A DNA stretch of 64,000 bases, from assembly GCF_000196115.1 (NCBI RefSeq), contig NC_005027.1, forward strand, positions 6,196,001 to 6,260,000, given 5' to 3'. Below, one piece after another: positions 1 to 64,000 of this stretch (position 1 is its first letter; every line of letters starts with the position of its first letter). The notes beneath the pieces were generated by a model. That model searched no databases and had not been told where the DNA came from. It saw only the letters and a program-made list of their open reading frames with translations. The translations under genes were made by a program, and so were the position numbers. This stretch comes from Rhodopirellula baltica SH 1 (GTDB lineage Bacteria > Planctomycetota > Planctomycetia > Pirellulales > Pirellulaceae).

Positions 1-13
1 GATGCAAAAAACG

Positions 14-161
14 CGATCGACGAAGTTGTGACCAGAGGGTTTTACGGTGCTCTACCACTGAGCTACGGCGCTGCAATCTCGCGAATGGCAGTTGCGCCGG
101 TGGGACTCGAACCCACGACACCCGGCTCCTGAAGCATGTACTCCGAATCGGCAGTCGATCG
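14..161 (-). tRNA. Permuted tRNA unit 1, anticodon CAG
   Basis: On the minus strand the order is scaffold leader, tRNA 3' half, linker, tRNA 5' half, scaffold tail, so the tRNA is circularly permuted. The outer helix pairs CGATCGAC with GTCGATCG (8 bp). The 3' half has T arm GTGGG-TTCGAGT-CCCAC and acceptor strand CGGCGC. The 5' half has the matching GCGCCG, a normal D arm and then CCG. Joining CCG to the GC after the leader's ACAT restores a perfect anticodon stem CCGGC/GCCGG around loop TTCAGGA. Anticodon CAG would read Leu CUG, but the variable loop is only five bases, unlike normal tRNA-Leu. Whether it is processed to a working tRNA is unknown. Confidence 0.75.
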
Positions 162-171
162 TGTGCGCTTT

Positions 172-465
172 CTATTTCGTTTTCTTCTTGGTGGTCTTTC
201 CCATTTGTTTCCAAAGGGAACGGCCGTTGTCTCGGTCGAGCCGGACGAGTTGTTGCTGTCGTGTGTCGAAGGCAATCAGGTTTCCCTTGGGACGCTTCGC
301 GTAAACGAACGGCAAGCAAACGGCGATGACTTTGTGCGGTTCGCCGGCTGCGCGAGGCAAGTAGCGAAGTCGAACAAGTTCGTCGATAGGTTGCGAGATG
401 CCAGAGCAGTCCCATAAGTAGGACGGAAGCTCGATGATCTCGCTGAGGATGGTGGGAAAACGCGA
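172..465 (-). pseudogene. Open frame without a start codon, between permuted units 1 and 2
   Basis: A 97-codon frame is open from a TAG inside the tail of permuted unit 2 to a TAG at 172-174. It encodes a protein-like sequence (SEIIELPSYLWDCSGI, later VIAVCLPFVYAKRPKGN, ending KQMGKTTKKKTK). No ATG or GTG lies in its first 60%; the first possible start is a TTG at 360. The upstream end abuts unit 2, so the gene may have lost its 5' part when that unit was inserted. I do not recognise the family. The lysine-rich C-terminus suggests nucleic-acid binding, which is inference only. It may equally be expressed from the TTG as about 62 residues. Confidence 0.4.
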
Positions 466-594
466 CTAACGAAGTGGTTGATCAGAGAAAATGTTCTGCC
501 AATTAAACTACGAGCGAACCGAAGCTTGCTCGGTGGGAATCGAACCCACACCTTTCGATTAAGAGTCGATGTACTCCGATGCGGCAGTTAGTCG
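463..594 (-). tRNA. Permuted tRNA unit 2, tRNA-Lys-like, anticodon CTT
   Basis: The outer helix pairs CGACTAAC with GTTAGTCG. The 3' half follows the leader's ACAT: CGA, loop CTCTTAA, TCGAA, then T arm GTGGG-TTCGATT-CCCAC and CGAGC. The 5' half has GCTCG, D arm GTTT...GAAC, then ATT. Joining TT to CGA gives a perfect stem TTCGA/TCGAA with the classic Lys loop CTCTTAA (anticodon CTT). CGAGC and GCTCG pair within this unit and do not match the neighbouring units. The acceptor end is closed by a C(TTCG)G tetraloop instead of ending in CCA. Confidence 0.8.
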
Positions 595-603
595 TGTACG
601 GTG

Positions 604-738
604 GGCGACGAAGTTTGTGGCCAGAGGTTTTTTCCTGAGCTATCGGCGTTCCTTGTGGATACCGAGCGGGGCTTGAACCCGCGACCTCGTCGCTCTCACG
701 ACGCGCTCTAACCTATGTACTCCGAACCGGCAGTCGCC
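604..738 (-). tRNA. Permuted tRNA unit 3, break in the D-loop
   Basis: The outer helix is GGCGAC/GTCGCC. Here the permutation point lies in the D-loop: the 5' half ends at TAGCTCAG and the 3' half starts AGGTTAGAGC, which together form a standard D arm. The anticodon hairpin is CGTCG-TGAGAG-CGACG, with a six-base loop rather than seven. The T arm is GCGGG-TTCAAGC-CCCGC. Acceptor strands TCGG and CCGA pair inside the unit, and the helix continues to a loop ACAA. The centre of the loop reads GAG, but with a six-base loop the amino acid cannot be assigned safely. Confidence 0.7.
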
Positions 739-762
739 TTGTATTGTTGTTGTGTGTAAAAA

Positions 763-896
763 CGATTGACGAAGTTTGTTAATCAGACAGATTCGATGCT
801 CTACCAACTGAGCTACGAAGCGAACACAAGGTTCACTTCGGTGGGACTCGAACCCACGACACCCGATGTGATGTAGTCCGATTAGGCAGTCAATCG
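763..896 (-). tRNA. Permuted tRNA unit 4
   Basis: The outer helix is CGATTGAC/GTCAATCG. The 3' half has T arm GTGGG-TTCGAGT-CCCAC and acceptor strand CGAAGTGAAC. The 5' half begins GTTCGCTTCG and has a standard D arm (TAGCTCAGTTGGTAGAGC). The two acceptor strands make a 10-bp helix capped by CTTGT, entirely inside this unit. In the scaffold, inner helix GAG/CTC of other units is replaced by GAC/GTC, a compensatory change. The exact join in the anticodon arm (TCGA... with ...TCGG) is ambiguous, so the anticodon is not called. Confidence 0.7.
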
Positions 897-904
897 TGTA
901 TTGG

Positions 905-1035
905 TGGCGACGAAGTTCTGGACCAGAGGTTTCTGTCTGAGCTACCACTTGCTTTCGCAGCGGACGGGAATCGAACCCGCGACCTCGTCACTCGCGTGAC
1001 GCGCTCTCCCATGTACTCCGAACCGGCAGTCGCCA
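905..1035 (-). tRNA. Permuted tRNA unit 5, break in the D-loop
   Basis: The outer helix is TGGCGAC/GTCGCCA. The 5' half ends TAGCTCAG and the 3' half starts GGGAGAGC, so the break is in the D-loop as in unit 3. The anticodon hairpin CGTCA-CGCGAG-TGACG again has a six-base loop. The T arm is GCGGG-TTCGATT-CCCGT. Acceptor strands CCGCT and AGTGG pair, then a bulged A and a C(GAAA)G-type GNRA tetraloop close the end. Amino acid identity is not assignable. Confidence 0.7.
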
Positions 1036-1060
1036 TGTGTTGTTGTTAGCGGGATCAAAA

Positions 1061-1204
1061 ACGACTGACGAAGTTTTGACCAGAGAATCTATCCTGCGTG
1101 TCTTCCAATTCCACCACAACGATCTTGCGATCGCTGGCGGGACTCGAACCCGCAAGGCTTGTAGGCCACAGAAGCCCATGTACTCCAAATCGGCAGTCAG
1201 TCGT
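1061..1204 (-). tRNA. Permuted tRNA unit 6, tRNA-Leu-like
   Basis: The outer helix is ACGACTGAC/GTCAGTCGT (9 bp). The 5' half has the leucine-type D region TGGTGGAATTGG followed by GACACGC. The 3' half has a class II variable arm and T arm GCGGG-TTCGAGT-CCCGC. Acceptor strands CAGCGATC and GATCGTTG pair over 8 bp and are joined only by a GCAA tetraloop. The anticodon stem is CAGGA/TTCTG; the loop sequence depends on the exact splice point, so the anticodon is not called. Confidence 0.75.
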
Positions 1205-1214
1205 GTTTTGTAAA

Positions 1215-1338
1215 TGGCGACGAGGTAATGACTCAGATCACTAACGCATAGGAATCGAACCTACCGATCGTGTTGCCACGATCCCCAGACTCACTGGACG
1301 CAATCATTGGTGGATGGATTCCAAGCCGGCAGTCGCCA
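1215..1338 (-). tRNA. Scaffold unit 7 with a tRNA-like insert in normal order
   Basis: The leader and tail match the other units and the outer helix is TGGCGAC/GTCGCCA. The insert is not permuted: a short D arm CCAG-TGAGT-CTGG comes first, then an anticodon-like hairpin GATCG...CGATC, then T arm GTAGG-TTCGATT-CCTAT. The insert's ends (CACCAA... and ...TTAGTG) can pair imperfectly, so the tRNA fold seems to be attached through its acceptor stem. The anticodon is uncertain and a working tRNA is doubtful. Confidence 0.5.
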
Positions 1339-1350
1339 TGTTTTGTAAAA

Positions 1351-1528
1351 GTCCAACGAAGTTGTTTGCCGAGAAAACCGCTCTTATCGACAGCAATGCC
1401 GTCGACAGTGGGCGCACGACGACGATCCTCATGGAGATTCATCGACGCTCACGCTGCTTCCGGTCGCCCGGAAGCTCGATACCTTAGGGTCCTCATAGTT
1501 AGGATGTATTCCCAGCAGGCAGTTGAAC
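1351..1528 (-). ncRNA. Scaffold unit 8 with a larger structured insert
   Basis: The outer helix GTTCAAC/GTTGGAC (one G-U pair), leader and tail (TTCTCGGC...ACTTCG) define a unit like the others. The inner pair GAA/TTC agrees with the scaffold fold. The insert is about 125 nt, longer than a tRNA, and includes a strong hairpin CTTCCGG-GCGA-CCGGAAG with a GNRA loop and a T-loop-like TATCGAG. I cannot fit a full cloverleaf in either order. It may be a decayed class II tRNA or a different RNA carried in the same scaffold. Confidence 0.45.
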
Positions 1529-1538
1529 TTTGTGTTGT

Positions 1539-1611
1539 GATCGACCAGCGAAGGTTTTGAATCAGACGGTTCTTTAGCAAAGATGTATTCCGATTCGTCA
1601 GTTGGTCGATC
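1539..1611 (-). ncRNA. Empty scaffold unit 9
   Basis: The outer helix GATCGACCA/TGGTCGATC (9 bp), leader (ACTG...TCGG, AATACAT) and tail (CCGTCTGATT, CCTTCG) match the permuted units. In place of a tRNA there is only a small hairpin CTTT-GCT-AAAG. It lies directly downstream of tRNA-Cys on the transcribed strand. This shows the scaffold can exist without its tRNA cargo. Confidence 0.6.
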
Positions 1612-1614
1612 AAG

Positions 1615-1685
1615 AAACGCTGGTGGGAGTCGAACCCACTTAAACCGGGTTGCAGCCGGCCGCCTAGCCATCTGGCTCCAGCGTT
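1615..1685 (-). tRNA. tRNA-Cys (GCA)
   Basis: Normal-order cloverleaf. Acceptor AACGCTG/CAGCGTT, D arm GCC...GGC, anticodon stem GCCGG/CCGGT around CTGCAAC (anticodon GCA), and T arm GTGGG-TTCGACT-CCCAC. Position 8 is G rather than the usual U. Confidence 0.8.
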
Positions 1686-1687
1686 TT

Positions 1688-1761
1688 GTTGCTCGCGGGG
1701 TTGCCACGAGCGAGTTTCGTTCAGTCGTCGTCCCTAAAAGTAGTCGTCGCGATTGACGCCA
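1688..1761. other. Spacer between tRNA-Cys and the SEC-C gene
   Basis: No tRNA or scaffold element is visible. A hairpin GCTCG...CGAGC at about 1691-1712 follows the SEC-C gene on the minus strand and could act in transcript processing or termination; there is no clear U tract. Confidence 0.3.
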
Positions 1762-1926
1762 TCACAGACGCCCCGATCGTAGGCAACAACGTTTGAACCG
1801 CTGACCGCTGCCGCATGGGCACAGGTCGTTTCGGCCGAGTTTCTCCTCGAGTTGCTTGCCTTGGATGATTCGGACTCCGCGTTTGACTTTCGTTTCTGAC
1901 GGGTAGCCCTTACGACGTTTGCTCAT
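1762..1926 (-). CDS. Small SEC-C motif zinc-binding protein
   Basis: A 54-residue protein starting ATG at 1926, too short for usual ORF cut-offs. It has a basic N-terminus ([17 protein letters not shown]) and ends in a SEC-C motif, [19 protein letters not shown], with the Cys-x-Cys...Cys-Cys zinc ligands. In SecA and other proteins this motif binds one zinc ion and contacts ribosomes or partner proteins (known family). Here the motif is almost the whole protein. It lies inside the tRNA array between empty scaffold unit 10 and tRNA-Cys. A link to RNA or ribosome binding is inference. No strong ribosome-binding site is visible. Confidence 0.75.
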
Positions 1927-2023
1927 CGGCTCGAAAGCAGAGGTCTTCGTCGCGGAAGTGTTGGTGTTCGTATCGCATCGTTCTGCTCCGGTTTGAGTGT
2001 GAAAGTGTTGATGTGGGTAAAGA

Positions 2024-2092
2024 CCGATCGGCGAAGGTACAACTCAGAGGGTTCACATTTTCAAGATGTAATCCGAGTCTGCAGTCGATCAG
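2024..2092 (-). ncRNA. Empty scaffold unit 10
   Basis: The leader (ACTGCAGACTCGGA, TTACAT) and tail (CCCTCTGAG, CCTTCG) match the scaffold. The outer helix CTGATCGAC/GCCGATCGG pairs with one G-U and one mismatch. The cargo position holds only a hairpin ACAT-CTTGAAA-ATGT. It lies directly downstream of tRNA-Arg(GCG) on the transcribed strand, as unit 9 lies downstream of tRNA-Cys. Confidence 0.55.
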
Positions 2093-2096
2093 TCAG

Positions 2097-2169
2097 TGCT
2101 CTCGCCAGGAATCGAACCTGGTCTACGACCTTCGCAAAGTCGCGTGCTATTCCGGCACACTCCGAGAAC
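2097..2169 (-). tRNA. tRNA-Arg (GCG)
   Basis: Acceptor GTTCTCG/CGAGAGC, anticodon stem CGACT/GGTCG with loop TTGCGAA (anticodon GCG), T arm CCAGG-TTCGATT-CCTGG. GCG is unusual in bacteria, which normally read CGU/CGC with an A34-to-inosine tRNA-Arg(ACG). Confidence 0.8.
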
Positions 2170-2177
2170 ATTTTGAG

Positions 2178-2249
2178 TAACCCGCCCAGGAATCGAACCT
2201 GGTCCGACAGTTTCGAAGACTGTCATGCTATCCAGCACACCCGCGAGTC
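2178..2249 (-). tRNA. tRNA-Arg (TCG)
   Basis: Acceptor GACTCGC/GCGGGTT, anticodon stem ACAGT/ACTGT with loop CTTCGAA (anticodon TCG), T arm CCAGG-TTCGATT-CCTGG. Confidence 0.85.
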
Positions 2250-2281
2250 ATTTGATTGGTTTGTTCATTCATAGTCACAAG

Positions 2282-2355
2282 AGCCGACGACTGGGTTCGC
2301 ACCAGCATGGGTCGCTTTACAAGAGCGGTGCCTTTCTGCATCGAGCCACGTCGGC
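2282..2355 (-). tRNA. tRNA-Thr (TGT)
   Basis: Acceptor GCCGACG/CGTCGGC, anticodon arm with loop CTTGTAA (anticodon TGT). The T-loop is TGCGAAC rather than the usual TTC start, and the D-loop lacks the GG pair. Confidence 0.8.
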
Positions 2356-2372
2356 TTGAGTTGTCGCATCAG

Positions 2373-2444
2373 TAGCCCGACCAGGAATCGAACCCGGAAC
2401 TTCTGGTTAGAAGCCAGAGATGATGTCCGTTTCACCATCGAGCC
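2373..2444 (-). tRNA. tRNA-Arg (TCT)
   Basis: Acceptor GGCTCGA/TCGGGCT, anticodon stem TCTGG/CCAGA with loop CTTCTAA (anticodon TCT), T-loop TTCGATT. Confidence 0.85.
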
Positions 2445-2456
2445 ATTACAAACAAG

Positions 2457-2542
2457 CGGAAGGCGAGGGAGTCGAACCCTCATCACCCGAAGTTGGCACG
2501 CGTTAGCAGTGCGGCCCGGCAAACCGTATCCGGCTGCCTTCC
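2457..2542 (-). tRNA. tRNA-Ser (GCT)
   Basis: Acceptor GGAAGGC/GCCTTCC, discriminator G, anticodon loop CTGCTAA (anticodon GCT), long variable arm as expected for serine, T arm GAGGG-TTCGACT-CCCTC. Confidence 0.9.
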
Positions 2543-2556
2543 GTAAACTATCTCAG

Positions 2557-2628
2557 TGGACCAGAAGGGAATCGAACCCTTCCACCGACTTTGCAAGAGT
2601 CAGTCGCCGCCTTGGAACATGCCAGCCC
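2557..2628 (-). tRNA. tRNA-Ala (TGC), copy 1
   Basis: Acceptor GGGCTGG/CTGGTCC with the G3-U70 pair that marks alanine, anticodon stem TGACT/AGTCG with loop CTTGCAA (anticodon TGC). The D arm is weak (GTT/GAC). Confidence 0.8.
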
Positions 2629-2643
2629 ATTTGTTTTCATCAG

Positions 2644-2714
2644 AGGTCCGTCCGGGAATTGAACCCGGTCTTCGTCCATACCACAGACGCGTGCTGCCGC
2701 AACACTTACAGACC
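2644..2714 (-). tRNA. tRNA-Thr (GGT)
   Basis: Acceptor GGTCTGT/ACGGACC, anticodon stem CGTCT/GGACG with loop GTGGTAT (anticodon GGT), T arm CCGGG-TTCAATT-CCCGG. Confidence 0.85.
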
Positions 2715-2725
2715 GTTTGCTTCAG

Positions 2726-2798
2726 TGATCACGGATGGAATCGAACCATCGGTCTCCTGCTTGTCACACAGGCGTCTTAGCCGCTGGACCACGCGATC
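2726..2798 (-). tRNA. tRNA-Val (GAC)
   Basis: Acceptor GATCGCG/CGTGATC, anticodon stem CCTGT/GCAGG with loop GTGACAA (anticodon GAC), T arm GATGG-TTCGATT-CCATC. Confidence 0.85.
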
Positions 2799-2808
2799 GT
2801 TTTGTGAG

Positions 2809-2884
2809 TAGTCGAGACAGGAGTCGAACCTGCAAAATCACAAGCCTCTCATGCTTGCCGCTTTGCCTGTTTGCGTACTCGACC
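2809..2884 (-). tRNA. tRNA-Leu (GAG)
   Basis: Acceptor GGTCGAG/CTCGACT, anticodon stem CAAGC/GCTTG with loop ATGAGAG (anticodon GAG). The variable region is only about seven bases, short for leucine. Confidence 0.8.
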
Positions 2885-2893
2885 ATCGGAAGT

Positions 2894-2960
2894 AGCGGAT
2901 CCGGGGGTCGCACCCGACGTGCCTGGCATATGAAACCTGGCTAGGCACTGGCCCATCCGC
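2894..2960 (-). tRNA. tRNA (CAT), short D-loop, copy 1
   Basis: A 67-nt tRNA with acceptor GCGGAT/ATCCGC, mini D arm GGC-CAGT-GCC, loop TTCATAT (anticodon CAT) and T-loop TGCGACC. It is a close relative of the next gene. One of the two may be elongator Met and the other Ile (modified CAT); I cannot tell which. Confidence 0.75.
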
Positions 2961-2979
2961 GTTGTTGTCGCATTGAAGT

Positions 2980-3045
2980 AGCGGGTTCGGGGGTCGCACC
3001 CGACGGTCCAGGCTTATGAGGCCCGGATGAGCCTGGCTCACCCGC
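2980..3045 (-). tRNA. tRNA (CAT), short D-loop, copy 2
   Basis: A 66-nt tRNA with acceptor GCGGGT/ACCCGC, mini D arm GAGC-CAG-GCTC, anticodon stem CGGGC/GCCTG with loop CTCATAA (anticodon CAT) and T-loop TGCGACC. Met or Ile2; neither has initiator features. Confidence 0.75.
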
Positions 3046-3057
3046 ATCGTTGAAAAG

Positions 3058-3141
3058 TAGCCAAGGCGAGAGTTGAACTCGCACGCCGCTGTGGGCACGA
3101 CATTCTGAGTGTCGCGTGTCTACCAGTTCCACCACTTGGCT
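3058..3141 (-). tRNA. tRNA-Leu (CAG)
   Basis: Acceptor AGCCAAG/CTTGGCT, TGGTGGAACTGG leucine D region, anticodon stem CGACA/TGTCG with loop CTCAGAA (anticodon CAG), long variable arm. Confidence 0.9.
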
Positions 3142-3154
3142 GTTTGGATCGAAG

Positions 3155-3228
3155 TACTGCGGGAGGGAGTCGAACCCTCAAACACGAACGTTTGAAATTC
3201 GCCGCTTTGCCGGTTTGCGTACCACAGC
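3155..3228 (-). tRNA. tRNA-Leu (CAA)
   Basis: Acceptor GCTGTGG/CCGCAGT, anticodon stem CGAAT/GTTCG with loop TTCAAAC (anticodon CAA). Its D region (TACGCAAAC) and short variable loop resemble tRNA-Leu(GAG) upstream, suggesting a local duplication. Confidence 0.8.
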
Positions 3229-3240
3229 TTGTTGATTGAG

Positions 3241-3312
3241 TACTGAGGGCGGGAGTCGAACCCGCAAGCACTTGTTCCTAAGACAAGCGGCTCGCCGTTG
3301 GCCTACCTCAGC
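3241..3312 (-). tRNA. tRNA-Leu (TAG)
   Basis: Acceptor GCTGAGG/CCTCAGT, anticodon stem CTTGT/ACAAG with loop CTTAGGA (anticodon TAG), T arm GCGGG-TTCGACT-CCCGC. Confidence 0.85.
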
Positions 3313-3317
3313 GTGAG

Positions 3318-3388
3318 TGGAGCACCGGGGAATCGAACCCCGATTTTCTGCGTGCAAAACAGATGTCTTCCCGTTGGACGAGCGCCCC
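3318..3388 (-). tRNA. tRNA-Ala (TGC), copy 2
   Basis: Acceptor GGGGCGC/GTGCTCC with G3-U70, anticodon stem TCTGT/GCAGA with loop TTTGCAC (anticodon TGC), T arm CGGGG-TTCGATT-CCCCG. Confidence 0.85.
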
Positions 3389-3406
3389 ATGTTGTTTTGT
3401 TATCAG

Positions 3407-3480
3407 TGCCCAGAGCAGGAGTCGAACCTGCGAACACTCGGGTTTAAGTCGAGCCGCTCGGCCGGTTGGCGTATCTAAGC
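3407..3480 (-). tRNA. tRNA-Leu (TAA)
   Basis: Acceptor GCTTAGA/TCTGGGC, anticodon arm CTCG...CGAG with loop CTTAAAC (anticodon TAA) and an A-C mismatch closing the loop. The variable loop is short for leucine. Confidence 0.75.
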
Positions 3481-3499
3481 GTTGATCGCTGGTGCCGCT

Positions 3500-3529
3500 G
3501 GGAAGGACGCGACCGACCGCGTCCTTCCC
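3500..3529. terminator. Perfect 12-bp hairpin after the embedded array ORF
   Basis: GGGAAGGACGCG and CGCGTCCTTCCC are perfect inverted repeats around six bases. The hairpin lies 15 bases past the stop of the ORF at 3545-3814 on the minus strand. No U run follows, so it may be a processing site or transcript stabiliser rather than a simple terminator. Confidence 0.45.
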
Positions 3530-3544
3530 TTGGCTGCCAACGTG

Positions 3545-3814
3545 TTACGCATGCAGGCGCGGCGTGCTATCGCCGGTCGACTTGCGATGGTTCTTGATCG
3601 CCTTGTGCGAATCAGGGAGTTGGTCGCCTTCGATGATCACGTCACCGACACATTCGACCACCCAGCCATCGACCCAACCGACGTTGTCGTCTTTCAACCT
3701 CAGGACGCGGCCGATCTTCGCAAACTCTTGCGGGATGTACGATGTCGTTCGCACTGATCCGCCGGCGATGTTGCGTCTCATCGCACATTGCACGTACTTC
3801 ACATTTCTGGACAT
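3545..3814 (-). CDS. Small basic protein of unknown function inside the tRNA array
   Basis: An 89-residue protein starting MSRNVKYVQCAMRR and ending STGDSTPRLHA. A strong ribosome-binding site, AAGGAG, sits seven bases before the ATG, which supports real expression. The middle (EFAKIGRVLRLKDDNVGW then VDGWVVECVGDVI) looks like a small beta-rich fold. The C-terminus is rich in Lys, His and Arg. I do not recognise the family. It sits between tRNA-Leu(TAA) and tRNA-Val(TAC) with a hairpin on each side, as a cargo gene of a mobile tRNA array might. Confidence 0.7.
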   Translation of the reverse strand: MSRNVKYVQCAMRRNIAGGSVRTTSYIPQEFAKIGRVLRLKDDNVGWVDGWVVECVGDVIIEGDQLPDSHKAIKNHRKSTGDSTPRLHA

Positions 3815-3838
3815 CGTCGTTCTCCTTGGTTAATTGCG

Positions 3839-3864
3839 GGCCAGCGTCACCGTGACGCCGGCAG
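3839..3864. repeat. Hairpin upstream of the array ORF
   Basis: GCCGGCGTCA and TGACGCTGGC (minus-strand reading) form a near-perfect hairpin between tRNA-Val(TAC) and the ribosome-binding site of the 3545-3814 ORF. It may separate tRNA processing from the mRNA. Confidence 0.4.
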
Positions 3865-3936
3865 TAGTCCCGGATGGAATCGAACCATCGTTTCCTGCGT
3901 GTAAAACAGGTGTCGTCGCCGTTGGACCACAGGACC
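3865..3936 (-). tRNA. tRNA-Val (TAC)
   Basis: Acceptor GGTCCTG/CGGGACT, anticodon stem CCTGT/GCAGG with loop TTTACAC (anticodon TAC), T arm GATGG-TTCGATT-CCATC. Confidence 0.85.
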
Positions 3937-3955
3937 ATGTTGTCGATCCGAAGAG

Positions 3956-4026
3956 CACGTCCCCAAGGATTTGAACCCTGACTAACTGGTTTGGAATCAG
4001 TAGTGCTACCGTTACACCAGAGACGT
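3956..4026 (-). tRNA. tRNA-Trp (CCA)
   Basis: Acceptor ACGTCTC/GGGACGT, discriminator G, anticodon arm ACTG...CAGT with loop TTCCAAA (anticodon CCA). Confidence 0.8.
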
Positions 4027-4046
4027 GTGAAACTTTTCAAAACAAG

Positions 4047-4131
4047 TGGGAACGCAAGGAATCGCACCTCTCGCCGACTACCACACAATTAAAGGCAGAA
4101 GGGTTACAACCTCCCGTGTGGAAACGCTCCC
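4047..4131 (-). tRNA. tRNA-Tyr (GTA) with a reduced D arm
   Basis: Acceptor GGGAGCG/CGTTCCC, anticodon stem GGAGG/CCTTC with loop TTGTAAC (anticodon GTA), class II variable arm starting GCC and closing GGC. Only about ten bases lie between acceptor and anticodon stem, so no normal D arm can form. The T-loop TGCGATT is also atypical. Confidence 0.7.
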
Positions 4132-4149
4132 AATACTTCATCGAACAAG

Positions 4150-4233
4150 CGGAAGCCGTGGGACTCGAACCCACAACGGTGATTTGCCGCAGCTGTTTTC
4201 AAGACAGTGTCCTCATCCGGCCGGGTGACTTCC
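4150..4233 (-). tRNA. tRNA-Ser (TGA)
   Basis: Acceptor GGAAGTC/GGCTTCC, discriminator G, anticodon stem ACTGT/ACAGC with loop CTTGAAA (anticodon TGA), long variable arm, T arm GTGGG-TTCGAGT-CCCAC. Confidence 0.88.
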
Positions 4234-4254
4234 GTAGTGCGTCATTGAACGCAG

Positions 4255-4329
4255 TGACGTGAGCGGGAATCGAACCCGCGGACTCCTGGATGAAAACCAG
4301 ACGATTCTGCCATCAGAATCTACCACGCC
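4255..4329 (-). tRNA. tRNA-Glu (TTC)
   Basis: Acceptor GGCGTGG/TCACGTC, D arm GATT...AATC, anticodon stem TCTGG/CCAGG with loop TTTTCAT (anticodon TTC). Confidence 0.85.
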
Positions 4330-4354
4330 GTTTGGTTGCTTCGATCGAAGCGAG

Positions 4355-4426
4355 TACCGCATAGGAGTTTCGATCTCCTTCCTGCTGCCTGAGAAGCAGC
4401 CGACCTAGCCAGTAGTCGAATGCGGC
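4355..4426 (-). tRNA. tRNA-Glu (CTC)
   Basis: Acceptor GCCGCAT/ATGCGGT, D arm GAC...GTC, anticodon stem GCTGC/GCAGC with loop TTCTCAG (anticodon CTC). The T-loop is ATCGAAA. Confidence 0.85.
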
Positions 4427-4436
4427 GAATTAAAAG

Positions 4437-4509
4437 CGATGGCAACGGGAGTCGAACCCGCAGCGACTTGATAGACAATCAAGCTTCCTTCCCAGAGGAA
4501 ATTGCCACC
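4437..4509 (-). tRNA. tRNA-Asp (GTC)
   Basis: Acceptor GGTGGCA/TGCCATC, discriminator G, D arm TTTCC...GGAAG, anticodon stem CTTGA/TCAAG with loop TTGTCTA (anticodon GTC). Confidence 0.85.
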
Positions 4510-4525
4510 GAAAATGTTCGCGTCA

Positions 4526-4599
4526 GGTGACCGATCGGAATTGAACCGACATGGACTTCGTTCACAGCGAAGTTCCTGAAACCAATACAGGACGGCCAC
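4526..4599 (-). tRNA. tRNA-His (GTG)
   Basis: Acceptor GTGGCCG/CGGTCAC with discriminator C as in tRNA-His, anticodon stem CTTCG/CGAAG with loop CTGTGAA (anticodon GTG). Confidence 0.88.
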
Positions 4600-4601
4600 A
4601 G

Positions 4602-4675
4602 CTCCATAGGCTGGAATCGAACCAGCGGCAAACTGATTAACAGTCAGTCCGAGCCACCAACGGCTCCCCCATGGA
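4602..4675 (-). tRNA. tRNA-Asn (GTT), copy 1
   Basis: Acceptor TCCATGG/CTATGGA, anticodon stem ACTGA/TCAGT with loop CTGTTAA (anticodon GTT), T arm GCTGG-TTCGATT-CCAGC. Confidence 0.87.
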
Positions 4676-4691
4676 TTATGGATTCAAACAG

Positions 4692-4766
4692 CACCGGAGA
4701 TTGGAATCGAACCAATGAACTCCTGATTCAGAGTCAGGTGCAGCGACCAACAACTGCTACTCCGGC
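4692..4766 (-). tRNA. tRNA-Gln (CTG)
   Basis: Acceptor GCCGGAG/CTCCGGT, D arm GCAG...CTGC, anticodon arm CTGA/TCAG with loop CTCTGAA (anticodon CTG). Confidence 0.85.
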
Positions 4767-4785
4767 GTGCATCAAACTTGCAAAG

Positions 4786-4853
4786 CACTCCGTCCGGGAA
4801 TTGAACCCGACCTGCGAGCTTCAAAGGCTCACGTCGCGACTACGCGCCGGAGA
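4786..4853 (-). tRNA. tRNA-Gln (TTG)
   Basis: Acceptor centred on CTCCG/CGGAG with weak outer pairs, short D-loop, anticodon stem TGAGC/GCTCG with loop CTTTGAA (anticodon TTG), T arm TCGGG-TTCAATT-CCCGG. Confidence 0.8.
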
Positions 4854-4872
4854 GAGTTTTCAACAATGGAAG

Positions 4873-4944
4873 AGTGTCCTGTGGGAGTCGAACCCACCTA
4901 GCCGGATTGGAAGTCCGGAACCTTTGCCGCTCGGGCAAGGACAC
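4873..4944 (-). tRNA. tRNA-Gly (TCC)
   Basis: Acceptor GTGTCCT/AGGACAC, anticodon stem CCGGA/TCCGG with loop CTTCCAA (anticodon TCC), T arm GTGGG-TTCGACT-CCCAC. Confidence 0.9.
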
Positions 4945-4951
4945 TGAATAT

Positions 4952-5025
4952 GCGGAAGTTTGAAGGGCGAGGTGTGAAACGAAGCGAGCTATCTCACACT
5001 TCTCGCTTCACCCTTCAAACTTCGC
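4952..5025. repeat. Long imperfect inverted repeat between tRNA genes
   Basis: GCGGAAGTTTGAAGGG pairs with CCCTTCAAACTTCGC, and inside it GCGAGGTGTGA pairs with TCACACTTCTCGC. The whole 74-bp element can form one long hairpin. It looks like a small palindromic insertion rather than a tRNA. Confidence 0.6.
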
Positions 5026-5029
5026 GAAG

Positions 5030-5101
5030 CTCCGGCGGATGGACTCGAACCATCACTCGTCTCCTTAACAGGGAGCCGCCTTACCATTGGGCCACACCGG
5101 A
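5030..5101 (-). tRNA. tRNA-Asn (GTT), copy 2
   Basis: Acceptor TCCGGTG/CGCCGGA, anticodon arm CTCC/GGAG with loop CTGTTAA (anticodon GTT), T arm GATGG-TTCGAGT-CCATC. Confidence 0.85.
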
Positions 5102-5109
5102 TTCTGCAA

Positions 5110-5180
5110 AGCGCCCAGTGGGAGTCGAACCCACACTTCCGCCATGGCAAGGCAGCAGGCTACCGCTACATCATGGGCGC
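5110..5180 (-). tRNA. tRNA-Gly (GCC)
   Basis: Acceptor GCGCCCA/TGGGCGC, D arm with TAGCGGTAGC, anticodon stem CTGCC/GGCGG with loop TTGCCAT (anticodon GCC). Confidence 0.88.
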
Positions 5181-5232
5181 AAAAATGCATCACTACCAAA
5201 TTGTCAAAGATCAATACGCCGAAGCGCTCAAG

Positions 5233-5304
5233 AGCACCGAGCCGGAATCGAACCCGCATCACCTCGCTCGCGACGGAGGAGTCTTGCCGTTAGACCATCA
5301 GTGC
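5233..5304 (-). tRNA. tRNA of unclear identity, atypical anticodon loop
   Basis: Acceptor GCACTGA/TCGGTGC, D arm GGTC...GACT and T-loop TTCGATT are clear. The anticodon arm forms only CCTC/GAGG around a ten-base loop CGTCGCGAGC, so the anticodon cannot be placed. CGC or GCG are possible readings. The loop recalls those of permuted units 3 and 5. Confidence 0.6.
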
Positions 5305-5324
5305 TTGTTTCAAAATGTCTCAAG

Positions 5325-5397
5325 TGGGATCGGTGAGAATCGAACTCACATCGCTCGGATTAAGAGTCCGATGCATTACCTTGTCTGCCACAATCCC
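5325..5397 (-). tRNA. tRNA-Lys (CTT)
   Basis: Acceptor GGGATTG/CGATCCC, anticodon stem TCGGA/TCCGA with loop CTCTTAA (anticodon CTT), T arm GTGAG-TTCGATT-CTCAC. Permuted unit 2 carries the same loop on a different body. Confidence 0.9.
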
Positions 5398-5410
5398 ATG
5401 TGTCGTTTTA

Positions 5411-5469
5411 GTGGGGTAAGCTTCCAGCTTGCCGTTGTTTGTAATTCGCAGGCTGGAAGCCTACGCCAC
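5411..5469. repeat. REP-like palindrome
   Basis: AAGCTTCCAGC and GCTGGAAGCC are inverted repeats flanked by GTGG and CCAC. A related element (GGCTTCCAG...CTGGAAGCC) lies at 16627-16686, so this is a dispersed palindromic repeat. Confidence 0.6.
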
Positions 5470-5474
5470 GTCAG

Positions 5475-5547
5475 TCGGCGTGGCGGGAATTGAACCCGCG
5501 ACCGTCGCCTTATAAGGACGCCGCTCTTACCCCTGAGCTACACGCCG
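5475..5547 (-). tRNA. tRNA-Ile (TAT)
   Basis: Acceptor CGGCGTG/CACGCCG, D arm GCTC...GAGC, anticodon arm with loop CTTATAA (anticodon TAT), T arm GCGGG-TTCAATT-CCCGC. TAT is rare in bacteria, which mostly read AUA with a lysidine-modified CAT tRNA. Confidence 0.82.
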
Positions 5548-5558
5548 ATGTGTAGCGA

Positions 5559-5631
5559 TGGGGCCGAAGGGAGTTGAACCCTCACCGAACGGATTAAAAG
5601 TCCGTCATGCTGCCAGTTACACCACAGCCCC
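5559..5631 (-). tRNA. tRNA-Lys (TTT)
   Basis: Acceptor GGGGCTG/CGGCCCC, anticodon stem ACGGA/TCCGT with loop CTTTTAA (anticodon TTT), T arm GAGGG-TTCAACT-CCCTT. Confidence 0.9.
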
Positions 5632-5708
5632 GATGTTCAATCGCGGCTATGCGTTTCAAACGCAGTTCAGTAAGCATGTTTGTTTCTCTTTCGTGTTGTT
5701 GTCGTAAG

Positions 5709-5780
5709 TGGTAGCCCCGAGGATCGAACTCAGCGCGACCCGCGTATCAGGCGGATTTGGGCGACCAGCCCTCGACTACC
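5709..5780 (-). tRNA. tRNA-Ile (GAT)
   Basis: Acceptor GGTAGTC/GGCTACC, very short D arm GGGC-TGGTC-GCCC, anticodon stem TCCGC/GCGGG with loop CTGATAC (anticodon GAT). Confidence 0.85.
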
Positions 5781-5798
5781 GTTGTCGTTTCAAAAAAG

Positions 5799-5871
5799 TC
5801 GGACACCTCGGAGTCGAACCGAGACCCTCCTGGTCCCAAACCAGGCGTGCTTCCATCTGCACCTGTATCCG
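5799..5871 (-). tRNA. tRNA-Pro (TGG)
   Basis: Acceptor CGGATAC/GTGTCCG, anticodon stem CCTGG/CCAGG with loop TTTGGGA (anticodon TGG), T arm CTCGG-TTCGACT-CCGAG. Confidence 0.9.
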
Positions 5872-5925
5872 ATGTTGTTTGTTCTCGCCGCGGATGATTC
5901 CGTCGGCGCATATCTTCCTTGTCAG

Positions 5926-5997
5926 TGGGCCGGGAGGCGCTCGAATCCTCGTCTGCGGTTCTTCAGACCGCCGCTAGACCGTCTCAGCTACCAGCCC
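5926..5997 (-). tRNA. tRNA-Phe (GAA), first tRNA of the array
   Basis: Acceptor GGGCTGG/CCGGCCC, D arm GCT...AGC, anticodon stem GCGGT/ACCGC with loop CTGAAGA (anticodon GAA). It is the 5'-most tRNA of the minus-strand array. Confidence 0.87.
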
Positions 5998-6040
5998 ATA
6001 TTGGGTTCGTTGTTGGGGCCCGCCGTTCGATGCGGACACG

Positions 6041-6075
6041 AAAAAAGGCTCGATGCCTGCGTGACACCGAGCCTT
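6041..6075 (-). terminator. Rho-independent terminator upstream of the tRNA array
   Basis: On the minus strand AAGGCTCG and CGAGCCTT form an 8-bp stem followed by six U. It lies 44 bases before tRNA-Phe, so it would insulate the array from upstream genes. I see no obvious promoter in the short gap before tRNA-Phe; it could alternatively act as an attenuator. Confidence 0.65.
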
Positions 6076-6108
6076 CATGAAGAAGTCGTTCGCTTTTGCA
6101 AGCGAGTG

Positions 6109-6303
6109 TCACATCAAACGCGGATACGCCGGGGCATTATCTGTATTCAACGGTTGCCCGCCGAAGAGACTGCCTTCGTGTATCTGTTCGAGTCGACTGG
6201 ATTGAATATTCGTTAACATCAGAAAGCTCGTTACTCGCTCGTCTGTGAATGTGACTTGTGTGTTCGGAGAGATAGACTCTTTCGCGGCCAGATGGTTCGC
6301 CAA
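6109..6303 (-). CDS. Possible short hypothetical protein
   Basis: A 64-residue frame beginning at a TTG (LANHLAAKESISPNTQ...) that reads like protein, with upstream open frame back to a TGA. There is no ATG and no clear ribosome-binding site. I do not recognise it. The rest of 5998-6403 holds only the terminator and no other gene that I can see. Confidence 0.25.
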   Translation of the reverse strand: MANHLAAKESISPNTQVTFTDERVTSFLMLTNIQSSRLEQIHEGSLFGGQPLNTDNAPAYPRLM

Positions 6304-6403
6304 AAATGCCAGCTTCTGCGAAAAACATTCTTGGCCGACAGTGCCTCACACGAACATGAAACACCGCTCAGGCTCGAAAGTACTCATTGGACGCGAAAAT
6401 AAA

Positions 6404-6862
6404 TCAGTCGCGGGGTGCAAGGAAACGCAAGTGGTGAGCGGCATGTGCAGAATGAATTTGCTCAATCCGCTCACGTGGCAATCGCCCAAACGCTGGATGC
6501 GGAGCATAGTCACCAAGGTGAGCGTAGAACCGAGTCACGCTCGCAGAGAAAGCCTCAACCTCACGAGCGTCATCCAGATCGGCCGGCGGAACGAACATCG
6601 ACGCTGTGCGAATTCCACGCGGTGAATCGCCGCTAAGAACTTTCGGCAAGAGGATTCGTCGCATCACAGGACGCAAGAACGCGAACAGAGACATCCACTT
6701 CGGATAGCCATCAACACTCGGATCTTGCACCAGTACCAGATGGCGGCAAATCTGCCCCAGCGACCAATTGCCATTCCGGTTGTATCCGCTCTGCAGTAGC
6801 GACCGCGCCTCTCGGACCGCCGCGTTCAGATCGTCGAAGTGTAGTTCCCGCAGTTGTTCCAT
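6404..6862 (-). CDS. DUF1569 (DinB superfamily) protein
   Basis: A 152-residue soluble protein. The NWSLGQICRHLVLVQD stretch near residue 32 and the HSAHAAHHLRFL end fit the DUF1569 family, four-helix-bundle proteins related to DinB metal-dependent transferases. The histidines in ICRHL and HAAHH could bind metal. The substrate is unknown. It is a single gene, divergent from the CoA-binding gene at 6949 across an 86-bp gap that should hold both promoters. Confidence 0.75.
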   Translation of the reverse strand: MEQLRELHFDDLNAAVREARSLLQSGYNRNGNWSLGQICRHLVLVQDPSVDGYPKWMSLFAFLRPVMRRILLPKVLSGDSPRGIRTASMFVPPADLDDAREVEAFSASVTRFYAHLGDYAPHPAFGRLPRERIEQIHSAHAAHHLRFLAPRD

Positions 6863-6948
6863 GCGGTTAGTTTAACGCGATAGGACATTGTTGAAACCGT
6901 AGTGCAAGCATTGTCGATGCAGAGCCAACCCTCGATACGAAACTCCCT

Positions 6949-7338
6949 ATGAACTCAATCGAAAAGTTTCTCGCCGCAAAAACTTATGCAGTCGCCGGCG
7001 CATCCAACCGTCAGCACAAGTACGGCAACAAAGTCTTCCGCGCCCTGCTCGCGGCCAACCGCGAAACCTACCCACTCAATCCAGCCCAAGACGAAATCGA
7101 AGGCCACCAGGCCTACCCGTCGATCGCAGACCTACCGCTCGTCCCCGAAGCTCTCTCGATCATCACGCCACCCGAGGTCACTCGCCGAGTTGTCGCTGAT
7201 GCGATCGCAGCCGGAGTAAAGCACATCTGGATGCAGCCCGGAGCCGAAGACGAACAAGCCAGCGAATCGGCACGCGAAGCCGGCATCACCGTCATCGACG
7301 ACGGCAGTTGCATTCTCGTGCTATTGGCCCGCATCTAG
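6949..7338 (+). CDS. CoA-binding domain protein (YccU-like)
   Basis: A 129-residue Rossmann-type protein of the CoA_binding_2 family. It starts MNSIEKFLAAKTYAVAGASN, giving the usual first strand and nucleotide loop. The HIWMQPGAEDE and ITVIDDGSCILV stretches match the C-terminal half of the family (usual length 120-140). These proteins bind CoA or a related nucleotide; the physiological role is unknown. A diverged copy of its last 43 codons occurs at 13511-13641, suggesting a past duplication. Confidence 0.8.
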   Translation: MNSIEKFLAAKTYAVAGASNRQHKYGNKVFRALLAANRETYPLNPAQDEIEGHQAYPSIADLPLVPEALSIITPPEVTRRVVADAIAAGVKHIWMQPGAEDEQASESAREAGITVIDDGSCILVLLARI

Positions 7339-7374
7339 CCAGGATCCGCGTACCATTCAGTCGAATGCGCTCAA

Positions 7375-8796
7375 CTATTCGCCGATGCAATACAGGTGAG
7401 TGTTCGAGCGCATGAACAGACAATCATCGCTGATGGCCGGCGTTCCACCGAAACCGCTGGTATCGAATGTCATGTCACCTGACCCGATGACCTTGAATTC
7501 AGGCTTGGCTTCGATCACATGCACCATTCCGGAGTTTGTGGCGACATAGATTTTGCCTCCGGCAGCGACCGGCGAAGCAAAGTCATCTCCGCCACCACCA
7601 CCCCGGCCGCCTCGCCCTCCGGAATCAAAACCACCCGCATCACGACCACCTCGATCTCGTCCGAAGCCGCCGCGCTGGTCGCCTCGGTCTCCGTCGCCTC
7701 GTTCCTGATCGCCGGGTCCCTCTGGTTGCCTGTCGGCTCCTGACGATCCGGCGTTCGTACTGGGCAACCGATCCTGGAAAACACGTTCGCCGGTCCTTGC
7801 GTCAACGCACTCGACCACCGAACCACTCACCGAGAACAGGTGTCCGTCAACGAGGACTGGTGTTGCGTATCGGGTGCGTATACGGCCTTCCCAGCGCGTG
7901 TTTTTTTCAGACACATCGTTTTTGCCATCGACACGGATGGCATAGCTCTCTTCGCCGGTTGCGTAAACGATGCCGTCGTCGACGATCAAGCTAACCTGAG
8001 CGTTTCGCGAGTTCACGCCGTTGGCGAACCAGCTCAATTTACCAGTGGCGTTGCTGAGCCCCCAGACTTCGCCGATCACCGACAGAGCGATTTCACTCTG
8101 ACCATTATTGGTGACCAAAATCGGCGTCGTCCAGCACTCGCCCAACCCATCGGCTTCGGCGCGGTGCATTTCTTTACCCGTCTTCTTGTCGAGCCAAACG
8201 ATCGACAACGATTCATCCGCCGCGTTCACGATGACATGCTCATCGGTCACAATGGGACTGGCGGCGGATCCAAATCCCTTGAGGCTCGGTTCTTGCCCAA
8301 CGCTTTGGCTCCAGATCTCGTTGCCCTCAAGATCGTAGGCATAAACACCAGACTTTCCGAAGAACGCGAAGACGTGTGTTCCATCGCTGGCGGGCGTGTT
8401 GCTGGCGTAACCATGAGTGGGAATTCCCGGTCCTTGCCACGAGTCTTCTGGCATCTTGGCGTTGACCGTCTTCTTCCACAGCAACTCTCCCGACTTTCGA
8501 TCGGCGCAGATTAAATGCCGCTTCAAGTCTTCAAGGTTACCGCCTTCGTACCCATAGCCGGAGTAACACGTCACAAAAACTTTGTCGCCAACGACGATCG
8601 GACTGGAAACCCCGCGGCCAGGAAGTTCAAGTTTCCATTTGAAGTTCTTGTCTTTGCCAAACTCGGTGGGCGCACCTGATGTCGCAATTCCGGAGCCATT
8701 GGGGCCGCGGAACCGAGTCCAGTCGGCATTGACCACGGTCGAAAGCAGAAGGGGAAGCAATATCGTCAAACTGCGAACGAAGCACTGAGTATGCAT
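7375..8796 (-). CDS. Exported PQQ-like beta-propeller protein
   Basis: Chosen start ATG at 8796 because the next residues, MHTQCFVRSLTILLPLLLST, form a signal peptide ending near NADW. The 473-residue mature region has repeated PQQ blades (WTRFRGPNGSG, GELLWKKTV, GNEIWSQSV), the BamB-like fold common in planctomycete periplasmic proteins. A Gly/Arg/Asp-rich linker of about 60 residues (around GGFGRDRGGRDAGG) interrupts the last blades. Such proteins bind partners or cofactor; no catalytic residues are visible. The function is unknown. Confidence 0.8.
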   Translation of the reverse strand: MHTQCFVRSLTILLPLLLSTVVNADWTRFRGPNGSGIATSGAPTEFGKDKNFKWKLELPGRGVSSPIVVGDKVFVTCYSGYGYEGGNLEDLKRHLICADRKSGELLWKKTVNAKMPEDSWQGPGIPTHGYASNTPASDGTHVFAFFGKSGVYAYDLEGNEIWSQSVGQEPSLKGFGSAASPIVTDEHVIVNAADESLSIVWLDKKTGKEMHRAEADGLGECWTTPILVTNNGQSEIALSVIGEVWGLSNATGKLSWFANGVNSRNAQVSLIVDDGIVYATGEESYAIRVDGKNDVSEKNTRWEGRIRTRYATPVLVDGHLFSVSGSVVECVDARTGERVFQDRLPSTNAGSSGADRQPEGPGDQERGDGDRGDQRGGFGRDRGGRDAGGFDSGGRGGRGGGGGDDFASPVAAGGKIYVATNSGMVHVIEAKPEFKVIGSGDMTFDTSGFGGTPAISDDCLFMRSNTHLYCIGE

Positions 8797-8917
8797 TGGG
8801 TGACTGCAATGATGGTGAGGAGAAGCGGAAGTCGCCCTAAAATTGCGACGGTTTGATGTACGATCTGAAGCTGTTGCTCTTAACACTGAAACTCTTGACG
8901 AGTTTCGTTACGTCCAT

Positions 8918-9637
8918 TCAATTCGACTCAAGGATCGGAAAACGTTTCGGCGTGCTGCCGTCCGGTGGTGAATCGACTTTCACCCGAAACAGGACGGTGT
9001 TGTCCAGTTCAAGGTCGTCCGCCCAAATGAACTTGGCACCTTCAAAATCGTGTTGATAGAAAGGCCGTTTTGGCCCAACGGTTTGTTCATCGAACTCTTT
9101 GGCCGACTGCCAATCGCTGTCATCAAAGTCAACCGCAGTCCAGTTCTCTGGCATCTCCTCACGCCTGACCTTCGGATTGCGGGTGTCTCGGTCGATTGGC
9201 CCATGAAAGATTGATTTGGCTTTCCAGTGGTTCCCTGTGACCGTTCCATCGGCCATCTTGAGAATGAAACCGCCGTCACCGATTTGGGTGTTGTTGTATT
9301 CCATCGCAGTGATTGGGTCGGCATTATCCTTGGCAATCACCGCAATCGTCATCGGATAGCTGGGGAAGACGTCGACCGAGATGACGTTGTGTGGCATGAA
9401 CCGGATCGAGTCGACCGCGATCAGTTCACCGTTGATGTACAGCGAGAACCAGTTGTCGGCGTAGACGTTCAACTTCTTCGTGTCTTCGATCTCTGGCTTT
9501 GCGCCGCCGCCTCCGCGTGGTGGTGGTCGGCGGCCACTGGGTGGCTGTGCGATCACGAACGTCGTCACGGATACGAGTAACGCAACGACGGTACCGAGTA
9601 AGAGGACGCCAGTTTTGCTTTGGATTGCATTTTTCAT
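8918..9637 (-). CDS. Exported protein with galactose-binding-like domain
   Basis: A 239-residue protein with an N-terminal signal segment (GVLLLGTVVALLVSVTTFVI), then a Pro/Gly/Arg-rich linker. The body (VYADNWFSLYINGELI, WTAVDFDDSDWQSAKEF, LFRVKVD) looks like the beta-sandwich carbohydrate- or ligand-binding modules seen in planctomycete secreted proteins. It lies downstream of the YHYH/PEBP gene on the same strand with a REP palindrome between them, so the two are probably functionally linked. No enzyme motif is visible. Confidence 0.65.
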   Translation of the reverse strand: MKNAIQSKTGVLLLGTVVALLVSVTTFVIAQPPSGRRPPPRGGGGAKPEIEDTKKLNVYADNWFSLYINGELIAVDSIRFMPHNVISVDVFPSYPMTIAVIAKDNADPITAMEYNNTQIGDGGFILKMADGTVTGNHWKAKSIFHGPIDRDTRNPKVRREEMPENWTAVDFDDSDWQSAKEFDEQTVGPKRPFYQHDFEGAKFIWADDLELDNTVLFRVKVDSPPDGSTPKRFPILESN

Positions 9638-9669
9638 TCGGAATTCCAGCGGGTGAGTAAGTGACTCTT

Positions 9670-9725
9670 GTAGTGGATCTTGTTAAAAATCCTCAGGCTC
9701 AGGGATCTTTAACAAGATCCACTAC
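9670..9725. repeat. REP-like palindrome
   Basis: GTAGTGGATCTTGTTAAA and TTTAACAAGATCCACTAC are near-perfect inverted repeats around about 20 bases. It lies between two same-strand genes and may stabilise or end the upstream transcript. The GTAGTGGA...TCCACTAC ends recur in the palindrome at 12572. Confidence 0.65.
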
Positions 9726-9747
9726 GACAGAACACGCAGGTCACGGT

Positions 9748-11619
9748 CTATCGTTCGTACAAGACATCTAAAGTCGATTCGCCGAGCAGCTTGTTCTTCA
9801 TCGCGTTTTGCAAATTGGCTCTGGTTGCCTCACGCGGAGAAACGTCAAGCTTTGATGACAGTGCGTAAACCGTGATGTGATACTTTTTCAGACCAGGACC
9901 TTTGGAGCACATCGGGTCGAAGTTGGTGGCCCCTCGATCGTTAGCGCCAACGATTCCGACGCCCTGCGAGTCTTGCTTCAGCGACGAAACATCTGCCGGA
10001 ATGTTGTAGACAAGCCAGTAGGACTTTTCTTGGTCGGGAGCCGTGTGCCAAACGCTGACCGCGAGAGACTTCGTTCCCTGGGGAGTACCTTTCCACATGA
10101 CCGCTGGTGACTGGGCGGCACCGTCGCAAGTGCAATCGACTGAGAGAAAGTGTTGTTCATCGACTGAGGCACTGCTGACTTCAAAACCGGGTACAGTCGT
10201 TCGCGACATGTTCGACTGATCGACCGGCGGGTCGACTCTTCCCATTTCACCTACGCCTGGGCCACGGCGTGGCGGAGGACCGCCTTGTCCATCGCGCGGT
10301 GGTGGAGGTGGGCCGCCCTGTCCATCGCGCGGCGGTGGAGGTTGGCGTGGGTCACCATCGCGCGGGCCACCGTCTCGCGGCGGTGCCGAGCCGGGATGTC
10401 GCGGCGAATTCGCAGAGTACTTCTCGGTCGTTTCGCGGCCTTCGGTGTCAACAAACGTGAACTCGGCTGAACCATCCTTGGCCAGCGTGTAGGAAACGGT
10501 TCCCTCTTTCCCACGCACGTCGTAAACCAAGCGATAGGTGTCGGGCTTCGGCTGCGTGAAGTCCGTGATTTTCGCGTCGCGGAGCGGTTGCAAGTCCGGT
10601 CGAATCGGTTCGGCTCGCGGTTGTGGATCGACTTGGCCGCCGCGATTGGTCACTTCACCATAGAATCCGCCGTTGAGATAGGGGTAAGTCTTGGTGGCGT
10701 GATAGTGATACTTGCCAGCGGCGTCTTTGTGACCGCCCAGTGAATCGAGCAACGCGAAATCGCTCGCCTGTTCGTCCTGGTATCCGAAGATCGGGTAGCC
10801 GTCCAAGGCGTAAGCAATCGGCTGGTCTTTCCCGACCGTCTTTTCAAGATGAGTAGGAGCGATGTGGTAGTGGTAGTCGTCGGCACGCCCACAATGACCA
10901 CCGAACTCGTCCAACTCGCCGAACAACAAAGCATCATCGCCGCGATTGTTCAGCGGATTGAAAATCGGAACGCCGTTCACGGCCAGCGCGATCGCACCGC
11001 GTAGAAAGTCATTCTTCGTTGTCATTGGCTGCTTCGCTGGAACTGGGTGCAAAGGAATTCGCCAAGCATTATCACCAAAGTACTTTTGTGGAATCGGAAC
11101 CTGTTGTTGCCACGAACGAATTCCGATCATCATCGGGTGATCTGGCATTCCGTTGGAACCAACATACAAGTAGTCGTCGTCCCAGCGCAGCTTTAAGGTG
11201 CTGGCAAACGGCTCAAAATGCTCGCGGATCAATGGCGCGGGTGTCGCCATATTTCCTGCTGGCGTACCGCCATTATCCGGAGCATTCTGAATGACCAACC
11301 GCATCTGCTGCTGTTGGTTCAGTCGCTTGATCGTTTCAAGTCGTTGCGAGATCCATTTGCGATCGGACGCAATCAAGCATTCGACTTTCAAAGTGACCAG
11401 CCGATCGTCGTCACAGCGAATTTGAACGACGTCTCCGGTCGCGGCGACAAAGCTGCCATGCAAGTGCGCGCCTTCATCACCGAGGGTCCAAGTTCTTGAT
11501 GCATTACTCTTTTGGGAATCACCATGATGGTGACCCTCGTGCGCTAAGACCATGCCAGAAGAGACCAGTATCGCTAACATCGTAAACGCCGATCTCAATA
11601 TCTGTCGAGGAATGATCAT
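9748..11619 (-). CDS. Exported YHYH-domain / PEBP (YbhB-like) fusion protein
   Basis: Start ATG at 11619 is chosen because it gives a signal peptide (RSAFTMLAILVSSGMVLA) followed by a His cluster HEGHHHGD, and because the upstream extension is repeat DNA. The N-terminal two thirds carry YHYH motifs (DDYHYHIAPTHLEK, GKYHYHATKTYPYLNGG). A Pro/Arg/Asp-rich linker with repeated PPPRDGQGG follows. The last 150 residues match the phosphatidylethanolamine-binding YbhB/YbcL fold (CDGAAQSPAVMW, GPGLKKYHITVYALSSKLD). His-rich YHYH proteins may bind metal; the role of the fusion is unknown. Confidence 0.8.
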   Translation of the reverse strand: MIIPRQILRSAFTMLAILVSSGMVLAHEGHHHGDSQKSNASRTWTLGDEGAHLHGSFVAATGDVVQIRCDDDRLVTLKVECLIASDRKWISQRLETIKRLNQQQQMRLVIQNAPDNGGTPAGNMATPAPLIREHFEPFASTLKLRWDDDYLYVGSNGMPDHPMMIGIRSWQQQVPIPQKYFGDNAWRIPLHPVPAKQPMTTKNDFLRGAIALAVNGVPIFNPLNNRGDDALLFGELDEFGGHCGRADDYHYHIAPTHLEKTVGKDQPIAYALDGYPIFGYQDEQASDFALLDSLGGHKDAAGKYHYHATKTYPYLNGGFYGEVTNRGGQVDPQPRAEPIRPDLQPLRDAKITDFTQPKPDTYRLVYDVRGKEGTVSYTLAKDGSAEFTFVDTEGRETTEKYSANSPRHPGSAPPRDGGPRDGDPRQPPPPRDGQGGPPPPPRDGQGGPPPRRGPGVGEMGRVDPPVDQSNMSRTTVPGFEVSSASVDEQHFLSVDCTCDGAAQSPAVMWKGTPQGTKSLAVSVWHTAPDQEKSYWLVYNIPADVSSLKQDSQGVGIVGANDRGATNFDPMCSKGPGLKKYHITVYALSSKLDVSPREATRANLQNAMKNKLLGESTLDVLYER

Positions 11620-11639
11620 CTGCTGGAGCGTCCTTGGTT

Positions 11640-11722
11640 TTGTGTAGAGCCGGGTAGCGGACGTCGTCAAGACTTTCGACGACTGGTTCAGACCGAAACT
11701 CTTGACGAGTTCCGCTACCATA
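11640..11722. repeat. Repeat element upstream of the YHYH gene
   Basis: GGTAGCGGA near 11650 and TCCGCTACC near 11711 are inverted, and short palindromes CGTCGTCAAG and CTCTTGACGAG lie between. A related AAACTCTTGACGAGTTTC occurs near 8885. It resembles the other REP-like elements of the window. It sits between the anti-sigma gene and the YHYH gene. Confidence 0.45.
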
Positions 11723-11747
11723 AAGTTGGGGTTTGATTTCATCGCTG

Positions 11748-12845
11748 TCACTCGAACTCCACGGCCCGCTCGGGACCGTGATGGTGTGCATGGTCAAAAT
11801 AGTTGTCGGGCAACGATTGCTCGTCGATTGCGGTCATCGTCAATGAGATTTGCTGGGGACCGTAAGACATTTGGTCGAAACGCATCTCACTGATTTTTCC
11901 GCTTGATTCCGCATAAAGGATTTCGACTTTCGTCGCCCCACGGAAACCAGGTTTCTTAGTTGCGATCATCCGTTGATAGGTTTCACCATCGTGCTCGGAT
12001 CCCGGCTCGGCATTCTCTCCGGGTATCAATTCCAAATCGTAGGCGGTCCGCAGCGCCTCCAGTCCGTCGTTCAAGTTATTGATTGGCAACCCGTCTTCAT
12101 GGCCAGGAAGATCTCGAGCGAATTCCGTCAGATTATCGCTGTATCGAACTGGCCCATCGGGTCGTATGGCCCAGCTTGTTGTCTCGTTTCTGCCTGTAAT
12201 GAACCATTCTCCTTGCGCGGTCTTGCGTTTGAGAACGAACTGTTCCGGGCCGCGGACATTGAGCACTGCGCCGTCGAGAGACGGCTTGGGAGGACGCCGA
12301 CGCTCGGGTGAGCGAGGGTCTTGATGCTCTGGGGGAACGACTGCATCCAAAACAGAAATCACGAAAGTGCGGTCAACGGACATCTTGCTTGCCTCAATGA
12401 TTCGATTTAATTCAGCCATCGCGGCCGACGCCGAAGGCGTATCGACGGTTTGCCACAGCAGCGCAACGGCCAGCAGCGCCGCACAGGCGGTCGACGCAAA
12501 AGCAAACGGCCAGCGCCGTCGCGTCATTGACTGCGGTTTGTTCGCTAAGCATTCCGGGATCAATGACTGACGTAGTGGACGAGGCAACGAGTCCTCCAGC
12601 ACGGGACTCGTTGCCTCGTCCACTACCGAAATCGTCACTTGATTCTCGCGCGATGTTAACACAACCTTCGCATCATCATCGACGGCCAGTTCGCTACGCA
12701 GTCGATCATGCAGCATCGCGCGGGAGGCGAACTGCCTCGCGTTTTTTGGATCCGACTTAATCCACTTGTTCAACTGAGCCTGCTGCTCACTTGAAAGTGA
12801 ATCGTCGAGGTATTGATCAATCAACTCTTGGTAGTCGTTGTTCAT
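11748..12845 (-). CDS. Anti-sigma factor-like membrane protein
   Basis: A 365-residue protein, start ATG at 12845, which overlaps the sigma gene stop (ATGA). The N-terminus (ELIDQYLDDSLSSEQQAQL, SRAMLHDRL) matches the cytoplasmic sigma-binding region of planctomycete anti-sigma proteins. One transmembrane helix follows (FAFASTACAALLAVALLW), then a periplasmic domain of about 200 residues. Translational coupling to an ECF sigma factor supports the role. A 55-bp REP-like palindrome lies in frame in its coding sequence. Confidence 0.75.
   Translation of the reverse strand: MNNDYQELIDQYLDDSLSSEQQAQLNKWIKSDPKNARQFASRAMLHDRLRSELAVDDDAKVVLTSRENQVTISVVDEATSPVLEDSLPRPLRQSLIPECLANKPQSMTRRRWPFAFASTACAALLAVALLWQTVDTPSASAAMAELNRIIEASKMSVDRTFVISVLDAVVPPEHQDPRSPERRRPPKPSLDGAVLNVRGPEQFVLKRKTAQGEWFITGRNETTSWAIRPDGPVRYSDNLTEFARDLPGHEDGLPINNLNDGLEALRTAYDLELIPGENAEPGSEHDGETYQRMIATKKPGFRGATKVEILYAESSGKISEMRFDQMSYGPQQISLTMTAIDEQSLPDNYFDHAHHHGPERAVEFE
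12572..12626. repeat. REP-like palindrome inside the anti-sigma gene
   Basis: GTAGTGGACGAGGCAACGAG and CTCGTTGCCTCGTCCACTAC are perfect inverted repeats around 15 bases. The element is read in frame as part of the anti-sigma protein (SVVDEATSPVLEDSLPRPL), just before the transmembrane helix. Confidence 0.75.
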
Positions 12846-13480
12846 TGAACGCCCGCCTCCAGTGATTTTCGCTGGATGCATTCTCGTAGTTGATCTCGAA
12901 TCCGCTGCAACGCTTTCGCGACCGAGTTCGGTGTCATGTCAGTTTGGGAGGCAATTGCGGCCGGTTTCATGTCGCCTCGGTACCGCAACTCGATCAGCGT
13001 TTTTGCGCGACCGTCGAGCAATCCAACGCAGTCCCCAAGAAAATCGAACGCGCCCGAACGCGCCTTCGCCTCTTCATCGAATGCGACCGCAAGACAAGCG
13101 ACCGCGTCGTCATCAAATACCAGCGGATCTCGCCCTCTGCGGCGCAGGTACAGCCCAACCTGTCGTTTCGCGATTCCGATTGCCCAAGGAATGAACGGCG
13201 AATTCGCATCGTACGAGTCAAAGGATTCAATGACAGCGACGGCAACATCCTGCAGCACATCGTCACGATCACGGAAGTCACGCACCACCGAAGCAATGAA
13301 TGCCGAGACCGCTGGCTGGGCCAAAGTCCAATGTCGGGTCGCCTGACGGGTTGTCTCGTCCAAAATATCTCCAGAAAAATGATGCCTCACGTGTTTACTT
13401 ATCCGCGCGACCTCTTTTATGACCAACCTTTCGCGAATTTTTACAAAATCTCCCGTTCTATGCCACAATGTCCGCGCCAT
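12842..13480 (-). CDS. ECF-type RNA polymerase sigma factor
   Basis: A 212-residue protein (ATG at 13480; a TTG at 13513 and later starts are also possible). Region 2 is visible as DRDDVLQDVAVAVIESF with SPFIPWAIGIAKRQV, and region 4 as a helix-turn-helix MKPAAIASQTDMTPNSVAKA followed by ALQRIRDQL. This is the ECF group layout with no region 3. It directs RNA polymerase to stress or envelope genes in known relatives; the target here is unknown. Its stop overlaps the start of the membrane anti-sigma gene. Confidence 0.8.
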   Translation of the reverse strand: MARTLWHRTGDFVKIRERLVIKEVARISKHVRHHFSGDILDETTRQATRHWTLAQPAVSAFIASVVRDFRDRDDVLQDVAVAVIESFDSYDANSPFIPWAIGIAKRQVGLYLRRRGRDPLVFDDDAVACLAVAFDEEAKARSGAFDFLGDCVGLLDGRAKTLIELRYRGDMKPAAIASQTDMTPNSVAKALQRIRDQLRECIQRKSLEAGVQ

Positions 13481-13510
13481 ACGAAGCCACAAGCCAAATT
13501 CCCACCCACG

Positions 13511-13641
13511 CAATGGTCGCCGGAGTGAAACAAATCGGGATGCAACTCAGGGCTGAACAAGCAAACGAATCCGCACGCGGAGCCGGCATCACCGTCATCG
13601 ACGACGGCAGTTGCATTCTCGTGTTGTTGGCACTTCAATGA
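13511..13641 (+). pseudogene. C-terminal fragment of a CoA-binding domain gene
   Basis: This stretch matches the last 43 codons of the gene at 6949-7338, including an identical run coding AGITVIDDGSCILVL, but lacks the first two thirds and a start. Its stop (TGA) overlaps the ATG of the acetyltransferase gene, so it may be the remains of an ancestral gene pair. It diverges slightly at the DNA level, so the duplication is not recent. Confidence 0.75.
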
Positions 13642-14201
13642 AGATCCAAGCGACAGGCAGGATTCGAGTAGCCACGGAACAGGATCGCGATGCAATTCCT
13701 GCGGTACACATGAACGCCTTTGGCGAGGACGAAGGTCCGGTGATCGTCAAGCTGGTCGATGAGATGCTCGATGACGCTTCCGGCAAACCAATGCTTTCAC
13801 TCGTCGCCGACACAGATGACGGGTTGATTGGCCACCTTCTTTTCACGTCTGTGAGAATCGAGCCGGACGATAGCACGGTCAGTGCAAGGATTCTTGCGCC
13901 GCTGGCCGTTGTTCAGAATCGACAACGCCAGGGAATTGGCGGACGTTTGATTCAAGCGGGGTTAAGTCAGTTGGCCGACTCTGGTGTCGACCTCGTCTTT
14001 GTCCTCGGCTATCCCGACTACTATTTTCGTTTCGGGTTCAAGCCCGCTGGTATTCAAGGTCTTCAAGCAACCTATCCGATCCCACCACAAAACGCAGATG
14101 CTTGGATGGTGGCGGAACTGACGCCCGGAACGATTGAGAATTGCGAGGGAACTATCCGTTGCTCGAAAGCTTTGGACCATCCGAAGTACTGGATCGAGTG
14201 A
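13638..14201 (+). CDS. GNAT family N-acetyltransferase (YhbS-like)
   Basis: A 187-residue protein, start ATG at 13638 overlapping the stop of the gene fragment before it. The acetyl-CoA loop is visible as VVQNRQRQGIGGRLIQAGL, and the FVLGYPDYYFRFGFKPA stretch is typical of the YhbS-type GNAT subfamily. It should transfer an acetyl group from acetyl-CoA to an amine; the substrate is unknown. Usual length for the family. Confidence 0.85.
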   Translation: MKIQATGRIRVATEQDRDAIPAVHMNAFGEDEGPVIVKLVDEMLDDASGKPMLSLVADTDDGLIGHLLFTSVRIEPDDSTVSARILAPLAVVQNRQRQGIGGRLIQAGLSQLADSGVDLVFVLGYPDYYFRFGFKPAGIQGLQATYPIPPQNADAWMVAELTPGTIENCEGTIRCSKALDHPKYWIE

Positions 14202-14243
14202 AGCCGCTTCCGATTGTTTTCTCCGCGAGCATTGACTTGCCGG

Positions 14244-14270
14244 CCTATAGCTGTAACATACAGCTATAGG
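14244..14270. promoter_or_regulatory. 27-bp perfect palindrome, probable MarR operator
   Basis: CCTATAGCTGT and ACAGCTATAGG are perfect inverted repeats around AACAT. It lies 68 bases before the DoxX-like gene that begins the marR operon, the usual place for an autoregulated MarR-family operator. Confidence 0.7.
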
Positions 14271-14337
14271 ACTTGTGTTCTCATCCCGCGAGTCTGATGA
14301 ACAAACGTGCAACCTCAACTCGCATCAACTGAGTGAT

Positions 14338-14799
14338 ATGCCTCCATCTGAAACACGCAACGTTCGGCTTCCACGCCTCGCCTTCGTCGTGCGGATACTC
14401 TTCGCGCTCTTTCTGTTCGGCACCGGGATCATGACGATGAGTTTCGCCACGCGCGGCTATCCCGTGGGTGAGGCACCGGATGAGGTTGGCCAATTCATGA
14501 TTGCGCTCCAGAAGACAGGCTACCTGATTTTCTGGGTGGGCTTTCTCAAGACGGTCGCTGGCGGACTGATGTTTTTTCCGCGGACTGCTCCGCTGGCGAT
14601 CTTGATGGCGCTGCCCTATGCGTTCAACATCCTGCTGTACGTGATCTTCTTTGCTCACAAGTACCTCGTCGTCGGGCTACCTGACTTTGCAGCATGTGCA
14701 TTTTTGATTTACTGCTACTTCGACTGGTATCGCCCGATCTTTGCGGGGCCGACCAGTACCGCTACCACCGAATTGGCTGGGGGCGAAGATGCACTTTGA
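14338..14799 (+). CDS. DoxX-like membrane protein
   Basis: A 153-residue protein with four predicted membrane helices (LAFVVRILFALFLFGTGIM, GFLKTVAGGLMFF, ILMALPYAFNILLYVIFF, FAACAFLIYCYF). Layout and length fit DoxX/DUF-type four-helix proteins of the cytoplasmic membrane, which often accompany redox enzymes. ATG at 14338 is preferred over 14275, which would add hydrophilic sequence. It overlaps the marR gene by 11 bases, so the two are co-transcribed. Confidence 0.65.
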   Translation: MPPSETRNVRLPRLAFVVRILFALFLFGTGIMTMSFATRGYPVGEAPDEVGQFMIALQKTGYLIFWVGFLKTVAGGLMFFPRTAPLAILMALPYAFNILLYVIFFAHKYLVVGLPDFAACAFLIYCYFDWYRPIFAGPTSTATTELAGGEDAL

Positions 14800-15241
14800 C
14801 TCGGAATCGTCGCCGGGATTCGCAATCGGGCGAGTTGCATATCAGATTCGTGCTGGTATGGCGGCGGTGCTGAAGAGCGCGGGTTGGCCGTTTTCGCCGG
14901 AGGAAACCCAGACGCTTATCACTCTGTTAGATGCCTGCCAGCCGCTGAGTATGAACGAGTTGGCGTCGTTGATGATTCGTGATCCCACGACGGTGAAACG
15001 ACAGTTGGATCGACTCGTTGAACAGAAGTTTGTTGAGCGGAGCGTATCGAGCGAAGACGCTCGCATCGTGATGGTCGGATTGACTCGTCGTGGCGAGCAG
15101 AAACTTCAAACCGTCCTGCCACTGCTAGACGACTTGCGAAAAACGACATTGAAGGGCATCTCGAAGTCGGAGCTGGAAGCGACGCAAAACGTGCTGCGGA
15201 AGATGCAGAAGAACTTAACCAAACACATTTCAAAGGAATAG
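14789..15241 (+). CDS. MarR family transcriptional regulator
   Basis: A 150-residue protein, start ATG at 14789 inside the end of the DoxX-like gene. The winged helix is clear: LSMNELASLMIRDPTTVKRQ (recognition helix), then LVEQKFVERSVSSEDARIVM (wing). It should bind a palindromic operator as a dimer and release it on ligand or oxidant binding (family knowledge). The 27-bp palindrome at 14244 is the likely site. The sulfatase-like gene starts only 5 bases downstream, so the regulator probably controls it. Confidence 0.88.
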   Translation: MHFDSESSPGFAIGRVAYQIRAGMAAVLKSAGWPFSPEETQTLITLLDACQPLSMNELASLMIRDPTTVKRQLDRLVEQKFVERSVSSEDARIVMVGLTRRGEQKLQTVLPLLDDLRKTTLKGISKSELEATQNVLRKMQKNLTKHISKE

Positions 15242-15245
15242 TCTC

Positions 15246-16610
15246 ATGAAAAATCTTATCGCTACTCTCTGCCTCTTGGTAACGGCTGCTGGCGTTGCCA
15301 GCGGACAAACGCAGGTCGAGCCCGACACGGCACTTCGGATGCTCAATGCTCAGCAGCAACAGTTCGAGAAGGGAGTTGTCAAAGTTGCGGACAACGTTTA
15401 CACCGCGGTTGGGTTTCACGGAGCGAACACCTCAATGATCGTCGGAACGGACGGCGTGATTATCGTCGATACTCTTTTCGGTCCAACCAGTGCAGCCAAA
15501 GCGGCTGAGGCTTTTCGGCAATACAGCGACCAGCCGGTCAAGGCGATCATCTACACTCACAGCCATGGCGATCACATTGGTGGAGCCAGTGCCTTTGTCG
15601 GCGATGAGAAACCGGACATCTATGGCACGGAGACCTTTGGTTCGGCCGAGGGCGTCAACAAAGCGGTTGATCCGGTAAAGCAGAAGCGAAATATTCGCCA
15701 GTTCGGACGGAATCTCTCGTCGTCGGAGATTATCAACCGCGGTGTTGCACCGGCGGGTACAGACGATGGCGATCGCGGCAAAGGATTCCTTCCACCGACC
15801 GTCACCGTTCCCAGCAGCGGACTCAAAACGACGATCGCGGGTGTCGAAATCGAATTCCACATCGGCCCAGGGGAAACCGACGACGCGATGTTTATCTGGC
15901 TCCCGAAGGAGAAGGTGTTGCTGGCGGGCGACAATTTTTACAGCTCCTTTCCCAACCTGTATGCAATCCGGGGCACGGCCTATCGCGACGTGCTGAATTG
16001 GTCCGAAAGCGTCGGGAAGATGGCCGCGTTGAAACCACACGTTGTCGTTCCTGGCCACACGATGCCCATCCAAGGACAGGAAGCGGCTACGACGGCACTT
16101 ACGGACTACAGCGAAGCGATTCGCAGTGTGTACGACCAAACGGTGCGAGGCATCAACGCCGGCAAAGGTCCCGACCAACTCGCTCACGAAGTCAAGTTGC
16201 CAGAGCATTTGAAAGACAAACCGTACCTCATCGAGTTCTATGGATCGGTTCCTCATGCAGTGCGAGCGATCTATGCGGGGCTGCTTGGATGGTACGACGG
16301 CAATCCGACGACGTTGAATCCGTTGGAACCCAAGGTCAAGGCGCAAAAGATTGCCAAGCTGGCGGGTGGCATAAATAAGCTAACCGAACAGATGAACGCC
16401 GCACTGGCGAATCAAGATTACCAATGGGCACTTGAGCTTTCGGAACATTTGAAATGGCTGGATGATGGAGATCGAAAGCTGGCCCGCACGGTGAAAATCG
16501 AGGCGCTGCGAGAATTGGCGGCACGCGAGTACAACGCGCCTAACCGAAACTACTATTTGAGCTATGCCAACGAGCTTGAATCCGGACAGTTGAGCGAGTT
16601 GTGGTTTTAG
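15246..16610 (+). CDS. Exported alkyl-sulfatase-like metallo-beta-lactamase fold hydrolase, copy 1
   Basis: A 454-residue protein with a signal peptide (residues 1-20, ending ASG). The zinc motif THSHGDHIGG starts at residue 104, and LLAGDNFYSSFPNLYAIRG plus VVVPGHTMPI supply the other metal-site segments. The C-terminal part (from about residue 285) matches the dimerisation domain of SdsA1/BDS1-type alkyl sulfatases. Likely a periplasmic sulfate-ester hydrolase; the substrate is unknown. It lies five bases after marR and probably belongs to that operon. A paralogue lies at 23763. Confidence 0.85.
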   Translation: MKNLIATLCLLVTAAGVASGQTQVEPDTALRMLNAQQQQFEKGVVKVADNVYTAVGFHGANTSMIVGTDGVIIVDTLFGPTSAAKAAEAFRQYSDQPVKAIIYTHSHGDHIGGASAFVGDEKPDIYGTETFGSAEGVNKAVDPVKQKRNIRQFGRNLSSSEIINRGVAPAGTDDGDRGKGFLPPTVTVPSSGLKTTIAGVEIEFHIGPGETDDAMFIWLPKEKVLLAGDNFYSSFPNLYAIRGTAYRDVLNWSESVGKMAALKPHVVVPGHTMPIQGQEAATTALTDYSEAIRSVYDQTVRGINAGKGPDQLAHEVKLPEHLKDKPYLIEFYGSVPHAVRAIYAGLLGWYDGNPTTLNPLEPKVKAQKIAKLAGGINKLTEQMNAALANQDYQWALELSEHLKWLDDGDRKLARTVKIEALRELAAREYNAPNRNYYLSYANELESGQLSELWF

Positions 16611-16626
16611 TCACTCTTTGTTCAAA

Positions 16627-16686
16627 GTGACTGGGGCTTCCAGTCGCAGTTCCCAGTGAATGCTACCGCTGGAAGCCCCCGCCACG
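16627..16686. repeat. REP-like palindrome
   Basis: GTGACTGGGGCTTCCAG and CTGGAAGCCCCCGCCAC are inverted repeats. The core GCTTCCAG...CTGGAAGC matches the element at 5411-5469. Confidence 0.6.
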
Positions 16687-16720
16687 TTCGATCTTCCCCC
16701 TTCCCCTGAAAGAATCCAAG

Positions 16721-17389
16721 ATGATTCAACGATACTTTTCAATCACACTTCTGCTTCTAACAACCCCGCTGTTCGCACAAGACAACGCCGCGACTCGAAA
16801 GCTGGTCAACGCAACCGCACGCAACTATTCCCTCACCGTCGCTCGCGAAGTTCGTGAGGAGCCGAAACCAGCAGCGGAACAGGAGCAAAGCGGGCTCAAT
16901 GAATTGCCTGCTGGTTCCAATGCCGGTCGAGCAACCAAGGTGTCGACAAACTCGGGAAACGCAAAAGTTTCGTTGGGCCAGGAAGCAAGTTCCGCAAAGG
17001 TCAAAGAGTCGTTTCCAAAAGAAAAATCGTTGAACGCAACGACCAGCATGATGCAATTGCAGCTCTATGCAATCTTCACCACGTTGACCAATGGGATTGC
17101 TCCCATGATGGACGTTCTGGAGGAACACCTCGACTACCAGAGAAAGATCGAAAAGAACGGGATACTTTTTGGTGCGGGCCCGTTCTGGACATCGGACGAA
17201 AAGTTCTGCGAAGGCGAGGAAATGATCATCGTGCGCGCAGACGATACTACGGAGGCCCGAAAAATTGCTGATGCCGATCCGATGCACGCGAAGGGAGCGC
17301 GGTCGTATGTCGTGCGACCATGGTTGCTGAACGAGGGACGTCTAACGATCCATTTGAATCTGTCGTCTCGCAAAGCTGAACTGAACTAA
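16721..17389 (+). CDS. Mosaic exported protein: sulfatase ends joined to a YciI-like domain
   Basis: A 222-residue protein. Residues 1-28 are a signal peptide and AQDNAATRKL, as at the start of the MBL protein at 23763. Residues 29-46 (VNATARNYSLTVAREVRE) match the last 18 residues of that same protein. The about 400-residue catalytic core between them is missing. A low-complexity linker (47-103) follows, then a YciI-like ferredoxin-fold domain (LYAIFTTLTNG to ARSYVVRPWLL). The exported YciI part is unusual, as family members are normally cytoplasmic. This looks like gene fusion after an internal deletion. Confidence 0.7.
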   Translation: MIQRYFSITLLLLTTPLFAQDNAATRKLVNATARNYSLTVAREVREEPKPAAEQEQSGLNELPAGSNAGRATKVSTNSGNAKVSLGQEASSAKVKESFPKEKSLNATTSMMQLQLYAIFTTLTNGIAPMMDVLEEHLDYQRKIEKNGILFGAGPFWTSDEKFCEGEEMIIVRADDTTEARKIADADPMHAKGARSYVVRPWLLNEGRLTIHLNLSSRKAELN

Positions 17390-17463
17390 GCAACACACGA
17401 CGATTGAATGTCGTCCGCTACGATTCGCGAAACTAAAACGAAAACATCATCCGGAACAAGATA

Positions 17464-17889
17464 ATGAAACAACGACTATTACTTGGAACCCCCCAACAAG
17501 TTTCACTCGGCATGCTTGGCTTACGCATTGCCTTTGGCTGCTTCATGCTTGTCCATGGCATTCAAAAGTTGATGGGCTTTACGGCGATGGCTGAAAGCTT
17601 CCCTGATCCGCTAGGAATGGGACATCAGCTAAGCCTTCTCTGCGCCATCGGTGCCGAAGTCGGTTGCTCGGTACTATTGATCCTTGGACTTGGCACACGA
17701 TTCGCCGTTTTGAACCTTGCGTTCACAATGTGTGTTGCACTCTTCTTGGTTCACGGCAGTGACCCATGGAAGGTAAAAGAACTGGCAGCGGTCTACCTCG
17801 CTGTGTATGCCGTGATCTTTGTCACAGGGCCCGGTGAGTTCTCGCTGGATCAGAAGCTCTTTGGAACGCAGGAGTCCGATGCTGTTTGA
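17464..17889 (+). CDS. DoxX family membrane protein
   Basis: A 141-residue four-helix membrane protein. LGLRIAFGCFMLVHGIQKLM is the typical first helix, followed by LLCAIGAEVGCSVLLILGLG, RFAVLNLAFTMCVALFLVHG and ELAAVYLAVYAVIFV. DoxX proteins act in redox or thiosulfate-related membrane complexes in known cases. It sits between the mosaic YciI gene and the SDR gene, all on the plus strand. Confidence 0.85.
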   Translation: MKQRLLLGTPQQVSLGMLGLRIAFGCFMLVHGIQKLMGFTAMAESFPDPLGMGHQLSLLCAIGAEVGCSVLLILGLGTRFAVLNLAFTMCVALFLVHGSDPWKVKELAAVYLAVYAVIFVTGPGEFSLDQKLFGTQESDAV

Positions 17890-17949
17890 TGGGTGGCATC
17901 ATCTACACCTGATACAACCCTATTCTGCACACACCAACGGTCGACTGAC

Positions 17950-18690
17950 ATGAATGAAACAACCAAAAAAACTGCAATCGTCACCGGTTCGTCGCGTGGG
18001 ATCGGGGCAGCCGTCGCCAAGCGTCTGGCCAGAGATGGGTTCAACGTCCTCGTCAATTATTCTGGCAGTAAGGATCCCGCGAGCGAGGTCGTGAACACAA
18101 TCGAGACCGAAGGCGGTCATGCCATCGCAGTCCAGGCGGACGTTTCCGATTCCGCCGCGGTCAAACGGATGTTCGACAGCGCCGAGGCAGCTTACGGTGG
18201 TGTCGATGTGCTGGTGAATAACGCCGGCATCATGAAACTGGCTTCGATCGCGGACTGCGACGACGCGATCTTTGACGCTCAGGTTGCTGTGAACTTTCGA
18301 GGCACATTCAACGGCATGCGCGAGGCTGGAATTCGCCTGCGGGATGGCGGGCGGATCATCAATTTCTCCACCACGGTCGTCGGGATGAAGTTTGAAACAT
18401 ACGGCGTGTATGCGGGCATCAAAGCCGCCATCGAAACGATGACGGCGATCATGGCGAAGGAAATGCGCGGACGAAACATCACGGTCAACGCAGTCGCTCC
18501 CGGACCGACGGGCACCGCATTGTTCCTAGAAGGCAAGTCCGATGAGTTAGTCGAGAAGTTGTCGAAAGCGTCGCCGCTTGAACGATTGGGGACTCCCGAA
18601 GACATTGCCAATGTTGTGGCCTTTCTCGCTGGGCCGGATGGAGCTTGGGTCAACGGTCAGACCCTGCGCGCCAATGGCGGCATGGTCTGA
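17950..18690 (+). CDS. Short-chain dehydrogenase/reductase
   Basis: A 246-residue FabG-like SDR, start ATG at 17950. TGSSRGIG at about residues 12-19 is the NAD(P)-binding loop, LVNNAGIM the NAG motif, and YAGIK the YxxxK catalytic pair, with the catalytic Ser in INFSTTVVG. It should oxidise or reduce an alcohol/ketone with NAD(P)H. The substrate is unknown. The context is a redox island. Confidence 0.9.
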   Translation: MNETTKKTAIVTGSSRGIGAAVAKRLARDGFNVLVNYSGSKDPASEVVNTIETEGGHAIAVQADVSDSAAVKRMFDSAEAAYGGVDVLVNNAGIMKLASIADCDDAIFDAQVAVNFRGTFNGMREAGIRLRDGGRIINFSTTVVGMKFETYGVYAGIKAAIETMTAIMAKEMRGRNITVNAVAPGPTGTALFLEGKSDELVEKLSKASPLERLGTPEDIANVVAFLAGPDGAWVNGQTLRANGGMV

Positions 18691-18768
18691 GTGCGATCGT
18701 TCAAGATGCCCCCGGTTTGAGTGAAAACTTGAATCCATCCGATACCTCCAGAAGCAGAGATTCAACCC

Positions 18769-19521
18769 ATGGCTAGTCGCACCACGATGGAACTGGAAGT
18801 GATTCGTTCCGCACCGATCACCGAGCATATGCTGCGCGTCACGTTAGGTGGCGATGCCCTTTCGGCATTCCCCGTTGACCAGGAAAGCGCCTATTTGAAG
18901 CTGCTAATTCCTCAACGCGATGGCCAGAAGCCACTTCTGAGAACCTATACGGTAAGGCATCAGCGACCAACCGAGATTGATATCGACTTCGTCTTGCATG
19001 ACTCGCCGGGTCCGGCGTCAACCTGGGCGATCGACGCTCAGCCAGGAGACCGCATTACAGTCGCCGGACCGGGGCCTAAAAAACTAATCAACCATTCCGC
19101 CGATTGGTTTCTGCTGGCGGGAGACATGACCGCACTTCCCGCGATCAGCGTCCACCTCAGTCAACTGCCGGAGGACGCTGTCGGCTACGCTGTAATTGAA
19201 GTTCCCAGTCGTGCCGACATCCAAAAACTGACGCATCCGCGAAACATTGAACTGCACTGGGAGATCAACTCACGCCCCAAGGTCGATGGTTTGTTCCTTG
19301 CTTCCAAGATTCGAGCATTGCCCTGGTTGGAAGGACAACCCGCCGTCTGGGCCGCCTGTGAATTCAATAGCATGCGTGTGCTGAGGACCTTCTTGCAAGA
19401 GCATAACAATCTTCCGAAAACACACCTCTATCTATCGAGCTATTGGAAGCTTGGTCAATCCGATGAGGGTCACAAAAAGGCCAAACGACTAGACAGCGAA
19501 CAAGTTGGCGGAACCAGGTAG
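18769..19521 (+). CDS. Siderophore-interacting (FAD-binding 9) family reductase
   Basis: A 250-residue protein of the NADPH-dependent ferric-siderophore reductase family. The FAD-binding motif RTYTVRH is at about residues 59-65, with DFVLHDSPGPASTWA and GPGPKKLI following. The DWFLLAGDMTALPAI stretch opens the NAD(P) domain. It could reduce ferric chelates in the cytoplasm. It is followed by a cytochrome-b-like membrane gene, but no siderophore biosynthesis or transport gene is nearby. Confidence 0.85.
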   Translation: MASRTTMELEVIRSAPITEHMLRVTLGGDALSAFPVDQESAYLKLLIPQRDGQKPLLRTYTVRHQRPTEIDIDFVLHDSPGPASTWAIDAQPGDRITVAGPGPKKLINHSADWFLLAGDMTALPAISVHLSQLPEDAVGYAVIEVPSRADIQKLTHPRNIELHWEINSRPKVDGLFLASKIRALPWLEGQPAVWAACEFNSMRVLRTFLQEHNNLPKTHLYLSSYWKLGQSDEGHKKAKRLDSEQVGGTR

Positions 19522-19557
19522 GGCCAACGACTTGCCGAGCCAGTCTTCAATTAAGCG

Positions 19558-20103
19558 ATGCGTCATAAAGGGACCAGTGAGATTTACGCGACGAAACAAG
19601 AAACCACTCAGAAAGGAAAGGCGAACGCCGCGCGAGTACGCGTTTGGCTCGATCTCTGCATGTTTGTCGGCATGGTACTGGTGCTCGCGCCGCAGGCGAC
19701 TGGAATCACGGTCCATGAGTGGGCGAGCTTCCTGATCATCATTCCATTTTTCCTGCATCTAATCTTCGCTTGGCAGTGGATTGTCAACACGACTCGACGC
19801 TTTTTCAATCCGACTCCCGGTCACGCTCGTTTCAATTATGTGCTGGACTGGATGCTGTTTTTCCTGTTTGTGACGGCGACTTTTTCAGGAGTGGTCATTT
19901 CGGAAGCGGCGTTGCCAGCACTGGGAATTCGTTTCACGATTGACCCATTTTGGTCCGCTATCCATGACATCAGTGCCAACCTTCTGATGCTCGTGATTGG
20001 AATCCATTTAGCGATGCACTGGAAATGGATTGCGACCAATGTCAAAAAGTATGTTTTGCACCGACTTAGACAATCTAGCGCCGCGGAAGGAGTTGATCCG
20101 TAA
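19558..20103 (+). CDS. DUF4405 / cytochrome-b-like membrane protein
   Basis: A 181-residue protein with four membrane helices. Histidines at TVHEWASF, FFLHLIFAWQW, SAIHDISANL and IHLAMHWKW are spaced as in di-heme cytochrome b-type DUF4405 proteins. It probably moves electrons in the membrane. It overlaps the next gene by one base. Confidence 0.7.
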   Translation: MRHKGTSEIYATKQETTQKGKANAARVRVWLDLCMFVGMVLVLAPQATGITVHEWASFLIIIPFFLHLIFAWQWIVNTTRRFFNPTPGHARFNYVLDWMLFFLFVTATFSGVVISEAALPALGIRFTIDPFWSAIHDISANLLMLVIGIHLAMHWKWIATNVKKYVLHRLRQSSAAEGVDP

Positions 20104-20390
20104 TGCCAGCGTTACGCGAGACCATTCGGCCAATCCTGTTCATCGTGGTCGCTGCTTCCATCGTCGTGTTACTAATCGCACCACTCGATCAGACTCAGTG
20201 GGCGGCGGGAATGAGGGCGGGGGCCGCGTCCGATGTTGGCGAGGGGGTGAAAGGAAGTGATCCCAGTGGGGCAATCCGGTTCATTGGTCCCCTGCTGAAA
20301 ATTGCGATTTTAATGGGCGTGCCGGCTCTGGTGACGCTTGGAATCCGACGATTGATCCGCCGATTTTTTCGAAGAGCAACTCAGCAGTAA
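20103..20390 (+). CDS. Small two-helix membrane protein
   Basis: A 95-residue protein with an N-terminal helix (PILFIVVAASIVVLLIA), a hydrophilic middle, and a second helix (ILMGVPALVTLGIRRLI), ending RRFFRRATQQ. Translationally coupled to the cytochrome-like gene, so it is probably a small subunit of the same membrane complex. No family recognised. Confidence 0.6.
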   Translation: MPALRETIRPILFIVVAASIVVLLIAPLDQTQWAAGMRAGAASDVGEGVKGSDPSGAIRFIGPLLKIAILMGVPALVTLGIRRLIRRFFRRATQQ

Positions 20391-20415
20391 TGGAATCCTC
20401 ACACAGCAGAATAAG

Positions 20416-20553
20416 ATGAGAGCTGTTGCACTCACTCGATACTTGCCAATCGACGATCCGAAGTCGTTGCTCGATGTTGAATTGGACAAGCCCAAGCCAA
20501 CGGGCAGCGATCAGTTGGTAGCTTACCCTCGTCGACCACGCACAAATCTATGA
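20416..20553 (+). pseudogene. Truncated zinc-type alcohol dehydrogenase gene
   Basis: The 45-codon frame MRAVALTRYLPIDDPKSLLD... is the N-terminus of quinone-reductase-like zinc-binding alcohol dehydrogenases (family length about 335 residues). After about 36 residues it runs into unrelated sequence and stops at 20551. The dehydrogenase core is missing, so the gene is broken, and the NmrA gene starts right after it. Confidence 0.75.
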
Positions 20554-20567
20554 GTAGGAAGAATTCA

Positions 20568-21431
20568 ATGACAAAAATTGCCGTCACTGCCGCCAGCGGA
20601 AACTTGGGCGGATCAATTGTCCACGCCGCCGTTGAAATCGTCGGCAAAGAGAACGTTATCGGACTTGCACGCACTCCTAGCAAAGCCGAATCGCTCGGTG
20701 TCGAAGTACGCCAGGGCGACTACACGTTGCGCGATCAATTGCGGGAATCACTTCGCGGTATCGACGCATTGTTACTCGTTTCTGGAATGGACGCTCCCAC
20801 GAAGCGTATTGGTCAACATCGCAACGTCATCGAAGCTGCCAAGGAGGCGGGTGTTAGCAAGATTGTCTACACCAGCATTCAAGGCGCAGAAGAAGGCACT
20901 GCGTTCTCACCTGTTGTCCAAAGTAATCGCCAGACGGAAGAAGACATTCGCGACAGCGGCCTTCAGTGGGTGATCGGTCGCAACGGTATCTATATTGAAC
21001 CAGATGTCGAGTACATCGAGACCTACAAACAACGTGGTGAGATTGCAAACTGCGCTGGTGACGCAAAGTGCGGCTACACAACTCGCGGCGAACTGGCCTT
21101 TGCCTACGCCCGCATGTTGACGGAATCGAAGCACGACGGCCAGACGTACAATCTGCACGGCGAAGCGATCACACAGCGAAAGTTGGCCGAGTACTTGAAC
21201 GACGCGTATGGTACGGAGCTGAAATATCGCACCATGACAGTTGGCGAGTATCGCGAAGACCGCATTGCAGAACTCGGCGAGTTCCTCGGCACGGTAATTG
21301 CGGGCATCTATGAAGGCATCCGCAACGGAGCCGTGAATAACGAAAGCCATTTTTGCCTTGCTGCTGGTCGCAAGCACCAAGGCTGGAAAGCATACTTTGA
21401 CCGACTCAAGGCTAACTCAGCACAAGAGTAG
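20568..21431 (+). CDS. NmrA-like NAD(P)H:quinone oxidoreductase (QorB-like)
   Basis: A 287-residue protein of the NmrA/YtfG family. The N-terminal loop AASGNLGGS binds NAD(P); KIVYTSIQGAEEG and WVIGRNGIYIE are typical of QorB-like members. It should reduce quinones, limiting redox cycling. ATG at 20568 is preferred for its upstream GGAAG; an ATG at 20550 overlaps the stop of the broken dehydrogenase. Confidence 0.8.
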   Translation: MTKIAVTAASGNLGGSIVHAAVEIVGKENVIGLARTPSKAESLGVEVRQGDYTLRDQLRESLRGIDALLLVSGMDAPTKRIGQHRNVIEAAKEAGVSKIVYTSIQGAEEGTAFSPVVQSNRQTEEDIRDSGLQWVIGRNGIYIEPDVEYIETYKQRGEIANCAGDAKCGYTTRGELAFAYARMLTESKHDGQTYNLHGEAITQRKLAEYLNDAYGTELKYRTMTVGEYREDRIAELGEFLGTVIAGIYEGIRNGAVNNESHFCLAAGRKHQGWKAYFDRLKANSAQE

Positions 21432-21483
21432 CACCGTCCGTGCCTGGGTATTTTCTCAACATTGATTTAACGGGACCGACACT

Positions 21484-22449
21484 ATCAATACGCTCGAACA
21501 AAATCATGCCAGCGAGAACTTCTTTGCCGACGTCATCGAAGGACTTCAGAAACCGAAAAAAACGCTGCCTTGCAAATACTTCTATGATGGTGCCGGATCA
21601 AGACTGTTTGATGAGATCTGCGAACTCGACGAGTACTATCTGACGCGAACGGAACTCGCCATCACGAGTGAAAACGCAGACGCGATCGCACACCAAATTG
21701 ATCGGCGTGTTATGCTGATTGAATTCGGCAGCGGCAGTTCGATCAAGACTCGAATTCTGCTGGATGCACTGATTGATCCGGTGGCCTACGTGCCAGTCGA
21801 CGTTTCAGAAGAACATCTTTTGATGACAGCCGACGACTTGCGTTCAAGCTATCCTGGAATTGAGATTTGTCCTGTGGTCGCCGACTTTACGAAACCGTTT
21901 TCGCTGCCGACAGCCAAGGCCCCCTATTCGCACGTGGCCCTCTATTTCCCGGGATCGACGATTGGCAACTACACGCCGGAAGAGGCAGCAGGACTTCTCG
22001 CGTCGATCGCCAAATTGCTTGGCCCCCAAGGTGGGTTGCTGATTGGCATTGATCTTCAAAAAGATGTGTCCACCATTGTCGCTGCCTACGATGATTCTCA
22101 AGGCGTTACCGCAAAATTCAACTTGAATTTATTGGAGCGTATCAACCGTGAGCTAAATGGTGATTTCGTCTTGCCCAACTTTCAGCACAAAGCGATCTAC
22201 AACTCGACGGATCATCGCATCGAAATTTCGATTGTCAGTCTTGTGGATCAAAACGTGATGGTCGGAGACACAGTCGTTAATTTTGCGAAAGGCGAGAAGA
22301 TTCTGACCGAGTATTCGCACAAGTATAGCATCGAGGGTTTCGCCGAACTGGCTAGGCCGCATGGTTTCAGCTTGCACCAACAGTGGACGGACAGCGAAGG
22401 CCTGTTCGGCTTGCTGCATCTTGTGCCAGACGGAGCGGCAGATGAATGA
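21484..22449 (+). CDS. egtD: EgtD-like L-histidine N-alpha-methyltransferase, start unclear
   Basis: The frame encodes a full EgtD-type protein: CKYFYDGAGSRLFDEICELD and YYLTRTEL at the N-terminus, EFGSGSSIKTRILLDAL (SAM loop) and ALYFPGSTIGNYTPEEA. EgtD trimethylates histidine in ergothioneine synthesis. No ATG, GTG or TTG precedes the conserved N-terminus in this frame; a TGA lies at 21463 and the first ATG (21712) would cut off about 75 conserved residues. The start given (an ATC) is a placeholder. A GTG at 21440 is in another frame, so a frameshift or sequence error is possible. It overlaps egtB by 8 bases. Confidence 0.75.
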   Translation: MNTLEQNHASENFFADVIEGLQKPKKTLPCKYFYDGAGSRLFDEICELDEYYLTRTELAITSENADAIAHQIDRRVMLIEFGSGSSIKTRILLDALIDPVAYVPVDVSEEHLLMTADDLRSSYPGIEICPVVADFTKPFSLPTAKAPYSHVALYFPGSTIGNYTPEEAAGLLASIAKLLGPQGGLLIGIDLQKDVSTIVAAYDDSQGVTAKFNLNLLERINRELNGDFVLPNFQHKAIYNSTDHRIEISIVSLVDQNVMVGDTVVNFAKGEKILTEYSHKYSIEGFAELARPHGFSLHQQWTDSEGLFGLLHLVPDGAADE

Positions 22450-23701
22450 GAACGCTGCGGATTCGAGCTTGAGCAAACAATTCGAGAGTGTTCGGCGGTT
22501 TACCGATCGCATCACGGCGTCGCTTTCGCCGGAAGACTGCATGGTGCAGTCGATGGAGGATGCGAGCCCAGTGCGTTGGCATCTCGCACACGGGACATGG
22601 TTCTTTGAAACGTTCGTACTGAAACAAGAAGCGGACTACACGGTATTTGACAAGCACTTTTCCTATCTGTTTAACTCCTATTACAACGCGATTGGCGAGC
22701 AATTCCCCCGACCCAACCGGGGAACGATCTCGCGGCCTGGACTTGATTGCATTCGGGAGTATCGCCGTTACGTTGATCGGGAGTTGCTCAGCCGATTGCA
22801 ATCGCCCGACTTCGTTGCTCGGCATGCTGAAACGATCACCGTAGGTTTGAACCACGAACAACAGCATCAGGAGTTGATCCTTACGGACATCAAGAATGCG
22901 TTGGCGTCCAATCCGATGTTGCCCGTGTATGAAGACCGCGAGTTTGCGCCGTCAAATGGGACGACGGATTCGTGGGCAGAGATCACCGATGGCAAATACG
23001 ACGTCGGACACGATGGAGATGGGTTTTGTTTCGACAATGAACTGCCTCGTCACACGGTATTTCTTCCGGCATTTCGTATCTCGTTGAATTTGACGACCTG
23101 TGGACAGTTCATTGAGTTCATCAACGATGGGGGATACGAGCGACCGGAGTTATGGCTCTCACTCGGCTGGAACGCGGTCAAGGAACGGAGTTGGAACGCA
23201 CCGCTCTACTGGATGCGCCGAGATGGTCGATGGATGCAATTCACATTGGCAGGGCTTACGCCGGTCGATCCCGATTGGCCCATCTGTCATGTCAGCTATT
23301 TTGAGGCGGATGCGTTCGCACGATGGGCTGGCAAACGACTCCCCACCGAATTTGAATGGGAGGTCGCATGTCGAAGTCTCACCGAGACGCGTGCAGAAGC
23401 TAATACGGGCCAATTCGCTGACAAGTTGTTCGCAGGCGGCTACGCCATTCACCCGACGTTGTCATCGGGTGGATTTTTTGGTTCCGTTTGGCAGTGGACT
23501 GCGAGTAGCTATCAAGCCTATCCCGGTTACCGCCCACCGCCCGGTGCGATCGGCGAGTACAACGGAAAGTTCATGTGCAATCAATACGTCCTGCGTGGAG
23601 GAAGCGTGGCAACGTCGCAGTCGCATATTCGCGACACATACCGAAACTTTTTCCCAGCGGACGCACGCTGGCAGTTCTCCGGCTTCCGCTTGGCAGAATA
23701 G
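22442..23701 (+). CDS. egtB: EgtB-like sulfoxide synthase
   Basis: A 419-residue protein with an N-terminal DinB-like helical domain and a C-terminal formylglycine-enzyme/sulfatase-modifying fold. Iron ligands are visible in WHLAHGTWFFE and GLNHEQQHQEL. The C-terminal fold shows GKRLPTEFEWEVA, SVWQWTASSY and QYVLRGGSVATSQSHIRDTY. EgtB couples hercynine to a thiol substrate using oxygen. Overlap with egtD makes an operon; no egtA, egtC or egtE is seen, as in other two-gene systems. Exact sulfur donor unknown. Confidence 0.88.
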   Translation: MNENAADSSLSKQFESVRRFTDRITASLSPEDCMVQSMEDASPVRWHLAHGTWFFETFVLKQEADYTVFDKHFSYLFNSYYNAIGEQFPRPNRGTISRPGLDCIREYRRYVDRELLSRLQSPDFVARHAETITVGLNHEQQHQELILTDIKNALASNPMLPVYEDREFAPSNGTTDSWAEITDGKYDVGHDGDGFCFDNELPRHTVFLPAFRISLNLTTCGQFIEFINDGGYERPELWLSLGWNAVKERSWNAPLYWMRRDGRWMQFTLAGLTPVDPDWPICHVSYFEADAFARWAGKRLPTEFEWEVACRSLTETRAEANTGQFADKLFAGGYAIHPTLSSGGFFGSVWQWTASSYQAYPGYRPPPGAIGEYNGKFMCNQYVLRGGSVATSQSHIRDTYRNFFPADARWQFSGFRLAE

Positions 23702-23762
23702 CCGGAGATCGCCGAGCCACGAATTCAACGACGCGTTTAACCCATCAACAGAGAGAACCAAA

Positions 23763-25100
23763 ATGAACCGACTCTTCCTTCCATTGATCCTGCTGCTCGT
23801 AGCGGCCCCCGTTTTTGCACAAGACAATGCTGCGACCAGAAAGCTGACGCAACAATCGAAACAGTTTGAAGAACAAATCGTCAAAGTCGCCGATAAAGTC
23901 CACGTCGCAGTCGGATTCAGTCCGGCGAACGTTTCGATGATCGTTGGTGACGATGGCGTTGTCATTGTCGATACGGGAATGACGCGAGACGACGCCGATC
24001 GCATCGTGGCGGAGTTTCGCAAGATCACCGACAAACCGGTCAAGGCGATCATCTTCACGCACTCACATGGTGACCATACCGGCGGTGTGACTTCGTTTCT
24101 TGGAGCAGAGCGACCGCAAATCTGGGCTCACAACAACTTCGGAAGCGAATACCGTCCATTGACGGATGCCGGTGTTACGTTTCAATCAGTCCGAGCAGCA
24201 AGGCAAGCTGGATTCAAGTTGCCACCGGAGCAACGGATCAACAACGGCGTCGCCCCGGTTCGATACCCCAAGAGCGGCGGCCACGCGTTCGCGTCAGGTG
24301 CGGAGTCGAAACCGTCACACTTTCTCGAAGGAGATCGGCAGACGATCAACGTGGCCGGAGTTGAACTTGAACTCGTGTCAGCACCCGGTGAGACCAACGA
24401 CGAACTGTTCGTCTGGTATCCGGCTGGCAAAGTACTCTTCGCTGGCGACAATTTCTACCGATCGTTTCCAAACTTGTACGCGATTCGAGGGACTCCCAAC
24501 CGTAGCGTTCGCCTGTGGGCCGACAGCCTCACTAATATGTCTGCCAACAATGCGGTCGCCTTGGTCGGTGGCCACACCAAACCGATTGTCGGAGCAGACG
24601 AAGTCAAACAAGTCCTCGGCGATTACCGTGATGCCGTTCAGTTCATCCACGACAAAACCGTCGAGGGAATGAACAAGGGACTCACGCCCGATGAACTGGT
24701 CGAGTACGTGCAACTTCCCGAAAACCTCGCCAGCAAGGATTACTTGCAACCGTTCTACGGACATCCCGAGTGGGGAGTACGAAGCGTTTTCAATGGTTAC
24801 CTCGGCTGGTTCGACGGCAATCCTTCCAATTTGTTTCGTCTCTCACCAAAAGCAGAAGCAGAACGTGTTGCGAAACTTGCCGGAGGAGTAGGCAATCTAA
24901 TGGAGTCCGCCCACGATGCGCTGGCCGCCGACGATAACCAATGGGCCGCACAACTCGCCGATCACCTGCTTGCAATCAACCCGGACGACAAAAACGCGAA
25001 GCAAGTCAAGGCGAACGCACTAACCAATCTCGCCAGCACCATGGTCAACGCAACCGCTCGCAACTACTACCTCACCGTCGCCCGCGAGCTAAGGGAGTAG
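23763..25100 (+). CDS. Exported alkyl-sulfatase-like metallo-beta-lactamase fold hydrolase, copy 2
   Basis: A 445-residue paralogue of the protein at 15246. ATG at 23763 gives a signal peptide (MNRLFLPLILLLVAAPVFA). THSHGDHTGG starts at residue 99; VLFAGDNFYRSFPNLYAIRG and LVGGHTKPI complete the metal site. The C-terminal dimerisation part and the end VNATARNYYLTVARELRE follow. Its two ends are the source type for the mosaic gene at 16721. It follows egtB by 61 bases, suggesting an operon. Confidence 0.85.
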   Translation: MNRLFLPLILLLVAAPVFAQDNAATRKLTQQSKQFEEQIVKVADKVHVAVGFSPANVSMIVGDDGVVIVDTGMTRDDADRIVAEFRKITDKPVKAIIFTHSHGDHTGGVTSFLGAERPQIWAHNNFGSEYRPLTDAGVTFQSVRAARQAGFKLPPEQRINNGVAPVRYPKSGGHAFASGAESKPSHFLEGDRQTINVAGVELELVSAPGETNDELFVWYPAGKVLFAGDNFYRSFPNLYAIRGTPNRSVRLWADSLTNMSANNAVALVGGHTKPIVGADEVKQVLGDYRDAVQFIHDKTVEGMNKGLTPDELVEYVQLPENLASKDYLQPFYGHPEWGVRSVFNGYLGWFDGNPSNLFRLSPKAEAERVAKLAGGVGNLMESAHDALAADDNQWAAQLADHLLAINPDDKNAKQVKANALTNLASTMVNATARNYYLTVARELRE

Positions 25101-25229
25101 CCAGCTTTGTCCGATTCGCCGTTGTTCAACACATGCAGTGACTTCCGGACGTGCAGACGCTCGTTCGTCAGATCGCGGTCCGCGGGATCGCAAGGTTGAC
25201 CGGCGAGCATCTTTTGCTTTTCACTCATC

Positions 25230-25829
25230 TCACTCAACCACGATCGAGTCAACCAAGATCTCAAACGGCCCTGGCTTCTTGTCACCGAGCAAGATGCCGA
25301 CGGAATGAACTTGGCTGGGCGTCAGCTTCATGTTGGGCATGGGTCGGCCGTAGGAATGAGCGACGAACTTATCGACGGGGAGTTTGACCTCGGTCCACTG
25401 ACCGGCTTTCGTGTCGAACTCCAATTGATACGAGAACGCGGTGCGGCGATCGGGAGTGTAGAGGTTGAATGTGTAGCGTCGTCCGTCACCTTTGACTCGT
25501 AACATGATCGTCTCGCCGGGATCGAGGCCCAGTGAGCCGTTGGGTCGGGACCGCACCGAAGCAAACCCGCCATTGTTCTCGAGCGAAAGGTTGCCGGTGA
25601 ACCGCATCGCATTGGTTTCACCCTTCGATTCGCCGCCAGCGTCCACGCTCACGATCGACGCTTGGCTACTCGATCGACCGCCCATGACACCGTCGTTGAC
25701 GATCTGCCATTTATCCGTGTCACTGGACTGAGTGAAATCGAACAGGCTAGTCATGGTTTGGGCATGAACGGAGGTGGATAGCACTGCGACGATCGCGCCA
25801 AAGCAACAGAGGCGGACGAATGGGAGCAT
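25230..25829 (-). CDS. Exported CIA30 family protein
   Basis: A 199-residue protein with an N-terminal signal peptide (FVRLCCFGAIVAVLSTSVHA). SLFDFTQSSDTDKWQIVNDG and VMGGRSSS are the start of the CIA30 domain (complex I intermediate-associated protein 30), a jelly-roll fold. ARTAFSYQLEFDTKAG-type strands and FEILVDSIVVE end it. Bacterial members have no established role; ligand binding in the periplasm is likely. Single gene, convergent with the MBL gene. Confidence 0.85.
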   Translation of the reverse strand: MLPFVRLCCFGAIVAVLSTSVHAQTMTSLFDFTQSSDTDKWQIVNDGVMGGRSSSQASIVSVDAGGESKGETNAMRFTGNLSLENNGGFASVRSRPNGSLGLDPGETIMLRVKGDGRRYTFNLYTPDRRTAFSYQLEFDTKAGQWTEVKLPVDKFVAHSYGRPMPNMKLTPSQVHSVGILLGDKKPGPFEILVDSIVVE

Positions 25830-25922
25830 GGTTTTGGCTCGGTTTGCTGGGACTGTGGTTTAATAGAACTGTAGTCGGGTAGCAAACGCCGCTGACCCGT
25901 TATCCGCGAATCGCCGGCTCAA

Positions 25923-26135
25923 TCACTGCTGCTGCGATTGCTGTTGCCGTTTCCACTCGTCAGTCAGCATTCCAGCATATCCCCAATCCTCGTCGTCCAC
26001 TTCCTGGATGACGATATGAATGTATTCAGGTTTCTTGCCGAGTTCTTCGACCAAAGCGTCGGTCATACGGCGGACCAATCGCGATTTATGCTCGCGAGTG
26101 GCACCCTTGGTGATCTGAACATTGATGTAAGGCAT
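25923..26135 (-). CDS. 4-oxalocrotonate tautomerase family protein
   Basis: A 70-residue protein starting MPYINVQITKG, giving the catalytic N-terminal Pro after Met removal. ALVEELGKKPEYIHIVIQEV and ENWGY-like DEDWGYAG match the family. It ends in a Gln-rich tail (QQQSQQQ). These small oligomeric enzymes tautomerise keto/enol acids. Confidence 0.85.
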   Translation of the reverse strand: MPYINVQITKGATREHKSRLVRRMTDALVEELGKKPEYIHIVIQEVDDEDWGYAGMLTDEWKRQQQSQQQ

Positions 26136-26152
26136 TGGAGAACTTTGCTCGG

Positions 26153-26473
26153 CTAAAGTTTGATGGCGGCTTTGCAGAAACGCTTGACGACGTTCGCATC
26201 GACATCGTCCGTGCTCTTATACGTCAGGTGGCGACGGAACTTCCCGCCGCCTTCGAGCAACCCATCGGGATCGTCGAGCGAAGCCCCATGAGCGAACGAC
26301 AACTGCACATGAGCCTTGTATGGGAACACACCGCAGAACTGCCCTTCCTTTTCATCCGGCTTCAACGTGTAAAGCGTGCCACCATATTTCGCGACCTTCG
26401 ACGCCTTCGGAACCGCCGCCATCACGAGCGAATCGAGCAGGTTTATCAGGTTCTCTTTCTCTGCTTCAGTCAT
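26153..26473 (-). CDS. DUF1801 (YdhG-like) protein
   Basis: A 106-residue protein with AVPKASKVAKYGG, FCGVFPYKAHVQLSFAHGA and a C-terminal AAIKL, typical of the DUF1801 iron-chaperone-like fold. ATG at 26473 is chosen; a GTG at 26488 would overlap the stop of the upstream gene. It lies immediately downstream of the fusion gene and is likely in one operon with it. Confidence 0.75.
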   Translation of the reverse strand: MTEAEKENLINLLDSLVMAAVPKASKVAKYGGTLYTLKPDEKEGQFCGVFPYKAHVQLSFAHGASLDDPDGLLEGGGKFRRHLTYKSTDDVDANVVKRFCKAAIKL

Positions 26474-26484
26474 GATGTATCTCG

Positions 26485-27276
26485 TCACGCAAGCTTTGCA
26501 CCATTGGGGATCGACTTGTCAGGGATCGCAAGGATGACCGATCCGTCATCGCGATAGAATCCCACGATCAGGAACTCGGACATGAACGTACCGATCTGCT
26601 TCGGCGGAATATTCACCACGCCGATGATCTGGCGGCCAACCAGTTCGTCTTTGCTGTAGTTCACGGTGATCTGAGCACTCGTGCGTTTCGTGCCCAGTTC
26701 CGACCCGAAGTCAGCCGTGACCTTGTATGCGGGCTTGCGCGCCTTGGGCAGATTCGCGACTGCCGTGATCGTGCCCGCTCGCATGTCGAGGTTCTCAAAC
26801 GCCTGCCACGGCGTCACGCCGGCTTGCATCCCCAGTTCGGCTAAACACAAAGCAATCACTTCTTCCGCACGTCGCTCCCGAGTCTCCACCCGCTTCGCCG
26901 ACGAGACGCGATGGCATTGAGCACGTCGTTTGCCCGCGGTCCACTTCTCCCAGGCCGACATCGCAGCATCGTTCGCTTCGAGTGCAAACTGCAGTTCCTT
27001 CGGCACAACGACGGCTTCGGAGTCCGCGATGTCGAAGCTGACACTTGCCGTATCGCCGGGTGCGATGCCACACAACTTTTGCAGTTTCTTCGACACCATG
27101 AAGCACCACTTGCCCTTGTCGGGCATCAAGCCGCACTCAATGCGAATGCCGTTGATTTCGCCGTCGATCCGCAGACGCTTCGACTTTCCGAAGTCCAACT
27201 GCGAGACAATGTGCTTCGGCAAGTAGACCAGCGTCTCAGTGATCTTGACGTCGAAGTTGTAGGGATAGTCACTCAT
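26485..27276 (-). CDS. DUF1905 / YdeI-like / CsaA-type tRNA-binding fusion protein
   Basis: A 263-residue three-part protein. Residues 1-95 match DUF1905 (RLRIDGEINGIRIECGLMPD, CGIAPGDTASVSFDIAD). Residues 105-140 match the YdeI/OmpD-associated helical segment (SAWEKWTAGKRRAQCHRVSS). From about residue 155 a CsaA/EMAPII-like OB fold begins (WQAFENLDMRAGTITAV, GRQIIGVVNIPPKQIG, VILAIPDKS). CsaA-type domains bind RNA or act as export chaperones. The combination in one chain is unusual. A frameshift is not needed to explain it. Confidence 0.8.
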   Translation of the reverse strand: MSDYPYNFDVKITETLVYLPKHIVSQLDFGKSKRLRIDGEINGIRIECGLMPDKGKWCFMVSKKLQKLCGIAPGDTASVSFDIADSEAVVVPKELQFALEANDAAMSAWEKWTAGKRRAQCHRVSSAKRVETRERRAEEVIALCLAELGMQAGVTPWQAFENLDMRAGTITAVANLPKARKPAYKVTADFGSELGTKRTSAQITVNYSKDELVGRQIIGVVNIPPKQIGTFMSEFLIVGFYRDDGSVILAIPDKSIPNGAKLA

Positions 27277-27453
27277 GGTGCACAAAAACCGCAGGCAATA
27301 AACTGTTTAACGGTGATTCTAGTCAACGCACACAGTTTGAATAATCCCCACAGTGAACCAGCAAGCGATCAACTCAGTCACATGTAGTTTGAAGCACACG
27401 CCGAATGCTTCATCGCCAATTACGTCAAAACCGAAATCCGAACCGAGAATTGA

Positions 27454-28287
27454 ATGAACTCTTCCGACGGCATCCCCATCTGGCAGGTCGACGCGTTTGC
27501 CGATCGGCCCTTCACCGGCAACCCGGCTGCCGTTTGCATTTTGGAACGCTATCCGAGCGATGAGTGGATGCAAAACGTCGCCATGGAAATGAACTTATCG
27601 GAAACCGCGTTCGTGGTGCCGACCGATGACGCAGGCAGTTTCCACCTTCGCTGGTTCACGCCCGCCACCGAAGTCGACTTGTGCGGTCACGCGACCCTCG
27701 CCGCGGCACACACTTTGATCGAACAAGCATGTGTCGAGGCTGGTCAGCCGATTCGTTTTCAAACGCGAAGCGGCGAACTGGTCTGCACACCATCCGATTC
27801 GCGGATCACACTCAACTTTCCAGCGACTCCGCCCAGCGACGATGTCGATCCGACAGTTGCCGAGCAAACACGCGGCGCGTTGGGAATCCGCGAAGCGACC
27901 GTTTTACGGAGCAAGTACGACCTGCTGGTGATTGTCGAAGATGCGAGCATCGTCGAATCGCTTCGGCCGAACTTCAACACGATCGCGGACATCGACACTC
28001 GCGGGGTGATGGTGTCGGCCGCCGGCGGATCGAACGGCACCGACTTTGTTTCCCGTTTCTTCGCACCTCAATGCGGGATCAATGAAGACCCCGTCACCGG
28101 TTCGGCCCACTGCTGCTTGGCACCGTACTGGGCGGCTCGACTTGGGAAGACGTCGGTGGTTGGCTACCAAGCCTCATCTCGCGGCGGCACGGTGAACTGC
28201 GAAGTCGCAGGGGGTCGCGTTCACCTAGCGGGCACTGCGGTAACAGTTCTCGAAGGTCGACTGCTGAGCGAACCGGCTGAAGGATGA
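27454..28287 (+). CDS. PhzF family epimerase/isomerase
   Basis: A 277-residue protein starting with the PhzF hallmark WQVDAFADRPFTGNPAAVC, and MNLSETAFV supplies the catalytic Glu. GHATLAAAHTL and EDPVTGSAHCCLAPYW are the paired motifs of the two halves of the fold. PhzF proteins isomerise or epimerise small metabolites; the substrate here is unknown. Full family length. Confidence 0.9.
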   Translation: MNSSDGIPIWQVDAFADRPFTGNPAAVCILERYPSDEWMQNVAMEMNLSETAFVVPTDDAGSFHLRWFTPATEVDLCGHATLAAAHTLIEQACVEAGQPIRFQTRSGELVCTPSDSRITLNFPATPPSDDVDPTVAEQTRGALGIREATVLRSKYDLLVIVEDASIVESLRPNFNTIADIDTRGVMVSAAGGSNGTDFVSRFFAPQCGINEDPVTGSAHCCLAPYWAARLGKTSVVGYQASSRGGTVNCEVAGGRVHLAGTAVTVLEGRLLSEPAEG

Positions 28288-28356
28288 GGGCTGAATGAAT
28301 GATTCGCCGGGTCAATACAATGCAGACGAGAATTCATCCTTCAGCCCTTATCCTTC
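28278..28356. repeat. Inverted repeat, GATGAAGG type
   Basis: AGGATGAGGGCTGAATG and TTCATCCTTCAGCCCTTATC can pair. A second element with the same words (GGGATGAAGGCTGAAT and ATTCATCCTTCATCCCTC) lies at 28645-28716, so both gaps around the TIGR03643 gene carry copies. Confidence 0.6.
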
Positions 28357-28365
28357 ATTCCTTCG

Positions 28366-28644
28366 ATGACCGATCCCCAAGACAACGAACTTACGCGAGG
28401 CGAGATCGACCGCATCATCATGATGGCTTGGGAGGATCGCACGAGCTTCGACGCGATCCGTACCCAGTTCGGTCTTTCACCCGGAGACGTCATCAAGCTG
28501 ATGCGATCCGAGATGACGGCGAACTCGTTCAAAATGTGGCGAAAGCGAACGCAAGGCCGAACGACCAAGCACGAAGCCAAGTTTGCAAAAACCGACTCTG
28601 GCAACGAGCAACGTCGGTTCCGAGCCAAGTCGCAGCGTGGCTGA
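28366..28644 (+). CDS. TIGR03643 family protein (DUF2805)
   Basis: A 92-residue protein. TRGEIDRIIMMAWEDRTSFD and FGLSPGDVIKLMRSEM, then SFKMWRKRTQGRTTKHE, match the TIGR03643 family of small basic helical proteins of unknown function. Probably nucleic-acid binding by its helix-turn-helix look and C-terminal basic residues (inference). Confidence 0.8.
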   Translation: MTDPQDNELTRGEIDRIIMMAWEDRTSFDAIRTQFGLSPGDVIKLMRSEMTANSFKMWRKRTQGRTTKHEAKFAKTDSGNEQRRFRAKSQRG

Positions 28645-28716
28645 TGGAAGGAGGAGGGATGAAGGCTGAATACTCCCTTTTCAAATTCATCCTTCATCCC
28701 TCCGCCTTCATCCTTT
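28645..28716. repeat. Inverted repeat, GATGAAGG type, copy 2
   Basis: GGAGGGATGAAGGCTGAAT and ATTCATCCTTCATCCCTCC pair over about 18 bases. It lies between two convergent genes and could end both transcripts. Confidence 0.6.
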
Positions 28717-29331
28717 CAACTCACCGTACTCAAGCAAGAACTGATTCAAGAACGTTCGCATGAACGCCTCGCGGTCCCCCGCCATACGCCGGCCAGCGTC
28801 GGTGTTCATCAACGACTTCAGCTTAAAAAGCTTTTCGTGAAAGTGCCCGACACCTGTCTTCGCGTCACCGGCGTCAGGCAAATAGAATGGTTGCCCAAAT
28901 GCCGAGCCATATTCGATCGTCCGTACGATCCCGATCGCTCCGAGTGCGTCCAGGCGATCCGCGTCTTGCACGATCTTGCCTTCCAGCGATAGCGGTTTCG
29001 CAGAGTCTCCTTTGCGAAACGAAATGTTGTCGACGATATGAGCGACATGCTCGATCAAATCGAAGTCCGCACCCAGGCCGCTTAGAATTTCACGGGCGAA
29101 CTCGGCACTCCGCTCCACACCTTCATGGAACTTCGCATCGCCGACGTCGTGCAGCAAAGCCGCCAATTCAACGATCTGCAAATCGCCGCCGACTTCTGAT
29201 TGAATCGCACGCGCAGACACCAGCACCCGAAGCACATGTTCCATGCCATGACCGGCAGCCTGTCCGTCCATGCGTTCGCGGACGATGGCTTCGACTTTCT
29301 CAACAAGCTCCTTGGTCACTGGTTCATCCAT
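28708..29331 (-). CDS. HD domain phosphohydrolase
   Basis: A 207-residue protein. The metal-binding HD is visible as ELAALLHDVGDAKF, with an upstream His in GHGMEHVLRV and a later Asp in IVQDADRLDALGA. This is the YedJ/HDIG type that acts on phosphorylated or nucleotide substrates. It overlaps the end of the AlkD-like gene by 16 bases, so the two are co-transcribed. Confidence 0.88.
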   Translation of the reverse strand: MDEPVTKELVEKVEAIVRERMDGQAAGHGMEHVLRVLVSARAIQSEVGGDLQIVELAALLHDVGDAKFHEGVERSAEFAREILSGLGADFDLIEHVAHIVDNISFRKGDSAKPLSLEGKIVQDADRLDALGAIGIVRTIEYGSAFGQPFYLPDAGDAKTGVGHFHEKLFKLKSLMNTDAGRRMAGDREAFMRTFLNQFLLEYGELKG

Positions 29332-30041
29332 TTCGTTCGGTCGTCCCTCGACAACTTTTCAATTGAGTAACGAAGCATAGTTCGTGGCATCGTCTTGGCA
29401 TGCTTCTTCAAGAACTTTTCCAATCGAGACTGATCGCGTTTCCCCATCTCGCGAAGCATCCATCCAATCGCCTTGTTCATCAGATCGTGCCCATCGTCCA
29501 TCAGACGCTCGGCAAGCTCGACGATTTCCTCGAACTCGTCGTTCTTTATGAGCGAGAGAGTCGCTAACACCGCAACGCGTCGCTCCCACAACACCTCGCT
29601 CGTCGCCAACCGATCGAGAACGATTCGTTCATCGTAGTTTTCAACCAGCCAGGCCCCGAGAATCTTTGGAGCCGTCGAATCAACGACGTCCCAATTGTTC
29701 ACCGCAGCCAGGTTCGCCAAGTAGAAGTCCACAATCTCGCGGCATTCAAAATCACGATGAGGATTTTTCGGCTTTGCCGCCTGCTCATACTGACCTACCA
29801 GAATCAGCATTCCCGTCAGCCGACACTCATGCCATGGCGACGCAAACAGTTTTACAAGCTCATCCCGCGACAAATCACGAAACTGCCGAGCCACCTTCCG
29901 CTGGTCCGGCACCACGCAACCGAGAAACCGATCGCCCTCGCCGTACCCGCCGGGCACCGCCTGGAAGAACCCAGGCAAAAACGCAGCCTTATCTTCGCGA
30001 GCCACCTCACGAAGCGCTGATAGAACCTGCTTCGCCGTCAT
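29316..30041 (-). CDS. DNA alkylation repair protein (AlkD-like HEAT repeat)
   Basis: A 241-residue all-helical protein, ATG at 30041. LFASPWHECRLTGMLILVGQ, NWDVVDSTAPKILGAWLV and LWERRVAVLATLSLI are typical of AlkD-like DNA glycosylases built of HEAT-like repeats, including the conserved Trp/Asp that contact DNA. It should excise alkylated bases. Confidence 0.85.
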   Translation of the reverse strand: MTAKQVLSALREVAREDKAAFLPGFFQAVPGGYGEGDRFLGCVVPDQRKVARQFRDLSRDELVKLFASPWHECRLTGMLILVGQYEQAAKPKNPHRDFECREIVDFYLANLAAVNNWDVVDSTAPKILGAWLVENYDERIVLDRLATSEVLWERRVAVLATLSLIKNDEFEEIVELAERLMDDGHDLMNKAIGWMLREMGKRDQSRLEKFLKKHAKTMPRTMLRYSIEKLSRDDRTKWMNQ

Positions 30042-30042
30042 C

Positions 30043-30288
30043 TTAGCGACGCCGAGTACCTGCACGCTTCAGACCTTTGGCGACGAAGTCGAACGCGTCG
30101 GCTGGCTTGTAGTCTTCGAGAACGTCGAAAAAGCACGCCAGCACTCGCTTGGTCTCAGCGACATTGATTTTCACGCCGTCTGTATCTGCTTTCCGGGCGA
30201 CTTCATTGTAGATGTCGTTGAGCGTTGACGCCTTCTTCTTGGCAGGCGTTTTCTTGACGGCTGCTTTGGTTGCTTTCTTCTTGGCCAC
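30043..30288 (-). CDS. Small protein with lysine/alanine-rich N-terminal tail
   Basis: An 81-residue protein with a histone-like basic tail (MAKKKATKAAVKKTPAKKK) and a C-terminal helical part (LNDIYNEVARKADTDGVKI, RVLACFFDVLEDYKPADAF). It probably binds DNA or RNA. Ends two bases before the AlkD start, so it heads that operon. I do not recognise a named family. Confidence 0.65.
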   Translation of the reverse strand: MAKKKATKAAVKKTPAKKKASTLNDIYNEVARKADTDGVKINVAETKRVLACFFDVLEDYKPADAFDFVAKGLKRAGTRRR

Positions 30289-30378
30289 TTCGTGTCTCCA
30301 TGTTGAAATGAAACGTTTTGTTACGAAGTGCTAGTTGTACATTCCCTCCGACAAATCGAATACCGGCGGTGCCAAACG

Positions 30379-30407
30379 ACACAAGCCAGCATGATGCTGG
30401 CTTGTGT
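30379..30407. terminator. Perfect palindrome after the Pro-rich gene
   Basis: ACACAAGCCAGCAT and ATGCTGGCTTGTGT form a 14-bp stem around one or few bases. It lies between the Pro-rich gene (ends 30435) and the basic-protein gene (starts 30288), both on the minus strand, and probably ends the upstream cassette transcript. Confidence 0.6.
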
Positions 30408-30434
30408 GTAGAAGGTTTGACGTGAATACGATTT

Positions 30435-30890
30435 TCAATCGTCATACAATCCTGGATAGCTGGGCCAGTCATCTCCCCAATCGCCGGGATGAACGACGGG
30501 ATAGTCGGGCATACCCGGATAGGCTTCGCCGGGGTGACCTGGCGGAAGGTTGTCTGGCGCAGAGTAGCCGGGCGGAACATGATAGGGATGATCCGGCGGC
30601 AGTCGCGGCCAGACGTGAATTGGCGGCGGTGACTCGATCACGACCGGTTCTTCAGGTGGAGGCGGCCAAGGGCAATCGTCCGGCCACCATGGCGGACGTG
30701 GGCCGGGATCGGGCGTTCCAGGCGGATAGTCGTCGGGCCACACTGGCGGAGGCGGCAAAGGCGGCGGCGTGAGAATGATCGGACCGTCGTCTTCCTCCTC
30801 GGGATCGTAGGGCGACTCGCTGCCGGGCGGATCAAACGGTGGGACGAATGGATAGGGCGGCATTTCGGGATAGTCGGAAGGATACGTCAT
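30435..30890 (-). CDS. Proline-rich protein of the serine-rich cassette
   Basis: A 151-residue protein, ATG at 30890 overlapping the stop of the radical SAM gene. About a third of residues are Pro, with many Asp, Tyr and Trp (YPEMPPYPFVPPFDPPGSE, PPPLPPPPVWPDDYPPGTPD, then PGYSAPDNLPPGHPGEAYPG). No signal peptide or domain is visible. It is the last gene of the overlapping cassette. It may be a structural or modified polypeptide; the function is unknown. Confidence 0.65.
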   Translation of the reverse strand: MTYPSDYPEMPPYPFVPPFDPPGSESPYDPEEEDDGPIILTPPPLPPPPVWPDDYPPGTPDPGPRPPWWPDDCPWPPPPEEPVVIESPPPIHVWPRLPPDHPYHVPPGYSAPDNLPPGHPGEAYPGMPDYPVVHPGDWGDDWPSYPGLYDD

Positions 30891-31696
30891 TGCAGGGCAC
30901 TCCGTTGCAGAGGATTGGGATGGGAGAACGCGGTGCGTTTGCTGGGACACAAGCTGCACTGCGGGATGGCTTTGGTTTCGAGGAAGGTTTGCAATTCAGC
31001 GTCAGTGGCTTCGTGCGAACACGCTTGGTAGTCGCGGAAGAGTTGCCACTGCGGCAAATCATGCAGGCTCAGTTTGGATTCGAGCTTGGCGAAGTAGGCC
31101 AGTGCGGGGCATTTCCAAAGTTTGCCTTCATATAGCTGCGTGCAAGTTTTCTGCATACAGACTTTGAATGCGGCGTCGGGCTGGGAGTTGAACGGCATCG
31201 GTTTGCCATTGGCCACCTTGTATTGCCGCATCCAGCCGCGGTGCGACTGTCGAATTTTGATTCGGACGCCGGGGAACTGTTCTCGCCAGCGCCAAACGAG
31301 GTGTTTGACTTCACGAAAGCGTTTGACATATTCGTCGTGTGTTCCGTGCTGGCTGACTTCGAGACGGCAGTTCGTTTCGACGAGTACTTTTGGTAGCTCG
31401 GGAAACCGATGCAAAAAGAACCCGTTGGTCACCAGCATCAAGTCGCTGTCCCAATGCTGCCTAGCCAGCTTGATGTGTTGCAAAATCGCGGGATTCAACA
31501 GAGGCTCCCCGCCGAGCAACGCAAACCAAGTCGGCTTCAGACGATGCGACCATTTCTGGTAGTCGGCATCGGCTTGCTCGATCGTGGGCATCGCACCGGG
31601 CAAATGATGGTCGCTGTAGTGGCTGCATTGCTGGCAGGACAGATTGCAACCGTGCGCCAGGTGATACTCAAGTGCCGGCAAGTTGTGGCGTTGCAT
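30887..31696 (-). CDS. Radical SAM protein
   Basis: A 269-residue protein, ATG at 31696. HGCNLSCQQCSHYSD gives the CxxxCxxC cluster for the 4Fe-4S/SAM centre, followed by LLGGEPLLNP. C-terminal cysteines (KVCMQKTCTQLYEGKLWKCP and CSLCPS) suggest a SPASM-like auxiliary cluster region. Such proteins modify peptides or sugars. It overlaps both neighbours and sits in a glycosyltransferase cassette, so peptide modification of the Ser-rich or Pro-rich protein is a possibility. Confidence 0.85.
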   Translation of the reverse strand: MQRHNLPALEYHLAHGCNLSCQQCSHYSDHHLPGAMPTIEQADADYQKWSHRLKPTWFALLGGEPLLNPAILQHIKLARQHWDSDLMLVTNGFFLHRFPELPKVLVETNCRLEVSQHGTHDEYVKRFREVKHLVWRWREQFPGVRIKIRQSHRGWMRQYKVANGKPMPFNSQPDAAFKVCMQKTCTQLYEGKLWKCPALAYFAKLESKLSLHDLPQWQLFRDYQACSHEATDAELQTFLETKAIPQCSLCPSKRTAFSHPNPLQRSALQ

Positions 31697-32693
31697 TGGC
31701 GTCCTCCTTAACGCGAAGTCGAAAGCGTCGAGCGTTGACGCCAAGCTGCAGAAGAAAGCGGGTTAGCACCAAGTGCGACGAACCGGTTTCGGTATGACTG
31801 AGCATTCGTCGATCCAATCGGCATGGCTCGTCTGACCATTGACCTTTGACAATCAAATCTGGATAAACGGCCAGAATGTTTGCGGCGAGTTGCGGAGTGA
31901 AGATCGGGCCGATGTCGTATTGGGCCGGCGGATCATCTCGCCACTGCTGAATCAGTTCCTGTGTTTGACTGTTCCCAGGAAATGGCAGCTCCGGTGGATC
32001 AAGCCGTTGCCAACGACAGGCATCAATGTGAGCTTTTGACGGACCAACAAAATGGTAGACGTAGGATTGCATCACCGGATTGATGGCCCAGGCGGGCGAG
32101 TAGACCATGCTGACGTTGAAATCGGGCGGCAAGAATCTGATGTAGCCAGGATGGTCGTTGTAGAGCTGATTGACGATCAACGATTCGTCGGTGGCCTGAT
32201 CGCTTGCACCCCACGTCGGAATCAAATGCCGGATGATGCGAGCGAACATCGGCCCATACATTTCCGAGCCGTACAGATAGAGTCCCCCGTTGGGATGCAG
32301 CCATGTAGGTGCCGGACGCACACCGCATCGCCTGGCCCAAATCTCTTGTGCCCGCTGCTGCCAACCGCCATTGTCGATGCGATTGTTTGCTGACTGACGC
32401 TCGGCAACCATTCCGAACTGCTGTGGCGTCAGCAAATCAAACGGCGAAGGGCAGTCCGATCGGATCAACATGTCGTTGTCGAGTTGCAGTACGTGCGCCG
32501 GCCCGGCTTTTTGATGCACGTGACCGCAGGCAAACATCTTCTGCCAGAACGGATGCACAGTTTGAAGGTGCTCGCCAATCCATAGCACCTCCGCACCCCA
32601 TCGTTTCGCGGCAGCCTCAAAGCTTTCCCGCACGTTCTGCGTTGCTCGCCGAGGAGGCAAGTCGAGAACTGCAATCACTCGCTTCATTTCCAT
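31668..32693 (-). CDS. Glycosyltransferase-like protein with DxD motif
   Basis: A 341-residue protein. VIAVLDLPPRRATQNVRESF opens a nucleotide-sugar-type fold, and LQLDNDMLIRSDCPSPF carries a DxD metal motif like GT8 family enzymes. WLHPNGGLYLYG and DQATDESLIVNQL fit acceptor and loop regions of that class. It overlaps the radical SAM gene by 29 bases and the GT2 gene by 10. Donor and acceptor are unknown. Confidence 0.65.
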   Translation of the reverse strand: MEMKRVIAVLDLPPRRATQNVRESFEAAAKRWGAEVLWIGEHLQTVHPFWQKMFACGHVHQKAGPAHVLQLDNDMLIRSDCPSPFDLLTPQQFGMVAERQSANNRIDNGGWQQRAQEIWARRCGVRPAPTWLHPNGGLYLYGSEMYGPMFARIIRHLIPTWGASDQATDESLIVNQLYNDHPGYIRFLPPDFNVSMVYSPAWAINPVMQSYVYHFVGPSKAHIDACRWQRLDPPELPFPGNSQTQELIQQWRDDPPAQYDIGPIFTPQLAANILAVYPDLIVKGQWSDEPCRLDRRMLSHTETGSSHLVLTRFLLQLGVNARRFRLRVKEDANATPQLAGT

Positions 32694-33397
32694 ACGACTT
32701 TCTCCAATCCGTGTTTGTCCAATCCGGCCTTTAAGAACTCCGGTCGCCGTCGCTGATATCCTGGCGGGTCAACGTGCTCATGTTTGAATGAGTGATTAAG
32801 ATCGACGGCGACGTTCATACCGGCGATCTTTGCTCGCCAAAAGAAGTCCCAATGTTCTTCGACCTTGAGTGACTCGTCCCAGCGGATCGCTTGCAGAATG
32901 TCGCGATAGGCAACAAAGCAGTTGCCGACGTAATGGCACCAGCGTACGGAGCGATGTTGTCGATAATTGCCGAATGCAATGCGGAGCGTCTTTCCATCGA
33001 CACGCAACATTCGAGGACGTTCGTCGTTGTTACTGAGCGCCGCAAGCAAATCGAGGTCGTGATGCTTATTGAGCGTCGCGATCAACTCAGGAAGACGCGT
33101 TTGATTCGTGACGAGATGATCGTCATCGGCGAAGATAACGATCGGCGTGTCGCCGGCGTCGAGCAACCGATTGCGACCGGCAGACAATCCGATGTCGTAG
33201 GGAGTGATGATGACCTTGTCGACCATCCCCGCTTCATCGGGGCATACGGCCGAAAATCTCAGCTCGGGTTTTCCATCGTCGAGGACGTGGATCAGCGGAC
33301 GGTCGTCGCCATAGTGGTCGTGAATGCTGCGAACGAGTGCGGCGCAGCAATGGGGGCGATGAATCGTCTTGATACAGAAGGTGGCTTGATTACGCAC
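32684..33397 (-). CDS. GT2-type glycosyltransferase A
   Basis: A 237-residue protein. GTG at 33397 is chosen: a strong AGGAGG lies 11 bases upstream and the conserved ATFCIKTIHRPHC follows closely. HVLDDGKPELRFS and IVIFADDDHLV (the DDDH metal site) match the GT2 family A fold. RWDESLKVEEHWDFFWRAK is the acceptor-side motif, shared with the upstream neighbour, so the two are paralogues. It overlaps that gene by 8 bases. Confidence 0.8.
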   Translation of the reverse strand: MRNQATFCIKTIHRPHCCAALVRSIHDHYGDDRPLIHVLDDGKPELRFSAVCPDEAGMVDKVIITPYDIGLSAGRNRLLDAGDTPIVIFADDDHLVTNQTRLPELIATLNKHHDLDLLAALSNNDERPRMLRVDGKTLRIAFGNYRQHRSVRWCHYVGNCFVAYRDILQAIRWDESLKVEEHWDFFWRAKIAGMNVAVDLNHSFKHEHVDPPGYQRRRPEFLKAGLDKHGLEKVVWK

Positions 33398-34145
33398 GGA
33401 CGATTTGACCTCCTGGATATCGCAAGGAATGGAAACCGTGTTTACGAAGTCCCATCGCACGGAACTTCGATCGCCCACGCAGATCGCGGTATCCAGTGCC
33501 GGCAACATGGGCGTGGACGACGGAACAATCGGTGGCGACCGCGATTTGCAGATTGGCGAGGTGACTTGCACGGTAGAAGAATTCCCAGTGTTCATAGGTC
33601 TTCAGGGCTTCGTCCCAACGGAGCGTCGCGATTGTTTCCTTGCGAGCGAGAAACGCGTTGCTGACCATGTCGCACCAGGCTACGGTGCCGACACGTTTCT
33701 TTTCACCGCGGTGCATCCAGATGCGCTTTCCGTTCATCAGCGGCGAAAGCATCGTGGGTCGACCGCCTCCACCTTGTCGGACGGCGAGAATGTCGAGTTC
33801 GTGCGTCGTGAAGTACTCGCAAACGCGGTCGATTTGAAAATCCGCCGTGACGACGTGATCGTCGTCGAGCAGAAAGATGTACTCGGTCTGCGCAGCATCG
33901 ATCGCCGCATTGCGTCCGACTCCGACGCCCACATCGTGCCGATCGAGATTGATGAACGTGCAATGCTTGGCAGTTTCGGGATACTTCTCGCTGAAACGAA
34001 GCTCGGGTTGACCGTCGTCGACAACGACGATGGTCGGCTCGGCGATGTGTTCGCGCAGCGATTTGACAAGGCGATGGCAGGACCAAGGTCGGTGAATCGT
34101 CTTGATGCAGAACGTGATGTCTGTGGTGGAAATACTTTTCGCCAT
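33390..34145 (-). CDS. GT2-type glycosyltransferase B
   Basis: A 251-residue paralogue of glycosyltransferase A: DITFCIKTIHRPWSCH, IVVVDDGQPELRFSE, YIFLLDDDHVV and RWDEALKTYEHWEFFYRA. The DDDH metal site and the paired EHWxFF motif resemble eukaryotic-type beta-1,4-N-acetylgalactosaminyltransferase-like GT2 enzymes. ATG at 34145 is preferred because GGTGAG precedes it. Part of the overlapping cassette; the acceptor may be the Ser-rich protein. Confidence 0.8.
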   Translation of the reverse strand: MAKSISTTDITFCIKTIHRPWSCHRLVKSLREHIAEPTIVVVDDGQPELRFSEKYPETAKHCTFINLDRHDVGVGVGRNAAIDAAQTEYIFLLDDDHVVTADFQIDRVCEYFTTHELDILAVRQGGGGRPTMLSPLMNGKRIWMHRGEKKRVGTVAWCDMVSNAFLARKETIATLRWDEALKTYEHWEFFYRASHLANLQIAVATDCSVVHAHVAGTGYRDLRGRSKFRAMGLRKHGFHSLRYPGGQIVRA

Positions 34146-34150
34146 GATGC

Positions 34151-35485
34151 TCACCCAAACTTCCGGAGATCAGGATTGACGTGTTCGATCGCCGACTGGA
34201 TTTCATCCTGGGTCGGCGTGATGCCGAGGAACTCAACCAAGTTGCCAATCACTTCCTCGGGATACGTCACCAACTCAGCGAACTCGATCCGGAATACCGG
34301 CACGTCGGGATGGTCCGAGATGAAGTTGTCTCGGTGGTCGCGGAGACTGCGCTGCAGAACCTCGCACTCCTCATCGTTCGCCGCGAACCATTGGCCACGA
34401 TGTTTCTCGCTCCGGTTCTGCAGCGATCGAATCGACGCTTCGATGTCTCGTTCGACGGAGATGATTCGCAGTGAATCGCCCAGTCCGGCGTGAAGGTGAT
34501 TCACGAACCGACACAAGTGCGGATACTTCGCTCCAGAGACAGTCTTGTCGCGATTGGCTTCCGATTTGCGACTGACGATCCACGACTTGAGCATTTGAGT
34601 CAGTTGGTCGTCGCTGACATTCGGGTCCGTCGCAGGGAAACGCATCACCTTTTCGCAAAGCTGTGCCAGCCCGACTGCCTCGCCGCCTCCGGTCGCTTCG
34701 TAGCCACCAAGCTGGTTCCCCATGTGAACGCCGAGATGGTGCATGACCATCGCAACACACGATGTGCCAGCGCGGTGCGGGCCAAGCACGGCAAAGAACG
34801 GTGCGTCGGAGTGATCCGCGTTTTTGGCATCGTTGAAGAACCGCGTTTGACTCCATTTTCGACCGCAGATGTTGGACTTTGTCGGCAGTTGACCAACGAG
34901 CCAGCGATCGGGCGTGTAAACCGCGATGGATTCCTTTTGGATGTTCTTTCCTTGCACGAGTGCTTGGTAGCGACGTTGGATCAATCGACCAAGGTGGTGG
35001 TCGATGTGATGCTTGGTATGCCAATCGTTCCAAGTCAAATGGCGATACAGCGTCTTCATCGCCTCGCGTCCTCGCACCATGAACGCGTGCGTGCGATTCA
35101 CGTTGTAGGGACGATAGACGTGTTCGCTAACTTTGTGAGGCGGGTTCTTGCCGGCATAAAGGTGTTGGCCGCCGAGATACGCCATGCCCCAGTCGGCCGG
35201 CAGTTCCGCGATGAATTCCTGCAACCGCTCGCAGAAGTCGTCGCCAAATCCAGCGTCGTCTTCAAATACGACATACGAGTCGATGTGTTCGAGTAGGCAC
35301 TTTTCGAGAATCAACAAATGTGATCGGTAACATCCCCACGCGCCGTTGCCGGCACGCCACTGTGGCGGTGTTGCGACGCGACGCCCGTCGATTGCGGCGA
35401 AACGCTCGGGCTCCGGGAACGGCCACGGATCGGGTAGTTGCCGCATCCATTCTTGCATTCGATCATCGCGGCGATCGAGATTCAT
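34151..35485 (-). CDS. Glycosyltransferase family 25-like / sulfotransferase-like fusion
   Basis: A protein of about 444 residues. The N-terminal part starts like GT25 enzymes (CFLMNLDRRDDRMQEW, CYRSHLLILEK, SYVVFEDDAGFGDDF). From about residue 240 a sulfotransferase-like P-loop domain begins: FFAVLGPHRAGTSCVAMVMH (PAPS-loop type), later RIISVERDIEASIRSL and a terminal EFLGIT. One chain could glycosylate and sulfate the same acceptor. The start is uncertain: ATG 35485 is used, but the frame is open to 35704 and the CFL before this ATG may be translated. Confidence 0.75.
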   Translation of the reverse strand: MNLDRRDDRMQEWMRQLPDPWPFPEPERFAAIDGRRVATPPQWRAGNGAWGCYRSHLLILEKCLLEHIDSYVVFEDDAGFGDDFCERLQEFIAELPADWGMAYLGGQHLYAGKNPPHKVSEHVYRPYNVNRTHAFMVRGREAMKTLYRHLTWNDWHTKHHIDHHLGRLIQRRYQALVQGKNIQKESIAVYTPDRWLVGQLPTKSNICGRKWSQTRFFNDAKNADHSDAPFFAVLGPHRAGTSCVAMVMHHLGVHMGNQLGGYEATGGGEAVGLAQLCEKVMRFPATDPNVSDDQLTQMLKSWIVSRKSEANRDKTVSGAKYPHLCRFVNHLHAGLGDSLRIISVERDIEASIRSLQNRSEKHRGQWFAANDEECEVLQRSLRDHRDNFISDHPDVPVFRIEFAELVTYPEEVIGNLVEFLGITPTQDEIQSAIEHVNPDLRKFG

Positions 35486-35498
35486 CAAGAAGCAGCGT

Positions 35499-36071
35499 TC
35501 AACGATCGAATTCGTCCTCCGGATCGTCTTGGTCTGGTTCGGGTGCCCCTTCGGGGAACTTTCGCTCGTACTTGCGGATGGCAGTGTTGACGAGACTGCG
35601 GGCGACTGTTGCTGTAAACCTTCCATGCGGGAGTCCTCTTGCGTGGGCTTCTTCGAGTAACCAATCGACGATCGTGTCAATGTTTCGGCGGCAACCTTCT
35701 GCACCCCAGTCGTTCATCGTGTCGACACGGGTTTCGCAGTTGCACGTTTCGCTCGGCTTGGCAAACCAAGCGATCATCTTTTTGAGTTCGTTGCCGGGGC
35801 CGGGCCGGTAGCTGCTCATCTTCAGCGTCGCCGGCATCGGGTCTTCGTCCGGCATGTAGTTGCGAAGCAGTGCTTCTAACTCGGTGACGTCTTGTTTGCG
35901 TCGCTTCTTGTTGACCAATGCCATGCCGATCGTGACGACGTTGATCGCGCACGGGTTGTCGTTGTTCTGGCACGCGTTACAGGCGGTCGGCGTGGTTTGC
36001 ACCCGACAGCCGGCGAGTTGGCATGCCACTTCGCATTGGTTGTCGGGCGTTAGATGTGGGCAATGCATCAT
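35499..36071 (-). CDS. Small Cys-motif protein of the serine-rich cassette
   Basis: A 190-residue protein with an N-terminal Cys cluster (CPHLTPDNQCEVACQLAGC, later TTPTACNACQNNDNPC) that could bind zinc or an iron-sulfur centre. A middle part follows (PGPGNELKKMIAWFAK, CNCETRVDTMNDWGAEGC, RNIDTIVDWLLEEAHARGL), with an acidic tail. I recall similar small proteins beside planctomycete glycosyltransferase genes but cannot name a family. Its ATG overlaps the stop of the Ser-rich gene, implying coupled expression. Confidence 0.6.
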   Translation of the reverse strand: MMHCPHLTPDNQCEVACQLAGCRVQTTPTACNACQNNDNPCAINVVTIGMALVNKKRRKQDVTELEALLRNYMPDEDPMPATLKMSSYRPGPGNELKKMIAWFAKPSETCNCETRVDTMNDWGAEGCRRNIDTIVDWLLEEAHARGLPHGRFTATVARSLVNTAIRKYERKFPEGAPEPDQDDPEDEFDR

Positions 36072-38077
36072 GCTGTCATCCCCGCTACTGCTCCATCGAA
36101 CGAACCGGACGAACTGGGTGGGTCGCCAGGGTCTTCACAATCGCTGCTCACCAATTCCCAACCGCACGACCAAATCCATGTGCTGTTGCAAGGCTCGCTC
36201 GATCCGCTGCTGTCTTCGGAAGGTTCCTCGGTTGAATCGCTTTCGCTCGGACGGTCGGAACCGTCGCTGCTATCGGATGCACTCTCGCTCGGACGGTCGG
36301 AACCATCGCTGGGTGGGTCTGAGTCGGAAGTTGAGTCGTTGCTTTCGGAAGGTTGGTTGCTGTCGCTTCCAGATGAATCACCGACACTCGGATCGTCGCT
36401 CGCACTTGGCCGATCGCTGTCGGAGCCTTCCGATCCTGATCTGCTCGTGGACAGCGATGCTGAATCGGAACCCGAACCACTTGATGACGTTGGCGCGCTG
36501 GTGGAGTCATCGCTCCGCGAATCACTTTCAGAATCCGATGTGCTCGTTGATCGCGAATCGGAGTCCGATCCGCTTCCGCTATCTGATTCGGATGCACTTA
36601 CGCTGCCTGATCCTGAGTCACTGCCTGAATTGGATCCGCTTCCCGATGCAGAACCACTTTGGCTCCCACTGGCGGAGGCACTGTCCGAGTACGATGCCGA
36701 AGCACTCGCTGAGTAGCTTTGCGAGTCCGAACTTCGGTCGATGCTTGATTCGCTTTGGGAATCGCTACCTGAATCGCTGACCGACTGCGATGTTGAATCG
36801 GATTGCGACTGGGATTCCGATTCGGAATCACTCGACTCAGAATCGCTATCGCTGCTTGTCGACGAATTCCAACTGTACGAAGGCAAGCTCTCTGAGTCTG
36901 ACTCGCTTCGTGATCGACTTTCGGATGTGCTCGATTCTGACTGGCTCGATTCTGAATTCGATGATTCGCTGGTTGATGATGCACTCTCGGATGTGGACGA
37001 TTGCGAACTGCTGACGGATGGCGTGCTGGCGGATTCGCTTGATTGCGAGGTGGACGAATCGCTCGACGAACCGGAATCGCTTGATTGCGATTCACTCGAC
37101 GACGAATCACTCGCCGATGAACTGGACCCAGACACGCTTGGCAGACTGACCGACGCGCTGGAATCATTCGATTCGCTTGTGGATGAGTCGCTGGACTGGG
37201 AATTGGACGAACTGTTTGACGAATCACTCGATGCGGACGACGATCCTGCGGAGCTTGATGATCCGCTGATGCTGGGCAGACTGATCGAATCGCTAGAGTC
37301 ACTGGATTCGCTGTTCGATGAATCGCTCGATTGTGAGTTTGACGAGCTGTCTGACGAATCACTCGATGCGGACGACCCGTCGGAGCTTGATGAACCACTG
37401 ATACTTGGCAGACTGGTCGAATCGCTCGAGTCACTCGAATCGCTGTTGGATGAATCGCTTGATTGAGAATTCGACGAACTGTCTGATGAACCGCTCGATG
37501 AAGACGAGGAACCGTCGGAGCTGGATGAACTGCTTACGCTCGGCAGACTTGTCGATGTGCTTGAATCGCTGCTGTCCGAGGAATCGCTCGATTGACTACT
37601 GCTGACGCTGCTTGATGAAGACGTTGAACTGTCGCTTGAATCGCTGCTGCTGGACGCGGACGAACTATGAGAAGAATCGCTACTGTCGGATGACGACGAG
37701 TTTGAGGATGAATCGCTGCTCGAAGATGACTTCGATGAAGACGACGAACTGCCGGAACTGCTGCTCGATGACGAACCACTGCTTGATGAGGACGATGGGC
37801 TGCCGGACGACGAGGAAGACGATCCGCTACTTGAGGAACTAGAACCGGATGAGCTGCTACTGGAAGATGACAGAGAACTGCTGGAACTGGACGACATGCT
37901 CGATGAGCTCGAACCGCTCATGCTCGAACTACTCGACGAGCCACTGCTACTTGATGAACTTCCCGAAGACGAGGATGACGAAGGCGACGAAGAAGAACTG
38001 CTGGACGATGAATCGCTGCTAGAACTGCTGCTGGAACCCGCCACCGGCGGGCTCTTTTGGAGGATGATAAAGAGCAC
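36068..38077 (-). CDS. Giant serine-rich low-complexity protein
   Basis: A 669-residue protein from a GTG at 38077. Serine makes up well over half of it, in runs of Ser and Ser-Asp, Ser-Glu, Ser-Gln and Ser-Asn. Blocks around SLPSVSGSSSS and SLPSISGSSSS recur about every 55 residues. Only the last 45 residues are ordinary, with TWIWSCGWELVSSDC. No clear signal peptide is seen. The composition recalls serine-rich repeat proteins, which are O-glycosylated by neighbouring enzymes. It heads an overlapping cassette of glycosyltransferases and a sulfotransferase-like enzyme. Confidence 0.8.
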   Translation of the reverse strand: MLFIILQKSPPVAGSSSSSSSDSSSSSSSSSPSSSSSSGSSSSSSGSSSSSSMSGSSSSSMSSSSSSSLSSSSSSSSGSSSSSSGSSSSSSGSPSSSSSSGSSSSSSSGSSSSSSKSSSSSDSSSNSSSSDSSDSSHSSSASSSSDSSDSSTSSSSSVSSSQSSDSSDSSDSSTSTSLPSVSSSSSSDGSSSSSSGSSDSSSNSQSSDSSNSDSSDSSDSTSLPSISGSSSSDGSSASSDSSDSSSNSQSSDSSNSESSDSSDSISLPSISGSSSSAGSSSASSDSSNSSSNSQSSDSSTSESNDSSASVSLPSVSGSSSSASDSSSSESQSSDSGSSSDSSTSQSSESASTPSVSSSQSSTSESASSTSESSNSESSQSESSTSESRSRSESDSESLPSYSWNSSTSSDSDSESSDSESESQSQSDSTSQSVSDSGSDSQSESSIDRSSDSQSYSASASASYSDSASASGSQSGSASGSGSNSGSDSGSGSVSASESDSGSGSDSDSRSTSTSDSESDSRSDDSTSAPTSSSGSGSDSASLSTSRSGSEGSDSDRPSASDDPSVGDSSGSDSNQPSESNDSTSDSDPPSDGSDRPSESASDSSDGSDRPSESDSTEEPSEDSSGSSEPCNSTWIWSCGWELVSSDCEDPGDPPSSSGSFDGAVAGMTA

Positions 38078-38078
38078 A

Positions 38079-38465
38079 ATGAAAACAGCAGTTCAAATCG
38101 CATCGGGGACAATGTTGGCGACAACCATTGGATTGTTGGCCATGCTATTGGTCGGGCTGATGTCATGGCCACCGGCTAGAGGCGTGAGCGGAATCGCGAT
38201 CGGCTTGATCACATCGACCATGTTTGCATTGCTGTTGCGTAAGAAGCTTGGCCAGCCAATTTCGATCGTCGCCAGCGGAATCGGAGCGATCGTCGCGTGC
38301 TTCTTCGCGATTTCGACCGCAGAGATCCTTCCGCCAGGAAGCTTGCAGTGGTTTTTCCAAGGCGGCCTCTACGGCGCTGCCTTCGGTGTCCCCGTTGCCG
38401 CGATACTGTCGCCGCTGGCATTGATGGAACGTCGCCGCGTCAATGACGATTCAGTTTCAAACTGA
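38079..38465 (+). CDS. Small multi-helix membrane protein
   Basis: A 128-residue protein with four predicted helices (MLATTIGLLAMLLVGLMSW, GIAIGLITSTMFALLL, ISIVASGIGAIVACFFAIST, GLYGAAFGVPVAAILSPLAL). GGAGG precedes the ATG. It is divergent from the Ser-rich gene with a one-base gap, so their promoters must lie in each other's coding sequence. No family recognised. Confidence 0.65.
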   Translation: MKTAVQIASGTMLATTIGLLAMLLVGLMSWPPARGVSGIAIGLITSTMFALLLRKKLGQPISIVASGIGAIVACFFAISTAEILPPGSLQWFFQGGLYGAAFGVPVAAILSPLALMERRRVNDDSVSN

Positions 38466-38583
38466 AGTGTGAACGTTCACTGGAGAAGGCGTCTGCATAC
38501 AAACGGTCGCTTCTTCGCTCGTTCGAGTGTCTGACTGTGCGATGGCTAGGCTTGCCGTCCCGGTGGCTGAACGACGTTGAGCA

Positions 38584-39171
38584 TTACGAACTTCTCCAAT
38601 GGCGATTGATCTCGGAGAAGATGGAATCGGCACTTTGATCGACGCAGTTAAGTTCGACGACAAGAAGCTTCGACCAGTGGTAGCGTCCGCCTGGTCGCGA
38701 GTGGCGATTCCATTCTCGGAGCAGCTTGGACGTCGCTCGCTTATGGATCAAAAGACGATTTCCTGACTGGCGTACGTGCGAAACATCACACCACTTGAAT
38801 GAGCGACGAAGCCATGCGTGGTAGCCTTGAACGCCTTCATCAGTGATCACGATTGCGGTGGGGTCGACGGCCAGCCTGACTGCGCTGAGTAATGCCTCAG
38901 CCAGAGACATTCCGAACAACGCGAGCAAAATGTAGCTCATTACACTTCGTTCCCATGGTCCTGGAATGGTACCTCCCTTTCCGAGTGGAAAGTTGAACCA
39001 CACGGCATCTGTTTGAATGGCGGCTAACGGAATTCCGAATAGCAGCAACAGTGGCGCGTGCGTGCGAAACAACACCCATCCGCTCGATACGACGGAGGCG
39101 ACGAATGGATTTTCTTTGGCATGGCGATCGAAAGGATCGGTCGCGGGAAGATTCAATGGTTCGAGGGACAT
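38584..39171 (-). CDS. Membrane protein of unknown function
   Basis: A 195-residue protein, ATG at 39171. Two hydrophobic segments (LLLLFGIPLAAIQ and SYILLALFGMSLAEALLSAV) precede a soluble C-terminal domain (PTAIVITDEGVQGYHAWLRR, FKWCDVSHVRQSGNRLLIHK) that resembles a PH-like membrane domain. It is 28 bases downstream of the larger membrane gene on the same strand. I cannot assign a role. Confidence 0.6.
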   Translation of the reverse strand: MSLEPLNLPATDPFDRHAKENPFVASVVSSGWVLFRTHAPLLLLFGIPLAAIQTDAVWFNFPLGKGGTIPGPWERSVMSYILLALFGMSLAEALLSAVRLAVDPTAIVITDEGVQGYHAWLRRSFKWCDVSHVRQSGNRLLIHKRATSKLLREWNRHSRPGGRYHWSKLLVVELNCVDQSADSIFSEINRHWRSS

Positions 39172-39199
39172 GGCGAGTGGTTTGTCAGAGCGATGGCGG

Positions 39200-40942
39200 T
39201 TAGATCTCGGCTTGAATGCGTTGCAGCCGATCGCGGATTTGAGTCTTGGTTCGGGTGATCTGCTGCTGGCTTGAATTGGGAAAGAACGGCAAGTCATCGA
39301 CGGAAGCTCCCATCCGTGCCAAAGTTAGTCGCCACGCTTGCACATCATTGAAACCGGACGTGATCGGTGACGGACGCTGCAAAATCAGAGTGCTGATCTT
39401 CGCGGCATCCTGTTTTGCGGCTGGCCCGAGTAACGCGTAAGCGTCTCGAATCCCTTCCACCATCGCGCGTCGTTGGCTCCAGGTCTCTTTGGTCGCAACG
39501 TGATCGAGCGCGTCGCTCAAAAGGGGCATTGCACGCCCGGCATCGAGGTCAGCAAGCCTTGAAAGAAACAGCCCGGCCTGTTCGTAGAGTTCGGGCCTTG
39601 TCCAAATAGCTAGGTGAGCTGGATCGGGTTTGGCGAACGTGCCCGGTGGCATCAACGATAAGTCACTCGCCAACAGCGATCGTTCTTTTTCGGTCGCATC
39701 ATCGAACGCAATCCGTCGTGCGTAGGCGGTGCTGAGTTCGATTGGCGTTTTGCCCTTGGAAAAGACGCTCTCGATCGGACCGGCGATGTCTTTCACTCGC
39801 TGGTCACCGACAACGCGGGCGATCAATGGATAATCGCCCTGGGCCGCGTCGAAGAAAAAGAGCGAGAGCCAGCGTCTCGCTAATTCCAGCCTCGCCGGAC
39901 TCGCGTCGGGATCGTCGATCGCACGTTGGACTTCCCGGCGCAAGCGTTCGCGGGTGTCATCAAGCTCGGTGAGAAGTGGCACCTCGAGGGCTTCCAACAA
40001 CGTCGGTTCCAAATTGATTCGCTGGTCCGACGACTTCCAATCACTTCCGCCGATACCAAACGATGCGTTAGAGATCGTTCCAATACCCGTTTGAACATCA
40101 AAGCCGAAGTAGAAGAGGTTGCCAGGAACGAAGTGTCGAACTTCACTCCTGCGAAATTGAACGTCATTGCCGGCGCGGGCGATCTCGACTCGTTCGATTC
40201 GTGGACTTTCTTTGCTGTGGGTTGAAACCAAACGCACGATCCAATCTGCTTCGTCGTTGGGTGTTGGCTTTACCTCAACAATTCGCTCCCCACCGGCAAG
40301 GCGCAACGCCCAATCGGCTTCGAGCGATTTCTCAACCTTCAGCAACTCATTCCCGTTCACTTGTCGCATGAGCCCTGGATGTTTGCGAATCAATTGACCA
40401 GGGTTCGACGGGAATACTCCTGGTTCCGCATCTGCATCAGTGCGGACCAAAGCGAACGCCGCGACGGAAGGATCGCGTTTGCGGCCAGTCAGGCCGGTGC
40501 GTTCGATGGTGACACTTTCCACCCCCGGTATATCTAAAAGCATCGTGCATAGGTAATCACATTCGGGCGAACGATGGAGTTCGCCGTTCTCGACGTACAC
40601 GTTTCCGCTCAAGATGATTGGTTCACCAGGAAGAACGTCGGGTGAGACTTCCGCGTGGAACTCGGATATTGCTGACCAGCGACTTGGTTGCATGACCAAC
40701 CAGCCCAGTCCGAGTGCAAGAAAGATCGCGATTGGAAACGCGGCCCAACCGATTTTGGCTGGTAACATCCGATGAATACCGAGCGTGGTCGCAAGATAGA
40801 CAAACACGGTGGGAGCCGTGAGAAGCACCAATCCTGGAACAATGAGTGCCAAGAAGCCAAACACGACCAGCATCGGGCAACAGAGCGACACGGCAGCCGT
40901 GACGCCTGTGAGGATTAGAACAATGTTACGGAATTTACGCAT
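39200..40942 (-). CDS. Large membrane-anchored protein of unknown function
   Basis: A 580-residue protein, ATG at 40942. Its N-terminus has two to three membrane helices (IVLILTGVTAAVSLCCPMLV, GFLALIVPGLVLLTAP, AAFPIAIFLALGLGWLV). The long soluble part has no motif I recognise (SPECDYLCTMLLDIPGVESV; helical repeats near the end). It probably forms an operon with 38584-39171. Confidence 0.6.
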   Translation of the reverse strand: MRKFRNIVLILTGVTAAVSLCCPMLVVFGFLALIVPGLVLLTAPTVFVYLATTLGIHRMLPAKIGWAAFPIAIFLALGLGWLVMQPSRWSAISEFHAEVSPDVLPGEPIILSGNVYVENGELHRSPECDYLCTMLLDIPGVESVTIERTGLTGRKRDPSVAAFALVRTDADAEPGVFPSNPGQLIRKHPGLMRQVNGNELLKVEKSLEADWALRLAGGERIVEVKPTPNDEADWIVRLVSTHSKESPRIERVEIARAGNDVQFRRSEVRHFVPGNLFYFGFDVQTGIGTISNASFGIGGSDWKSSDQRINLEPTLLEALEVPLLTELDDTRERLRREVQRAIDDPDASPARLELARRWLSLFFFDAAQGDYPLIARVVGDQRVKDIAGPIESVFSKGKTPIELSTAYARRIAFDDATEKERSLLASDLSLMPPGTFAKPDPAHLAIWTRPELYEQAGLFLSRLADLDAGRAMPLLSDALDHVATKETWSQRRAMVEGIRDAYALLGPAAKQDAAKISTLILQRPSPITSGFNDVQAWRLTLARMGASVDDLPFFPNSSQQQITRTKTQIRDRLQRIQAEI

Positions 40943-41027
40943 GCTGGATTCAAGATGTGACGTTCGGCGCATATCTACCGCGGCGACGACCGCAGGTCGA
41001 TGAAGCTTAGGTCACGATTTGAACCCG

Positions 41028-41633
41028 CTAAAACCCATTGTCGACGGTGACTTCATCGAGCGTCAGTTGCCCAGGCTTCGGCCAAGCTTCTTTGGTGCCT
41101 TTGCCGATGGCGACCATTGGTCCCATGACGTGGTCGTCGGGGAGGTTGATCAGTTTGGCGACCTCTTCGATGTCGAAGCCGATCATCGGGCAGGATTGGT
41201 AGCCCATGCCTTGGGCGGCCAACATCATGGTTTGCATCGTCAAGCCAATCGACCGTTGGGCTTCGTCGCGTTGGAGCCACTCGCGGCCTTCGTGGAATGG
41301 TCCCATCCAGTTGACCAACATTTCGGCAACTTCCTTCGGTGCATTCGCAAAGTATCGCGACGGCTCTTTCTGCCATGCCTTCATGTCGGCGGTGAACAGA
41401 ACCAGCAGCGAGGCGTCCGTCATCTGGGGTTGGTCGTTGCCAAAGTCTTTTCGGATTTTCGCTCGGAGCTCGGGATCACGCAGGATGACGAACCGCCAGT
41501 GCTGGATGTTGAAGCTGGTCGGAGCCTGAATCGTGGTTTCGAGCAGCTCTTTTTCCTCGGCGGCCGTCATTTTGTGTTCAGCGTCGAAGTGCTTGATCGC
41601 TCGGCGGTTGAAGATGGCGTCTTTGACTTGCAT
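41028..41633 (-). CDS. Nitroreductase family protein
   Basis: A 201-residue FMN enzyme. AIFNRRAIKHFD at the N-terminus and PTSFNIQHWRFVILRDPELR give the FMN-binding signature, and AQGMGYQSCPMIGFD the C-terminal part. It should reduce nitro groups, quinones or similar with NAD(P)H. Single gene. Confidence 0.9.
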   Translation of the reverse strand: MQVKDAIFNRRAIKHFDAEHKMTAAEEKELLETTIQAPTSFNIQHWRFVILRDPELRAKIRKDFGNDQPQMTDASLLVLFTADMKAWQKEPSRYFANAPKEVAEMLVNWMGPFHEGREWLQRDEAQRSIGLTMQTMMLAAQGMGYQSCPMIGFDIEEVAKLINLPDDHVMGPMVAIGKGTKEAWPKPGQLTLDEVTVDNGF

Positions 41634-42008
41634 ATCGGATGTCTCGAAGGTGAGTTGAGATTTTTGGACTCGAGGAAAATGGTTTTGTATCGGACGTCTG
41701 CGGCTAGGGCGATTCTAGGAACGTTGACCACTTTCTCCGGATAGCACTCCGGGACTTCATAACCTGGAGGTCAAATAGTACAGAGACAACAGAGACCTTT
41801 GGCCGAGATCGCCCCAGAGACTGTTTCGCCGGCGGCCCGATAGTACTTTCCCAGAGACACTTGGAGAGATCTCTGCCGACGGACCGATGACGTAAGTCCT
41901 TGCCCCGTCTGCGGTAAAGCACGAAAAAAGCCGGCGTCAGTCACGAAGACCAACGTCGGCTGATTCGATAACCCGGCGGTCGGATTAAACCGACATGCCA
42001 GATTGAAG
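41634..42008. other. Intergenic region with a terminator
   Basis: No coding sequence seems convincing here. The only clear structure is the hairpin at 41924-41961 that ends the initiator tRNA transcript. Confidence 0.4.
41924..41961 (-). terminator. Rho-independent terminator of the initiator tRNA gene
   Basis: On the minus strand AGCCGACGT and ACGCCGGCT form a stem with one mismatch, followed by six U (plus-strand A run at 41924-41929). It lies 48 bases downstream of the tRNA. Confidence 0.75.
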
Positions 42009-42082
<74 letters not shown>

Positions 42083-42310
42083 GTATGTGAGACGTTGAAT
42101 CGTCCGCCAAGGTTCGATTTCTGCAGCGAAAATTCGCGAAAAAATCACTTCGTGGCGGCGTCGCAACGATGGAAGAACTATCGACCACGGATTGTGATTC
42201 GTCAAGCGGCTGTTCGCATTGTTGCGGAGATTTTCGTTTTTTGGCCAGAGATTCGCTATGTTGGCCTAGACTAGTACGTTGTGCGCCGGCTCCGCCAAGT
42301 CTTTTCGAGT

Positions 42311-44191
42311 ATGAATCTTCCCCCCAATACGACCGCTGCCGATTCGTCGGATGCCATGGATTCCTCGGGGACGTTCTCTTCTGGCCCAGCCCATTCCTCG
42401 GGCCCACCTGTTCCGCCGCCTCCCATCGCTCCGCCACCACCGGACACGAACGTGGCGAAGGACTCGGGGCGGGATCCGGTCCCTCAACCGCCACCGGCTC
42501 CACCTCGAGCAACGTTGCCTCCGGTCCAGCCGCCCAGTCCAAAGGCAGCGACGGCCCAACCACCAAGTTTGACCAACGGAGATGGAGCGACCAACGCTTC
42601 GGTTCCAGACGCGCCCCAGCCAGCAAGATCGCGGAAGCCGAAGCAGCCGGCTCGTGGTGCAAAGATCGCCGCAGCGAATCAGACCGAAAACGCAGAGTTC
42701 GTTGCCGTCGAAGTGTCGCCATCAACGCCGCCCAAATCACGATGGCGGACGGAGGTTCGTGCTGAGCCAAAGGATGAAACGGAATCCGATCAAGAGGACG
42801 AGTTGGCTCCGGTCAAACGTTCGGTGCCCGCTTGGTTGGTGAGCATGGTGTTTCACTTGGTCGTGTTGTTGGTGCTGGCATTGTTGACCACGCCCGTTGG
42901 CGAGGGCATCGGCAGTATGGTGCTGGAGTTCGGCGAAGCCACCGAGTCGGAAAACTTTGAGCTGGAGAATGTGAACATCCAAAGCTCGGATTCGATCGTG
43001 GATTCGACCAGCGACTTAGACAGTGAGATGGTTGTCGACACTGACATTCAGTCGTTGATGGACACCATCGAGTTGCCATCGGAGACGTTGAAAACTTTGG
43101 AGATGGTCCAGGTCGAATCCGGTGTCGGCCCAGCGAGTGATGCGGTCAAGCCAATGTTTGGCGGTCGCTCGGGAGCGATGAAAAGTGCACTGATCGCCGC
43201 TTATGGTGGCACTCAAGAGACGTTGAACGCGGTCGAACGTGGTTTGCAGTGGCTCGCGAAAAATCAGGAACGATCAGGATCATGGAGCATGGCAGGGCCC
43301 TACTCCGATGCCGCACCGTTCTCTGAAAATCGATGTGCCGCCACCGCGATGGCGATGCTGGCGTTCCAGGGTGATGGCAACACGCATCTTGTAGGACCCT
43401 ACGCCAAGAACGTCGAACGTGGACTTCGAACGTTGCTCAAAGGCCAACGCCGCGATGGATTTTTGGCGACCAATGTTCGAGGAGATGACCAACAAGCCTA
43501 CGGGCATGCTCAAGCGACAATTGCGTTGTGTGAACTCTTTGCGATGACTGATGACTCGGCTCTTCGCGGTCCGGCACAAGCGGCCGTTGACTACTGCGTG
43601 AACGCACAGTCGGCAGCGGGCGGTTGGCGTTATCGGCCTCGACTGGATTCCGATTTGTCGGTGACGGGATGGTATGTCATGGCTCTGACGAGCGCCGAAT
43701 CGGCTGGTTTGGAAGTTCCCGCTTCGACACTGCGAATGGCCAACACGTACTTGGACACGGTTCAGATGTACGACGGTTCTTCGTACAGCTACCAACCCAA
43801 TCGTCCGGCCAGCTATGCGATGACGGCGGAAGGGTTGTTGTGCCGGCAGTACCTGGGGTGGCCGCAAGACGAAGAAGCGTTGACGCAAGGCATCAACGAC
43901 TTGGTCCATGGCGGAATGTTGGATCCCAACAACCCCAATGTTTATTACTGGTACTACGCAACTCAGGCGATGCACCACTACGGCGGGGAACCCTGGCAAA
44001 AATGGAATGGCGTGATGCGAGTCGAGCTGCCTCGATTGCAACTCAAACGCGGTGCCGAGTCGGGCAGTTGGTCGCCTCAGGCCGATGAATGGGGCCGCCG
44101 GGCAGGACGTCTGTATGTGACGTGCTTGTCGATCTATTGCTTGGAAGTCTATTACCGACATTTGCCTTTGTACGACAAACACGGCAAGTGA
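42311..44191 (+). CDS. Squalene-cyclase-like repeat protein with membrane anchor
   Basis: A 626-residue protein, ATG at 42311. The first 200 residues are Pro/Ala/Ser-rich and charged, followed by one transmembrane helix (VSMVFHLVVLLVLALLT). From about residue 300 the chain has prenyltransferase/squalene-oxidase type alpha-alpha repeats (GLQWLAKNQERSGSWSM, AAVDYCVNAQSAAGGWRYRP, AMTAEGLLCRQYLGWPQ). The QW-like motifs suggest a terpenoid-cyclase fold, but catalytic DxDD residues are not seen. This layout is common in planctomycetes, with function unknown. Confidence 0.8.
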   Translation: MNLPPNTTAADSSDAMDSSGTFSSGPAHSSGPPVPPPPIAPPPPDTNVAKDSGRDPVPQPPPAPPRATLPPVQPPSPKAATAQPPSLTNGDGATNASVPDAPQPARSRKPKQPARGAKIAAANQTENAEFVAVEVSPSTPPKSRWRTEVRAEPKDETESDQEDELAPVKRSVPAWLVSMVFHLVVLLVLALLTTPVGEGIGSMVLEFGEATESENFELENVNIQSSDSIVDSTSDLDSEMVVDTDIQSLMDTIELPSETLKTLEMVQVESGVGPASDAVKPMFGGRSGAMKSALIAAYGGTQETLNAVERGLQWLAKNQERSGSWSMAGPYSDAAPFSENRCAATAMAMLAFQGDGNTHLVGPYAKNVERGLRTLLKGQRRDGFLATNVRGDDQQAYGHAQATIALCELFAMTDDSALRGPAQAAVDYCVNAQSAAGGWRYRPRLDSDLSVTGWYVMALTSAESAGLEVPASTLRMANTYLDTVQMYDGSSYSYQPNRPASYAMTAEGLLCRQYLGWPQDEEALTQGINDLVHGGMLDPNNPNVYYWYYATQAMHHYGGEPWQKWNGVMRVELPRLQLKRGAESGSWSPQADEWGRRAGRLYVTCLSIYCLEVYYRHLPLYDKHGK

Positions 44192-44740
44192 TTCGAAGGT
44201 CGCTTCGCGTGAGCTGCTGATTCGGCGGAATCATCGGATCACGATTTGCCCTCGGGAGCTGGGGTTTAGGGGTTGGCGTGCTTTCTGGCTGGGCTGAGGT
44301 CGTGCCGTTTTTTCGGTGACACGTTCGAGTAACTTTCTGCAACCAGAACCTCTCCCCAAACGAATTTTCTGGGGAGAGTAACACGCGCCACTTCCCATGC
44401 CCGGCCCTCACCCTCGCGTACGCCTGAACGGCGTCGCTCGACCTCTCCCCAAACTTCGTTTCGGGAGAGGTGCGCCATGTGGAAAATTGCCGAAATGCGG
44501 TATTAGAAAACTGCACGGCCTTTGCGTTCGGGAGGGTGATTACGACCTCGCGAGCACGGCACTCGTGAACAGCACTGCCTTTGCTGCTGCGGGGAGCGGC
44601 TGGAGGAGCCAGTTTGGCGTTTCGGGGCGTTGATCGAATTGGCTAGGATGAATCGGCGATGCTGTATTCGGTTTCGCGATTTGCCGTTCTTCCTCCGCAG
44701 GGAAACAGGAACTTTGTCCGCTCCCGCCCCGCCGCAACCC
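44192..44740. other. Intergenic region with dispersed repeats
   Basis: No gene is convincing. It holds the CCTCTCCCC repeats at 44349-44470. The ABC gene frame extends back to 44630 but the extra residues do not look conserved. Confidence 0.4.
44349..44470. repeat. Paired CCTCTCCCCAAA palindromes
   Basis: Two short hairpins share the words CCTCTCCCCAAACG...GGGGAGAG and CCTCTCCCCAAACTTCG...GGGAGAGG, about 90 bases apart. They look like a dispersed repeat family rather than coding DNA. Confidence 0.6.
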
Positions 44741-45703
44741 ATGGCAGCTGCTGATACCGCGGCCATCTCGGTCGATCGATTGATGAAGTCGTATCGTCGC
44801 GGTGGCAAGGATCACGCCGCGCTCAGCGGGGTGTCGTTCCAGCTTCGACGTGGCGAACGATTGGCGTATCTGGGGCCAAACGGTGCCGGGAAGACGACGA
44901 TGATTCGTTGTCTATCGGGAAGAGCCAAGCCGGATTCGGGCAGCATCACTATGCTCGGCGAACCAATCGATGCCGCGTTTGTTCGCGATTCGTTGGGATT
45001 GGTGCCGCAAGAGATCGCTTTGTATGAAGACCTGACCACGACGGAAAACTTGGCCGCGTTCGGTCGGTTTCACGGGCTGCGCGGACGGGTGTTGCGAGAC
45101 AAGATTCAGTGGGGATTGCAGTGGACCGGGCTGGCCGATCGAGCCAACGATTTGGTCGGAACGTTTTCAGGTGGCATGAAACGCAGGGTCAATTTGGCGT
45201 GCGGCGTTTTGCATGAACCCGAGGTGCTGTTGCTGGACGAGCCCACCGTGGGGGTCGATCCTCAAAGTCGACAGCGGATCTTTGCGATGTTGGCGGAATT
45301 AAATTCGGAAGGAACATCGGTTTTGTTGACGACGCACCACTTGGACGAGGCCGAAAGCCAGTGTGATCGGATTGTGATTGTCGACCACGGCAAGGTCGTT
45401 GCGACGGGCACGTTTGAAGAACTGGTTCGGCAAACGATTGGTGGCGATCGTGAGGTGACCGTTCGTCTGGATCAACCACTGCGTGGACATGGGAACGAAC
45501 CTTTGGCGGTAACAGGGTTGAACGTGACCGCTCGGCCAGGCGAACGTGTTGTGACAACGAAGATGGTGGAGGTCGCGATGGGATTGCCTCGATTGATCGA
45601 TGCTCTCAGTCAGGCGGGCTATGGCGTGCAGGACGTCGAGGTCCAGTCACCGACTCTACACCACGTGTTTCTTCATTTGACCGGCCATGCACTGCGGGAC
45701 TGA
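44741..45703 (+). CDS. ABC transporter ATP-binding protein
   Basis: A 320-residue ATPase, start ATG at 44741 (the frame is open further upstream). Walker [10 protein letters not shown], signature [10 protein letters not shown] (LSGGQ equivalent), Walker [14 protein letters not shown] and H-loop [10 protein letters not shown] are all present. A C-terminal accessory domain follows. This is the ABC-2 exporter type (DrrA/CcmA-like). It couples to the permease that starts two bases later. Confidence 0.92.
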
Positions 45704-45705
45704 AC

Positions 45706-47034
45706 ATGGTCTGGAAAGTCATCGAAATTCACTTGCGTCGCTTGCGTCACAACCGCATCGAGTGGTTGCTGACGTTTGTGGTTCCGATCGCGTTCTTCAG
45801 CATCTTTGCGTTGATTTTCTCTCGCGGAGTGGGCGGGACACCGCGGGTGAAGGTGGCGTTGGTCCGTGATGTCTCGGCTTCTGAAGAAGCCGGTTCAGGC
45901 TCCACATCGTTGACTTCGCTCCAGTGTGACGAAGTGATTTCGACTCTTCGTGAGAGCGAAGGCCTGCGGTTGGTTCAGGACAGCGACGAATACCCTGCCT
46001 TGGATCGGGCGGCGGGAGAAGACTTGGTTCGCCGCGGATCCGCAACAATTGCAATCGTGCTGAGCGAAGACGGCGAAGAGTTGTCCGCGGAACTGCTCAA
46101 TGATGCATCCGATCAAGTCGCCAGCCAAGTGGTTTCGGCGTTGGTGATGCGAGCGATGTTGATGGCAAAAACAGAGCAGATGCAGGCCAGCGTCGCGCGC
46201 GGCGGTCCGGGATCTGCTGGTGCGATGCCAACCACCGCGAGCGAAAATGATGCAGCCGGTGTGAAACAGGCCGATTTCGAACAACCGCTTTCAAGCGACA
46301 CGATCGAGTCCGTACCCAGTGAATCCATTCGCGGCGACGAAGTTGCGGCGATAGCGGATCGTTCGGCAGCGGAGTCGTTGATGACGCCGCCGGAAGTGAA
46401 GGTCGTCAACGTGATGGGCGAGGATAAAACCAACCCGGTGATAAGCGTTTATGCGGCGGGGATCGCGGTGATGTTTCTGTTGTTTGGCGCGACCAGCGGT
46501 GGTGGCGTGTTGCTGGAGGAACGTGAGAACCAAACGTTGGAACGATTGCTGTCAACTCAAATGACGATGGATCATTTGTTGCTCGGCAAGTGGTTCTATC
46601 TGACTCTGCTCGGATGTGTGCAAGTCACGGTGATGTTCGTGTGGGCTCAACTGGTCTTCGGTTTGGATTTGCTCGGCAACCTGGACGGTTTCGTGATGAT
46701 GACGTTGGTAACGTCCGCCGCGGCGGCCTCGTTTGGATTGTTTCTCGCGACGTTGTGCAAAACTCGTGGTCAGCTGAATGGTTTGTCCGTTGTTGCTGTG
46801 TTGACGATGAGTGCGCTGGGCGGATCGATGGTACCGAGGTACGTGATGAGCGAAGGGCTGCGGGAGGCCGGGCTGTGGACCTTCAATGCCTGGGCACTGG
46901 ATGGTTATGACAAAGTGTTTTGGCGTGAGTTGCCGCCGAGTGCACTGCAGCCGCAGTTGACTGTGCTGATGGCGACCGCGTTTGGGCTCCTGGTATTGGC
47001 TCGTTTGCTAGCAATTCGCTGGGAAACTTCTTGA
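45706..47034 (+). CDS. ABC-2 type transporter permease
   Basis: A 442-residue membrane protein. An N-terminal helix (WLLTFVVPIAFFSIFALIFS) is followed by a 200-residue extracytoplasmic loop, then a bundle of helices near the C-terminus (ISVYAAGIAVMFLLFGATSG, LVTSAAAASFGLFLATLC, LTVLMATAFGLLVLARLLA). This matches ABC-2 permeases with large loops. Substrate unknown. Confidence 0.88.
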   Translation: MVWKVIEIHLRRLRHNRIEWLLTFVVPIAFFSIFALIFSRGVGGTPRVKVALVRDVSASEEAGSGSTSLTSLQCDEVISTLRESEGLRLVQDSDEYPALDRAAGEDLVRRGSATIAIVLSEDGEELSAELLNDASDQVASQVVSALVMRAMLMAKTEQMQASVARGGPGSAGAMPTTASENDAAGVKQADFEQPLSSDTIESVPSESIRGDEVAAIADRSAAESLMTPPEVKVVNVMGEDKTNPVISVYAAGIAVMFLLFGATSGGGVLLEERENQTLERLLSTQMTMDHLLLGKWFYLTLLGCVQVTVMFVWAQLVFGLDLLGNLDGFVMMTLVTSAAAASFGLFLATLCKTRGQLNGLSVVAVLTMSALGGSMVPRYVMSEGLREAGLWTFNAWALDGYDKVFWRELPPSALQPQLTVLMATAFGLLVLARLLAIRWETS

Positions 47035-47233
47035 GAACTTCTTCGTAATCGGTGCCGATAGCACGGTGTTTTTGCCTATCGTGACTAAACTATTGACCTT
47101 TGGTTGATGCATGTTTGGCGCGTCGTTTGCGGAAAATGCACGGGCCAATCTCGGCGATTCTCAAGACAGCGATCGGGTGCAGGTCCCCGTTGTCTCTCGT
47201 ATCCGAACACCTTTGCAGCGATGGAATCCCATC

Positions 47234-47698
47234 ATGACCGAGAAACTCTTTGCGAACTTGCGATCACTGCGCCGAGGATTTTTGCACTCGCCGACGACCC
47301 AGGATCGGAATGCTTCTGCGGTGGATGGTTCGGTTTTGATCCATGCCGGCGATGTTGCGTCCGCAACTGAGAACGCCTGGAAGTCAGGTGAGTGGAAACC
47401 CGGTGATTGGGCGATCTATCGCAAGAGCAAGCGGAGCAAGGTTCCGGGGCCGCGAGCGTCGAGTGTGAAGCCCAACTTGAAGGGCGAGACCTACAATTAC
47501 GTGGTCCAGAAATTTTGGATGGTCGACGAGGTCCATGCCGATGGCACATTGACCATGCGAACGACTCGCGGAAAGACGCATCGAGTGCCCGCGGATGACC
47601 CCAACCTGACTCGCCCGAACTGGTTCGCTCGACTGCGTTGGCGCGAGCGATTCATGGCGATTGAGAACCAATTCGGAAAATCGACCTACGCCGCTTGA
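47234..47698 (+). CDS. Hypothetical protein
   Basis: A 154-residue soluble protein, ATG at 47234. GEWKPGDWAIYRKSKRSK and ETYNYVVQKFWMVDEVHADG suggest a small beta-rich fold, with DGTLTMRTTRGKTHRVPADD. It follows the ABC transporter by 200 bases. No named family recognised; looks conserved in planctomycetes by style only. Confidence 0.6.
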   Translation: MTEKLFANLRSLRRGFLHSPTTQDRNASAVDGSVLIHAGDVASATENAWKSGEWKPGDWAIYRKSKRSKVPGPRASSVKPNLKGETYNYVVQKFWMVDEVHADGTLTMRTTRGKTHRVPADDPNLTRPNWFARLRWRERFMAIENQFGKSTYAA

Positions 47699-47813
47699 GT
47701 CGGCTGGCGGCGACCTTCGGCCCCTGGCGGTGATCCTCAGCCCAAACGCTGGTGTTGGGCGATTCGAATTCGGGCAAGATGCGCGGACCAATCGAGGTCG
47801 GCCAGCGGCAACG

Positions 47814-48071
47814 CTACTTGGCGATTTTCTCTAGCAGTGCGGCCACGGCAGCGGGATCGTCCGATTCACGCAATTCTTCGATGCGAGCTTCGGGGACACC
47901 GACCTTTTCCAGGTGGCTGCACAAACGCTTCCAGACGGTCGCCCGTTTCTTTCCCTCGCTCAAGTAAAGCTCCGTGACGGCTTCTTGAGCTTTCTGCAAT
48001 CCAATGGCATCCCGGTTCTGATAGTAGTTCCGGATGATCTTTTCTTGATGCGACGTGCGATTGGGAGCCAT
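47814..48071 (-). CDS. Small helical hypothetical protein
   Basis: An 85-residue protein with a pattern of helices (HQEKIIRNYYQNRDAIGLQK, AVTELYLSEGKKRATVWKRL, RIEELRESDDPAAVAALLEK). Basic N-terminus, no membrane segment. It lies 12 bases downstream of the lipoprotein gene on the same strand. Function unknown. Confidence 0.65.
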   Translation of the reverse strand: MAPNRTSHQEKIIRNYYQNRDAIGLQKAQEAVTELYLSEGKKRATVWKRLCSHLEKVGVPEARIEELRESDDPAAVAALLEKIAK

Positions 48072-48083
48072 GGGCGAGCCTGC

Positions 48084-48323
48084 TTAGCGTTGGTTTCGTT
48101 TTTCTTCCGCACGAGCCGCTTGCAATGCGGCAGCTTCGCGGGACAGTTTGAACTCCGGACCAGCCGGGAAGTACTGCACATCATCCTGCAAATAGTGTGG
48201 GCTCGGAAGGGTTTGGCCGTTCAGCGAAACCTGGCATCCGGTATTGGTCGCCAACAGGGCCGCGAAAGCCAATGCGCCGATCGTTCCGCGTGTAATCCAC
48301 TGCGTGTTCATCTTGTTTTCCAT
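48084..48323 (-). CDS. Small predicted lipoprotein
   Basis: A 79-residue protein, ATG at 48323. The N-terminal segment IGALAFAALLATNTGC ends in a lipobox Cys at residue 30. The mature part is short and charged (LSREAAALQAARAEEKRNQR). No domain recognised. Same strand as the gene at 47814. Confidence 0.65.
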   Translation of the reverse strand: MENKMNTQWITRGTIGALAFAALLATNTGCQVSLNGQTLPSPHYLQDDVQYFPAGPEFKLSREAAALQAARAEEKRNQR

Positions 48324-48600
48324 CGTTGTACGCCCCAACGCGTAAGGTTTTCGGACCGAACGGCTCACGCAACGAGAGCCCGTCTGCCTGAAATCGGTGA
48401 CAGAATCGTTATCGGCGGAAGAACCGGAAAACCTTGACATGATTCGAGAAAAAGGTTCGGGAGAGTTTCCCACCGGCGGGGTTCCAACTGTCCCCACGGG
48501 TGTCACGCGAGTTCCACGCCGCACGCGAATCCGGCGTGACTCCCGGTCGACGATGGGGCACAATGGGAACATACACACGAACCACACGGGTAAGACATTG

Positions 48601-49650
48601 ATGTCCAACATGATTGATCGACGCCGATTTCTGCGAGCCGGTCTGGCTGGAGGCGCCGCGATTGCCGCCGGAGCCGGCTCCGTACGCCCGGCACACGCCG
48701 CTGGCCGAGCGAAGTGGGAAGAGGCCATCCAGCGTGGCTTGGAATGGCTCAGCAGCAAGCAGTCGTCCCGTGGTCAGTGGAATACCACCGTCTACCCGAC
48801 GGCCATGGCGGCTTTGTCAGGCACGGCCCTGATCGGCAGCGGCAGCACGACCACCCAAGGCCCCTACGCTCGTCAAATTGCACGAGCATCGGATTTCTTG
48901 ATCAGCAAGTCGCGAAGCAACGGCTTGATCGGCGATCCCCAAACCGATTCGCGATACACCTACGGGCACGGCTTTTCGATGCTGTTCCTGTCTCAGGTTC
49001 TGGGTGAGGAAGGGTTGCTCGATCGCCGGGAAGAATTGGTTGATGTATTGGCCAAAGCGGTTGAGTTCAGCGGCAATGCCCAAACTGAGGCTGGAGGTTG
49101 GGGGTACGTCTCAGCCAAAGAAGGCAACGATTTTGATGAAGGCAGCACAACGATCACGCAAGTCCAAGGTTTGCGTGGATGTCGCAACGCCGGGATTCCG
49201 GTCAGTGGCGAAGTGATCGACAAGGCGAAGGAATACATTTATCGCTGCAAGAATCCCGATGGCGGCATCAGTTACAGCAGTCGGCAAACCGGCAGCAGTC
49301 GTCCCGCAATCACCGCGGCGGCATTGGCGGCTTTGTACAACGCGGGTGACTATGACAGCGAACATGTGCCGGACATGCTGAAGTACAGCAAAGAAACGCT
49401 GCACGACATCAACAACGGGGCTCGCGCCTTTGGCCACTGGCACTACACGTATCTGTACTACAGCCAAGTCGTTTATCGGCAAGGCGACGAGTTGTGGTTG
49501 CCATTCCGCGATCGGTTGTACGATCGAATCGCGGCGGAACAAAAACCGGACGGATCGTGGGAGGGACAAATTCATCCGGTCTATGTGACCGCGTGCAACC
49601 TGATCATGCTGCAGATCGATCGCGGATTCCTCCCGATCTACCAACGCTGA
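48601..49650 (+). CDS. Tat-exported squalene-cyclase-like repeat protein
   Basis: A 349-residue protein, ATG at 48601, with a twin-arginine signal (DRRRFLRAGLAGGAAIAAGA). The mature protein has prenyltransferase/squalene-oxidase repeats (RGLEWLSSKQSSRGQWNTTV, TEAGGWGYVSAKEGNDFDEG, KNPDGGISYSSRQTGSSRPA, KPDGSWEGQ). It resembles the membrane-anchored protein at 42311 in fold. No catalytic acid motif is obvious. It ends eight bases before the DUF1444 gene, so they form an operon. Confidence 0.82.
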   Translation: MSNMIDRRRFLRAGLAGGAAIAAGAGSVRPAHAAGRAKWEEAIQRGLEWLSSKQSSRGQWNTTVYPTAMAALSGTALIGSGSTTTQGPYARQIARASDFLISKSRSNGLIGDPQTDSRYTYGHGFSMLFLSQVLGEEGLLDRREELVDVLAKAVEFSGNAQTEAGGWGYVSAKEGNDFDEGSTTITQVQGLRGCRNAGIPVSGEVIDKAKEYIYRCKNPDGGISYSSRQTGSSRPAITAAALAALYNAGDYDSEHVPDMLKYSKETLHDINNGARAFGHWHYTYLYYSQVVYRQGDELWLPFRDRLYDRIAAEQKPDGSWEGQIHPVYVTACNLIMLQIDRGFLPIYQR

Positions 49651-49658
49651 GGCTGACG

Positions 49659-50465
49659 ATGGATTTGGAATCGTTCAGTCAACGCGTGCTAGAAATATTG
49701 AAACGTCACTTTCCCACCGAAGGGTTTCGGGCGGGGGAGGAACTTGGTGTGCTCACCTGTGGCGAGTTGCAGTTTGGGCTTTCCAATTTGTTGGCTCAAC
49801 ATCAGCAGGCGGGGTTCACCGACGAAGAATTGGACGAAACCGTTCGCGTCACGTTCGAGCGAATGCTGGAAATGGTCCGGACGGCCGACAAGGTCTTGCC
49901 CGAGACGTGGGAAGAGGCCAGGCCTCGTCTGCGTGTGCAGCTTTGCCGCAGTGACATCGAGGCGCTGCGCAAAGCGATCACGTTCCCCTTTGCCAGCGAC
50001 GTCACCAGCTGCGTCGTGGTCGATTCACCTCACGGTTATGCCTACATTCGCCCCGAGGATGCCGAACGTTGGGGCCAATCGGTGGTGGACCTGATCGAGG
50101 TCGCAAAAGAGAACCTGTTGGCCGATTCACTGGATTGCCCAATGGGCGTTGTCGAAGGACCGCCAAAGTTCATCGCGATCCAGTCCGGCGATGGCTACGA
50201 CGCCGCACGAGTCTTGTTGCCGCAAATTCGCGAGCGTTTGATTCAGGAATTGAGCGATGAGTCGGATGATCCGGACGTGGAGCCTGCCGCCATCGTGGGC
50301 GTGCCCAATCGAGATTTCTTGATCGCTTGGTCGGCTCAGCTTCCCGCCGATTTGCGAGAGCAGTTGGCTCGTACGGTCGCGGAAGACTCTCGCCGCCAAT
50401 CACACCCGTTGTCGGAGCAGACGTTCCGCATCACCGCCGAATCGATCTGGCCGATTCATCGTTAG
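49659..50465 (+). CDS. DUF1444 family protein
   Basis: A 268-residue soluble protein, ATG at 49659. It opens FSQRVLEILKRHFPTEGFRA and ends SEQTFRITAESIWPIH; the middle has DSPHGYAYIRPEDAERWG and AAIVGVPNRDFLIAWSAQ. This layout fits the DUF1444 family (YtpQ-like), function unknown. It is coupled to the Tat-exported gene upstream. Confidence 0.7.
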   Translation: MDLESFSQRVLEILKRHFPTEGFRAGEELGVLTCGELQFGLSNLLAQHQQAGFTDEELDETVRVTFERMLEMVRTADKVLPETWEEARPRLRVQLCRSDIEALRKAITFPFASDVTSCVVVDSPHGYAYIRPEDAERWGQSVVDLIEVAKENLLADSLDCPMGVVEGPPKFIAIQSGDGYDAARVLLPQIRERLIQELSDESDDPDVEPAAIVGVPNRDFLIAWSAQLPADLREQLARTVAEDSRRQSHPLSEQTFRITAESIWPIHR

Positions 50466-50472
50466 GCCTGGG

Positions 50473-50537
50473 GTACGACGGACTTCCAAGTCCGTCGAAA
50501 GCTGTTTGTACCGACGGACTTGGAAGTCCATCGTACG
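50473..50537. repeat. REP-like palindrome between convergent genes
   Basis: GTACGACGGACTTCCAAGTC and GACTTGGAAGTCCATCGTAC are inverted repeats, with a smaller palindrome GACTTCCAAGTC inside. It lies between the ends of the DUF1444 and DnaA-like genes and may terminate both. Confidence 0.65.
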
Positions 50538-50564
50538 GGCTTTCAGTCAGGTCCAGCGGCTCAA

Positions 50565-51827
50565 TCAGTTGGAAAGCTTTTCCATGATCTGATCGGCGGA
50601 ACGTCGCAGCAAAACATCGTCGTCGAGTGACCCGTCAATCTTGCGAATCGCATGCAAGACCGTTGAGTGATCTCGGCCGCCAAAGGCATCGCCGATCTGA
50701 GTCAGGCTGTCTTCGGTCAGTCGGCGGGCCAGCCACATTGCCAGTGAACGGGCCCGGACGATGTTCTGACGACGTGAGCCGCTGCGCATGTCAGCGGACT
50801 TCACACCCAATTGCCGAGCCACGGCGGTGGTGATCGCTTTGATTGAAATCGATTGCGAACCGCCGGCGGTTTCAATTGCTGATTGGACCGCATCGGCGCA
50901 GATGGGTTGTTCGTGCATCCGGCACCACAACGCGACTTGCTTGATCGCCGATTCAAAAGCGCGAACGGTCGATTCCGCTGGCAAACCCGCATCGAGCAAT
51001 GACAGTGCCTCTGGTTCAACATCGGGCAAATGAGCCAACATCAATTCGCGAAGGATCGTGCGTCGTGTATCGCCGGCGGGCGGATGCAGCGTCACCGTCA
51101 AACCGGGAAGCGTACGGCTGACCAAAGCCGGCCGCAGCCCGCGAACTTCTGACGGCAATCGTCGACAGGTGACGATCGTTAAACGACCCTCTGCATCGCG
51201 GGCTTCCAAACGTTGAGCCAATTCTTCCTGAGCGGGGCCTTTGTCCGCGATCAGATGCAAGTCATCCAGGACCAGGATCGGAACCGTGTCCAGCTTTTCA
51301 CGAAAGCGCGGCATGTCCTTCGAGTCAATCGAAGAAGCAAATTCGCGAGCAAAGTCGATGGCCGGTTGGTAGAGGACGCGGCTGGACAGGACTCGAGAGG
51401 TCACACCGGATGGTCCACCTTGCGCGGTGTCTTTGTCCATTTCCATCGCTTCCCAAACGTTGCTGATGCTCATCCGTTTGGAGAGGTGCAACGCCAGAGC
51501 GGTTTTGCCCGTGCCCGGTTGGCCGACCAGCAACATCGGCCGGGAAATTTCCAACAAGGTCTCGATCGGGTTTTCGCAAACGTAGCCCGCCAACCGATTT
51601 TCATCGCCGCAATAAAACAGCGGGATGATCGGCCGAACGACTTCGCTATCGCGACGACGTCGACGAAGCGACGGACGTTCGAGCGCGAAGGAGTTGACGT
51701 TGGGAGGCGAAGCGACCACAGCAAATGGCAGTGAACGAGTGGAACACGATTGGACGACGCGTGAGGCAGTCAAACAGGAGCTGATCCGATGCCGTGCGTC
51801 CGGCCGAATCTGATCACCCCGTTCCAC
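50565..51827 (-). CDS. Divergent DnaA-like AAA+ ATPase
   Basis: Up to 420 residues from a GTG at 51827. The P-loop is GQPGTGKT rather than the usual DnaA GGVGLGKT, and the Walker B is LVLDDLHLI. The C-terminal domain IV is clear: RARSLAMWLARRLTEDSLTQ then FGGRDHSTVLHAIRKI, the DnaA-box recognition signature. The N-terminal domain I of DnaA is missing or replaced by about 65 residues of basic sequence. It may be the replication initiator of this organism or a paralogue regulator. A consensus DnaA box lies 44 bases upstream. Confidence 0.8.
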   Translation of the reverse strand: MERGDQIRPDARHRISSCLTASRVVQSCSTRSLPFAVVASPPNVNSFALERPSLRRRRRDSEVVRPIIPLFYCGDENRLAGYVCENPIETLLEISRPMLLVGQPGTGKTALALHLSKRMSISNVWEAMEMDKDTAQGGPSGVTSRVLSSRVLYQPAIDFAREFASSIDSKDMPRFREKLDTVPILVLDDLHLIADKGPAQEELAQRLEARDAEGRLTIVTCRRLPSEVRGLRPALVSRTLPGLTVTLHPPAGDTRRTILRELMLAHLPDVEPEALSLLDAGLPAESTVRAFESAIKQVALWCRMHEQPICADAVQSAIETAGGSQSISIKAITTAVARQLGVKSADMRSGSRRQNIVRARSLAMWLARRLTEDSLTQIGDAFGGRDHSTVLHAIRKIDGSLDDDVLLRRSADQIMEKLSN

Positions 51828-51851
51828 TTTAAATGGAACAGTCGTTCACCG

Positions 51852-53048
51852 CTATCCTTTTTCAACCGAGTTATCCACAGTTGAAAAGCCTTCTGCCTTC
51901 GAAAATTGGCGAGAAATCAGCTCAATCGCCCGATCAATTTCGGCTTCCGTGGAAAACCGCGAAACGCTGAATCTCAATGCTGAATCGACCAGTGATTTGG
52001 ACGCTCCCATCGCCAGCAGAACGTGGCTGGGCGGGCTGCTTCCGCTGCTGCACGCCGATCCGCTGCTGCAGGCCACGCCGGCCATATCGAGCGACATCAG
52101 CAGGCTTTGCCGATCGGCACCCGGCAGCGATAAACAGGTCGTCGATGGCAAACGTGGGGCCCGCTCGCCATGGATCACCAAACTTGGGTGTCGACGTACC
52201 AGCTCCGATTCCAGTTTGTCCCGCAGGGCCGTCATGTGCTCGGCAGCGCCAGGTTGTTGCTCACATGCGAGACGAATGGCTTCGGCGGCGGCGATGACGA
52301 GGGCGACCGGTTCCGTGCCCGGACGCGTACCCAATTGCTGCTCGCCGCCACGCAGAGCCGCTCGAACGTCCACACCGGCATCCAACCAAAGGAATCCGAC
52401 TCCCGTGGGCCCGTGCAGCTTGTGTGGCGTGATCGTCGCAGCCGAGACTCCCCAGGCGGTCAGATCGACCGGCACCTTTCCAATCGACTGAGTCGCATCG
52501 ACGTGCAGCGGCACGCGAAATTCGCGGCAGATGTCCGCAGCGGCTCGGATTGGCTGGATCACGCCGGTTTCGTTGTTGGCGGACATGATCGAAACGACCG
52601 AGACCCTTTCTGGGGAATTGCCCGATTCGGTCAAGCGATCCAGCGTGCTCCGCAGGGATTCCAACTGGATCACTCCGTCGACATCAACGTCGACCCAGCC
52701 CACTTGGCGACCGGTTTGCTCTTCGGCGGCAGCGGCGGCGACGACGCTGGGGTGTTCGATTCGGCTGATTACGATCGCACCGTCGGGCTCACCCAGACCC
52801 GAAATCGCCAGGTTGTTTGATTCGGTGCCACCGCTGGTGATCAGCAGACGTGGCGCATGGACGCGTGACAGGTCACTTCCCAGGCAACGGCCGATCAGAT
52901 CCGTGGCGGCTTCCAGACGGGATCGAGTTTGCTGGCCGAGACGATGTTGGCTGGACGCGTTGGCGGGCGTTTGCGAAAAAGCCTCTGCCAAAACACGAGC
53001 GACCGCGGGATCGATGGCGGTCGTCGCGTTGTTGTCGAGATAGATCAT
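51852..53048 (-). CDS. Cysteine desulfurase (NifS/IscS family)
   Basis: A 398-residue PLP enzyme. YLDNNATTAIDPAVARVL opens the family, SGGTESNNLAI and HVDATQSIGKVPVDL mark the PLP site, and ITPHKLHGPTGVGFLWLDAG contains the catalytic Lys. CSSGSACSSG holds the catalytic Cys on its loop. It makes persulfide for Fe-S clusters or thiolated tRNA. It overlaps the stop of the upstream gene by four bases. Confidence 0.9.
   Translation of the reverse strand: MIYLDNNATTAIDPAVARVLAEAFSQTPANASSQHRLGQQTRSRLEAATDLIGRCLGSDLSRVHAPRLLITSGGTESNNLAISGLGEPDGAIVISRIEHPSVVAAAAAEEQTGRQVGWVDVDVDGVIQLESLRSTLDRLTESGNSPERVSVVSIMSANNETGVIQPIRAAADICREFRVPLHVDATQSIGKVPVDLTAWGVSAATITPHKLHGPTGVGFLWLDAGVDVRAALRGGEQQLGTRPGTEPVALVIAAAEAIRLACEQQPGAAEHMTALRDKLESELVRRHPSLVIHGERAPRLPSTTCLSLPGADRQSLLMSLDMAGVACSSGSACSSGSSPPSHVLLAMGASKSLVDSALRFSVSRFSTEAEIDRAIELISRQFSKAEGFSTVDNSVEKG
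51871..51879 (+). promoter_or_regulatory. Consensus DnaA box
   Basis: TTATCCACA is a perfect match to the bacterial DnaA box. It lies 44 bases before the start of the DnaA-like gene, inside the 3' end of the cysteine desulfurase gene, where it could autoregulate the DnaA-like gene. Confidence 0.6.
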
Positions 53049-53818
53049 GTTTGTCCAACAGGATCGGCTGTTTGGCGATCTTTCTTCAAGGATTGCAGTT
53101 CGGGATTGTCGGGCGATTCTTCAAGGGCTTCTGCGAGCAAAGCGTCGGCCAATTCATCCCGCTGGGCGTCTCGCATGTCACGGATCAGGCTGACGTATTC
53201 TTCCGCCAAGTAATCCGACACGACGGTTTTCAAGGTGGCCACATCCTCGACATCACGCGTCAATTCCATCAATCGCGGGATCAGGATGTACAGCTCGCGA
53301 TCGGCCAATTTGTCGATTGTGGGCCAGAACTGTTTGGCGAGCTTGGGATTTTTCTTGCTCCACTGCTTCCAAACCGCGGTTCCGTCTTCCATCAAACGAA
53401 GATGATCGACCAGCAACGCAGGATCTCGCGGCTCAAGTGACTGCATGCCGTGCTTGATTTCAACCAGATCCCACCGAGTTGGGATGCTGTTGGGCATGAC
53501 CAAGGTCTTCGATTGGGTGAGGTATCGAGCCGTCTCAGGGGTCGTGCTGACTCGGCGGATCGGCGTGATCTGCCAATGGACCAGCGGGATTTCGTAAAAC
53601 GAAAATCGGCGGGTTTGGAAGTGTTTGGGGGCGAACTCGGTTCCTTCCACGTAGCCAAACATCTGGATCGCGACGAACAGCAGTCCGGCGACAATCAACG
53701 AAGAAAGCGAAATCAGCAGGATTCGGTAGCCGGTCGCCAGACGCTTTCGCGGCCGTTTGGACTGGGGCGATTGGGCGGCGGTGGAGCCTGAGGATGGCGT
53801 GGCGGAGGTCGCTGACAT
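53045..53818 (-). CDS. Membrane-anchored hypothetical protein
   Basis: A 257-residue protein, ATG at 53818. A Ser/Lys-rich N-terminus is followed by one transmembrane helix (ILLISLSSLIVAGLLFVAIQ) and a soluble domain that ends in helices (SLIRDMRDAQRDELADALL, ESPDNPELQSLKKDRQTADP). Its stop overlaps the start of the cysteine desulfurase. No family recognised. Confidence 0.65.
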   Translation of the reverse strand: MSATSATPSSGSTAAQSPQSKRPRKRLATGYRILLISLSSLIVAGLLFVAIQMFGYVEGTEFAPKHFQTRRFSFYEIPLVHWQITPIRRVSTTPETARYLTQSKTLVMPNSIPTRWDLVEIKHGMQSLEPRDPALLVDHLRLMEDGTAVWKQWSKKNPKLAKQFWPTIDKLADRELYILIPRLMELTRDVEDVATLKTVVSDYLAEEYVSLIRDMRDAQRDELADALLAEALEESPDNPELQSLKKDRQTADPVGQT

Positions 53819-54134
53819 CGTTGAAATATCCCGGCAGACGTCAAACAAACGGTTTGGTAGGTTCGCGACTCGTTATCGTTCGTCCCGAAGCCCCTTTTTT
53901 CCAAGCGTAACAAAGATGAATGGGTACGCCACACCTTGGGCGAGCGGTCGGACGATTGCCAACACAATGCGACCGACCCCGATGGCGGCATCTTGGTCCG
54001 CTCCGACGCAGGGGCAACTGACGTCCGAGCAGCGTTCCTCGGCTGCCCGAAAACGCCTGATGGCGGCCAATTCGCTCTCAACGGGCCCACAATCCAACCA
54101 TGACAACCCGAAGCGGGTGGCAGGTTCGGATGAC

Positions 54135-55379
54135 ATGGCAACGGCTGAGATCGATCTTTCCCAAACGGATAATCTCGTCGACGGTCGCGAATCGTCCAGT
54201 TCGGACGCAGGGGAATCCTTTGATCCCGAAGACCGTGCCGCCGCCCGAGCGAGGATCGAAGCGGTGCTGCTGATCGCGAAATCACCGCTGAATTACCGGC
54301 GTTTGGCGGCATTGGCGGATGTGGAAGATGCAACCTCCGCGCGGACGTTGGTGGGGGAACTGAACGAACTCTACGAGCGTTTAGGACGTGGGATCCGAAT
54401 CGAACAGGTCGCTGGTGGCCAACGGATGATGACTCGGTCGGTCGTGGCACCATGGCTGCGCCGACTTGGTTTTTTGGCTCCAGCGATCCGGTTGAGTTGG
54501 CCGATGATGGAAACGCTCGCGGTAGTGGCCTACCGCCAAGACGTCACGCGAGCGGATGTAGAAGCCGTGCGTGGTGTCGCGTGCGGTGAAATTCTGCGAC
54601 AGTTGATGCAGCTGGATTTGGTCCGGATCAGCGGTCGCAGTGAAGAGCTTGGGCGGCCCTACCTTTACGGGACCACCAAACGTTTTTTAAAAATCTGCGG
54701 ATTGGCATCGATAAAGTCGCTTCCGCCGATTGACTGGCACGCATCCTGCGATGATGTTTCTCAATCTGCCGACGGCGAAGTTGAAAACATTGCCGACGAG
54801 TTGACTGCCGACGAATTGAAATCGAGAGATCACTCTCAACTTGAATCCCATCCTCGCCGTGAATCTTCGGACGCTGAAACTTCGGATACGAATCCTTCAG
54901 AAACCGAGCATTTGCACCCCACCAAGGAGTCTGACGTGAGTGTCGCCGCGATCGAAACTCTCGCCACTGAATTCACCGTTTCCCTCGACGCCGATCAGTC
55001 CGGTGCCGTGGCCGTTTTGGATGCACCCGCATCCGATGCGGATGCTGCATCGTCGAACGATCCTTCGGCCGTGATCGAAGACGAAGAAGACGATCTGTAC
55101 GAGAACGGCTACGAGCTCGACGACGAAGAAGACGATGACTTCGACGACGACGACTGGGATGACGACGACGAGGACAGTGACGACGACGATGATGAGGATG
55201 AAGACGACGAGGACGAAGACGAGGATGATGAAGACTCGGACGACTCCGATGATGACGACGACGATCTCGACGGCACCGACGACTGGGAAGAAGTCGACGA
55301 CGATGAAGCCGACGAAGATTGGGACGACGAAGATGAAGAAGACGACCTCGATGAAGAGGAAGAAGAGTGGGAAGACTGA
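54135..55379 (+). CDS. scpB: ScpB-like chromosome segregation protein with acidic tail
   Basis: The core (about residues 37-200) matches ScpB winged-helix domains: ARIEAVLLIAKSPLNYRRLA, LSWPMMETLAVVAYRQDVTR, GRPYLYGTTKRFLKICGL. ScpB binds kleisin ScpA in the condensin complex. The C-terminal 215 residues are a tail that ends in about 100 residues almost all Asp and Glu, far longer than normal ScpB (about 190 residues). ATG 54135 is chosen; an ATG at 53916 would add 73 unconserved residues. No scpA lies nearby. Confidence 0.78.
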   Translation: MATAEIDLSQTDNLVDGRESSSSDAGESFDPEDRAAARARIEAVLLIAKSPLNYRRLAALADVEDATSARTLVGELNELYERLGRGIRIEQVAGGQRMMTRSVVAPWLRRLGFLAPAIRLSWPMMETLAVVAYRQDVTRADVEAVRGVACGEILRQLMQLDLVRISGRSEELGRPYLYGTTKRFLKICGLASIKSLPPIDWHASCDDVSQSADGEVENIADELTADELKSRDHSQLESHPRRESSDAETSDTNPSETEHLHPTKESDVSVAAIETLATEFTVSLDADQSGAVAVLDAPASDADAASSNDPSAVIEDEEDDLYENGYELDDEEDDDFDDDDWDDDDEDSDDDDDEDEDDEDEDEDDEDSDDSDDDDDDLDGTDDWEEVDDDEADEDWDDEDEEDDLDEEEEEWED

Positions 55380-55902
55380 TCGTCTTTGCTGCATCCTCTC
55401 TTTGATCGACTCGTCCGCTCGCAAATGAAGTTGGCAAATAGAACCGTCCGTCGAATCACGTCGACGGTACGTGCCGCTTCTTTCATTCGATCTTGAACGC
55501 ACCGCGATGACGCGCGATCTCTGTGCGTTCTGCTTCCGTCTCCGGCACCGCTTCGATTTCTGAAGCCTCAGTTCTACGAGGCCCGTCGATCGAGCTTGGG
55601 TTCCCAACGCGGAACGCTTCTATCGCCGCCACGCTCGGCTTGATTGTTCATCAGCACGATCGAGACGCGTACGTTTCCATCGATGTGTTCGCTTCGATGC
55701 AATGTCGAGCTGTCTGCCGTCAACACATCCGGTTGCAACGGTGCTGACGATTGCGCCGGTGATCACACCGATGTTTATTGACTGCTGATGCGTGGAAGCG
55801 GCATTCACACGCTGGATGAGGTGTTTTTTCAACATCGTGCAATTGGTGACCTACCTTTCAGACGGTAGCTGTCCTTTTGTATCGCAATCCTTGCGTGAAT
55901 CC
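55380..55902. other. Intergenic region without a recognised gene
   Basis: Short frames on both strands do not look like protein. I see no tRNA or clear hairpin. It probably holds the promoter of the receiver/GspE group. Confidence 0.4.
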
Positions 55903-56298
55903 ATGTTTGAAACCAATCAAGCCAAACTTCTGATGGTCGAGCCCGAGTTGGTCTTGGCCGAACTCGCAACTTTCCGTTTGGAGTTGTTGGGGTACCGATT
56001 GGAAGTTGTCAGCAGCGGTGCGGAGGCATTGGATCGCCTGCGTCACGAGCCGATCGATTTATTGATCCTGGATACCAAGTTGCCCGAAGGCGACGGGTTG
56101 GAATGGCTGACCGAATTGCGTTTGGAATTCAAAGCCGACCAAGTCCCCGCACTCGTGTTCTCGCTTGACCCCAGTCTGGAAATGGTCCGGCGAGCTTACT
56201 TGGCCGGGGCTCAGGATTACTTGATCACTCCATTTGATCCGACCGTGCTCGAAGAGAAGGTTCAGCGTTTGTTGCCTTCTCATGCAGAAATCGTTTGA
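55903..56298 (+). CDS. Degenerate response-regulator receiver domain
   Basis: A 131-residue CheY-like domain. The phosphorylatable Asp is kept (LLILDTKLPEGDG), but the N-terminal acidic pair is VEPE and the usual Lys before the last loop is Thr (DYLITPFDP instead of a KP motif). It may not be phosphorylated in the normal way. It lies 72 bases before the GspE gene and may regulate the pilus/secretion ATPase. Confidence 0.75.
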   Translation: MFETNQAKLLMVEPELVLAELATFRLELLGYRLEVVSSGAEALDRLRHEPIDLLILDTKLPEGDGLEWLTELRLEFKADQVPALVFSLDPSLEMVRRAYLAGAQDYLITPFDPTVLEEKVQRLLPSHAEIV

Positions 56299-56370
56299 TC
56301 AGCTGACGTTGCTGGTTACCAAAGCATTCACTTCCCTTCCATTTCTTAGTCTTCACGACGGACTCGCACG

Positions 56371-58134
56371 ATGAAACGCATTGGCGACATTTTGGTCGAA
56401 TTGAATATTCTGACCAACGAACAAATGGACGCTGCCTTCGCGGGGAAACCACGCGGAGTGATGATTGGCGATTGGTTGGTGCGGCAATCTCTGATCAGCA
56501 ATGCGCAGTTGGGTGCCGCGTTGTCCGAACAGTTTTCGGTGCCCTTCGTCGACATTGATTTCTCCAGCGTCAATCCACAAGTCGCACGTCTGTTGCCCGA
56601 AGACTTCGCTCGTTCACAAGCTTCCGTCGCGATCGATGTCAGTGACCGAATGCTGACGCTCGCGATGGTCGCTCCTGACGATATCGAAACCATTGCCGAA
56701 GCCGAATTGATGACCGGCTACAAAATTCGTCCCGTTGTGGCATTGGAAGACGACGTTCGCGATCTGCTCAACCGCATCTACGATGATCGTGCTTTTGCCC
56801 GTCAGACCATCGTTGACATGAAGTTCGCCGAGATGGCTGAGTCCGGTGAAGTCACCGAAGAAGACGAACTAGCAATGTCGGCGGTCAGCCAAGAGGACGC
56901 GCCGGTGGTCAAGTTGGTCCAAGCAATTCTTTCGGGTGCGGTCTCGGCCGGTGCCAGCGACATTCACCTCGAACCACACAAGCCCGAGATGCGGGTTCGT
57001 TACCGAGTCGATGGCGAATTGCAGGTCGTGATGACGATCCCCAACCATATTGAGGATTCCGTCATCAGCCGTATCAAGGTCATGGGTGACATGGACACGA
57101 CCGAAAATCGTCGTCCACAAGATGGCCACCTGACGGTGTATGAAAACGGCAAACGAGTGGGTTTCCGTATCAGCGGCATCCCAACCGTCGACGGTCAAAA
57201 GTTGGTGCTTCGTCTGCTTGACGAAGGCGGGCAAACATTTGACTTGGCCGGCATCGGAATGCCACAACGCGATTATGAAACGATTCGTCGTGTGATCGAT
57301 AAACCGCACGGAATGTTTGTGGTCACGGGACCAACGGGTAGCGGGAAGAGCACGACGTTGTACGCCGCCCTGCAGCACCTCAACGACGACGATCGCAACA
57401 TCGTGACGGTCGAAGACCCGGTGGAATATCGTTTGCCGGGAATCAACCAAGTCCAAAGCGACAACGAATTCGGAATGGGGTTCGCCAACGCACTGAAGTA
57501 CATCATGCGACAGGACCCTGACGTGATCATGTTGGGTGAAATTCGCGATTGTGAAACGGCGACCACCGCGGTCCAAGCGGCTCTGACGGGACACTTGGTC
57601 ATCAGCACGTTGCACACCAACGATGCTGTTGGCGCGGTGCAGCGGTTGGCCGACCTTGGCGTCGACAATTTCAAAATTGCTGGTTCATTGTTGGGAAGCG
57701 TCGCTCAGCGACTGCTTCGATGTGTTTGTGAAAACTGCAAAGTCGACGCGCCCGCCAACTTGAACCTGTTGGATGCACTCGATCCTGAACAATTCGTGCC
57801 TCGAGACACCACGTTCGTTCGTGGTGCAGGTTGCAAACGATGTCTCGGGACTGGATTCGCCGGTCGGGTGCCGATCTTTGAGATTATGCCGCTCAATTCA
57901 GACATCACCGCCGCAATCGAAGCCGGCGTGCCGAATTCGCAACTCGAAGAGATGGCTCACGCTGCCGGCATGGTGCCACTTCGACGAGCCGGTTTGGAAG
58001 CCGCCATCGCAGGCAAGACATCACTCGAAGAAGTGTATTTCAAGACCAGTGGCGACCGTCGCAGCACCAATTCAACGTCGATGGTTGGTGGGCGACGATC
58101 CGTCGATCAACCCGTTCCGAGCGCTATCGCCTAA
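56371..58134 (+). CDS. Type II secretion / type IV pilus assembly ATPase (GspE/PilB)
   Basis: A 587-residue ATPase. N-terminal domain (DILVELNILTNEQMDAAF, LSEQFSVPFVDIDF), then Walker A GPTGSGKSTTLY at about residue 320, Asp box VTVEDPVEYRLPG, Walker B IMLGEIRDCETATTA, His box LVISTLHTNDA. A tetracysteine zinc motif is formed by CVCENC (about 451) and CKRCLG (about 489). It powers pilin assembly on the cytoplasmic side. The gspF and pseudopilin genes follow. Confidence 0.93.
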   Translation: MKRIGDILVELNILTNEQMDAAFAGKPRGVMIGDWLVRQSLISNAQLGAALSEQFSVPFVDIDFSSVNPQVARLLPEDFARSQASVAIDVSDRMLTLAMVAPDDIETIAEAELMTGYKIRPVVALEDDVRDLLNRIYDDRAFARQTIVDMKFAEMAESGEVTEEDELAMSAVSQEDAPVVKLVQAILSGAVSAGASDIHLEPHKPEMRVRYRVDGELQVVMTIPNHIEDSVISRIKVMGDMDTTENRRPQDGHLTVYENGKRVGFRISGIPTVDGQKLVLRLLDEGGQTFDLAGIGMPQRDYETIRRVIDKPHGMFVVTGPTGSGKSTTLYAALQHLNDDDRNIVTVEDPVEYRLPGINQVQSDNEFGMGFANALKYIMRQDPDVIMLGEIRDCETATTAVQAALTGHLVISTLHTNDAVGAVQRLADLGVDNFKIAGSLLGSVAQRLLRCVCENCKVDAPANLNLLDALDPEQFVPRDTTFVRGAGCKRCLGTGFAGRVPIFEIMPLNSDITAAIEAGVPNSQLEEMAHAAGMVPLRRAGLEAAIAGKTSLEEVYFKTSGDRRSTNSTSMVGGRRSVDQPVPSAIA

Positions 58135-58215
58135 GGATGCCAAGTCCTCAGTCGCTAACCGAATCGCGGCGACCCATTCGAATTTTGCTTTTGTTCTCTG
58201 CCTTGGTGCAATCCA

Positions 58216-59379
58216 ATGTCATTCCCTGCTAGCACAACCAATGCAACCTCCTCCGGCGGTGTGATGGGCTTTTTGCGAAAGCTCAACTCGATCGAGGTGG
58301 GAGGTCCCAAGCGAGGTGTTCCCAAAGGATGCGAGTCGACTCGCATTCCGCCGGTGCCACTTGCGCAGCTGATGCGGTTGTTGCTGATGTTGCTTCAGAA
58401 TGGCCTGACGTTGCCGAAGGCGCTCGGCTCACTCGCGATGGACAATTCCAATCGCAAGTACAGCAGCGTTCTGATGCGGATGCGAAGCACCATCATGGCG
58501 GGTGGATCCATCAGCGACGCAATGGCACGCTATCCAAGAACGTTCAACAAGATGCAGGTCCAGCAAGTCCGATTGGGCGAGCGCAGCGGTTCGCTGGAGA
58601 TGGCTCTCTTGCGAGTCTGTGAGCAAGTCGAACGCAAGGTTGCACTGCGAAAACGAATTTTCAAAAAGATCAGCTACCCCGTCCTGATCAGTGTGGCGGG
58701 TTTGGGATTGATGATTTTCATGTGCGTGGTCGTCGTGCCCGAGTTTGAAACCGTCTACACCGCCAGCGGTGTGGATTTGCCGCCGGTGACTCAGTTTGTC
58801 ACGGGAATGAGCCGGTTCATGTTGACCAAAGGGTTGCTCGCATTTCCTTTGGGATTTGTCGCAATCATTCTGTGGATCTGTGGCCGTCGCAATCCACGTA
58901 TCGCCTCAAAGATGGACGCTGTCTTCTTGCGAATTCCCGTCGTGGGACCATGGCTACGCGATGCTGCCGTGTTGCAGTTCATTGAAGCTACCTCGGCAAT
59001 GGTTCAGTGCGGATACAAACCCATTGAGGCCATCGAAGTCGCCTCGACCTGCGTGAAAAATCGCTGCGTGCGAAGCGCGATCGAAGACATTAACCATGGC
59101 GTGCGCCGTGGCGAAAAGCTGAGCGTCGAGCTTGGCAGGTACGAACGTTTTTTTCCACCAACGTTGTGCCAGTTGATCGGTGTAGGTGAGCAATCGGGCG
59201 AGTTCGCTCGTTCGCTTTCGGGCACCTGCGATCACTTGCGCGAACGATTGGAATCTCGAATTGAAGCTTCCGTGGGAATGCTCGAGCCCATCCTTACGAT
59301 TTCGTTGGCAATCATGATCGGCGGCATGGTGCTGTCGATTTACACGCCGATGTTCCACATGTTTGAAGTTCTCGAATGA
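58216..59379 (+). CDS. Type II secretion / type IV pilus inner membrane protein (GspF/PilC)
   Basis: A 387-residue protein with two GspF repeats (PLAQLMRLLLMLLQNGLTLP and AVLQFIEATSAMVQCGYKPI) and three membrane helices (YPVLISVAGLGLMIFMCVVV, GLLAFPLGFVAIILWICG, ILTISLAIMIGGMVLSIY). It is the platform protein that contacts the GspE ATPase. It overlaps the pseudopilin gene by four bases. Confidence 0.9.
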   Translation: MSFPASTTNATSSGGVMGFLRKLNSIEVGGPKRGVPKGCESTRIPPVPLAQLMRLLLMLLQNGLTLPKALGSLAMDNSNRKYSSVLMRMRSTIMAGGSISDAMARYPRTFNKMQVQQVRLGERSGSLEMALLRVCEQVERKVALRKRIFKKISYPVLISVAGLGLMIFMCVVVVPEFETVYTASGVDLPPVTQFVTGMSRFMLTKGLLAFPLGFVAIILWICGRRNPRIASKMDAVFLRIPVVGPWLRDAAVLQFIEATSAMVQCGYKPIEAIEVASTCVKNRCVRSAIEDINHGVRRGEKLSVELGRYERFFPPTLCQLIGVGEQSGEFARSLSGTCDHLRERLESRIEASVGMLEPILTISLAIMIGGMVLSIYTPMFHMFEVLE

Positions 59380-59735
59380 TGCGTGACTCAATTGCAATCC
59401 AAGCATCGCTTCGTCGTCTCTCGCGACGCGGGGCGTTCAGCATTCTCGAGATCATCGTGGCGCTCACAATCGCAACGATGTTTGCGATGACGGGATTGGC
59501 GTTCGTGCAAACACATGGCGAGACCGCGAAGTCACGAGCATGCGAAGGTACTCGGTCGATGCTGCAGCGTGATGTCGAGTTGTACGAGCACGAAAACGGG
59601 CGTTCGCCTGGGCGAACGCTTCGTGAACTGGCCGATGAAGATTACACCGGCGTGAGCCTGCCGACCTGCCCAACGTCCGGAAACGCCTACGGTCTAGACA
59701 ATGGGGAGGTCGTCTGCCCCACCCATGGCAAGTGA
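59376..59735 (+). CDS. Type II secretion pseudopilin (GspG-like)
   Basis: A 119-residue protein with a class III prepilin signal: basic leader LRRLSRRGA, then FSILEIIVALTIATMFAMTG, where cleavage would leave Phe with Glu at +5. The C-terminal globular part is short (YEHENGRSPGRTLRELADED, CPTSGNAYGLDNGEVVCPT) with two Cys. It is exported and assembled by GspE/F. Confidence 0.85.
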   Translation: MMRDSIAIQASLRRLSRRGAFSILEIIVALTIATMFAMTGLAFVQTHGETAKSRACEGTRSMLQRDVELYEHENGRSPGRTLRELADEDYTGVSLPTCPTSGNAYGLDNGEVVCPTHGK

Positions 59736-60485
59736 TCAGCGAATTGAAATCGCGGTCTGCAAAGGTCGCAAGACGCTGTCAATCAAGTACTCGTCGACCA
59801 AGTCGCGGCACAACTGCGACAATCGCGTGAACTCATCCGCATAGTTTTCCTTGGCGCCCAAGGAATCATAGCGTCGGACCATCATGTAAACGCTGAGCTG
59901 TTCCTCGGTGAATTCACCGGTTCGAATTTGGAACGCACCCGTTCGAGATTCAAAACTGATCCGGCACTGAGTCTTGCAGTCTTCGTCCAGCGCGAACTGA
60001 ACGACCGGTTCATTGGAAAGCAACTTGCCATAGGGCAGCTGCGTGAACTTTTCTAAGCCGGGGGCGATGCCGATCGCTTCGGTCACGATCTCGTTGTGGT
60101 TGCCTTTGCAGACAAAGTCGAAACCGAGCATCACGGTCAATGCTTCGCAGTCCAGCGGGCTGACGGACAATTCGTACGGCACCAATTCCAACACAGCTCG
60201 GTGTTGCTCGCACGCATCTTCGTAAGTTGATGGGCTGACCATGCCGCTGTTGACTCGCTTGGGTTCAACCGACACCCAGCGATACGATCCGCTGTCTTTC
60301 TCCTTTTCTTCTTCCAGCACGTATTCGTCTTTTTCACGCGCATAGAAATTCGCCATCTTAGGATAACGACGCTGGACCTGTTCAAAGTAGTGCAGGACTG
60401 ATTCGCGACCTTGCGGCAACTCCATTTCGGTGGACAGATTCATGTTCACGTAATATTCGTCGCCGAATGTGCCGTAATCACTCAT
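59736..60485 (-). CDS. Hypothetical protein
   Basis: A 249-residue soluble acidic protein, ATG at 60485. Stretches such as MELPQGRESVLHYFEQVQRR, LSVSPLDCEALTVMLGFDFV and DEFTRLSQLCRDLVDEYLID look structured, but I recognise no family. It is convergent with the pseudopilin gene with no gap. The style suggests a conserved planctomycete protein. Confidence 0.6.
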   Translation of the reverse strand: MSDYGTFGDEYYVNMNLSTEMELPQGRESVLHYFEQVQRRYPKMANFYAREKDEYVLEEEKEKDSGSYRWVSVEPKRVNSGMVSPSTYEDACEQHRAVLELVPYELSVSPLDCEALTVMLGFDFVCKGNHNEIVTEAIGIAPGLEKFTQLPYGKLLSNEPVVQFALDEDCKTQCRISFESRTGAFQIRTGEFTEEQLSVYMMVRRYDSLGAKENYADEFTRLSQLCRDLVDEYLIDSVLRPLQTAISIR

Positions 60486-60870
60486 GTCGTTTTCACTCAA
60501 TGAAAAGATGGTTGACGGATGAACGCCAGGGAGAAGATCGTTCCGTTGTAGCCGTTGCCGATGACCTCGGCCAGTCACAACGTTTCTTCGTTGACGATCG
60601 GTGGATCACTCTCGTTTTCGTCACTGGTTGGGAACGGGTGAACAACAGGCGACGTAGCGGAAGGACGCGAGCCCTCCGGTTCCTCGCCGGGCGGCTTGCG
60701 CCGCACCGCTAACATCGTCATTTGTTATTCACGCCTTCCTTAGTTTATCACCGCGGAGTCGGTGAGGAGGCGTCTCGCTGCGTGCTTTGCGCGAATGCGA
60801 CGAGTTCATGCCTGGCGAAACGCGAATCTCAATGACGCAAAGGGATGATTGGGAGTTCGCGTTTTGTAGT
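60486..60870. other. Intergenic region without a recognised gene
   Basis: No convincing frame, tRNA or strong hairpin. It separates two minus-strand genes. Confidence 0.4.
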
Positions 60871-62676
60871 TCACGCCGAATGCGGAACGGCGGCCAAGTT
60901 GCTAATGGGAACTTCGTTTTCTTCCATCTCGTGGTCGCTGAGGCGGTACGGCAGGATCACCCAAAAGGTACTTCCTCGCCCCAGTTCGCTCTGGAAGTCG
61001 ATTTCTCCGCCCAAGAGAACAGCGAGCTCTTTGACGATCGATAGGCCCAAGCCCGTGCCAGCGAATTCGCGAGTCAGGCCGTCGCCATCGAGCACCTTTT
61101 TGCTCTGCCGGAATTTTTGAAAGATGATCGGCTGATCTTCGTCGGCCACACCTACCCCAGTGTCCGTCACCGACAATCGGAAGCGATCGTCATGAAGATC
61201 GACCACGCGAACGGTGATCATTCCGCCTTCGGGAGTGAACTTGATCGCGTTGCTGAGCAAGTTGTTGAGGATTTGGCCGAGTTTGTTTGGGTCTTGATAA
61301 GCGACCGGCAGATCTTCAGGCACTTCCACGGACAGTGAAATGTTTTTGTCTTCGGACAATGACTGGATCATGTCGCACTGAGCGCCGACCAATCGCGACA
61401 ATTGAAACTCGCTCCGGCGAACTTCCATCTTGCCGGCTTCCACTTTCGCAAGATCGAGAATGTCGTTGATCATCTCCAAAAGAAGTCGACCACTCTTTTG
61501 AATGTTGGATGCATATCGACGTTGCTTTTCCGACAGTGAATCGATGCCTTGCAGAACCTCTGAAAATCCGATGATGCTGTTCAGCGGCGTGCGAAGTTCA
61601 TGGCTCATGTTGGCAAGGAAGTCCGTCTTCAAACGGTTCGCTTCGTAGAGCTGCAGGTTCAACTGAGCGAATTGGTCGACCCGCGCGTCGAGCTCTCGGT
61701 TGACGCTTTGCAATTGAGTCTGTGTTTCGGTCAAGTGGCGAAGCATTCGGTTGAAAGCATCGGCCAATTCGCGGAACTCGTCATCGGTTGAGATGTTCGC
61801 ACGTTGGTTGGTGTCGCCATGCGTGATCGCGTCGCTGACGTCACGCAGGTGCAGCAGCGGTTGCAGCACCAGGTAACGAACAATCGCGTGCAGCACGAAC
61901 AGCGTCACGGCCACGATGAACATCGCGATCGAAACCACGATGGCTCGAATGCCCGTCATGTCTTTGACGATCTTGTCGTCGGGCATACTGACCCGCTTGA
62001 CTCGGTACGGCAGTTGAGCGGCGAGCTTGGCGGGATCTTCGTCCTTGGACAGCGAGATAATTTCGCCACTTGGAACATGGCACGGAACGCAGTCGTACGT
62101 CATGAAGACAGGTTCGTAGTAGACGTAGCGACCGTTCGTGGGACCGAGCTCTTTGAAGACGGGCCGGTTGGCCGGACCGATCCGGCTCATCGCCGCATCG
62201 TCGGCCAAGTCGACGGCTTTGCTCAGGTCGATCGGATCACCGGACAGCAATCGTTCCAGCCGAGCTCGGAATTGAGGTTCGAGGTCTTGAAGCAGTTTCA
62301 GTTCGCTCGGTTCCGTCGGCGCGGTCGGTGCGGGTAGGTTTTCAAACGGTTGCGGATCGTCGAGTCCCAAGATGTCGAACTCGATGTCCTGGCTGAGCAA
62401 CTGCGAACGAAGATCGGCGATCTTCTGCCGCGTCATCTCGAGCTTGTTCTCGGGCAAGTGTTCCGTGTAAGTCGCTGCGGCGTGGATGAGCATCATCTCC
62501 GTCGCGGCGGCGTCTCGGGCTTGCTGCTGAGTCGTGCTGCTGACCCAGCGATCGGCGAGCAAGAACACCATGCAAAACGCTCCGCACATCAGCACGACCA
62601 ACGCCGAGCCAAAGAACAGCAAGCATTTGCGTTCCAGGCTCATCGATGAGAACAGGCTTTGGATGAACCTCAGCAT
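60871..62676 (-). CDS. Heme-sensing (DUF3365-type) sensor histidine kinase
   Basis: A 601-residue kinase, ATG at 62676. A first transmembrane helix (LLFFGSALVVLMCGAFCMVF) is followed by a periplasmic domain of about 210 residues with a c-type heme site CVPCH (Cys196, Cys199, His200). Then come a second helix (SIAMFIVAVTLFVLHAIV), a HAMP domain, HisKA with FLANMSHELRTPLNS (His about 359) and HATPase (NNLLSNAIKF, DTGVGV, GTGLGLSIV). It should sense redox state or gas via heme. No response regulator is adjacent. Confidence 0.88.
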   Translation of the reverse strand: MLRFIQSLFSSMSLERKCLLFFGSALVVLMCGAFCMVFLLADRWVSSTTQQQARDAAATEMMLIHAAATYTEHLPENKLEMTRQKIADLRSQLLSQDIEFDILGLDDPQPFENLPAPTAPTEPSELKLLQDLEPQFRARLERLLSGDPIDLSKAVDLADDAAMSRIGPANRPVFKELGPTNGRYVYYEPVFMTYDCVPCHVPSGEIISLSKDEDPAKLAAQLPYRVKRVSMPDDKIVKDMTGIRAIVVSIAMFIVAVTLFVLHAIVRYLVLQPLLHLRDVSDAITHGDTNQRANISTDDEFRELADAFNRMLRHLTETQTQLQSVNRELDARVDQFAQLNLQLYEANRLKTDFLANMSHELRTPLNSIIGFSEVLQGIDSLSEKQRRYASNIQKSGRLLLEMINDILDLAKVEAGKMEVRRSEFQLSRLVGAQCDMIQSLSEDKNISLSVEVPEDLPVAYQDPNKLGQILNNLLSNAIKFTPEGGMITVRVVDLHDDRFRLSVTDTGVGVADEDQPIIFQKFRQSKKVLDGDGLTREFAGTGLGLSIVKELAVLLGGEIDFQSELGRGSTFWVILPYRLSDHEMEENEVPISNLAAVPHSA

Positions 62677-62998
62677 GAGTTTCCAGGGCAGGACTCCGAT
62701 TCGGTCAGAACGGTCAAAACCGGTTCCGCCAGACGGAGAAGAGTCGGATGGGAAAGCCCCATTTTGCCTAAAACGGAAGGCCGCGACGAGACGAATTGTG
62801 CGTTTCGTGCTCGAAGCCAGTCGTTTCAACCGTTTTTTTTGTCATTCCTTGACTCGGAGGGCACAGAGATTGGTCCGTAAATCGCAGCAGAAATGCTTGT
62901 TTGCCCCTCCCGGCACAACTAGGATGCGAGACTAATTCACGATCCCATCCGATCACACTTCGCCTCTTGTTTTCCCGCCTTCTGACTCTGAGAATACG
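62677..62998. other. Intergenic region between divergent genes
   Basis: The kinase frame stays open upstream but looks unconserved. It should hold promoters for the kinase and the exported Cys-rich protein. Confidence 0.4.
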
Positions 62999-64000
62999 AT
63001 GAATCGTTCCCTTCGCCTTGCACTGCAGTGGACGTTGGTGGTCTGCATGATCGCCATTTTGAGCGTCAGTCCCGCTTCGGCCGGATGGCTCTTGAAGCGA
63101 ATTCACAGCAAAAATGCTGACTGCTGTGAAATCGCAACGGACACCTGCTGCACCGCTCCAGAGCCCGTCTGTTGCGTTCCCGCTCCGGAACCCGTTTGCT
63201 GCGAACCAGCACCAATCAGCTGCGAACCAGCCCCGACCTGCTGCGACAGCGTCGAGATCGTCCCAGCTCCAGTCGCTTCGGATGCATGTTGCGGTTCAGT
63301 GGTCTCGCCAATGAGCGAAGGCATCATCATCGAACAACCGATCTACGGTGAATCGACCATCGTTCCCATGGCCGAAGGTCACGTGATCGAAGGCGAAATC
63401 ATGGAAGCTCCCGCGATGCCAGCGGAAGATTCCACTCAGGTTGCTCCGCCCGTTCCCGCTGAATCTGAAGTCGAGCAGCCTGCCATCGAGCCTCAAGCGG
63501 ATCCAGCTGCCAATGCGGAAGTTGAAGACCCCATGCCGATCGAAGAACCTGCTGAAGAAGCACCGGTCGTCGAGCCACCGGCTGAAGAGCCCGTGATGGA
63601 AGAGCCCGCTGTTGAAGAACCTGTCGCAGAAGAGCCTGCGGTGGAAGAACCAGCCGCCGACTTGTTCCCCGCTGAGGACAACCCGTTCCCACAAGATGCA
63701 CCTGCCGAAGAAGCTCCGGCGTTCGACATGCCAGCCGAAGATGCACCCGTTGAGGAAGCTCCCGCGGACGACGCTTTTGGCGATCTGTTCGGTGGTGAGG
63801 CTGAAATGCCAGCTGAGCCTGCCACACCAGATGTGCAGACACCTGATACTCAATCCGTTGACGATTTGTTTGGTGGCGACGCTGCACCGGCCGACCCCGT
63901 GATGCCAGAAACACCAGCGGAAACGCCTGCTGACGATGGTTTTGGCGACCTGTTTGGTGGCGAAGCCGAAGCACCTGCTGACATGCCCGCCGAACAGCCT
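62999..64000 (+). CDS. Exported Cys/Pro/Glu-rich repeat protein, 3' end outside the window
   Basis: The frame from ATG at 62999 is open for 334 codons to the window end. A signal peptide (ALQWTLVVCMIAILSVSPAS) is followed by a Cys-Cys-rich region with repeated APEPVCC-type units (residues about 40-100). A long Pro/Glu/Ala-rich part then carries repeated FGDLFGGE or DDLFGGD motifs, at least three before the edge. It is probably a periplasmic or wall-linked protein. The paired Cys could bind metal or cross-link. No known domain. Confidence 0.75.
   Translation, partial: MNRSLRLALQWTLVVCMIAILSVSPASAGWLLKRIHSKNADCCEIATDTCCTAPEPVCCVPAPEPVCCEPAPISCEPAPTCCDSVEIVPAPVASDACCGSVVSPMSEGIIIEQPIYGESTIVPMAEGHVIEGEIMEAPAMPAEDSTQVAPPVPAESEVEQPAIEPQADPAANAEVEDPMPIEEPAEEAPVVEPPAEEPVMEEPAVEEPVAEEPAVEEPAADLFPAEDNPFPQDAPAEEAPAFDMPAEDAPVEEAPADDAFGDLFGGEAEMPAEPATPDVQTPDTQSVDDLFGGDAAPADPVMPETPAETPADDGFGDLFGGEAEAPADMPAEQP

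Follow-up and report, generated by a model that had tools for sequence, protein, structure and literature searches.

The minus strand of the window (the whole 64,000-nucleotide stretch of Rhodopirellula baltica SH 1 analysed here) holds, at positions 14-2091, ten units built on a common RNA scaffold, and two further units lie just to the left of the window (Table 1). We consider it very probable that this array consists of genes for bacterial Y RNAs of the YrlA and YrlB types, predicted to be bound by the Ro60 protein and to imitate tRNAs rather than to take part in translation. The sequence-only reading had listed ten units and described six of them as circularly permuted tRNA genes; the shared scaffold holds for all ten and the permutation for u1-u6, while u7-u10 are not recognised as permuted tRNAs.

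Table 1. Units of the predicted Y RNA array and the adjoining tRNA genes (window positions, except where G000:C1 coordinates are given).
Feature	Position	Strand	Acceptor pairs (of 7)	Description
u1	14..161	-	6	Predicted YrlA-type Y RNA; Y stem enters at the anticodon stem, with the split following tRNA position 29
u2	463..594	-	6	Predicted YrlA-type resembling tRNA-Lys; split follows position 28; anticodon loop CUCUUAA
u3	602..740	-	6	Y stem in D loop; anticodon arm whole, 6-nt loop (length read from the sequence)
u4	763..896	-	7	Nearest of the units to the Rfam YrlA model; Y stem in place of the anticodon loop
u5	904..1036	-	5	Y stem in D loop; anticodon arm with 6-nt loop (read from the sequence)
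u6	1062..1203	-	7	tRNA-Leu-like body, long variable arm; Y stem in anticodon loop (anticodon stem assigned manually from the sequence rather than with the automatic parser)
u7	1214..1339	-		Common scaffold; T arm and hairpins; no resolved permuted acceptor; Rfam tRNA-Sec E 0.11
u8	1350..1529	-		Common scaffold; long non-tRNA insert; fold z -4.47
u9	1542..1608	-		Short-loop unit, YrlB-like by architecture
u10	2025..2091	-		Short-loop unit, YrlB-like; Rfam YrlB E 0.11, 23.8 bits (cut-off 97)
Two units left of window	G000:C1 6195853-6195968 and 6195621-6195760			Common scaffold
34 ordinary tRNA genes (ARAGORN)	1614..5997	-		Upstream of the Y RNA units, interleaved with units at the array end

In u1-u6 the order on the minus strand is leader, tRNA 3' half, linker, 5' half and tail, and altogether 7 of the 12 units have a circularly permuted tRNA-like module at the end remote from the stem (the T loop is absent from u8-u10). 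The acceptor strands, which were located without use of pairing before the pairs were counted, match within each of the six units as had been claimed. The alternative assembly, in which the 5' half of one unit and the 3' half of the next would make a normal-order tRNA interrupted by a long intron, finds some encouragement in the Rfam tRNA model, which can span neighbouring YrlA units in four loci (L132, L133, L134 and L135). Against it, among consecutive parsed units of related loci a unit's own acceptor paired better than the acceptor formed with the next unit in 38 of 43 cases, equally well in five and worse in none, and pairing with the next unit was at the level of shuffled strands (mean pairs of seven: own 6.28, next unit 4.19, shuffled 4.16); this test draws on the 94 parsable units among 315 and covers L010 and L160-L248, not L132-L135. 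Within-unit pairing in the loci tested (L132-L135 excluded) thus leads us to reject the long-intron reading, to which we attach next to no probability.

Joining the ends of u1 and u2 restores five of five anticodon-stem pairs in each, as foreseen (the anticodon arm of u1 becomes CCGGC-UUCAGGA-GCCGG), and the exact join of u2 is read by ARAGORN as tRNA-Lys (ctt). The standard D arms proposed for u3 and u5 stand insofar as the D-stem strands GCUC and GAGC are found in the sequence, one per half, but since the anticodon loops of both units are six nucleotides long, no standard tRNA would come of either. The proposal that a tRNA finder be run on rotated units was borne out: of 142 permuted inserts ARAGORN accepted none unrotated, 75 rotated and none with shuffled halves. 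The program also passed halves taken from different units (21/136, 28/136 and 24/137) and 29-41 of 42 shifted junctions (which makes the offset control uninformative), hence it does not fix the exact junction.

Leader and tail together span about 50 nt, and the outer helix that had been described as changing in sequence while always pairing shows compensated changes at all seven pairs across 30 homologues, outer pairing (5/7) having itself been a search criterion. In 30 anticodon-split units both sides had changed in 20 of 28 pairs, against 7.8 in shuffles; this alignment (A2) starts from the 35 units whose split follows position 29 and keeps 30 of them, the omissions having been made by judgement for odd lengths or misread 5' halves (L168:9241-9445, L171:1826-2030, both units of L180, and L222:3571-3704), so that its counts describe the more regular rows. 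The inner stem (P2) is paired at 0.698, versus 0.562 with tails swapped (231 of 315 units, those with a UCUG tail), and TTTT occurs at most 11 nt past the unit in 158 of 315 (five at the control place). Folded singly, the units range from z -0.61 (u1) to -4.47 (u8); the minimum-energy fold of u1 is no better than those of its shuffles and does not take the tRNA form.

The sequence-only reading had likened the layout to a permuted intron-exon gene, in which leader and tail would act as a small intron whose self-splicing sets free a circular tRNA. In sequence the two halves are indeed flanked as they would be by a split intron, yet group I models gave no match at E values up to 10 and group II models a single weak one (19.3 bits against a cut-off of 49) lying across u3/u4. 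Furthermore, the ~50-nt leader and tail are present also where there is no exon to splice (88 of 315 units carry a short loop only), no tRNA-splicing endonuclease was found in the genome (see below), and the units match YrlA and YrlB and adjoin Ro60. With no catalytic intron core matched, no such endonuclease found and a scaffold that occurs without a tRNA part, we reject the self-splicing, circular-tRNA reading as having only a very slight chance of being right.

The Y RNA assignment starts from the Rfam YrlA model (RF02553), which matches four units of the window (E 5.1e-10 and 51.4 bits in u4, 2e-8 and 45.9 bits in u1, 1.3e-3, and 0.025 in u2), while no window unit reaches the family cut-off of YrlA (69 bits) or of YrlB with the Rfam covariance models; we accordingly treat the array as a variant of YrlA type that falls outside RF02553 within Rfam's own limits for that family. 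The model's outer stem falls out of register in u1 and u2, and u9 has no Rfam match. Among 14 unrelated control genomes, 6 also give weak YrlA matches (E up to 0.001), none of which exceeds the cut-off; the cut-off is passed in 4 of 196 other genomes of the order. Among the order-wide matches listed, 27 of 30 YrlA loci have a Ro60 coding stretch, including all four above the cut-off, with a leader resembling that of the present array. The core scan found no unit in the eight loci with the best YrlA scores (L130-L137), so the link to these loci rests on leader similarity and Ro60.

As in YrlA, a closing helix is formed from the two ends and followed by an inner helix (outer pairing being also a search criterion), the T, acceptor and D arms are permuted in u1-u6 (u3 and u5 being opened in the D loop), and a Ro60 gene with vWA (E 8.3e-14) and TROVE (E 1.2e-6) matches lies directly downstream. 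This gene provides the single Ro60 vWA match in the genome, and its product is 97-98% identical to the Ro60 of Rhodopirellula rubra, R. maiorica and Neorhodopirellula pilleata. The Y stem replaces the anticodon loop in u4 and u6, and does so neither in u1 and u2, which keep the anticodon hairpin, nor in u3 and u5; we know of no source that makes this replacement defining for YrlA. We infer that the units are transcribed and active and that their RNAs bind Ro60.

Homologous units, whose absence elsewhere would have counted against the earlier reading, were found in a phage contig as well as in other bacteria. Among 80 planctomycete Ro60 loci (the best 80 of 106, some genomes contributing two), the gene is preceded by one or more units in 70, and where at least 2.5 kb of upstream sequence was at hand (n=55, from the same best 80 of 106) at least one unit was present in 52 loci, at least two in 47 and at least four in 34. 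The core scan gave 383 hits in 93 of the 122 loci given (duplicates included) and none on reversed sequence; the 315-unit set is confined to L010 and L160-L248, 90 loci in all, 75 of them with units. Units similar to u7 also occur in relatives (eight rows compared, one of which, L142, is a wrong stretch); u7 may be a tRNA-like unit in normal order.

The phage contig carries its homologous units beside a similar tRNA array. The viral pattern scan returned at least 120 stretches, among which contig 3300049594_000559 (L009, L013) was examined and most others are expected by chance; contig 3300044797_000094 (L051 in that scan) was independently recovered as a Ro60 hit (L247), and a single unit is present in it. 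Among seven phage Ro60 loci that are more distant (L241-L246 and L248), three have 22-35 tRNA genes in the stretch covered; Rfam, applied to six of them at cut-off, detected no Y RNA, and in parts of two loci none at E up to 1, and the core scan gave one low-scoring hit (L242).

A rival reading is that the units are working permuted tRNA genes, as in some algae and an archaeon: after a cut at the acceptor end of the precursor, enzymes would join its anticodon halves into a translating tRNA. From the 142 permuted units 55 anticodon parses were obtained (51 with at least 4/5 pairs); we worked with 42 of these, in which the split follows position 28 or 29, and excluded the other 13 (splits 0, 1, 4 and 5). 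In these 42 units, from 34 loci, the stem enters the anticodon stem and the 7-nt anticodon loop is kept; U33 is present in 41 of 42 (24 of 25 distinct loops) and a purine at position 37 is also kept, while positions 34-36 take 16 triplets. ARAGORN reads the expected anticodon from 40 of the 42 exact joins (two of the 42, L168 9247 and L171 1832, have misread 5' halves), and the genome has two genes for RtcB ligase; together with U33 and the purine at 37, these points would suit functional tRNAs. However, the splicing endonuclease (PF01974) has no match in the genome, four archaeal controls being positive, the 1-72 acceptor pair is absent in 22 of 30 u1-type rows, and homologous units with similar bodies differ in anticodon, the stop-reading tta and tca among them. 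Also against translation, the 41 scattered chromosomal tRNAs fetched already supply 40 anticodons, the joined u1 and u2 are only 77% and 73% identical to their nearest genomic tRNAs, and the same scaffold bears minihelices, D-loop splits and inserts without a tRNA part. We thus regard translating tRNAs as quite improbable. The identities just given (best to chromosomal tRNA-Asp for u1 and to chromosomal tRNA-Lys for u2) also led us to reject a recent origin of either unit by copying of a tRNA from the same genome. Under the Y RNA explanation, the constancy of U33 and the purine at 37 while positions 34-36 vary suggests that something recognises the loop itself. Both the variant that keeps a 7-nt anticodon loop and the unit type opened in the D loop (u3, u5) appear to be new.

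Of the 39 loci with 6 kb or more of upstream sequence, 20 have a neighbouring tRNA array and the other 19 fewer than ten tRNA genes (10 of the 39 having none), so the link is not universal; that such arrays are so frequent looks new. The second tRNA cluster of the genome (G000:C1 425.6-427.6 kb, 14 tRNAs) showed no Y core at up to three mismatches in the 16 kb examined.

The claim that nothing alike is known in bacteria does not hold, as YrlA is presented as a circularly permuted tRNA mimic in PMC11472068. With YrlA (RF02553; Salmonella structure 6CU1) the present units share the end-to-end closing stem, the permuted T arm, acceptor and D arm, the capped acceptor and the Ro60 neighbour; unlike it, the locus holds up to 12 different units that score under the family cut-off, with u1 and u2 keeping an anticodon hairpin that is absent from the RF02553 consensus, and u3 and u5 opened in the D loop. 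Such arrays of many different Y RNAs per locus also look new. The resemblance to YrlB (RF02565) lies in the short stem-loop with UGC and the GGAUUACAU leader (u10 alignment), but the u10 match is weak and the YrlB-like form makes up part of the array only. In algae and in an archaeon, permuted tRNA genes likewise place the 3' half first and connect the two acceptor ends by a linker; here, by contrast, the flanking stem is a conserved RNA element that also occurs alone, no splicing endonuclease was found in the genome, and the product is likely no translating tRNA. The 34-gene tRNA array recalls the tRNA array units of mycobacteria, their plasmids and phages, and the cyanobacterial trn operon, which differ in that here the tRNA array is followed by Y RNAs and then Ro60. 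Finally, Ro60 and Y RNAs share one locus in the Salmonella rsr-yrlBA-rtcBA operon as well; by contrast, the present locus has no rtcB (the two RtcB genes lie elsewhere) and far more Y RNAs.

As to function, the RNA would be docked on the Ro60 ring through its Y stem, with the tRNA-like end as a handle for tRNA-binding proteins to recognise, the units thus acting, as we suppose, as tRNA-mimicking handles or decoys on Ro60. Two uses may be envisaged: the tRNA-like end could bring tRNA-modifying or RNA-degrading enzymes to Ro60, as published for YrlA, or it could soak up enzymes that attack tRNAs. If, within the same Y RNA explanation, the ends are structural platforms only, without a decoy role, the tRNA fold would be needed for modification enzymes, for PNPase or for gating of the Ro60 hole, and anticodon loops would be kept for folding. 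Published work (PMC8394870), in which DusA and TruB act on YrlA and YrlA associates with Ro60 and PNPase, favours this, as do the many units without an anticodon loop; the conservation of U33 and the purine at 37 around changing positions 34-36, which makes the loop appear to be read, tells against it, and we give the platform version an even chance. The anticodon-keeping units, with U33 kept and 34-36 free, would best fit the second use, as decoys for anticodon nucleases beside spare tRNA genes; tRNA mimicry as a competitive inhibitor of such nucleases was suggested earlier (PMC7790460). In its full form, a decoy panel held by Ro60 in planctomycetes and their phages, in which varied tRNA impostors catch anticodon nucleases and the neighbouring tRNA array makes up for the tRNAs that are lost, the idea is a tentative one that we hold to be rather unlikely.

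Were it true, some of the impostors would have live, quickly turning-over anticodons and the locus would be a combined shield against attack on tRNAs. In any case, one locus sets many natural Y RNA variants side by side, among them anticodon-loop-keeping and D-loop-opened forms, and a connection emerges between Ro60 and tRNA arrays, both in planctomycetes and in some phages; such a set of variants lets tRNA mimicry be tested as an enzyme platform versus an inhibitor of anticodon nucleases.

The window lies at 6196001-6260000 of a 7.1 Mb single-contig genome, and contains ten units built alike: a leader that reads, apart from some deviations, CUGCC N5 GGA N UACAU, a tail of the form UCUG ... 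CYUCG, and an outer helix of changing sequence that closes the unit. In u1 to u6 (window 14-1203) the tRNA parts run from T arm and acceptor 3' strand through a linker to the acceptor 5' strand and the D arm (or its 5' part). Left of the window lie two more units and then a Ro60 gene, whose product is 97-98% identical to Ro60 of Rhodopirellula rubra, R. maiorica and Neorhodopirellula pilleata, which identifies the source genome as a planctomycete of their group.

Features of the array locus (L010, around the window's left end), of the R. baltica contig (G000:C1) and of stretches from relatives and viruses (other L-numbers)
Feature	Position	Strand	Basis
tRNA array, 34 genes	window 1614-5997	minus	ARAGORN
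Ten scaffold-sharing units	downstream of the tRNA array, interleaved at its end	minus	
Ro60 gene	L010:9880-11538	minus	
Amber-reading tRNA (cta), within the array	window 2456-2542		ARAGORN
Small basic protein, C-terminal part, between u2 and u1	window 172-460	minus	
Metallophosphoesterase-like gene, downstream of Ro60	within L010:8385-9786	minus	weak match, below cut-off
Endonuclease V family gene, downstream of Ro60	within L010:8385-9786	minus	
Second tRNA cluster, 14 genes	G000:C1 425584-427552 (L249 9583-11552)		
ORF just after Ro60	L199 11952-13298		Shedu (SduA) family match
ORF just after Ro60	L162 12029-15436		type I restriction (HsdR-like) family match
PTH2-type peptidyl-tRNA hydrolase, after Ro60	L193 9764-10162		
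Viral-contig ORF resembling the L193 hydrolase, after Ro60	L013 2033-2464		by eye

The small basic protein (ca. 120 aa; the window copy is without its start) occupies the same position in the relatives L161, L162, L164 and L206, and is more diverged in L168. At the place equivalent to the metallophosphoesterase-like gene, the close relative L206 has an above-cut-off match. In its isotypes and their order the smaller tRNA cluster largely repeats part of the window array, and next to it lie ORFs that by eye are transposase-like; no Y RNA unit was found in the 16 kb around it.

The sequence-only reading had described permuted tRNA halves in a shared scaffold, with acceptors pairing within each unit, and this observation is confirmed. 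Acceptor strands were located without using pairing (94 of 315 related-locus units could be parsed thus), and own strands formed on average 6.03 of 7 pairs. Across 43 consecutive parsed pairs the mean was 6.28 for the own strand vs 4.19 for the next unit's, and the shuffled comparison suggested by that reading gave 4.16. The tRNA finder it had also proposed (ARAGORN) read 75 of 142 permuted inserts once rotated, against none of 142 unrotated and none of 142 shuffled; joined halves from different units were still read in 21/136, 28/136 and 24/137 cases. In an alignment of 30 u1-type units, 96.2% of cells are paired and 20 of 28 pairs change on both sides (85.3% and 7.8 pairs in shuffles; 32-52% and no more than 9 pairs in slid versions), percentages that are favoured for the outer helix, T stem, acceptor and anticodon stem, as parsing thresholds partly selected these; the own-versus-next acceptor test and the loop positions are free of this bias.

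That permuted units yield translating tRNAs was considered and judged very unlikely, since the PF01974 endonuclease was not found in the genome, the 41 scattered chromosomal tRNAs fetched already carry 40 anticodons, the anticodons of equivalent units differ between species (stop-reading ones among them), and the scaffold, as sorted over the 315 units, also carries other tRNA parts or none. Both RtcB genes lie away from the array locus.

YrlA is a bacterial Y RNA with a Ro60-bound stem and a tRNA-like end, its founding papers reportedly being those of Chen et al. 2014 and Sim et al. 2020. In Infernal searches the Rfam YrlA model matched four units, none of which reached the family cut-off (E = 5.1e-10, 2e-8, 1.3e-3 and 0.025), and a weak YrlB match fell on u10; the YrlA stems are in register for u4 and the leftmost unit, and the outer stem is out of register in u1 and u2. 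As six of the 14 control genomes also give weak YrlA matches, all of them below cut-off, the identification rests on the sum of YrlA architecture, adjoining Ro60 and relatives. A YrlA match was obtained in 36 of the 196 genomes from the order, above cut-off in four, and a Ro60 coding sequence is present in 27 of the 30 YrlA loci listed, including all four above cut-off, the leader of which (GAAUGCNGANGGAACUACAU) resembles that of the R. baltica array. The core-pattern scan found no unit in the eight best-scoring YrlA loci (L130-L137), hence kinship to those loci is by similarity, not by common pattern. According to excerpts from the literature, a structural benchmark contains 99 permuted RNA pairs, 81 of which compare 6CU1, a bacterial Y RNA, with tRNAs as circular permutations (PMC11472068); YrlA, with its D, T and acceptor arms, serves as a DusA and TruB substrate and is found in association with Ro60 (Rsr) and PNPase (PMC8394870); and YrlA is on record from a mycobacterial prophage as well as from genomes of mycobacteria (PMC8190616, PMC9569102).

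Whereas the Rfam YrlA consensus is without an anticodon hairpin, the type represented by u1 and u2 (42 units in 34 loci) keeps one: the Y stem enters the anticodon stem after position 28 or 29, and the entire loop remains in the 3' half. Pairs across the junction are CCG:CGG in 27 units, TT:AA in 3, ACG:CGT in 2, and TCG:CGA, GCG:CGC, TTG:CAA, CT:AG and GC:GC in one each (the other 5 are imperfect or misread); in the u1-type alignment two of three such pairs are invariant and the third has four compensated rows. Although loop identity played no part in finding these units, 41 of the 42 have U33 and 40 have a purine at position 37 (either one in 24 of 25 distinct loops), while positions 34-36 vary (entropy 1.64-1.93 bits). 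We regard such units as a YrlA variant in which the anticodon hairpin is predicted to stand free at a three-way junction, a structure that the minimum-energy fold of u1 does not yield.

Scanning L010 together with the best 80 of 106 planctomycete loci and nine viral loci from the Ro60 alignment gave the 315 units, present in 75 of 90 loci with up to 12 per locus. By our own sorting, 42 have a split anticodon stem with the loop kept, 39 have lost or reduced the anticodon part and retain the D, T and acceptor arms, 27 are minihelices, 11 D-loop splits, 23 otherwise permuted, 31 have a T-loop motif with unparsed acceptor, 88 are short-loop and 54 other. TTTT follows within 11 nt in 158 of 315 (5 at the control place), which suggests separate 3' ends. 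Among the best 80 of 106 planctomycete loci, 70 have at least one unit upstream of Ro60; where the upstream stretch is 2.5 kb or longer (55 loci), 52 have at least one, 47 at least two and 34 at least four, and where it is 6 kb or longer (39 loci), ten or more tRNA genes lie there in 20 and none in 10. The Shedu and HsdR-like neighbours of Ro60 hint at defence islands in these two loci; eight other Ro60 neighbours scanned gave no match to either family.

A viral contig of 35 kb has the same set (32 tRNA genes, five units and Ro60); by eye, some of its ORFs resemble a phage tape-measure protein and a peptidyl-tRNA hydrolase. Among seven viral Ro60 loci that are more distant, three carry 22-35 tRNA genes in the stretch examined. 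On viral contigs of 74-275 kb (L241, L242, L248), Ro60 lies close to tRNA arrays that include a tmRNA gene, and no known Y RNA was recognised there. Excerpted reports place TROVE proteins in jumbo phages and tRNA-carrying Borgs (PMC7824862, PMC11208441).

In the literature searched, which covered few subscription papers, we found no description of multi-Y-RNA arrays, anticodon-keeping Y RNAs or a link between Ro60 and tRNA arrays, and all three may tentatively be regarded as new. Published work regards tRNA arrays as a putative antidefence feature (PMC12803027), predicts that phage tRNAs withstand anticodon nucleases (PMC10264068), and reports that one Anabaena tRNA array is repressed together with rtcB (PMC10272220). 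The sequences show the genes, their company and a covarying predicted structure; in the proposed mechanism Ro60 would bind the stem of every Y RNA, whose tRNA-like end would present a tRNA surface. Two uses remain for these ends: as a platform, they may bring tRNA-binding enzymes to Ro60, or, as decoys, they may occupy tRNA-attacking enzymes.
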